From the IMG/VR virus record IMGVR_UViG_3300032087_002232, positions 1 to 23,949 of that record: a stretch of DNA of 23,949 bases, one strand, 5' to 3'. The notes beneath the pieces are model-generated. The model saw only the letters and a program-made list of their open reading frames with translations, was not told where the DNA came from and did no database searches. How positions within the stretch are numbered: the stretch's first letter is position 1; the number at the start of each line of letters is the position of its first letter. Made by a program: the position numbers and the translations under genes. Of this stretch, positions 1 to 23,949 are shown one piece after another. The stretch comes from a virus.

Positions 1-2677
1 TTGTCGATTGTGAAATAGTATTGTTGCCTTGACTATCTAGGACACCTTGGGAGACAGCAGCTCCAGCAGTTCCAATACCAAAGTAATTAAACAATGCTTG
101 TCCGTCTTCTTGTACGGATTTTTTCATATCATCTGTAATTTTAATTATAGTGACTGGTATTTCTACCATTCTATCAGGTGCAAATTCGCTATCGATATTT
201 AAATCATCTACAGTGAATTTATCATCATAAACTTTTGCGTTCCATTTCTTACCATATTTTTTTAAGAAACTTGGAATAGCTTTATCGTAAAGTTCTATTT
301 TTCCTTTACCTTTTCCTACAAACTTCTTTTTATCTCCTACCTCAAATTCTAATGTTCTTTCTCCTGAATTTGATTTTTGAGTATTGTTTAAAAAATCTTC
401 TAAGTTATCAAGGTCTTCTGCTTTTATTTTATAGTCTTTTAAACTGTCTCTTAGAATGTTTATATTTGGGTCAGGTAATGAATTTAAAACTGTTCCATCT
501 TTACTTAAAAAATCTAATGTAATTTCATCTGCTGCAACTGGTAAGTCAGGCATAGATTTACCTTCATTTGAAACTTCAACTCTTCTAACCTTAATAGAGT
601 TAATAAAATCTCCTTTTTGACCATATCTGTTTTGAGCTACTTTTCCTCTAGGTATTGCAATTGCGTCAAAGTCATTATCTGCACCGTAACGAATTAATCT
701 TTTCATTACCAATTCGTACCAATTATTTTTAAATGGAAAATCTACAAGTTTTTTTTCATCAAATTTATTTACCGCATTTGAACTTGTAAACATTTCTCGT
801 TTACTTTCTTGAAGAATATCTGATTGCATTTCTTCTACTGTTAAAACTTTTTTACCGTTTAAATCTCTAGTTTTAAATCTGACGTGAGCAATTTCATTAA
901 ATTTATTAAAATGTGGTGATATGTAATCTATTGTTGTTTTTTGTTGAGCTTTAACTTTATTACCTTTTAATGTTCCAAATTCACCTTCTAAAACAACTGG
1001 TGTTGTATTGTTTTTATTTTTAATTTTAAAAACTAATTCTGTATAATCTTTTCCACCTGGAGAAGTGTATTCTTCGTATTTTGGTTTATTGCTCTGCATT
1101 CTACTTTTTCTAATATCTTTTTCTAAGTTATATTTTTCCAATTCTAAATCTGACACTTTCCAAACTTTGTTGCTAAAAGTTAATGTTCCTTTATTCATTC
1201 GATTAAAACTTCTTTGTGTTTGTCGAGTATAGGTGTCATCAAAAACATTAAAAGGTATTGAGTTAAAAATACTAGCGTCTTCAGCGTCTTGGACTATAAC
1301 TTCATCGTAATTAAGATTATTATCTAAAATGGCTCTTTTTTCTTGGGGACTAAACTTTCTACCTAATCTTTCTTCTTGAAATGCAATATACTTATTTTCA
1401 AAAGATATTTTTCTATCAAAAAGATTACCAGATAATTCTTGTCCTTTTCCACCAAATTTAATTTCAGAAATGTCTAAGTTATTATTTGCTAAATGATTTT
1501 TAATTTCATCTTTTGTAACTGTTTTTTTGCTTTGTAAATAATCATCAAGTCCAGTCCATTTTAATTCAGCTTCCTTAATGCCTGGAGTATTTTTTAACTG
1601 ACCTAAAAACTGTGCGCCACTTCCTTTGTTTGGAAGTTTCTCTGCACCTTCTTTAAGCATGGATTTAAAAATCTGTTTTGCAATTCCTGAACCTCCAGCT
1701 ATCTGATTATCTGGTGGGTAATCTGTTTGGACTTGTCCGAACTTTTTTTTTTCGTCTAAGAAGTTATCCTGTTGTTCATTTAACATTGGTTGTTGGGGTT
1801 CTTGCAATGTAGGTTGGTTAGGTTCTTGCAATGTAGGTTGGTTAGGTTCTTGTAGCATTTGTCCTTCAGGATTTACTTTTTCAAGAACTGCTCCAGCTGT
1901 AGCACCGCCACCAGCAGCAATCGCTGCCTGGTCAATTTTTGCACCTTTAGCAATTTTTTTACCGTAACGTAAACCTTCAATCACTTCGTCAAAAGCTTTA
2001 CCAATAAAAGTGTTTTCTAATGCAGCCCACCCCATATTATAAATATCTTCACCTGGTGTGCCTTCTTCTACTTTAAAAACATCTTTAAAATATTTTGCAG
2101 CTTTACTGTCTAAAGTTAATTGGTCTTCTGGTCCTAAAGCTAATGTTCCACCAATACCAAACGCTAACATTATAGCGTAACTTTTTGGAACACCCATTTG
2201 TTTAAATTTTCTATATAACGGATAAACAGCTGAACCTTCTTGAGCGCCATAACTTAATAGCTTTGTTACAAACGGACTATCTTCTTGGTATTTATTTAAA
2301 CCTTCTTTAAATTTATTAATCTTGTCATTAATCGCCGTTAAGTCATCTACCGCATAATCAATACCAGCTTCATCTGCAATAAATCTTCCAAGCTGTATTC
2401 CTTTTTGAGTAACGTTTGCTCCTGCTCTTGTAATTCCTATTAATGTATCTGCTGGAATAGATGCAATGAAATCAACAGTATCTTTAATAAAAGAATTTAG
2501 CTCATTACCTTTTATTGTTCTATCAATTACTCCTGCATCGTTATCAGGTTGTTCACCCATAAATTCAGCAGTATCCATATTATTACGAACTAAAGTTTCG
2601 TAACCTCTTGATTGTCTTTTGTTATCAGCTTCAATGCTTGGATATACAGCTTCAAAAATATTATAATTTTCTTCCAT
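1..2677 (-). CDS. Large polyvalent phage protein, 3' end beyond window
   Basis: The frame opens with ATG at 2677 (TAATG overlap with the gene upstream) and stays open to the left edge: 892 codons without a stop, so the C-terminus is missing. Residues about 335-425 carry the pattern of phage large polyvalent proteins (KLPNKGSGAQFLGQLKN, then ELKWTGLDDYL). Residues about 595-690 continue it: HVRFKTRD, TVEEMQSD, a WYELVMKRLIRYGAD stretch and RGKVAQNRYGQKG. Residues 276-300 are a QEPNQPTL repeat. Two hydrophobic or Gly/Ala-rich stretches lie near 168-181 and 251-264. Its place at the end of the internal-protein cluster suggests a virion protein delivered with the DNA, like the large T7 core proteins, but no peptidase or lytic motif was recognised. 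The family resemblance is fairly safe; the function is unknown. Confidence 0.8.
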   Translation of the reverse strand, partial: MEENYNIFEAVYPSIEADNKRQSRGYETLVRNNMDTAEFMGEQPDNDAGVIDRTIKGNELNSFIKDTVDFIASIPADTLIGITRAGANVTQKGIQLGRFIADEAGIDYAVDDLTAINDKINKFKEGLNKYQEDSPFVTKLLSYGAQEGSAVYPLYRKFKQMGVPKSYAIMLAFGIGGTLALGPEDQLTLDSKAAKYFKDVFKVEEGTPGEDIYNMGWAALENTFIGKAFDEVIEGLRYGKKIAKGAKIDQAAIAAGGGATAGAVLEKVNPEGQMLQEPNQPTLQEPNQPTLQEPQQPMLNEQQDNFLDEKKKFGQVQTDYPPDNQIAGGSGIAKQIFKSMLKEGAEKLPNKGSGAQFLGQLKNTPGIKEAELKWTGLDDYLQSKKTVTKDEIKNHLANNNLDISEIKFGGKGQELSGNLFDRKISFENKYIAFQEERLGRKFSPQEKRAILDNNLNYDEVIVQDAEDASIFNSIPFNVFDDTYTRQTQRSFNRMNKGTLTFSNKVWKVSDLELEKYNLEKDIRKSRMQSNKPKYEEYTSPGGKDYTELVFKIKNKNNTTPVVLEGEFGTLKGNKVKAQQKTTIDYISPHFNKFNEIAHVRFKTRDLNGKKVLTVEEMQSDILQESKREMFTSSNAVNKFDEKKLVDFPFKNNWYELVMKRLIRYGADNDFDAIAIPRGKVAQNRYGQKGDFINSIKVRRVEVSNEGKSMPDLPVAADEITLDFLSKDGTVLNSLPDPNINILRDSLKDYKIKAEDLDNLEDFLNNTQKSNSGERTLEFEVGDKKKFVGKGKGKIELYDKAIPSFLKKYGKKWNAKVYDDKFTVDDLNIDSEFAPDRMVEIPVTIIKITDDMKKSVQEDGQALFNYFGIGTAGAAVSQGVLDSQGNNTISQST
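1801..1848 (-). repeat. 24-bp tandem repeat inside the polyvalent gene
   Basis: Two exact 24-base units (1801-1824 and 1825-1848) lie head to tail, with a decayed third copy on the left (about 1784-1800) and the start of another on the right (1849 on). They encode QEPNQPTL units in a Pro/Gln-rich linker between the N-terminal region and the polyvalent domains. Exact DNA identity suggests recent slippage; copy number may vary between relatives. Confidence 0.85.
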
Positions 2678-4335
2678 TATTTTTTATCGTCTATTCGTTT
2701 TTGTTTCATAAGATTTTCAAAACTAAACTCGGTACTATCAGGTGATTTAAATACATATTCTTCATCACCTAATTTTTTTCTAATGTCGTAAATATCTTCC
2801 ATCATATCGAGACGTTGTAAATCAATGAATAAAGCTTCTTTACTTAACTCACCTTTTTTTACTCGGTTTGCTAAATCGTCTCTTGCCATATCAAAAACAT
2901 TTTTACCTGGGTTATCAGCCACCATTTGTTTTAAATCTGTAAATTGATAATTAAATGGTTTTACCTGGTTAGATAAAACTGAAGGAACTTTATCTTTAAA
3001 ATTTTGTATTGTTTTTAAATAAGCTGTTTCTGCATTACCAGTTTCTGCAAAATGTCTGTTATAAATAATTTCAGCTTGTTGCGTATTAAGTTTATCTTCT
3101 GTTGTGATACCACCACCGCCAGTAAATATATCCATCGCTCCGCCAATATCACCCATATTGATTTTTAAAGTTTTTAAATAATTTTTATAATCATTATGTT
3201 TTTTTGGGTCAGATTTAACTTGAGCTAAAACTTTATTGATTGTTGTAATGTCAGTTAAATTTACATCTTTTAAAACTTCTTTAGCTGTAGAATTATAATT
3301 TTGTAACTCGTCTATTTCTTGAACGGTTTCAGCAATAACAATTTGATTATTAATTAAAGTAATTAAATCTGCGTCACTGGTTTTGTTTGGGTTTGTATAT
3401 AAATCAATTAATGCTTCGTATTGTGCGCTGTTAATTTTATCTTCTTGATAATAATCGTAAATGTCATCTAATGATGGAACTTTTGCTAATAACTCTGCAT
3501 TACTTTTATCGCCTTGTGAAAGAACAATTCTGTTTGCAATATCCGTAAAGTTAAAAACTTGTTGGTTAATTTCGTTTTGTTCTCTTTGAATAAGTAAATT
3601 ACTATTTTTAACATTTTGACTAATCAAAGCATTTTTTGCTTGCTGGTAAATTTTAGAACCTTCTTGTTCTCCAAACTTTTTATAAAGCTCAACTTCATTT
3701 AAATATTTAGTTGGATTATTTTTAGTATCAAATTTGACCTGGAGTTTTTTTGCTAAAGCATAAGTGTCATTTTTTGTTTCATTAAAATCAGAAAAATATT
3801 TTGCGTTATTAGGATTGTTAAAATAGCTTTTTAAATTATTTGATGCTGCCGCTCTAACCATTGCGTCATTACTAGATAAATCAACTGCCCAGCCATTTAA
3901 TTTTTTCTTTTGTGTATCCTGGGTGTCTGCAAATAACTTAGAAGCTGAATTTTTAAATACAGTTCCTGAAACTTGAATTTTATATTTATTAGACCAATCT
4001 TTAATTAATTTTTTAACACCGCTATTTTCTTTAGTTAAATCAATAGAATTAAAAGCTAAATCTAAGTTCTTTTCTACCTCATTAATATTGGGATTGTTTT
4101 TACTATTTACAATAACACTATTAATTTTCTTTTTAGCATCAATAATAATTTCTGTTGCTCTGTTATCGTCAATCGTATCTTTATTATTTTTATTATAATC
4201 AGCGATAGCTTTGGTAATAGATTTAACACCTTCAGATGCTGTTTGTGCTAAACCAATAGGAACAGCTAAACCTTTTACTTGAGGAATGTTTCCTTGATTT
4301 AACTTAGCTTGTGATTGATAAATTTTTAATGCCAT
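2677..4335 (-). CDS. Putative internal virion/ejection protein, 552 aa
   Basis: A 552-aa protein rich in Asn, Lys and Asp, with long predicted helical stretches and no Cys, signal peptide or membrane segment. A short glycine cluster (DIFTGGGGITTEDK, about residues 400-413) breaks the helical pattern. No catalytic motif was recognised. It sits between the gp14-like small protein and the giant polyvalent protein, the place T7-type phages use for core proteins that are ejected with the DNA (gp14, gp15, gp16). The role is inferred from position. It starts 2 bases after the upstream stop with no Shine-Dalgarno sequence, so it is probably translationally coupled, and its stop overlaps the next start (TAATG). 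Confidence 0.7.
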   Translation of the reverse strand: MALKIYQSQAKLNQGNIPQVKGLAVPIGLAQTASEGVKSITKAIADYNKNNKDTIDDNRATEIIIDAKKKINSVIVNSKNNPNINEVEKNLDLAFNSIDLTKENSGVKKLIKDWSNKYKIQVSGTVFKNSASKLFADTQDTQKKKLNGWAVDLSSNDAMVRAAASNNLKSYFNNPNNAKYFSDFNETKNDTYALAKKLQVKFDTKNNPTKYLNEVELYKKFGEQEGSKIYQQAKNALISQNVKNSNLLIQREQNEINQQVFNFTDIANRIVLSQGDKSNAELLAKVPSLDDIYDYYQEDKINSAQYEALIDLYTNPNKTSDADLITLINNQIVIAETVQEIDELQNYNSTAKEVLKDVNLTDITTINKVLAQVKSDPKKHNDYKNYLKTLKINMGDIGGAMDIFTGGGGITTEDKLNTQQAEIIYNRHFAETGNAETAYLKTIQNFKDKVPSVLSNQVKPFNYQFTDLKQMVADNPGKNVFDMARDDLANRVKKGELSKEALFIDLQRLDMMEDIYDIRKKLGDEEYVFKSPDSTEFSFENLMKQKRIDDKK

Positions 4336-4337
4336 AA

Positions 4338-4799
4338 CTATACCGTTAAAATACTTTGACCTGGTTGACTGCCTTGAATTGCTTTTCCAATTGCTTTTGC
4401 GTATTCACTTCTTGCAACGAGCTGACCTTTGTAAAGTTCTGATTTACCTTTAGCTGAAGTTAATAATGACTGATTAATTTGGTCTGTATAATTAACTGTC
4501 TCATTATAATCAGATATTGCTAAATCTGTTGCTTGGTTTACCTGAAATTCTAATGCAGCAAGAAACGGTGTTGTGCCTTCTCTAAATTCTGCACCACTAT
4601 TTAATAAACCTACATAAAAATCTGAATATTGTGCGTCTTGTTGTTTAACTAATCTGGGTCTATCTAAATCGTTGTAAGCTTTTCTATTTCTTTCAGCGAC
4701 TGCTTTTTCATAAGCAGCCTGTTGCTGATAAACTGCATTGTTATACTTACCTATTTTCTTAGCAGCATCTGCTGCAAATATATTACCTATTATACTCAT
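4338..4799 (-). CDS. Putative internal virion protein (T7 gp14 position), 153 aa
   Basis: The protein starts MSIIGNIFAADAAKK and is mostly helical and rich in Ala, Gln and Tyr (AVYQQQAAYEKAVAERNRKAYND), like small podovirus internal core proteins of the gp14 type. I prefer the ATG at 4799; an in-frame ATG at 4832 would add an 11-residue tail (MVLTITRWQKF) and lengthen the overlap with the gp13-like gene. Neither start has a good Shine-Dalgarno sequence, so coupling to the upstream gene is likely. There is no sequence motif that proves the role; order (gp12, gp13-like, this gene) and composition support it. Confidence 0.65.
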   Translation of the reverse strand: MSIIGNIFAADAAKKIGKYNNAVYQQQAAYEKAVAERNRKAYNDLDRPRLVKQQDAQYSDFYVGLLNSGAEFREGTTPFLAALEFQVNQATDLAISDYNETVNYTDQINQSLLTSAKGKSELYKGQLVARSEYAKAIGKAIQGSQPGQSILTV

Positions 4800-5244
4800 A
4801 AATTTTTGCCATCTTGTAATAGTTAGAACCATCAGGACCGTACTTCATCATTAGTCCTTCTTTTTTTAAACCGAGCCATTTTGCAAATCTTACTCCGACT
4901 TCAAAGTCTGCTCTGACTGCGGTTTGTAATCTCCAAATTTTATTATTCGTGCAAATGTAATCTGTTCTTTCTTTTATCGCTTTACACGCTGATAAACTGA
5001 AATCAAAAATTCTCCGACTTGAAAGAACCCAACCTTCAGCAACACCAGTCCAAAGAGGATACACCCCACCAGCACAAACCAACTTATTATCAGCCAATAA
5101 ACTGAATGACATACCAGGCTGTGAAAAGTCCAATCTTTCTTCATAAGCTTTTGCGTCCACTGAAACCTTGTCATCATTCATTCCGTATCTTAAAATTTCT
5201 GTAGCGTGCCAAGGCTTGTAAGGAACAACTTCAAGCTTAGCCAT
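4783..5244 (-). CDS. Internal virion protein A, gp13/GNAT-like, 153 aa
   Basis: A 153-aa protein with an acetyltransferase-like (GNAT) fold pattern: an N-terminal PYKPWHATEI strand-helix, a central CAGGVYPLWTGVAEGWVLSS strand pair, then RLQTAVRADFEVGVRFAKWLGLKKEGLMMKYGPDG, the typical C-terminal block of T7 gp13-family internal proteins. In T7 gp13 is needed for particle assembly or infectivity but is not known as an enzyme, and a clear acetyl-CoA loop (Q/RxxGxG/A) is absent here. It overlaps the tail tubular B gene by 8 bases and the next gene by 17, in the same order as T7 (12, 13, 14). Confidence 0.8.
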   Translation of the reverse strand: MAKLEVVPYKPWHATEILRYGMNDDKVSVDAKAYEERLDFSQPGMSFSLLADNKLVCAGGVYPLWTGVAEGWVLSSRRIFDFSLSACKAIKERTDYICTNNKIWRLQTAVRADFEVGVRFAKWLGLKKEGLMMKYGPDGSNYYKMAKIYEYNR

Positions 5245-7231
5245 CGCTCGTTACCACCGTTGGATAAATTGCTAATACAGAACACGGTAACGGTTGGTCT
5301 TGTTTTACAAAAATAAAACCATCGCTGTTGTAATCGTCTCTAAATTCAATTTCTTTATCTCCAGCAATTAAAGTTGATACAGGAGTGTCCATTGGGTCAG
5401 AAGAACTTCTAAATGGAACAGTTTCTAAATTTGTTAGACTTGGGCCAACTTTAACACCAACTGTTTCGAATAATCTTAAAACTACCTTGCTAATACGTTT
5501 AGTTTTACCTTGTGAAGTTCCTTCAGCAGCTCCACCTTCAATTCTCATGGTTTGTAGAACACTGTCATACTTTAAACCCACGACTGCTTTTTCAGTTGAC
5601 CTATCTAAAGTTATAGAACCTGAGCTTACGACTTTATCTGCGTGTGTTGAGCCATCTGCTAATACAGAAACAGTTTGTCCTTCCAGGTGGTCTAATCCTG
5701 ATAATGAAGTTGTTGCAGAACCATCATAAGTTAAATGGCTATCTAAAAATTTAAAATCAGTTGCAGTGGTTTCGTCAAAATCAAAAGGTGCAAAACACTC
5801 AATGTATCTCTTAGTGTTTCCATTAACCGTTCTCTTAACAATCACCCATAATTCATCTTCAGTTAAACTTCCTGAGATTGATGCAACACTTTCACAAACA
5901 GCGTCACCGCTTCCAAAAGAGCCACCGAATATATGTCTATGCCAGGCAACAACATTTTCTGAACGTTGATAAGTTAATCCTGATAAAACTCCATCGTCTC
6001 TGACACACCAAATAATGCTATCTGGTTCTTGCTGATAAACCATTTCATTAATTCCTGATGTCGTAACAGCGTCATTTAAAATAGTTAAATCTGGTGCAAC
6101 GTAACCGTCCACATCAAAGTTATAAGCAAGTTCTCTAATTTTACGTTTAGCTTTTTGTAAAAAGACAACTGCGTTTCCTACCGTCAGAGCATCAACATTT
6201 GCAGAACCAAAAGAACTTTGTCTTTTAATGGTAATGTTAGTCGGTGTAATCGCAGCATCTGTTCCATCTGCCGATACTGTAAATTCACCGCCAGTCGTTC
6301 CAATAATTAAAGTTCTTTGAGCTTTTAAATATCTGATTGCATTAACCTGGTTAGAAGCAATGGTATAAACCATAGCATCATCTGCATTTGTACCAGTTGT
6401 CATATTTTCATAATCACCTGATTTAGAAAAATATAATGTTTGTGGCTCAGACGTTGTGCCAGCAAAAACTAATCGTTGTTCAAAGAAAGATACTGAACTT
6501 GGGTGTCCTGTCGTATCTGAAAATGCTCCAAGCTTCCATTCCGTAGTTGCAGTCGTAGCATCAAAATCATCTTTAATATCTATGGTTACATTTTGTGCAT
6601 CTGTAAATGTAACAATCTTTGCATAACCGTTTGCAAAATTAATTAATCTTCCAACATCAGTTGATGCAAAAGTATTTGCAGAAGCGGTTAATGAAATTCC
6701 TGTTCCTGTTGTTGCTCCAGGTGTCATTGTAGTTGATGTGGTGTTTGGAGCTAAATACGGTCCATCAGTAAATTCAACTTCATCAAGTGACCAGGCTGTA
6801 TGACCTGTTCTTGAGAGTTTCATTGTTTCATGGTTGGGGTGTGTGATGTACATAACATCAGCAGATTGCGCCCACTTAATTTCAAATAACTCTGCTTCTA
6901 AATATGGAGAAGATATTTCATACGCTACTCCACTAGATAAAATTTGTCCTTTGTCTTTATAAAAACGAATGTAAGTATTTCCAAATTCTAAAATATAAGT
7001 TTGTGTCGTTGAAAACTCAAAAGGTATTAGTCTTGTTTTTTTAGAACTATCTTTAACTTCAGAAATAAATTGTGTTCCTACTCTTCGAGTTGCTGCTCCT
7101 TGTGGGTGAATAAGAAAATTTTCTAAAGTTTTTGTTGCTGTAGAATATTTATCAAAGTCTGTTCTGCCATCAAGTTTAGCACCAAACTCACCACTAACAA
7201 AAGATGTTAAAGCTAATGTTGTTCTTGGCAT
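5237..7231 (-). CDS. Tail tubular protein B (nozzle), 664 aa
   Basis: The N-terminus shows the hallmark of podovirus tail tubular protein B: SGEFGAKLDGRTDFDKYSTATKTLENFLIHPQGAATRRVGTQF, followed by RLIPFEFSTTQTYILEFGNTYIRFYKD (residues about 12-91). Later blocks such as HPSSVSFFEQRLVFAGT and DSIIWCVRDDGVLSGLTYQRSENVVAWHRH are also typical of this nozzle protein, which forms the beta-propeller channel below the gp11 ring. The length is within the family range. It is preceded by GAGG and overlaps the tail tubular A stop (TAATG at 7231), so the two are co-translated in fixed ratio. Confidence 0.96.
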   Translation of the reverse strand: MPRTTLALTSFVSGEFGAKLDGRTDFDKYSTATKTLENFLIHPQGAATRRVGTQFISEVKDSSKKTRLIPFEFSTTQTYILEFGNTYIRFYKDKGQILSSGVAYEISSPYLEAELFEIKWAQSADVMYITHPNHETMKLSRTGHTAWSLDEVEFTDGPYLAPNTTSTTMTPGATTGTGISLTASANTFASTDVGRLINFANGYAKIVTFTDAQNVTIDIKDDFDATTATTEWKLGAFSDTTGHPSSVSFFEQRLVFAGTTSEPQTLYFSKSGDYENMTTGTNADDAMVYTIASNQVNAIRYLKAQRTLIIGTTGGEFTVSADGTDAAITPTNITIKRQSSFGSANVDALTVGNAVVFLQKAKRKIRELAYNFDVDGYVAPDLTILNDAVTTSGINEMVYQQEPDSIIWCVRDDGVLSGLTYQRSENVVAWHRHIFGGSFGSGDAVCESVASISGSLTEDELWVIVKRTVNGNTKRYIECFAPFDFDETTATDFKFLDSHLTYDGSATTSLSGLDHLEGQTVSVLADGSTHADKVVSSGSITLDRSTEKAVVGLKYDSVLQTMRIEGGAAEGTSQGKTKRISKVVLRLFETVGVKVGPSLTNLETVPFRSSSDPMDTPVSTLIAGDKEIEFRDDYNSDGFIFVKQDQPLPCSVLAIYPTVVTSDG

Positions 7232-7809
7232 TATAACCTCGCATCAGTAAATTCGTTGCTTTCAATCGTTCCTAAAGAATTTTCTGTTGCATCTATAAAT
7301 CTTGCTTCTCTTAATCTTTCGTCAGCTGTTTCTAAATAATTCTTAGCAAGTGTTGCATTATTAGTAATCGCATAAGCAATGTCAGCTGCTAATGCTGAAC
7401 TAATCGCTTCTTGTAAATACGCATCATATTCATTTGGGTCTGTAACTAATGCAATGTAAACTAAATAAACTGTGCCTTCGTCTGTTTTAACTTTTCTTCC
7501 TTCAACTTTATAATCTAGGTCACTTACAATACTATCAGTTGTTCCATTGTGTATTTTTAAAACTCTTAAACAATCTGAAGGTAAGGTGAATTGATTTGTA
7601 TATCCAACAACTGGTGCGTCAGCGTCTTCTGCTAATTGAACTCTTTTTGTTAAACAGTTCCAGGCATGAGACCTAAATATTCTATTTCTTATTGGTTCAT
7701 ATCTTTGGTTACATAGTCTCGCATTTTTACTATCATCAGTTAATGCAGTAATTGTACTAGCTCCCAAAAGATTTAATGCACTGTTACATAAATCTACTAC
7801 GCTTGCCAT
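7231..7809 (-). CDS. Tail tubular protein A (gatekeeper), 192 aa
   Basis: The sequence matches the T7 gp11-type adaptor that bridges portal and nozzle: VDLCNSALNLLGASTITALTDDSKNARLCNQRYEPIRNRIFRSHAWNCLTKRVQLA at residues 4-59, then a YTNQFTLPSDCLRVLKI block and a C-terminal helical region (EAISSALAADIAYAITNN). The length (about 190 aa) is normal. A GGAGA Shine-Dalgarno sequence lies upstream of ATG 7809. The start overlaps the small exported protein gene by 13 bases and the stop overlaps the tail tubular B start. Confidence 0.96.
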   Translation of the reverse strand: MASVVDLCNSALNLLGASTITALTDDSKNARLCNQRYEPIRNRIFRSHAWNCLTKRVQLAEDADAPVVGYTNQFTLPSDCLRVLKIHNGTTDSIVSDLDYKVEGRKVKTDEGTVYLVYIALVTDPNEYDAYLQEAISSALAADIAYAITNNATLAKNYLETADERLREARFIDATENSLGTIESNEFTDARL

Positions 7810-8012
7810 TTTTCTATCTCCTTACAAGTTACAAATACCTTTGCAGGTAAATTCTTTTTTTCAAATTCTGTAATAATTTTTTTTAATGTCTTCGTTGCTT
7901 CTTCTTTGCAGATGTTTAAAGTTTTAAACTCTCTTGGTTTCTCTTCGTGAAATTCAATACAATTTTCAAAAACAGGCGAACACGCCATAAACAACATAAT
8001 AAATATTTTCAT
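7797..8012 (-). CDS. Small exported or membrane-anchored protein, 71 aa
   Basis: The protein begins MKIFIMLFMACSPVF, a short basic start followed by a hydrophobic core with Cys at residue 11, so it may be exported, possibly as a lipoprotein, although the lipobox-like FMAC is imperfect. The mature part is charged, with two further Cys (CKEEATKT and TCKEIEKW) that could form a disulfide. I chose the ATG at 8012; an in-frame ATG at 8051 falls inside a strong stem-loop and would bury the signal in the protein. The gene lies between head and tail genes. The function is not recognised. Confidence 0.6.
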   Translation of the reverse strand: MKIFIMLFMACSPVFENCIEFHEEKPREFKTLNICKEEATKTLKKIITEFEKKNLPAKVFVTCKEIEKWQA

Positions 8013-8020
8013 TAGATTAA

Positions 8021-8055
8021 GAGGCTGGCAGCGCATCACGCTAACCGCCAACCTC
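8021..8055 (-). promoter_or_regulatory. Strong stem-loop between capsid-associated and tail genes
   Basis: GAGGCTGGC (8021-8029) pairs with GCCAACCTC (8047-8055), 9 base pairs including one wobble in the RNA, and an inner AGCG/CGCT stem (8030-8033 with 8039-8042) closes on a 5-base loop. In the minus-strand transcript it follows the 140-aa protein gene directly. There is no U-run after it (TTAATCTA), so it is not a canonical terminator. It could act as a processing site, an mRNA stabiliser or a partial attenuator lowering tail gene expression relative to capsid. Confidence 0.6.
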
Positions 8056-8066
8056 GTAAGAGTTAA

Positions 8067-8489
8067 CTATTCAACAGAGTAGATAACAGCAACTTTGATT
8101 GTGCCTGTTGCAGTACCGCCACCAGTTGTGATTAACACATCTGTTTCAGCAGTTTGCTCGTAAGCAAAACCATCGATTGCGCCATCTTCCGACATAACTA
8201 CTTTGCCAGCAGTCGCAGCAGCAGTTGCAGTAATATATCTATCTGCATCTGCACTATCGCCTACAGCTAAAGTAACGCCAGAACCTAACGCATCGTGATG
8301 TATAACAACGTCATACACAGTTGCGCCTTTTGGTAATCTAGCGACTGAAATGTCAGAGCCTGAAGCTAAAGAAGAAGCTTCATACGTATCATAAGTCACT
8401 CTTAATTTTCCATATGCTTCTTTACTTGCAGTGTTCACTACAGGTGTAGAAGTAATATTGGTAAAATTAACGCCTTTTACTGATGCCAT
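8067..8489 (-). CDS. Capsid-associated (decoration-like) protein, 140 aa
   Basis: A 140-aa protein rich in Ala, Thr, Val and Gly, predicted almost entirely beta: KLRVTYDTYEAS, SVARLPKGATVYDVVIHHDALGSGVTLAVGD, then TDVLITTGGGTATGTIKVAVIYSVE. No Cys, Trp or signal. Such proteins commonly lie directly downstream of the capsid gene in marine podoviruses and are thought to bind the capsid surface or vertices, but I do not recognise a named family. The strong Shine-Dalgarno (AGGAGG before ATG 8489) and position 15 bases after the capsid stop suggest high expression together with the capsid protein. A strong stem-loop follows it. Confidence 0.7.
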   Translation of the reverse strand: MASVKGVNFTNITSTPVVNTASKEAYGKLRVTYDTYEASSLASGSDISVARLPKGATVYDVVIHHDALGSGVTLAVGDSADADRYITATAAATAGKVVMSEDGAIDGFAYEQTAETDVLITTGGGTATGTIKVAVIYSVE

Positions 8490-8504
8490 AATTTTAGCCT
8501 CCTA

Positions 8505-9368
8505 TTACGCTTCATGCGCTTGTATGGTTACAACTTGCTCTTCTTCCATTCTAGTTGCGCCTACAGACATACATACGTAAACCTGAGTTGCGTAACCTTT
8601 GTCAGAACGCTCATCAATTCTAGTCATCAAATCTTGACCTAAAGCCAATTTGATTGCTTGTGATGTGAACGCTAAACAAAGTCTTTTAGAAGACGATAAG
8701 TCTAACCTGTTTGATGTAATAAAGTTAAAACCAAGGAATTGGTTAACTTCGCCATTTGCTAAAGCTTTAACAGTGTTGAAATCACTTGAAGTTACTTCAG
8801 TTGTTCCTAACAAATCAGAAATTTGTTTTGGACCTACAACGATAAATCTTTGTAAGCTTGGGTCAACTGAATTGCTATCCATGATTTCTTTTGCTTCTCT
8901 AAGTTTAGCAATCGTCATACCGCCAGTTGATGCTTCAGTAATCTTTTGAGCAGAAGGAAGCGCAACAGTAGTTGAACCAGTTTCTCCTCCATAAGAATCA
9001 CCAGAAACAGCGGCGATAATTTCATCGTCCATAGAACGACCAAGAGCCATTGCCGCAGCCGTTGCGTATGAAGATGTGGGGTCAATTAATGTACGGATTT
9101 TATCTTGGTTATCGATTAAATCAGCGTACTCATAATCAACCATTGATACTCTTCGTCTTGAGTGTGGAGTATCGATTTGTGGTGTGTCTGCGTGTCTAGT
9201 AGTTCTTTTGACAGCAGTTACAGCTCCAATTCTTTCAAAGAAAGCATTTTTACCGACCACAGTTTCGACATCAACCGCACCTCTAAGAAGAGAGCCTTTT
9301 TGCTGGCTAAGCATCATCACATTGTTCGAATACTGTTGAACAAAAGATGTAGTAATTTGGTTTGACAT
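8505..9368 (-). CDS. Major capsid protein, HK97-fold type, 287 aa
   Basis: A 287-aa protein with the organisation of podovirus major capsid proteins: an N-terminal arm (SFVQQYSNNVMMLSQQKGSLLRG), an E-loop-like region around GAVTAVKRTTRHADTPQIDTPHSRRRV, then VDYEYADLIDNQDKIRTLIDPTSSYATAAAMALGRSMDDEII, the typical spine-helix block, and the P-domain segment FIVVGPKQISDLL with GFNFITSNRL. A perfect AAGGAGGT Shine-Dalgarno sequence (9374-9381) precedes the ATG, the best in the window, as expected for the most abundant protein. Scaffold lies upstream and the decoration-like protein downstream. Confidence 0.94.
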   Translation of the reverse strand: MSNQITTSFVQQYSNNVMMLSQQKGSLLRGAVDVETVVGKNAFFERIGAVTAVKRTTRHADTPQIDTPHSRRRVSMVDYEYADLIDNQDKIRTLIDPTSSYATAAAMALGRSMDDEIIAAVSGDSYGGETGSTTVALPSAQKITEASTGGMTIAKLREAKEIMDSNSVDPSLQRFIVVGPKQISDLLGTTEVTSSDFNTVKALANGEVNQFLGFNFITSNRLDLSSSKRLCLAFTSQAIKLALGQDLMTRIDERSDKGYATQVYVCMSVGATRMEEEQVVTIQAHEA

Positions 9369-9373
9369 AGCAA

Positions 9374-9381
9374 ACCTCCTT
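9374..9381 (-). promoter_or_regulatory. Perfect Shine-Dalgarno of the capsid gene
   Basis: AAGGAGGT on the minus strand, 5 bases before ATG 9368. It fixes the capsid start and marks the gene for high translation; most neighbours have partial or no such sequence. Confidence 0.9.
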
Positions 9382-9421
9382 TTCTTGAGTTAGTGTTTGA
9401 TTGATTGTCGATTTGATTGTC

Positions 9422-9439
9422 CTCTTACGAGGTTCTCGT
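9422..9439. repeat. 13-bp inverted copy of an element at 8050-8062, with hairpin
   Basis: On the minus strand 9434-9422 reads AACCTCGTAAGAG, the same 13 bases as the plus strand at 8050-8062. The two copies are in opposite orientation and flank the capsid and decoration-like genes. ACGAG-GTT-CTCGT (9427-9439) can form a 5-bp hairpin. The 92-base non-coding stretch holding it (9369-9460) also has AGTCT/AGACT (9452-9456 and 9463-9467), a weak 5-bp stem followed on the plus strand by six T. Confidence 0.5.
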
Positions 9440-9460
9440 CTTTGCGTTTATAGTCTGCAA

Positions 9461-9655
9461 TTAGACTTTTTTCTTAGAAGGCTCTTTACGAGTTGTCTTC
9501 TTTGAAACTTGTTTTACCCAATCATAATATTGGTCAGCGACTGGTAATGGTTCTTTTCGCTGATACTCAGGTGCAAATTCAGTTGCAAGACGCAAACATT
9601 CTAACCTGATTTCAATATCGGTGATTTCTTGTTCAGCTGGTTCAAACTTAGCCAT
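9461..9655 (-). CDS. Conserved small phage protein between scaffold and capsid, 64 aa
   Basis: A 64-aa protein with an acidic helical half (EPAEQEITDIEIRLECLRLATEFAPEYQ), a VADQYYDWVKQ helix and a very basic tail (KKTTRKEPSKKKV). Proteins of this size with an IRLECLRLA...A..YYDWV pattern often lie beside scaffold and capsid genes in small podoviruses and myoviruses; no function is established that I can name. The basic tail suggests contact with nucleic acid or the acidic scaffold. It overlaps the scaffold stop by 8 bases. The 92-base gap downstream leads to the capsid gene. Confidence 0.75.
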   Translation of the reverse strand: MAKFEPAEQEITDIEIRLECLRLATEFAPEYQRKEPLPVADQYYDWVKQVSKKTTRKEPSKKKV

Positions 9656-10487
9656 TGAGTTGCTGCCTTAGTTTGTACACTTCATCAACCGCTCTTTTGT
9701 GGTTGGGGTGTCCTTTATCCCAGTAAGCTGAACCTGGTTCAGTTAATTCTGCGATTTCTTTTTCTATTTCACTAGCAGTTAAATAAGATGAACCATCACC
9801 TTTAATAATTTCATCTTCTGATAATTTATCTGCAAGTTCAGAGAACGCTTTAATAACAGTCAAGTTATCACCTAGTCGTGAACCATCTTTTAAAATTGTA
9901 TTATTTAAAAAATCTTCACCAAATGAACTTGTTGCTAATTTTTTTGCTTGGTCTAAACGTTTATGAAACTGAGGACCATATTCTTTTTTAAGTTCTGTTT
10001 CAGTTTCTAATTGTTTAGCTTGAGCTTGCTCTTCAGCTTTTGCTGATTGAGTAGCGTTCATTTCATTATAGTATTTAATTAAACTCTCAGCTTGTTTAGG
10101 AAGTAATCCTAATTTGTGAGCGGTTTGATTAAAACCTTTTAGCTGCTCTTGGTCAATTTCATCTTCTTTAAAAGAATATGTATAACCATCAGGAGTTTCT
10201 GGTCTGCCAAGCTTATTATAAACTTCAGCCCAGTCCTCATCTGTAGCGTGTTTGTTTGGAATAGGTATTTTATTTGCTCCAACTAATTTTTGTGAATGAA
10301 GATAACTTTTTACAAAATCTTCCATGTTCTTAAAATTTTGTAAAGATTTCTCTTCTTTAAAACTTTCAGGTATTAATTCTTGAAAGTTAGTCTGAGTTGT
10401 CTGCTCAGGTTGTTGTGTTTGTGTTTCCTGAACAACAGCTTCTGTCTGTTCAGATTGCACCTCTGGTGCAGTTGCCTGATTTTCCAT
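9648..10487 (-). CDS. Scaffold / capsid assembly protein, 279 aa
   Basis: An acidic, Gln/Glu-rich, helical protein directly before the capsid gene. Residues 1-40 are a disordered Gln/Thr/Glu tract; residues about 60-110 contain the family pattern (FVKSYLHSQKLVGANKIPIPNKHATDEDWAEVYNKLGRPETPDGYTY), which is common to podovirus scaffolds; the rest is coiled-coil-like, and the C-terminus (KGHPNHKRAVDEVYKLRQQL) resembles the capsid-binding end. I place the start at ATG 10487 because GAGG lies just before it and it clears the upstream stop at 10496; a longer in-frame start at 10529 would overlap that gene. Confidence 0.93.
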   Translation of the reverse strand: MENQATAPEVQSEQTEAVVQETQTQQPEQTTQTNFQELIPESFKEEKSLQNFKNMEDFVKSYLHSQKLVGANKIPIPNKHATDEDWAEVYNKLGRPETPDGYTYSFKEDEIDQEQLKGFNQTAHKLGLLPKQAESLIKYYNEMNATQSAKAEEQAQAKQLETETELKKEYGPQFHKRLDQAKKLATSSFGEDFLNNTILKDGSRLGDNLTVIKAFSELADKLSEDEIIKGDGSSYLTASEIEKEIAELTEPGSAYWDKGHPNHKRAVDEVYKLRQQLNG

Positions 10488-10495
10488 TTTAACCT

Positions 10496-10711
10496 CTATG
10501 TTTTGGAGTTGATAATGCTTTTTATCCAAACAAGAATACTTCTTTGTCCTTCAAAAAAAGCGCTTTCGTGACTGTCACCTTTTATATGAGTAGTGCTAAA
10601 CTCATGACATCTCTTTGATAAGTCATCTAAAACTTGTTTACCGTGGTCACTTCCAAAAGTTATTTTGTAAGCGTTTTTTAAATCTTCTATTTTTTTATTC
10701 TGGTTGTTCAC
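10496..10711 (-). CDS. Bbp19-like small phage protein, 71 aa
   Basis: A 71-aa protein with the pattern of the Bbp19-like domain: LKNAYKITFGSDHGKQVLDDLSKRCHEFSTTHIKGDSHESAFFEGQRSILVWIKSII. This family is widespread between portal and scaffold genes in podoviruses; its role in the particle is not established. It starts with GTG at 10711, with AAGG about 7 bases upstream, inside the end of the portal gene (17-base overlap). Confidence 0.85.
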   Translation of the reverse strand: MNNQNKKIEDLKNAYKITFGSDHGKQVLDDLSKRCHEFSTTHIKGDSHESAFFEGQRSILVWIKSIINSKT

Positions 10712-12311
10712 TTACGACCTTTGCTAATGGAGCTGCGTTCTTTGCCATTTGTGTTTCCATTAATTGTTGCTGCATTTGTGCTTGTTGCATTTGTTGCTCT
10801 TGTCTTTGCTCACGTATTTGTTGAACTTGTTGGTCGGATTTAATTACTTTAGCTGGCAAGCCTAGCGTTTTTATCAATTGCTTCACAAGTCCGTTCTCGT
10901 CGATAAAATCCATCACAGGTAGCATTTGTGCCATTGAGCCAAATAACTCGATACCTCTCATCAAAGAATTTAATTCTTGAGACTTTTGAGCAACCGCCAT
11001 GGGTGAAACATATTCAATATCAATTTCTTGATTTGCCAAAATTTCTGGCGCTGGTGTAAACATTTTATTTCTCACCATAATATTAAATACTCTAATAATT
11101 AACGGCTGAAGTAATTCTGATTGTAGTCTTCCAAGTACAGGACCAAGTATTCTCATCTTTTCTTCGTTACGCTGCATTACTTCTGTTGCAGTCATATTTC
11201 TATTTTCTGTAACTAAAAGTTGGTCAACGTGAAACATTCGACCAATCGCTTGTCTTCTTTGGTTTTCTGAATTTAATGTAACTTGTGTTGCTTGTCCGAT
11301 TTGTAATGGTTCAATTCTATCTCTGCTTCCGCTTCGGTAATAATTTAAACTACCTGGAGACATACGAATTGGATTTAGCATACTATCATCAGGAACTAGC
11401 AATGGTGGGTCAATCTGTTTGGCTGCCGCTTTTAAAGCGTTCTCCACCATTTTATTTAAAACCTTAATATCAGGCAGTGCGTTCATTGCTGGACTTCTGC
11501 CGTAAATTTCTGTCGAAGCTTTTAAATAACGTGGCACGACATAAGACAATTCTTTAAATCCACCGATGGAAATAATGTGACCTGTCTTGTATTCAAAGTA
11601 TATGCTTTCAAAAGGCATATTCTTTTTATCTTGTTTCTTTTCATCAAAATCCATTCTAGGTCTAACGACATGAACAAACTCGTATTCTTCAAAAGGTTTC
11701 TTTCTTAAAATATTATTAATTTCTTTAGATAAATTTTCTGCACCAAATTTAGTTGCCGCAGCTTGTGAAGTCATTTTAAATTTACGATATACGGTATCAA
11801 CAAAACCTTTATCGTTTTCTTGGATATATAATTCTTTAATATGTCTAGCAGAGAAACGAAGTATATCTTCTTTGTCTTCCTCGATTAATAAACACGCTGT
11901 GCCGAAAGCAATTAAATCATGGTAACTTTCAAATATTTCTTGTTGAAAGTTTGAACGAGCAAAAGCAACATACATACTTTCCGTTGCATCTTCTAACCAT
12001 TCTTTTGCTTCATCATTATCGTTTAAAGAATTCTCTTTAAATCTGAGAGAAAACCACCTGTTGGCCGAAGAAGTCAGCATACCATGAAGAGAAGCGGATA
12101 ATAACTCTAAGGCGTGAACGGCTGTTGCATCAAATATTTGTACGTTACGTTTGTCGCCTCTTTGCCTCTCTTTTGTTATTTCAGCTTTTCTTGGTAGTAC
12201 CAGGTCCGATACTTCTTGCCAGTGGCTTTCCCATGTGGACCTTAATTCCATAAGCCTAGATAGATTATCTTTCAGAGAAGATGAAAGTTGTCTGTATTCT
12301 TGTGATTGCAT
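10695..12311 (-). CDS. Portal (head-tail connector) protein, 538 aa
   Basis: A podovirus portal of normal length. The N-terminus (LKDNLSRLMELRSTWESHWQEVSDLVLPRK) and the following FDATAVHALELLSASLHGMLTSSANRWFSLRF block are the family signature; the FEEYEFVHVVRPR segment and SPAMNALPDIKVLNKMVENALKAAAKQIDPPLLVPDD (about residues 270-310) belong to the clip/stem region, and MTATEVMQRNEEKMRILGPVLGRLQSELLQPLI marks the crown-side helices. The C-terminal 50 residues are Gln/Met-rich and probably form a flexible tail or barrel extension. An AGGA Shine-Dalgarno sequence precedes ATG 12311. Confidence 0.96.
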   Translation of the reverse strand: MQSQEYRQLSSSLKDNLSRLMELRSTWESHWQEVSDLVLPRKAEITKERQRGDKRNVQIFDATAVHALELLSASLHGMLTSSANRWFSLRFKENSLNDNDEAKEWLEDATESMYVAFARSNFQQEIFESYHDLIAFGTACLLIEEDKEDILRFSARHIKELYIQENDKGFVDTVYRKFKMTSQAAATKFGAENLSKEINNILRKKPFEEYEFVHVVRPRMDFDEKKQDKKNMPFESIYFEYKTGHIISIGGFKELSYVVPRYLKASTEIYGRSPAMNALPDIKVLNKMVENALKAAAKQIDPPLLVPDDSMLNPIRMSPGSLNYYRSGSRDRIEPLQIGQATQVTLNSENQRRQAIGRMFHVDQLLVTENRNMTATEVMQRNEEKMRILGPVLGRLQSELLQPLIIRVFNIMVRNKMFTPAPEILANQEIDIEYVSPMAVAQKSQELNSLMRGIELFGSMAQMLPVMDFIDENGLVKQLIKTLGLPAKVIKSDQQVQQIREQRQEQQMQQAQMQQQLMETQMAKNAAPLAKVVSEQPE

Positions 12312-12314
12312 TAA

Positions 12315-12548
12315 TTATCCTAGTAAAGTTTTGTAACCGAGCATGACATCTTCATTTGCTCCAACAGAGCTTGTTAAAATTGTTGAACGTCTCGCTTTTC
12401 TTTTTCTGTCTAAAGATTGTTGAGCTTCTACATTCTCATCTTTTGGAGCGTCCATTTGTGCTTGCACTTTTGGTTGCTCTTCAGATTTTGGAGTTGGCGC
12501 TGGTTTTTTTCTTCCGCCAAACGGATTTGGTACTGGTGAACCTCCCAT
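12315..12548 (-). CDS. Small RRSTILT-motif protein A, 77 aa
   Basis: A 77-aa disordered, Pro/Lys-rich protein ending in RKARRSTILTSSVGANEDVMLGYKTLLG. The ending matches the GR/RRSTILT...KTLLG tail of small proteins found beside portal and terminase genes in many podoviruses; their role is unknown. It shares this tail with the 75-aa protein at 12761-12988. The N-terminus (GGSPVPNPFGGRKKPAPTPK) looks unstructured. The start overlaps the stop of the 70-aa gene by one base and the portal start follows 4 bases after its stop, so the set is tightly coupled. Confidence 0.85.
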   Translation of the reverse strand: MGGSPVPNPFGGRKKPAPTPKSEEQPKVQAQMDAPKDENVEAQQSLDRKRKARRSTILTSSVGANEDVMLGYKTLLG

Positions 12549-12760
12549 TACCTTTTCTCCTTCCTAGTTAAAATTGTGTCTCTTTTCTTTTCAGCTTCTT
12601 TCTTTTCGTATTCTTCTTGCTTCCAATAATAAGACCTGTAACCAGGTTGAATTTTTTTAGGTACTTTTCTTGGTTCTGCATAATCTGTTTCGCTTCCAAC
12701 GATTTCATAATGCCTATGTAAATAATCTAGTTTACTTTCTGTTTTTAATTTCTCAGCCAT
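12548..12760 (-). CDS. Small basic protein ending in RDTILTRKEKR, 70 aa
   Basis: A 70-aa very basic protein rich in Lys, Glu and Tyr (LDYLHRHYEIVGSETDYAEPRKVPKKIQPGYRSYYWKQEEYEKKEAEKKRDTILTRKEKR). No known family recognised. The last 12 residues contain TILT, like the RRSTILT of both flanking small proteins, but the KTLLG ending is missing. GGAGG lies 8 bases before ATG 12760. Confidence 0.8.
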   Translation of the reverse strand: MAEKLKTESKLDYLHRHYEIVGSETDYAEPRKVPKKIQPGYRSYYWKQEEYEKKEAEKKRDTILTRKEKR

Positions 12761-12988
12761 TTAACCTCCTAATAAAGTTTTCTTTTTAATATTTTCATCA
12801 GCCACATCATCTAAGCCTGTGCCAGTCAAAATAGTTGAACGTCTGCCTTTACGGTTTCTATCTCTTCTTCTTGCGTCCTCTTCTACTTGTTTCTCTCTTG
12901 CTTCATCTTCAGCAGAAGGAACATCATCAGGCTCAGGCATCACCAAAGGTGGTGGTGCTGGCATTTTCGGTGAAAAAATACTTCCCAT
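12761..12988 (-). CDS. Small RRSTILT-motif protein B, 75 aa
   Basis: A 75-aa protein: a Pro-rich start (MGSIFSPKMPAPPPLVMPEP), an acidic then Arg-rich helix (DEAREKQVEEDARRRDRNRKG) and the tail RRSTILTGTGLDDVADENIKKKTLLGG. The tail is the same kind as in the 77-aa protein at 12315-12548, so these are probably duplicated and diverged. The Gly-2 start with Ser nearby is common in this phage family. It lies directly after the large terminase gene (one-base overlap at 12988). A GAGG Shine-Dalgarno sequence precedes the ATG. Function unknown; a packaging or portal accessory role is inferred from position. Confidence 0.85.
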   Translation of the reverse strand: MGSIFSPKMPAPPPLVMPEPDDVPSAEDEAREKQVEEDARRRDRNRKGRRSTILTGTGLDDVADENIKKKTLLGG

Positions 12989-14259
12989 TATAATACCTCG
13001 TAATTAGTTTCGTGTTGTTGTTGTCGGTTTGCTGCCATTGGATTTAAATTTTTTAATCCTACAGCTAAAGTTCTAAACGCATCGCAAGCATGGCTAGACC
13101 AGGAATGAACAGGTTTAGAATTATAAATACGTTCTCTCTCGTTATACTTTCGGTGATAATGTCTAAGCGCATCAATCAGTTTAGTACAATTATCAACGTC
13201 TATGTAGCATCGAGGAAGTAACATCTTTGCAGAGTGTATGCCGTCTTCCAAACTTATCTTTGGAACAACTCTAAACTTTACTCCGAGTTGGTAGGCAACT
13301 TCTCTACGGGTACGGCCCGTTGAAAATTCTGTAACTTCTATATCGTGTGGCGCATAATGATTATCGTAAACGTAATCTTTTTCTTTTAGCACCTGAACAT
13401 AATGCGGTAACGCTTCATTCTTGTTTTCATAATAATCAACAATGTTAATTGCTAATCCATTATTTTGAAAAAAAATAATAACGTTATGGTCGTTGTATCC
13501 CAAATCCCAAGCTGTACTTACTGGATATGCTGGGTCATAAGGAACACGTGCAATTTGTTTTTTGTCTTCCAACTGAGTTAGGATTTCTCCGTAGATTGAA
13601 CCTTGAATATTTCCAATAAATGAACTTTCATACTCTTGTTCATATTTAGACTGGCCCATAATCTTTAGCGCATTGTCTAATTCTTCTTGGTCAATCAGTT
13701 TAGTCTCAGAGGCTTTAGCAATATGAAGAAACCATTTCTCATCTGCTTGTGCCTTTTGGTAGTAATCATAAAATAGATTACCCATACCTTTGGGTGTTCC
13801 AACGATATATAAAAAACCTTTTCTGTCGGAAAGCGCAGGTGTAATCACTTCATCAATCACACTTGGCTTTACTTGCGCAGCCTCATCAATCACAGCTCCA
13901 TCAAGATATAAACCTCTCAAGCTATCTGGGTTCTCTGATGATAACAGCATAATCCTAGAACCATTTGGAAAATCGGCTCTGAGTTCTGTTTCATTAAACT
14001 TTGTTCCTGGTATTTTTCCAGCGAACTGCTTGATGTAATCCCAGGCAATTTTTTTAGCTTGCGAATACGTAGGTGCTAGATAAGCATAGCGTGGTTGATG
14101 TCTTTCTGAGGTCATTGCACACTTGATTAAGTGATTAATGAGCATCACACTTTTACCCCATCTACGATGGCAGCATAAAACTGCGTATCTATGTTTATCT
14201 AACTCCTGGTGAACAAAGGCTTGCTGTTTCCTTGGAGTATAAGGAATAACTATTTTCAT
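12988..14259 (-). CDS. terL: Terminase large subunit, 423 aa
   Basis: The packaging motor ATPase and nuclease. Walker A is HRRWGKS at residues 31-37 (preceded by YAVLCC), Walker B is VIDEA at 123-127, and the coupling motif GTPKG is at 154-158. The nuclease domain has the acidic residues of the RNase H-like fold: D252 in TAWDLGYND, a likely D306 in APHDIEVT and D393 in HACDAFRTL. The length is at the short end of the family. It starts in a TAATG overlap with the 64-aa gene and lies at the head of the portal-scaffold-capsid run; the small subunit is 420 bases upstream. Confidence 0.96.
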   Translation of the reverse strand: MKIVIPYTPRKQQAFVHQELDKHRYAVLCCHRRWGKSVMLINHLIKCAMTSERHQPRYAYLAPTYSQAKKIAWDYIKQFAGKIPGTKFNETELRADFPNGSRIMLLSSENPDSLRGLYLDGAVIDEAAQVKPSVIDEVITPALSDRKGFLYIVGTPKGMGNLFYDYYQKAQADEKWFLHIAKASETKLIDQEELDNALKIMGQSKYEQEYESSFIGNIQGSIYGEILTQLEDKKQIARVPYDPAYPVSTAWDLGYNDHNVIIFFQNNGLAINIVDYYENKNEALPHYVQVLKEKDYVYDNHYAPHDIEVTEFSTGRTRREVAYQLGVKFRVVPKISLEDGIHSAKMLLPRCYIDVDNCTKLIDALRHYHRKYNERERIYNSKPVHSWSSHACDAFRTLAVGLKNLNPMAANRQQQHETNYEVL

Positions 14260-14453
14260 TAGTGAAACTGCGGTGGTTCATCTTGATGATTGTATTGCAT
14301 CTTAATTTTGGCAAATACAAAGTCTGCAAACTCTTTTAGGTCCTCTTCATCTTCAAATCCTGAGAAGCACATCACTAATTGTTTACCGTATGTGGTAAAG
14401 GTAACTGCGTTCACTTCTTTGAATTTGTCTTTGAGTTTGTCAGTGTCTTTCAT
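14259..14453 (-). CDS. Small conserved protein before terL, 64 aa
   Basis: A 64-aa mixed alpha/beta protein: a charged helix (TDKLKDKFKEV), two strands (NAVTFTTYGKQLVMCFSGF), then an acidic helix (DEEDLKEFADFVFAKIKMQ). No family recognised. It shares a TAATG overlap with terL. It has no Shine-Dalgarno sequence, and a TATAAT lies only 6 bases before its ATG, so it may be read from a leaderless transcript, or the ATG may be reached by read-through from the small terminase gene. Confidence 0.75.
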   Translation of the reverse strand: MKDTDKLKDKFKEVNAVTFTTYGKQLVMCFSGFEDEEDLKEFADFVFAKIKMQYNHQDEPPQFH

Positions 14454-14459
14454 CGGAAT

Positions 14460-14465
14460 ATTATA
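14460..14465 (-). promoter_or_regulatory. Possible -10 element for the 64-aa gene / terL operon
   Basis: A perfect TATAAT on the minus strand lies 6 bases before ATG 14453. No convincing -35 was seen at 16-18 bases. In an AT-rich genome a lone hexamer is weak evidence, but the gene also lacks a Shine-Dalgarno sequence, which would fit a start site at the ATG itself. Confidence 0.3.
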
Positions 14466-14474
14466 CGTATAGAG

Positions 14475-14509
14475 CCGTCACCCAAATTTTGAGGTGTCGG
14501 TCTTTTTTT
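14475..14509 (+). terminator. Plus-oriented terminator-like hairpin in the terS-terL gap
   Basis: CCGTCACC (14475-14482) pairs with GGTGTCGG (14493-14500) with one T-T mismatch, around a 10-base AT-rich loop, and is followed on the plus strand by TCTTTTTTT (14501-14509). This is the layout of a Rho-independent terminator for rightward transcription, yet no plus-strand gene lies to its left. On the minus strand no T-run follows the stem, so it would not stop the late operon. Confidence 0.5.
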
Positions 14510-14600
14510 AGGTTTCTGTTTACTTTTCTGTACTTTTTGATGGTTAATTGCTTGTTAGGCAATAACTCTAGCTAATAAATTCAATAAAATTAAAAGGCTT

Positions 14601-14619
14601 GATGCAGATATGATGCAGA
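14601..14619. repeat. Two direct copies of GATGCAGA spaced one helical turn
   Basis: GATGCAGA occurs at 14601-14608 and 14612-14619, 11 bases apart start to start, in the non-coding gap between the terminase subunits (14454-14680). The gap also has GCAAC/GTTGC (14656-14670), a 5-bp hairpin just past the small subunit stop. Iterated sites one helical turn apart are typical of protein binding; the small terminase subunit or a regulator is the likely reader. No gene is visible in the gap. Confidence 0.45.
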
Positions 14620-14680
14620 ACTAATTCAATCCGTACTCCATGACGCAATAGCCAGGCAACTCAATGTTGCTGCTACGGAA

Positions 14681-15088
14681 CTATTCAACAACCTTTGCTT
14701 CAATCGTATTTGTATTTGTATTTGAATTAGTGTTCCAGGTTATCTCAATCTTATTATCAGTAACTATCTCTTGCTTGTCTCCGTAGATACTTGGCAAAAG
14801 TTTAGAAGACAGCCAACGATAATGTTGCAGCTTCTCTCTTACGACCATAATGTTTTTATTATCTGCGTTATCTAATTCAGTAATCATTCGGTCAAGCAAT
14901 GTTTGTGCGCCTGTCTTACGTGCAAAAGCTATCTCGTTGGCAAACTCTTTATGCTTAGCAAGGAAACGATAGAACGTTGCAAGACTTGGCATATCTTTAG
15001 CTTGGCAAATTTTAGTCAGTGGAGTTCCAAGCATTAATTCTTGAATGATGTTTTGTTTTGTATCTTCACTGATGGTTAATGCTTTCAT
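14681..15088 (-). CDS. terS: Terminase small subunit, Sf6-like, 135 aa
   Basis: DNA-recognition subunit of the packaging enzyme. The N-terminal half is the HTH pattern of Sf6/P22-like small subunits: NIIQELMLGTPLTKICQAKDMPSLATFYRFLAKHKEFANEIAFARKTGAQTLLDRMI, followed by the oligomerisation helix (MVVREKLQHYRWLSSKLLPSIYGDK). The C-terminus carries a low-complexity NTNSNTNTNT stretch before EAKVVE, probably the flexible contact to terL. The start overlaps the Cys/HGG gene by 23 bases. The operon is driven by the promoter at 15361-15388. Confidence 0.88.
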   Translation of the reverse strand: MKALTISEDTKQNIIQELMLGTPLTKICQAKDMPSLATFYRFLAKHKEFANEIAFARKTGAQTLLDRMITELDNADNKNIMVVREKLQHYRWLSSKLLPSIYGDKQEIVTDNKIEITWNTNSNTNTNTIEAKVVE

Positions 15089-15281
15089 GGTCTCTGTACT
15101 GTTTTAAATTTCGTAATGATTTTTGTTTTCCTAATTCTGTTTTTGGTCCTGTAGATTTACCACCGTGGTTCTTACATCTAATGTTTCCATTTTTAAGTAA
15201 AATACCAACTCCATTACAAGGTACAGTATAATTAGATTGTCTTGTGTAACTCATACACTGTAGTTTAAATCTCTTGTTCAT
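15066..15281 (-). CDS. Cys/HGG-motif small phage protein, 71 aa
   Basis: A 71-aa basic protein with Cys at 9, 22 and 36 and the block RCKNHGGKSTGPKTELGKQKS (residues about 35-55). This CxxHGGxSTGPKTxxGK pattern occurs in many phage and prophage proteins near terminase genes; it looks like a small zinc-binding module with a phosphate-contacting loop, but its biochemical role is not established to my knowledge. It is the first gene of the late operon, with an AGGA sequence 6 bases before ATG 15281 and a roughly 75-base leader. Confidence 0.8.
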   Translation of the reverse strand: MNKRFKLQCMSYTRQSNYTVPCNGVGILLKNGNIRCKNHGGKSTGPKTELGKQKSLRNLKQYRDHESINHQ

Positions 15282-15337
15282 AAAATCCTGTTGGAAAGAA
15301 AAAAACAGTAAAAAAAGATTAAACTTATTTTTATTAA

Positions 15338-15357
15338 ACTGTTTTAATTACAACAGT
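15338..15357. promoter_or_regulatory. 20-bp operator-like palindrome at the late promoter start site
   Basis: ACTGTTTTAATTACAACAGT: 9 of 10 base pairs are symmetric (ACTGTT...AACAGT with AATT in the centre). It begins 3 bases after the -10 element and covers the expected transcription start near 15354, an ideal position for a repressor. A further half-site AACAGT lies at 15304-15309 in the leader. Which protein binds is unknown; the XRE-type and winged-helix proteins nearby are candidates. Confidence 0.6.
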
Positions 15358-15360
15358 AAA

Positions 15361-15388
15361 ATTATACTGCTGATTTCTTATTTGGCAA
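15361..15388 (-). promoter_or_regulatory. Sigma70-type promoter of the late (terS) operon
   Basis: On the minus strand TTGCCA (15388-15383), a 16-base spacer and TATAAT (15366-15361). It is the best two-part promoter match in the window and faces the Cys/HGG gene, terS and, by read-through, the packaging and virion genes. The 161-base non-coding stretch 15282-15442 also contains a run of AT-rich short palindromes (ATAATATTAT near 15405) upstream of the promoter. Confidence 0.6.
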
Positions 15389-15442
15389 TCCGTTGGGAGA
15401 ATATAATATTATTATTAAAAAAATATTTTGAGGATAAAGAAA

Positions 15443-15901
15443 TTAACTAAATAATCTGTCGTATTTGTCAATGTTAATTCTAATTTTATTTGCTAACCGT
15501 TCAAGGATAGTCTCATATCTTTGTTTGATTGTTACACGATGATAACCAAACATTTTACCAAGCTTGGTCCAGGCAAAACGATTTGCACGCAGCCACAAAA
15601 GCTTTCGTGCTTCTATAGGATTTTCAAATAATTCATCAGTGATTTCTAGAAGTAAATCAATCGCTAAATCATACCTGGTCATTTGTCTTGGACTTGCTCG
15701 TAAATGCAGTTTTGGTTTTTCATGGAAACCCCAGTCTGCTTTATCATAATAAGTTTCAAGCAACTTATACATTGTAGGACATCTGTTGTTATTTGGTTTA
15801 GCAATGAAGCGCTCGCAAAAAGCAGCGTCATATAAAATACTTTCAATCTCTTTTTCTAATTTAATTTTCTCTTCAATTATTCTTGTTAAATTTTTTTGCA
15901 T
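15443..15901 (-). CDS. DUF6362-like helix-turn-helix protein, 152 aa
   Basis: The C-terminal half (YDLAIDLLLEITDELF, then RKLLWLRANRFAWTKLGKMFGYHRVTIKQRYETILERLANKI) fits the DUF6362-type phage pattern, ending in a helix-turn-helix where FGYHRVTIKQRYE is the likely recognition helix. The N-terminal half is helical with a CERFIAKPNNNRCPTMYKLLETYY segment. I use ATG 15901; a GTG at 15916 would add five residues. The gene overlaps its upstream neighbour by 16 bases and ends 55 bases before the -35 of the late promoter, so a role as late-gene activator is possible, but this is inference. Confidence 0.75.
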   Translation of the reverse strand: MQKNLTRIIEEKIKLEKEIESILYDAAFCERFIAKPNNNRCPTMYKLLETYYDKADWGFHEKPKLHLRASPRQMTRYDLAIDLLLEITDELFENPIEARKLLWLRANRFAWTKLGKMFGYHRVTIKQRYETILERLANKIRINIDKYDRLFS

Positions 15902-16386
15902 CTTCGTAATACCCACGGATATTTGACATCGCTGTCTTTCATTTGATTAAGTTCCACTGTTGGCAAACTGGATAGCTTCTCTTCCAACTGATACTGGTCC
16001 AAATCAGGAAATTTATAGTTATGTTTAACTTCAGGCGAGACGTGCTGTTTTAAAGTTCTCCAGCCTCTGCTGGTGTTATATTTTTTGAAACCCAGGCTTT
16101 GAATAAAGGCTTTGTGCCTTGGCATATCAAATTTAAGATATGAACCAGTGTCCTCAATACTAATTAACTTTAATCCTTCGACCTCTATTTTGCTCAGCTT
16201 ATCTAAGCATTTTTGGACGGTTTCTAAGGATATTTGAAATTGACCAGCAATATTAACTAATCTAATGAACGATTTTAGCTCTTTTGCGTTAAATTGTTGG
16301 CAAATATAGCTGTAAATACGCCATTCTTGATTATCTAATGTTAATAAATTAAGAACTTTGGGGTCTGATATATAAAAACTAGCCAT
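15886..16386 (-). CDS. Winged-helix DNA-binding protein, 166 aa
   Basis: Residues about 18-100 look like a winged helix: EWRIYSYICQQFNAKELKSFIRLVNIAGQFQISLETVQKCLDKLSKIEVEGLKLISIEDTGSYLKFDMPRH, with the HTH at FQISLETVQKCLDKL and a strand pair as the wing, resembling replication-initiator or MarR-like N-domains. The rest (GWRTLKQHVSPEVKHNY and a Gln/Leu-rich tail) is unrecognised. It is the first leftward gene from the divergent control region and has an AAAGG Shine-Dalgarno sequence. It may be the opposing regulator of the switch or a replication initiator; the sequence does not decide. Confidence 0.7.
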   Translation of the reverse strand: MASFYISDPKVLNLLTLDNQEWRIYSYICQQFNAKELKSFIRLVNIAGQFQISLETVQKCLDKLSKIEVEGLKLISIEDTGSYLKFDMPRHKAFIQSLGFKKYNTSRGWRTLKQHVSPEVKHNYKFPDLDQYQLEEKLSSLPTVELNQMKDSDVKYPWVLRRCKKI

Positions 16387-16403
16387 TTATTTAACCTTTT
16401 TGC

Positions 16404-16431
16404 GAATTACCTGTTTCGACTTAATTGTCAA
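16404..16431 (-). promoter_or_regulatory. Leftward promoter of the divergent control region
   Basis: Perfect TTGACA (16431-16426), a 16-base spacer and TAATTC (16409-16404) on the minus strand, leading to the winged-helix gene with a leader of about 10 bases. Its -35 lies 4 bases from the central palindrome. Confidence 0.5.
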
Positions 16432-16434
16432 ATT

Positions 16435-16448
16435 AATATTGCAATATT
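16435..16448. promoter_or_regulatory. Perfect 14-bp palindrome between divergent promoters
   Basis: AATATTGCAATATT is its own reverse complement. It is flanked by GTCAA (16427-16431) and TTGAC (16447-16451), which form a second, outer inverted pair, so the full site spans about 16427-16451. It touches the -35 of both outward promoters and is a strong candidate operator for the lysogeny switch. Confidence 0.6.
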
Positions 16449-16474
16449 GACTTGTAGGCAAAAAGGAATATATC
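16447..16474 (+). promoter_or_regulatory. Rightward promoter of the repressor-like gene
   Basis: TTGACT (16447-16452), 16-base spacer, TATATC (16469-16474). The expected start site falls at or one base before ATG 16482, so the transcript may be leaderless. The spacer contains the motif GACT-3-AGGCAAAAA (16449-16464), which recurs at 18273-18288. Confidence 0.5.
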
Positions 16475-16481
16475 CGAGAAT

Positions 16482-17951
16482 ATGAGGAACAAACCTTTAC
16501 CAAAAGAAACTTTGGCAACACGTACATACGAAAAAGATAAAGTTTTTATTAATTACGAGCCAAGCGCACCAAACAGAGGCGCAATTCTAGTTTATTCTCA
16601 TTACCAACTTTACATGGGTGAAAAATCAGTTCTTGTTAAAATTTTTAACAAAAACAATAGAGACGAAACAATAATCACAAATATAATTTTAGAAGGTGGA
16701 GAAAGAGAAAAAGTTTATTATCAGGTTGTAAAAAGGCTTCCTCTTTTTCAACTAGATAAATTTAAAGAACATTGGAGTAAAGCAAAATTGCAAGTGATGT
16801 ATGCTAGACAAGAATTAGATGGAAAAAGAAAACCTACATTACTAGCTGGAAGAACAATTCCTGATGCTGTTAGAAAAAACGGTGAACTTGTTGAGATAAA
16901 AACAGACAATGAAAAACTTTTTGATTGGAAAGATGCAGGAAATTTTGTTTTTGCAAAATACACTCAACAATACAAATTAGCAAAAAATGTAAAAGTCAAT
17001 TTAGATAAAAAACAAAAAGAATTTATTGACCTAGGTATTTTTAATTACAGAAACGCTAATTCATTATTAGTTGATAAATTTAAAGCAGCAGAAGAATTTT
17101 TAAATTTAAACAAACTTGCAAAAAAATTAGGCTTTGCAGATACATCAATGATTACCAAACACTTAAATGGCGAAAGAGATATAACAAGAGAACAAGCAAT
17201 TCAGTATGGAGAATATTTTGGTTGCGACCCAGCAGATATTTTGTTTCCAAAACCATTAGTAAAAATTTGGGGTCATGTTGATTTTATACATGGAATAACC
17301 GCAGATGCTCGTTTTGTACAAGGTGAAGTAGCAGCTCAAGCTAAAGAAAATTTTAATGAGTGTCCAAGAGATATTTATAGACCAGATGTAAGAGCTGTAA
17401 AAGTTGTTTCTCCAGGTTCTTTTTTAGACAATCAGGTTTTGTTTTATTATGAAAGCAAACAAAATAAAGGAAAAGTGGGTGAGCTTTGTGTTGTAGGTAT
17501 AGAAACAGAAGAGCCAGATTTCGATTTTCATTCTAAAACTTACCACATTGGTATTTATGAAAACGTAAGAGGCAAAATAAAATTTGTAAATCCTGACCCA
17601 TACGCAGAAGGAAATTTTAAAGATTTAGTTATTAAAAATAATGCCTCAATATTTTTTTCATCACCTATCGTTGGAATTATAAATTTAAGTGTAGCAAAAG
17701 GTGCAAGAAAAAATTCTATAAATGCTTTTAAAAAAGCACAGCAAATACAAGAAAGGATTAGAGATATAGAAAATAGAAAATTAATTGAGCAGCAGGCACG
17801 TTTAAAAGTAAAAACCAAAATACAAGTTAAAGAACTTGAAAGAGCTATTAAAGAATTAGACAAATTTATTGGTGTTAAAAATAATGAATTAGATGATTTA
17901 AAATTTGAAGATGATTTACAAAATTTAAGAGAAGCGAAAAAAAGAAAATGA
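16482..17951 (+). CDS. Multi-domain repressor-like protein (XRE HTH, S24-like, coiled coil), 489 aa
   Basis: Four parts can be seen. Residues 1-190 are an unrecognised mixed alpha/beta, Lys-rich domain. Residues about 202-256 are an XRE-type HTH (NKLAKKLGFADTSMITKHLNGERDITREQAIQYGEYFGCDPADILF). Residues about 302-402 resemble the beta domain of S24/LexA-like repressors (RAVKVVSPGSFLDNQVLFYY, KVGELCVVGIET, KTYHIGIYENVRGKIKFVN, SSPIVGIINL), but the usual GDSM serine motif is degraded, so self-cleavage is doubtful. Residues about 410-489 are a charged coiled coil. A normal CI-type repressor is 200-240 aa, so this is twice the size. It heads the rightward operon behind the 16447 promoter and has no Shine-Dalgarno sequence. 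Probable master regulator; DNA target inferred to be the 16435 palindrome. Confidence 0.75.
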   Translation: MRNKPLPKETLATRTYEKDKVFINYEPSAPNRGAILVYSHYQLYMGEKSVLVKIFNKNNRDETIITNIILEGGEREKVYYQVVKRLPLFQLDKFKEHWSKAKLQVMYARQELDGKRKPTLLAGRTIPDAVRKNGELVEIKTDNEKLFDWKDAGNFVFAKYTQQYKLAKNVKVNLDKKQKEFIDLGIFNYRNANSLLVDKFKAAEEFLNLNKLAKKLGFADTSMITKHLNGERDITREQAIQYGEYFGCDPADILFPKPLVKIWGHVDFIHGITADARFVQGEVAAQAKENFNECPRDIYRPDVRAVKVVSPGSFLDNQVLFYYESKQNKGKVGELCVVGIETEEPDFDFHSKTYHIGIYENVRGKIKFVNPDPYAEGNFKDLVIKNNASIFFSSPIVGIINLSVAKGARKNSINAFKKAQQIQERIRDIENRKLIEQQARLKVKTKIQVKELERAIKELDKFIGVKNNELDDLKFEDDLQNLREAKKRK

Positions 17952-18241
17952 AAATAAAAAAAATAAAAAACATGGATTGTTATAATGCTAAAGACGCTGC
18001 AAGTTATTTAGAAATGCCTCGAACTACTTTTCAATATTATGTTTATGGAGATAAAACTTATAATCCAATTCAATTTACTGTTTTTAGAGGCAGACGCTGG
18101 TTTCCGATTGAATATTTAGATAAGTGGAACGAACAAGATAGCAACGTTCTTTATGCATACAAACGTAAAAGAAAAAAAGAACCAAAAAATTCAAACATTT
18201 TAGATTTTAAAAAAGCCGAAAAAGCCGAAAACGCCGACTAA
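17948..18241 (+). CDS. Excisionase/AlpA-like HTH protein, 97 aa
   Basis: Residues about 10-60 have the MerR-type HTH of excisionases and AlpA-like regulators: CYNAKDAASYLEMPRTTFQYYVYGDKTYNPIQF, then FRGRRWFPIEYLDKW as the wing. The tail is very basic (KRKRKKEPKNSN) and ends in a KAEKAENAD mini-repeat. It overlaps the 489-aa gene by 4 bases (ATGA); an internal ATG at 17972 is an alternative start. With an integrase in the same element, a recombination directionality role is plausible; the basic tail would help DNA bending. A regulator without excision function is the alternative. Confidence 0.75.
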   Translation: MKIKKIKNMDCYNAKDAASYLEMPRTTFQYYVYGDKTYNPIQFTVFRGRRWFPIEYLDKWNEQDSNVLYAYKRKRKKEPKNSNILDFKKAEKAENAD

Positions 18242-18272
18242 GACAAACAAACCTAACAAGCTAACATACTTA

Positions 18273-18321
18273 GACTGACAGGCAAAAATACATTGCGCAA
18301 CTGACTAGCAAATATTATTTG
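18273..18321 (+). promoter_or_regulatory. Control region upstream of the exonuclease gene
   Basis: The 86-base gap holds GACT-3-AGGCAAAAA (18273-18288), the same motif and spacing as in the 16447 promoter, and a 13-base palindrome CAAATA-T-TATTTG (18309-18321). A TATTAT (18313-18318) inside the palindrome lies 9 bases before ATG 18328; no good -35 is at the right distance (TTGCGC is 14 bases away). It is probably a regulated promoter for the recombination genes. Confidence 0.4.
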
Positions 18322-18327
18322 GTCGTT

Positions 18328-19356
18328 ATGTCAGATAATAAAATATTAAATCAAAATGTGTTGGAAGACCCATTATTAGATAATGAAATTCTTCCTGAGT
18401 TCGCAAAAAAACTTTCAATTACTCATTGGTCTCCTACTCAAGCATCATTAATTGATGCAGCATGGGTATTTAGATATTTAGTTTTAGACCAAATGCAGCG
18501 CAGACAGCTGCCAGCAAATTCTGCAATGAAAGCAGGTGTTGCTGCTGGAGAAGCAGTTCAAAATTTTTACAGCGATACTATTTATAAAATTGGTCCAAAT
18601 AAAAAATTACAAGCTTTTGAAAATTTTAAAAAAGGCAGAGATAAAAAAGATTTAATTACAGAAGCTGTAAATGAATTTCATGAATATCAAGCTGAAGATG
18701 TAAAAGACCAAGATAAAAAATTTAAATACCTGGAAGAACTTCCAGCAGTAATTAATAACAGTTTCCTTTGCATCGAGGAAATATTAGGCAGCGTGGGTTC
18801 TTTTAACTCCATCGTTGCCGAGCAATCAATCTCCATAACGCAAAAAAAGACATCACTTTTGATGCCGTTAACTGGACGTACCGACCTCACAGTTTTTGGT
18901 GTTTCTACTCTTTCACCTAGTGTCATCTGTGAGATGAAAACTCAGTGGAGCAAGCTCGGCAAAATTAAAAAGGACGGTAGCAGAAGTTTTATAAAAGTGT
19001 CTGCTCCAACGCTGCCTTCATTTAATCATTTAATGCAATGTGCATATTATGCAGCCTACTATGATTTCAAAGTGCCAGTGAAATTATTTTATGCAAATGC
19101 AAATGATTACAGAATATTCGATAGCAATAATTGTATTCACTTGACAGTCGAAGGAATGAAAAAATTATTCCAACAGTTGTTAAATATTTTTAAACGAAGA
19201 GAAAAACTTTTAGCAATGTACCAGGAGTTTGACCGTAACGTTATCATTACAAACATGATTGATAGTATTGATATGAACCGTGACCACCCATGGGCCTGGA
19301 ATAATATTGGCGAAGATAATTTAAAACTAGCGGAGGAACTATGGAAACTAAAATAA
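18328..19356 (+). CDS. PD-(D/E)XK exonuclease (RecB/lambda-exo type), 342 aa
   Basis: A nuclease of the RecB-like PD-(D/E)XK superfamily. D186 in GRTDLTVF, E202 and K204 in ICEMKTQW, and a Q237xxxY241 motif in HLMQCAYYAAYY form the catalytic core; the N-terminal WSPTQASLIDAAWVFRY segment is the usual helix before it. No Cys cluster for an iron-sulfur site. Such enzymes resect 5' ends to make 3' overhangs for an annealing protein, and the ERF-type annealer lies just downstream, so the two form a phage recombination pair. I use ATG 18328; a TTG at 18319 would add three residues. No Shine-Dalgarno sequence is present. The C-terminal third (residues 250-342) shows no further motif. Confidence 0.85.
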   Translation: MSDNKILNQNVLEDPLLDNEILPEFAKKLSITHWSPTQASLIDAAWVFRYLVLDQMQRRQLPANSAMKAGVAAGEAVQNFYSDTIYKIGPNKKLQAFENFKKGRDKKDLITEAVNEFHEYQAEDVKDQDKKFKYLEELPAVINNSFLCIEEILGSVGSFNSIVAEQSISITQKKTSLLMPLTGRTDLTVFGVSTLSPSVICEMKTQWSKLGKIKKDGSRSFIKVSAPTLPSFNHLMQCAYYAAYYDFKVPVKLFYANANDYRIFDSNNCIHLTVEGMKKLFQQLLNIFKRREKLLAMYQEFDRNVIITNMIDSIDMNRDHPWAWNNIGEDNLKLAEELWKLK

Positions 19357-19529
19357 GACGTGAAATCGTAAATGCAATGAAAGATTATCGTTTGCAAGAA
19401 TTTTACGACCAACATCAAAAACAAAAAGAACAAACCAGAAGATTACAAGACATCAGAGACTGGGTTGTAATCATCGCAGCAATAGGAGTGTTAATATGGG
19501 TCACAAAGACTTACTCATTGATACAATAA
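19341..19529 (+). CDS. Small membrane-anchored protein inside the exo-ERF operon, 62 aa
   Basis: A charged helix (RREIVNAMKDYRLQEFYDQHQKQKEQTRRLQDIRDW) is followed by one C-terminal membrane segment (VVIIAAIGVLIWVTKTYSL). GGAGG precedes ATG 19341, so it is translated despite overlapping the exonuclease end by 16 bases and the ERF start by 34. No family recognised. A cytoplasmic N-terminus with a C-terminal anchor is predicted; it could tether recombination proteins to the membrane or act in superinfection exclusion, but both are guesses. Confidence 0.75.
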   Translation: METKIRREIVNAMKDYRLQEFYDQHQKQKEQTRRLQDIRDWVVIIAAIGVLIWVTKTYSLIQ

Positions 19530-20071
19530 GCGACTTTAAAAAAGTCGAAGGAGGAACAGTTGCAATACATGGAAAAAATTATTCTACGGTTGCAACAAGA
19601 GTTGCAGTTGCAAGAAGAAATCTTGGAACGCAGCTAAGTATCCAAACATCTATAATTGATAAAGATGCAGATACAGTAACTGTAAAAGCAAAAGTTTTTA
19701 TTGATGGACGATTAATTGCAACAGGTATTGCAGAAGAAAACCGTAAAGCATCAAGAATAAACCAAACAAGTGCTGTAGAGAACTGTGAAACTAGTGCGAT
19801 AGGTCGTGCGCTTGCATTTAGTGGTTTGCAAGACAATAATATTGCATCAGCAGAAGAAGTTTCAGCTGCAATCGAGCAGCAAGACCAGAAGGTGAAGCAA
19901 CTCTTAAAGGATTTAGAGGCTATATCACACGCTGGCAATTATCAGGAATGGCTAACTAAAAACAAAGGCTACTTAGCGATTTTAAAAAAAGAAAATCCGC
20001 TGACGTATTCAAAGTTTCAAGAGCGCTACACTGAAATTAAATCTAAACTTAAATCCAATGGAGCTATCTAA
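19496..20071 (+). CDS. ERF-type single-strand annealing protein, 191 aa
   Basis: The family signature INQTSAVENCETSAIGRALAFSGL is at residues 88-111, preceded by the YSTVATRVAVARRNLGTQLSIQTSII block (29-54) and the VKAKVFIDGRLIATGIAEE strands (63-82). ERF proteins form rings on ssDNA and anneal complementary strands, working with the 5'-3' exonuclease encoded just upstream in recombination and probably genome circularisation or repair. The C-terminal 60 residues are helical and charged. AGGAG precedes ATG 19496. Length is typical for small phage members. Confidence 0.88.
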   Translation: MGHKDLLIDTISDFKKVEGGTVAIHGKNYSTVATRVAVARRNLGTQLSIQTSIIDKDADTVTVKAKVFIDGRLIATGIAEENRKASRINQTSAVENCETSAIGRALAFSGLQDNNIASAEEVSAAIEQQDQKVKQLLKDLEAISHAGNYQEWLTKNKGYLAILKKENPLTYSKFQERYTEIKSKLKSNGAI

Positions 20072-20073
20072 TT

Positions 20074-20298
20074 ATGGAAGATAACCAAAGCAAAAGAAAA
20101 GAACTTGGAATTGTAATTCCAGTTCCAACAAAAAATAATCCATCATCTTATGACCTAAAAGGTTCAATTATCATTGACGGTAAAAAATACAGAGTTGGTG
20201 GTTACAAAGCTGAAGCAAAAGCTGGCAGCAAACTCGGTGAAGGCAGTGTTTACTACTACTGGCATAGAGTTGAGCCGCTTGACGAGTTGGAGGCGTAA
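20074..20298 (+). CDS. Small beta-rich protein, possible nucleic-acid binder, 74 aa
   Basis: A 74-aa protein: LGIVIPVPTKNNPSSYDLKGSIIIDGKKYRVGGYKAEAKAGSKLGEGSVYYYWHRVEPL. The order of strands (KGSIIIDGKKYRVGGYKAE ... SVYYYWHRVEP) with Lys, Gly and aromatic residues resembles small OB-like ssDNA-binding phage proteins, but no named family was recognised. It follows the ERF gene by 2 bases, which supports a link to recombination or replication. Confidence 0.75.
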   Translation: MEDNQSKRKELGIVIPVPTKNNPSSYDLKGSIIIDGKKYRVGGYKAEAKAGSKLGEGSVYYYWHRVEPLDELEA

Positions 20299-20301
20299 AT
20301 T

Positions 20302-20472
20302 ATGGACGCTTCAAAATATAAATCGGTCGCTATCAATATAAAAACTTACAAGATGCTTGAGCAGCTTGCAGGTAAAAAATTTGAGTTGCCGATTAGTATG
20401 TCGAAGACGGTCGAGTTTTTTATTACTAAAGGTTTTGAGCAATATCAGAATGACGCAAGAAATAATAAATAA
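20302..20472 (+). CDS. Ribbon-helix-helix (Arc/CopG-like) DNA-binding protein, 56 aa
   Basis: ATG at 20302 follows a GGAGG Shine-Dalgarno sequence (9 bases away) and the frame runs 56 codons. The protein reads as a ribbon-helix-helix module: a strand KSVAINI, helix TYKMLEQLAGKKF, then LPISMSKTVEFFITKGFEQY, the typical turn and second helix. Such proteins act as dimeric repressors. No toxin gene is recognisable next to it, so a phage-internal regulator is more likely than an antitoxin. The next gene starts inside its end (23-base overlap). Confidence 0.7.
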   Translation: MDASKYKSVAINIKTYKMLEQLAGKKFELPISMSKTVEFFITKGFEQYQNDARNNK

Positions 20473-20731
20473 GCTGTTATCTGAAATAGAAGCTGAGAAG
20501 CAAAAGGAATATGGACCAGCATCTGTAGCTATGCAAAAAATTGCAGATGTTTGGTCTGTCCTTTTAGATAAAAAAATAAGACCTCACCAGGTGGCGCTGC
20601 TGTACGCAGCTGCCAAACTGGTTAGAGCAAATCATCAATACAAACAAGATAGTTACCTGGACTTAATGCAGTATGGCAAAATCGCAGAACAAATACATCG
20701 TGAAGACTGTTCGAAATTGGAAATTGAATAA
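20450..20731 (+). CDS. DUF6378-like small phage protein, 93 aa
   Basis: The protein matches the DUF6378-type pattern: EIEAEKQKEYGPASVAMQKIADVWSVLLDKKIRPHQVALLYAAAKLVRANHQYKQDSYLDLMQYGKIAEQI. This family is common in phages beside replication or nucleotide genes; function not established. ATG 20450 is chosen because the conserved region begins there; a longer in-frame ATG at 20357 would lie wholly inside the ribbon-helix-helix gene. No clear Shine-Dalgarno sequence, so coupling to the upstream gene is likely. Confidence 0.8.
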   Translation: MTQEIINKLLSEIEAEKQKEYGPASVAMQKIADVWSVLLDKKIRPHQVALLYAAAKLVRANHQYKQDSYLDLMQYGKIAEQIHREDCSKLEIE

Positions 20732-20741
20732 TGAAAAACCA

Positions 20742-20855
20742 ATGGACTACAAAACTTTTAAACTTTCATTGGAACTTTCTCATTACGATACTTTTGAAAA
20801 AGATGAGTGGTGTGCAGAACTTTATGAGGAATATGTAAATGGCGGAGATAATTAA
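20742..20855 (+). CDS. Very small acidic protein, 37 aa (start uncertain)
   Basis: MDYKTFKLSLELSHYDTFEKDEWCAELYEEYVNGGDN is acidic and may be helical. An in-frame ATG at 20673 would make it 60 aa but overlap the DUF6378-like gene by 59 bases. No Shine-Dalgarno sequence supports either start. It overlaps the next start by 17 bases, which fits the gene packing here. An alternative 35-aa frame from 20731 looks less protein-like. Function unknown. Confidence 0.45.
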   Translation: MDYKTFKLSLELSHYDTFEKDEWCAELYEEYVNGGDN

Positions 20856-21105
20856 TTTTCCAGGAGTAAAAAATAAGCAAGTCAAAAAGCAACAGATGCT
20901 CATACAAATTTGTACGAATACCGTAGAAGCAATTTTACAAATGCCACACTGGGAGGCAGTCACATTACAAAAACAAGAACTGGAAGTTTTAGCAGATTTT
21001 GGAGAAACAATAAGTTTCTCACCTGACGTAGCGTCAAAGCTAATTTCATTATTAGCAAATCAAATACTCAAACAAACATTAGAGGAGGATTTTATATGCG
21101 AGTAA
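20839..21105 (+). CDS. Unknown helical protein, 88 aa
   Basis: An 88-aa protein starting MAEIINFPGVKN, the short hydrophobic-Pro start often seen in phage early proteins, then helices (KQQMLIQICTNTVEAILQMPHW; DVASKLISLLANQILKQTL) and an acidic end. GAGGA lies 8-12 bases before ATG 20839. No family recognised. Confidence 0.7.
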   Translation: MAEIINFPGVKNKQVKKQQMLIQICTNTVEAILQMPHWEAVTLQKQELEVLADFGETISFSPDVASKLISLLANQILKQTLEEDFICE

Positions 21106-21356
21106 GAAGAAGTTATAATTCATTACACACAAAAGATTTTTGCAATCCAAAAACTGGACCTTGGCAAAAATTAAACGACAGCAACTGGTACATTAAAAAA
21201 TATAAAGGACAGCTCCAATTCTATATTGGCTTCAGTTCTTTTTACCAGGCAATGCCTGATAAGTGTTTTTACACAACGATTGAAAATAGTCGTGAGCTTA
21301 ACAAAGAACAAATGTTGCAACAATTACAGCAGTTTAAGGAGGCAAATAATGGGTAA
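21096..21356 (+). CDS. Unknown aromatic-rich small protein, 86 aa
   Basis: An 86-aa basic protein with many aromatic residues (CNPKTGPWQKLNDSNWYIKKYKGQLQFYIGFSSFYQAMPDKCFYTTIENS) and a Gln-rich helical tail. The strands with Trp, Tyr and Lys suggest a small beta domain. The AGAGGAGG Shine-Dalgarno sequence before ATG 21096 is one of the strongest in the early region, so it is probably made in quantity. It overlaps the previous gene by 10 bases. No family recognised. Confidence 0.75.
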   Translation: MRVRRSYNSLHTKDFCNPKTGPWQKLNDSNWYIKKYKGQLQFYIGFSSFYQAMPDKCFYTTIENSRELNKEQMLQQLQQFKEANNG

Positions 21357-21744
21357 GTCACATTCAATAGAACAAAAATCATTTAATGCAGTTGTTGGAG
21401 TAAATCTAAAATTTCTTAGACACAAAAACAAAATGTCTATGAATGATGTTGCTAATCATATTGGTGTTAGGTGGCAGCAAATCTTTAAATATGAAAACGG
21501 TAGTAACCAATTAAGTTTATTTAGAGCAGCACAGTTTTGCAGATTATTTAATATTAGAATGAATGAGCTTGCAGACCCAGACTTGCAGCCAAAGCATCTG
21601 GCGATGGCAGAATGTAAAGTTTTGAATCATGGAATGGTAAAAGCAAAAGATTTTATGGATAGCCTGGACTACTACAAATCAGTTGATGAACAACTTAAAC
21701 GTGATGATTTTTTGGAGGGATTAAAAAATGGCAAGGATAATTAA
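21349..21744 (+). CDS. XRE-family HTH regulator (Cro/CI-like), 131 aa
   Basis: Residues about 13-68 are a standard XRE HTH: NAVVGVNLKFLRHKNKMSMNDVANHIGVRWQQIFKYENGSNQLSLFRAAQFCRLFNIRMNELA, with VANHIGVRWQQIFKYENG as helices 2 and 3. The C-terminal 60 residues are helical, with no peptidase domain. ATG 21349 has AAGGAGG 6 bases before it; longer in-frame starts lie inside the preceding gene. It resembles alphaproteobacterial phage regulators of the short Cro-like kind, and may oppose the 489-aa protein at the switch operators or tune the late promoter. Confidence 0.88.
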   Translation: MGKSHSIEQKSFNAVVGVNLKFLRHKNKMSMNDVANHIGVRWQQIFKYENGSNQLSLFRAAQFCRLFNIRMNELADPDLQPKHLAMAECKVLNHGMVKAKDFMDSLDYYKSVDEQLKRDDFLEGLKNGKDN

Positions 21745-21904
21745 AACATCTTTTGGTGAAGCAGTCGTTAAAGTTGAAGAGGAATTTATTAATGAAGAAG
21801 CAGCTCAAGAAGGAGAAACTGCTGAAGCAACAACTGCAACAGTAAAAGATTTTAGAGTTCATCACGTAACTTACAAATTAAAGGACGCAATTAAAAATGA
21901 TTGA
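21728..21904 (+). CDS. Small unknown protein, 58 aa
   Basis: ATG at 21728 follows GGAGG (spacing 7) and the frame runs 58 codons: MARIIKTSFGEAVVKVEEEF, a Glu/Ala/Thr-rich middle (INEEAAQEGETAEATTATV) and DFRVHHVTYKLKDAIKND. Two beta halves joined by a flexible acidic loop are likely. It overlaps the XRE gene end by 17 bases and the next start by 8. No family recognised. Confidence 0.65.
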   Translation: MARIIKTSFGEAVVKVEEEFINEEAAQEGETAEATTATVKDFRVHHVTYKLKDAIKND

Positions 21905-22166
21905 ATTTGATAATAAAATCACCAGGCTACAAAAAAGATTAAAAGGTTTGGGCCGAGCTATTACTGGTCTTGATGAGCTTTATTTATACGGAGTGTATCC
22001 TCAAAATTATCCAAATTTAAGTTTGGTAATTGAAGAGGCAAAGGACCATTTAAAACAAGCAGCAAAAGATACAAAAGTAGAAATCACTGAGTTGGAAGAA
22101 CCACACACAAAATATGATTTAACAGAAAAAGATACATTGGAGGTAATACAAGACCATGACGAATAA
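21897..22166 (+). CDS. Unknown helical protein, 89 aa
   Basis: An 89-aa protein with a basic coiled start (NKITRLQKRLKGLGRAITGLDELYLYG), a VYPQNYPNLSLVIEEAKDHLKQAAKD helix and a charged end. AAGGA is about 11 bases before ATG 21897. No family recognised; no membrane segment. Confidence 0.7.
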   Translation: MIEFDNKITRLQKRLKGLGRAITGLDELYLYGVYPQNYPNLSLVIEEAKDHLKQAAKDTKVEITELEEPHTKYDLTEKDTLEVIQDHDE

Positions 22167-22404
22167 AGATTTTTTTAACAGCAAAGATAATAAATTTTTC
22201 GATGTTACAATAATTTTAGATAAAGAAGATGAATTAAAGCACGTAACTAAATCAGCTTTGTTTCATAATATTGTTGTTCTAACAGAGCAGTTAGACGAAA
22301 TTACAAAAGAGCGAGACGTAATTTCTGAGCAAGAAGAGCGTTTAACTGAAGAGAACGATAATTTAAAAAAAATAATTCAGAGATTGAAGGAGCAAAACAA
22401 ATAA
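22156..22404 (+). CDS. Unknown coiled-coil protein, 82 aa
   Basis: An N-terminal beta part (NKFFDVTIILDKEDELKHVTKSALFHN) and a C-terminal coiled coil (LTEQLDEITKERDVISEQEERLTEENDNLKKIIQRLKEQ) with heptad Leu/Ile spacing. GGAGG lies 12 bases before ATG 22156. Likely a dimer. No family recognised. Confidence 0.7.
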   Translation: MTNKDFFNSKDNKFFDVTIILDKEDELKHVTKSALFHNIVVLTEQLDEITKERDVISEQEERLTEENDNLKKIIQRLKEQNK

Positions 22405-22520
22405 TGCTTACTTCTCCAAGTCGCCAGGCAACTTTCCTTTCTAATAATCTAAGACCAGTTGTTGCACTGGCTTCATCATCGTATGCTGGTCTTGATGTGC
22501 TACAGAAGATGGAGCTGTAG
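22404..22520 (+). CDS. Possible 38-aa peptide overlapping a structured segment
   Basis: ATG 22404 overlaps the previous stop (TAATG) and has AAGGAG 11 bases upstream; the frame gives MLTSPSRQATFLSNNLRPVV and then ALASSSYAGLDVLQKMEL. Its composition (Ser, Leu, Ala; few Lys or Glu) and higher GC differ from all neighbours, and its second half is covered by nested inverted repeats. It could be a real short peptide, a leader peptide for the structure, or a chance frame. Confidence 0.35.
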   Translation: MLTSPSRQATFLSNNLRPVVALASSSYAGLDVLQKMEL

Positions 22521-22525
22521 CATCA
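22451..22525 (+). promoter_or_regulatory. Nested and alternative hairpins just before the second nuclease gene
   Basis: AAGACCAG (22451-22458) pairs with CTGGTCTT (22486-22493), 8 bp. Its right half-site could instead be released if CCAGT (22455-22459) pairs with ACTGG (22466-22470). Abutting it, TGAT-GCTACAG (22493-22496 and 22499-22505, with a 2-base bulge) pairs with CTGTAGC-ATCA (22515-22525) around a 9-base loop. The second helix ends 1 base before ATG 22527, which has no Shine-Dalgarno sequence. This looks like a translational control element, a small RNA or a recombination site; the sequence alone does not decide. Confidence 0.45.
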
Positions 22526-22526
22526 A

Positions 22527-22925
22527 ATGGGTAAAGCACGACCAGGATTTGATAAAGATTTAGCCTGGGGTTTAGAAAAGGAAGATAAATTCTATGAAGA
22601 TGTCTCTGGTAAAATTGAAATTAAAACAGACAGACTTTGGCATAAAACAGGAAATGTTTTTATTGAAGTAGAAGATGCTGAAAAACCATCTGGCATAATG
22701 AGAACTGAAAGCAAAATGTATGCTATTGGTTTATATCACCCAGACAGAGAATGTGAGATTTGGATAATGATTAAAACAGATTTATTAAAAAAAATTATTA
22801 AAGATTTTCCATTAGTTAAAGGTGGAGATAATATGGAAGCTCGAGGACATTTAGTGCCTGATAAAGCATTGTTCAATTATACCTATTCTGATAAAATTTT
22901 ATCTGATGAAAAAAAGGAAATCTAA
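22527..22925 (+). CDS. PD-(D/E)XK-type phage nuclease, 132 aa
   Basis: A small nuclease-like protein: FDKDLAWGLEKEDKF (8-22) supplies the N-terminal helix and possible first acid, EIKTD (31-35) is the E-x-K core, TGNVFIEVED (41-50) the following strand and SGIMRTESKMYAIGLY (55-70) a conserved helix. This arrangement is common in phage proteins thought to resolve or trim DNA (Holliday-junction-resolvase-like), but the exact reaction is not established. With the exo/ERF pair upstream, a role at recombination intermediates fits. Translation probably depends on the structured segment or coupling before it. Confidence 0.7.
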   Translation: MGKARPGFDKDLAWGLEKEDKFYEDVSGKIEIKTDRLWHKTGNVFIEVEDAEKPSGIMRTESKMYAIGLYHPDRECEIWIMIKTDLLKKIIKDFPLVKGGDNMEARGHLVPDKALFNYTYSDKILSDEKKEI

Positions 22926-23019
22926 AAAGAAAAAAGAAAAAGAATATTTCGGTGCGCCTCCTGCTTTATGGATTGGAATTTTCATAATTGCGCTTTGGCT
23001 CACAATAAATAACTCCTGA
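22906..23019 (+). CDS. Very small single-span membrane protein, 37 aa
   Basis: ATG 22906 lies inside the end of the nuclease gene (20-base overlap). The protein has an extremely basic start (MKKRKSKKKKEKEYFG), PPA, and one hydrophobic span (LWIGIFIIALWLTI) ending NNS. The charge pattern predicts the N-terminus in the cytoplasm. There is no Shine-Dalgarno sequence, so coupling is likely. It is the last rightward gene, facing the integrase. Holin-like, anchor or exclusion roles are possible, none proven. Confidence 0.6.
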   Translation: MKKRKSKKKKEKEYFGAPPALWIGIFIIALWLTINNS

Positions 23020-23033
23020 GAGCCTCAGATTTT
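23016..23033 (+). terminator. Weak terminator at the end of the rightward operon
   Basis: CTGAG (23016-23020), loop AGC, CTCAG (23024-23028), then ATTTT. The stem is only 5 bp and overlaps the stop codon of the 37-aa gene, but it lies exactly where the rightward operon meets the convergent integrase gene. The 45-base gap 23020-23064 shows no clear tRNA-derived attachment site. Confidence 0.35.
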
Positions 23034-23064
23034 AACAATCCAAGGCTTCCATGAGTATTAGTAC

Positions 23065-23949
23065 CTAGAGAATTTTCGAAGTTCCAATAAGTTTTGCAAC
23101 TGATGCAGTGGTTGCAGCAGTAGCTTTACGATTATGATTACCGTAAATATCTTGAGTAGTTGTAAACTTTGTATGGCCAATTCTAGCTTTTACAAAATTT
23201 GTTGTTAAGTTTTTATCGAAAGCCATATTATCAACCAACAAAGTAGCCAATCGATGTCTCCAAGTTTTCATCGGAGCGCCTTTAAATGGACTATCAATCA
23301 CTATGACATGACCAGATTTCCACTCAATCTTTGCTAAACCATTAGCAGCATAAGTGGACCATAAAATATTAGAAAGACCTTTATCTGAAATAGGTGCTCC
23401 AGTATTTTTGATTGTTGGAAATAACCATAGTGTATGAGGTCGATATTTTTTTAATACTGAAAACCACCATTTAAAAAATGCAGCAGACTTTTCATCAATA
23501 TCAATATCTCTGAAACTGCCTCTGTTTTTAGTACGTCTTAAATATCCACCTTCACCATTAATATAAATACCTTTAATAGATACATAGCCTTCATCAATAT
23601 TTATATGCTGCGGTTTTAGACCTTTAATTTCTGAGCGTCTCAAGCCAAATAAAAACATCATTACAAATATTGCAAAAGTTAATGCTGATTTAAAATCCTC
23701 ATCTTTATTTGCATTTAATTTTGTAAGCATATCGCCTACAGATGTTTCATCAATGACCTGGGTTTCTTTCTCAAAGCGCTGCTCATAATCTGCTGGGACA
23801 ATCGCTTCAACATCTTCAATCTTAAATTTAAGCATATCCAGGCATGGCTTTTTACCTTCTTTAGCCATGTGGTTTAGAAACGTCTTAATGTTTCTAACCG
23901 TACGTTGTAAACGCTTAAACTTATATCCTGCGTTAGAACAGTCTAATAA
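23065..23949 (-). CDS. int: Tyrosine integrase, 5' end beyond window
   Basis: Site-specific recombinase that inserts and excises the phage genome. The catalytic set is visible: Arg in FGLRRSEIKGL, Lys in LRRTKNRGSFRDIDID, KTWR (box II, with Lys in place of the usual His and the invariant Arg), His in RIGHTKFTTT and the nucleophile Tyr in DIYGNH. The frame stays open from the ATG at 23868 to the right edge (27 more codons, including RTVRNIKTFLNHMAKEG, part of the core-binding domain), so that ATG is internal and the gene is incomplete at its N-terminus. At least 294 residues are present. It converges on the rightward operon. Confidence 0.93.
   Translation of the reverse strand, partial: LLDCSNAGYKFKRLQRTVRNIKTFLNHMAKEGKKPCLDMLKFKIEDVEAIVPADYEQRFEKETQVIDETSVGDMLTKLNANKDEDFKSALTFAIFVMMFLFGLRRSEIKGLKPQHINIDEGYVSIKGIYINGEGGYLRRTKNRGSFRDIDIDEKSAAFFKWWFSVLKKYRPHTLWLFPTIKNTGAPISDKGLSNILWSTYAANGLAKIEWKSGHVIVIDSPFKGAPMKTWRHRLATLLVDNMAFDKNLTTNFVKARIGHTKFTTTQDIYGNHNRKATAATTASVAKLIGTSKIL

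Follow-up and report, generated by a model that had tools for sequence, protein, structure and literature searches.

A 489-residue regulator as the probable immunity repressor of a temperate SAR11 podovirus family

A protein of 489 amino acids (aa) is, in our judgment, most probably the autoregulated immunity (lysogeny) repressor of a temperate podovirus family infecting SAR11, the ocean's most abundant bacteria. DNA damage normally leads to the destruction of phage dormancy switch proteins of the CI type; the protein described here has lost residues on which this destruction depends. The case is built on computed features, namely, the domain architecture, the similarity of the fold, the loss of the Lys and of the cleavage site, the paired operator-like sites, their covariation with the DNA-binding helix, and the presence of integrated prophages. 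The gene lies in a 23.9-kb virus record that represents a partial genome and that was analyzed over its full 23,949 nucleotides (the window). The following features are referred to below.

15886..16386, minus strand: divergent gene, HTVC028P gp03-like, which opens the leftward arm toward the terminase and structural genes
16449..16459: dyad 1, operator-like and imperfect, GACTTGTAGGC, upstream of the regulator within the divergent promoter region
16482..17951, plus strand: regulator gene, 489 aa (open frame with ATG at 16482 and stop at 17951; HTVC028P gp05 homolog; 21-row alignment)
16539..16817, plus strand: N-terminal domain, aa 20 to 112 (bbbbaa model, pLDDT of 76 to 86)
17055..17249, plus strand: XRE/Cro-CI helix-turn-helix (HTH), aa 192 to 256 (PHROG and Pfam profiles, model fold)
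17250..17684, plus strand: CI/LexA-like beta domain, aa 257 to 401 (fold matches to 7jvt and 2ho0, alignment to CI and SAR11 LexA, conservation)
17685..17945, plus strand: C-terminal charged helix, aa 402 to 488 (model helix, 45% charged)
17948..18241, plus strand: small gene, 97 aa, overlapping the regulator stop (resembles an HTH protein in some relatives; lineages have exchanged it)
18273..18283: dyad 2, operator-like and imperfect, GACTGACAGGC, in the gap separating the small gene from the nuclease gene
18328..19356, plus strand: early-arm nuclease gene, HTVC028P gp07-like, immediately downstream of dyad 2
21349..21744, plus strand: second XRE regulator, HTVC028P gp15-like, in the early arm (HTH_3 above the Pfam cutoff)
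23065..23949, minus strand: integrase, probably truncated by the contig end (HTVC028P gp20 homolog over 23092 to 23949, 38% identity, E = 4e-52)

The window derives from a SAR11 podovirus related to HTVC028P, a cultured phage assigned to the Ubiqueviridae (PMC10504331). Its genes are collinear with those of HTVC028P, with identities of 70% for the terminase, 76% for the portal, 80% for the capsid, and 38% for the integrase. The regulator (16482 to 17951) showed 36% identity to HTVC028P gp05 (tblastn) and occupies the same place in the gene order. GenBank annotates gp05 as "putative DNA binding protein" and nothing further; when other cultured relatives of the 489-aa regulator were sought, HTVC028P was the only one found.

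An earlier note on this DNA had described an XRE-type HTH in the middle of the protein rather than at its N terminus, preceded by 190 unrecognized residues, and both points were confirmed. A CI-like repressor profile from PHROG matched aa 201 to 257 (E = 1.7e-4), HTH_26/HTH_3 profiles matched 17 of 21 homologs, and the HTH was the only region recognized in the profile searches of the regulator. Residues 1 to 190 matched no Pfam or NCBIfam family; a marginal PHROG match covered aa 119 to 196 (E = 0.0036), with no stretch passing alone. A fairly confident model, built from the N-terminal domain's own alignment, displayed four strands and two helices for aa 20 to 112, and the best hit of this domain in a fold search of the PDB reached only E = 0.3. 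The core of the domain is common to family members despite large inserts, and residues F94 and W98 were invariant across 20 alignment rows. As neither fold nor profile comparison produced a match, the suggestion that the N-terminal domain senses something or binds a partner gained no support. The stretch from aa 113 to 190 was modeled with low confidence and is, by this model, a flexible linker to the HTH.

The full-length model, computed from the 21-sequence alignment, had a mean pLDDT of 65.7, rising to about 80 in the HTH and in most of the C-terminal domain. Searched against the PDB, it matched a lambda/186 hybrid repressor (7jvt; E = 1.7e-5) and, independently of the HTH, the isolated C-terminal fragment of lambda CI (2ho0; E = 8.5e-4, prob 1.00); the matches among viral models were CI/XRE repressors. 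Matches to the MPnS/HEPD phosphonate enzyme fold (root mean square deviation of about 20 Å, TM below 0.2) were judged artefacts because the HTH and beta-domain pieces produce them. The Peptidase_S24 profile (PF00717) was absent from the listed families for all 21 members, and profile comparison of the C-terminal domain alone (hhalign) gave P = 0.045, short of significance. The S24-like beta domain that had been proposed for this region therefore held up as a predicted fold matching that of lambda CI but not as an S24 profile match. The C-terminal domain is predicted to have a CI-like fold, an assignment resting on a model of moderate confidence.

Alignment of the regulator family with nine CI repressors and SAR11 LexA revealed colinear landmarks: the strand preceding the Ser loop, G-x-L-(C)-x-V, NPDPY versus (L)NPxY, and P-I-V-G-I-V versus I-I-G-V-V. 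The Ser position, S313 (17418 to 17420), reads "SPGS" in the window and "RGSM" in sister lineages; in this landmark alignment, which is not a solved structure, it is occupied by Ser in 29 of 31 family members (Cys in L028 and Gly in L030). The Lys strand was left unplaced by MAFFT, and we assigned the Lys base to G357 (17550 to 17552), taking the NP motif and the hairpin Gly as reference points and counting backward; this position is Gly in all 31 members. At the cleavage-site position, the family lacks Ala-Gly and reads FI, FL, TL, LL, and similar. The clear serine motif that had been reported missing is thus better described as a dyad of which the Ser position is kept and the other half, the Lys, is gone. 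Since both the Lys base and the Ala-Gly site are missing, release by self-cleavage is unlikely. The regulator is probably not self-cleaving and so probably not RecA cleavable, which, as far as sequences can tell, bears out the noncleavable regulator of the earlier note.

It is possible, though we consider it unlikely, that the repressor is nevertheless SOS responsive, either as a diverged peptidase that uses another base or through an antirepressor; this alternative competes only with the SOS-independent part of our reading. It is favored by the retention of the Ser position and by LexA-like and UmuD-like S24 proteins in the SAR11 hosts, which have lengths of about 230 and 140 aa, with at least one in 58 of 60 genomes. 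The six larger proteins inspected carry the LexA features Ala-Gly, GDSM, and LKR, and the smaller ones (~140 aa) were taken to be UmuD-like. Against it stand the Gly at the aligned Lys position in every relative and the missing Ala-Gly site, together with the number of SOS boxes (GTTCN7GTTC), which was not above chance in the partial-genome window. A LexA-controlled antirepressor in the window was set aside on the same count, which does not by itself exclude that route.

The charged C-terminal tail seen earlier was recovered as one long predicted helix (aa 402 to 471 plus aa 477 to 488; 45% charged), which probably forms a coiled coil. Two motifs of the C-terminal domain, PRDIYRP (aa 295 to 301) and FYY (aa 321 to 323; P0001 numbering), are nearly invariant in phage and host members and are better conserved than the recognition helix. 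Judged by this conservation, they may represent a binding surface, specific to this family, for a partner or ligand.

In most lineages, a short dyad peculiar to the lineage is present twice, at a spacing of 1.5 to 1.9 kb. The first copy precedes the regulator, within the divergent promoter region, and the second is found between the overlapping small gene and the nuclease gene. AGACYNNNRGTCT was found exactly twice, in these constant two places, in each of 8 complete HTVC028P-lineage loci, once in the truncated L014, and in none of the other loci of that first set (L015 and L010 are one contig). In the complete 36.4-kb HTVC028P genome, it occurred at 2263 and 4120 only, compared to an average of 0.23 in shuffles. 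The equivalent two places hold TTATCCANNNTGGATAA in L027 and L034, TAGTCANNNNTGACTA in L022, TTGTACANNTGTACAA in L037, and TTGCAANNTTGTCAA in L035; GTCAANNTTGAC of L036 was present at the two places only within 77 kb of G126. Pairs were reached in 0 of 1,000 shuffles for L022, L027, and L037, in 1 for L036, in 2 for L008, and in 5 for L009. Four-base-arm pairs in single HTVC028P-lineage loci were reached in 32 to 103 of 1,000 shuffles (3 to 10%), values that are individually modest and come from related loci. The pair of L035, an imperfect dyad, was obtained by direct comparison (0 of 200 shuffles). No paired site was seen in L018, L025, or the host chromosomal copies. In L034 (1447 to 3017), an extra small open reading frame separates the regulator start from the upstream operator (3009).

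Four further loci (L062 to L065), fetched after the pattern had been recognized, constituted a held-out set. Exact pairs in the predicted places were observed in two of the four, AGACTGNCAGTCT at 1408 and 3122 in L062 and TTGTCAANNTTGACAA at 1285 and 2905 in L064. L063 contained a recurring nonpalindromic 13-mer, TGGACAATASCCA, and no paired site was seen in L065.

In the window itself, the pattern GMCTNNNAGGC, picked after the sites had been seen, occurred at 16449 and 18273 only (shuffles average 0.2). An upstream-downstream 16-mer with 13 matches was reached in 10 of 150 shuffles, and an exact-palindrome test found no pair. The dyad match in the window is weak by itself; therefore, its case rests on position, on L003 and L005, which hold GACTAATAGGC and GCCTAATAGGC, respectively, at the place of dyad 2, and on the relatives. 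A binding site had previously been proposed at 16427 to 16451. This is a genuine imperfect inverted repeat spanning two presumed −35 boxes, but it is absent from the second site and was rejected as the recurrent operator; the recurring element, 16449 to 16459, overlaps it by only 3 bp. Promoters in the divergent region were assigned by eye, and a consensus promoter scan of that region called none.

A natural swap in L062 points to the protein that would bind these sites. The HTH of its regulator is 58 to 63% identical to that of the HTVC028P lineage, and the locus carries the HTVC028P-lineage operator, whereas its small protein is 62 to 63% identical to the L037 and L063 versions, whose loci bear other elements. 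The operator thus tracks the regulator HTH and not the small protein, and the regulator is therefore the better candidate binder. L027 and L034 have helix and operator in common, but their small proteins are alike, too (76%). By sequence comparison, the operator covaries with the regulator HTH rather than with the small gene. The small gene exists in several dissimilar types, whose exchange between lineages is not coupled to the operator; an HTH_17 match was obtained for the L027 version only (E = 0.025), and a Cro-like, excisionase-like, or antirepressor role is possible.

We regard it as doubtful that the regulator is instead an early-operon autoregulator or a Cro/MOR-like lytic regulator, with another protein, e.g., the small XRE protein gp15, as the true prophage repressor. 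The regulator is the first gene of the rightward early run, whereas lambda cI and the lytic operon diverge, and the second XRE gene lies in the same early arm. However, the second operator follows the cassette and precedes the nuclease gene, so that an operator flanks the cassette on either side, the arrangement of an immunity region, and it is the HTH of the 489-aa regulator with which the operator covaries. A role of the gp15-like protein as a coregulator stays compatible with our interpretation. That the regulator initiates replication or partition by binding iterons, the repeated dyads serving as origin elements, is very improbable: a large multidomain DNA-binding protein, two repeated sites near recombination genes, and a weak replication-initiator PHROG match of a gene neighboring the regulator (E = 0.015) would fit, but the single sites 1.5 to 1.9 kb apart in promoter-like intergenic regions are not iteron arrays, the fold is CI-like, and a replication domain was not found. 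A toxin-antitoxin function, as the HigA-like HTH might suggest, was rejected, no toxin neighbor having been found.

Near-complete integrated relatives were identified in two host contigs. In G126, the prophage occupies about 246 to 278 kb of a 399-kb contig, and its integrase adjoins tRNA-Met; in G071, the integrase adjoins tRNA-Cys and the contig stops within the structural genes. Both prophages contain the regulator and, in the stretch read, exactly two copies of their own dyad. These integrated prophages, the paired lineage-specific operator-like sites, and the HTH-operator covariation agree with the earlier proposal of a temperate phage master regulator. The regulator family was detected in 8 of 247 Pelagibacteraceae genomes (one being a weak coil-only match) and in 9 of 397 genomes of a wider order-level sample; class and phylum samples outside Pelagibacterales yielded HTH-range matches only, besides G001.

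Larger chromosomal homologs of 656 to 759 aa (L028, L029, L030, and L038) are located divergently beside a NurA-like/HerA pair (in L038, the contig ends there and shows NurA alone). The homologs precede a small gene and an RmuC gene. Only 10 of 247 Pelagibacteraceae genomes were found to contain NurA. The 759-aa homolog (L038, 823 to 3102) contains an FtsZ C-terminal domain at aa 603 to 683 (PF12327; E = 7e-19). These homologs are possibly a domesticated switch of an accessory DNA-processing or defense cluster. A tentative extension would be that the non-cleaving CI-like repressor responds to something other than DNA damage, such as a metabolite of the host or a partner protein, through its N-terminal domain or the PRDIYRP/FYY surface and that the NurA-HerA homologs are domesticated versions of it.

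As an immunity repressor, the regulator probably binds as a dimer to the two dyad copies that flank the regulator/small-gene cassette. At the upstream copy, where the presumed divergent promoters overlap, the bound protein could regulate both its own gene and the leftward late arm; at the second copy, before the early nuclease/recombination operon, it would control the early arm. The C-terminal domain would serve for assembly, as in CI, but with neither the Lys base nor the Ala-Gly site, and release would more likely proceed via a partner or signal acting on the N- or C-terminal domain or via an antirepressor. We infer DNA binding, repression, and the lack of cleavage, as well as dimerization or looping via the C-terminal helix. 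The spacing of the dyads (1.5 to 1.9 kb) is comparable in magnitude to the 2.3 kb that separates the lambda operators (PMC5880393), and looping is therefore possible; by this analogy, a loop through the C-terminal domain or helix is speculative.

HTVC010P-type pelagiphages are reported to rank second in abundance among the known pelagiphage groups (PMC12753301); integrases are encoded by many of them (PMC11094077). A named lysogeny repressor of these phages was not found in the literature examined, although the repressor may have been named earlier. Immunity repressors and noncleavable repressors are already known classes; new are the domain architecture, the assignment of a likely repressor to this SAR11 phage group, and the prediction of operators and immunity classes. 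With a likely repressor named and candidate operators predicted in several lineages, heteroimmunity groups should be predictable from the HTH alone. If release does not occur via RecA cleavage, SAR11 prophage induction would need another trigger.

Among known systems, the HTH of the regulator alone is closest in sequence to HigA-type XRE antitoxins, from which the regulator differs in all other domains and in that no adjacent toxin partner was found. Gifsy-type repressors remain uncleaved during induction and are lifted by LexA-controlled antirepressors (PMC3121763), and repressor inactivation by a small protein is known (PMC10432266); either route might place the regulator under SOS control. 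Repression lifted without cleavage is likely the mode shared with the Gifsy type; the regulator differs in architecture, and no antirepressor or LexA box was identified in the partial-genome window. Like the regulator, lambda CI and P22 C2 combine an XRE HTH with a following CI C-terminal fold (7jvt, 2ho0) and colinear landmarks, the NP(x)Y motif among them, have operators flanking the repressor cassette, and belong to temperate phages integrated at tRNA genes. In contrast to these proteins of about 220 aa, the 489-aa regulator has ~190 extra N-terminal residues with a separate fold and a C-terminal helix, lacks the Lys base, the Ala-Gly site, and an S24 profile match, is codirectional with the early genes, and usually has one recognizable dyad per side. 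HTVC028P gp05 is its direct homolog but belongs to a different lineage with an operator of its own, AGACYNNNRGTCT.
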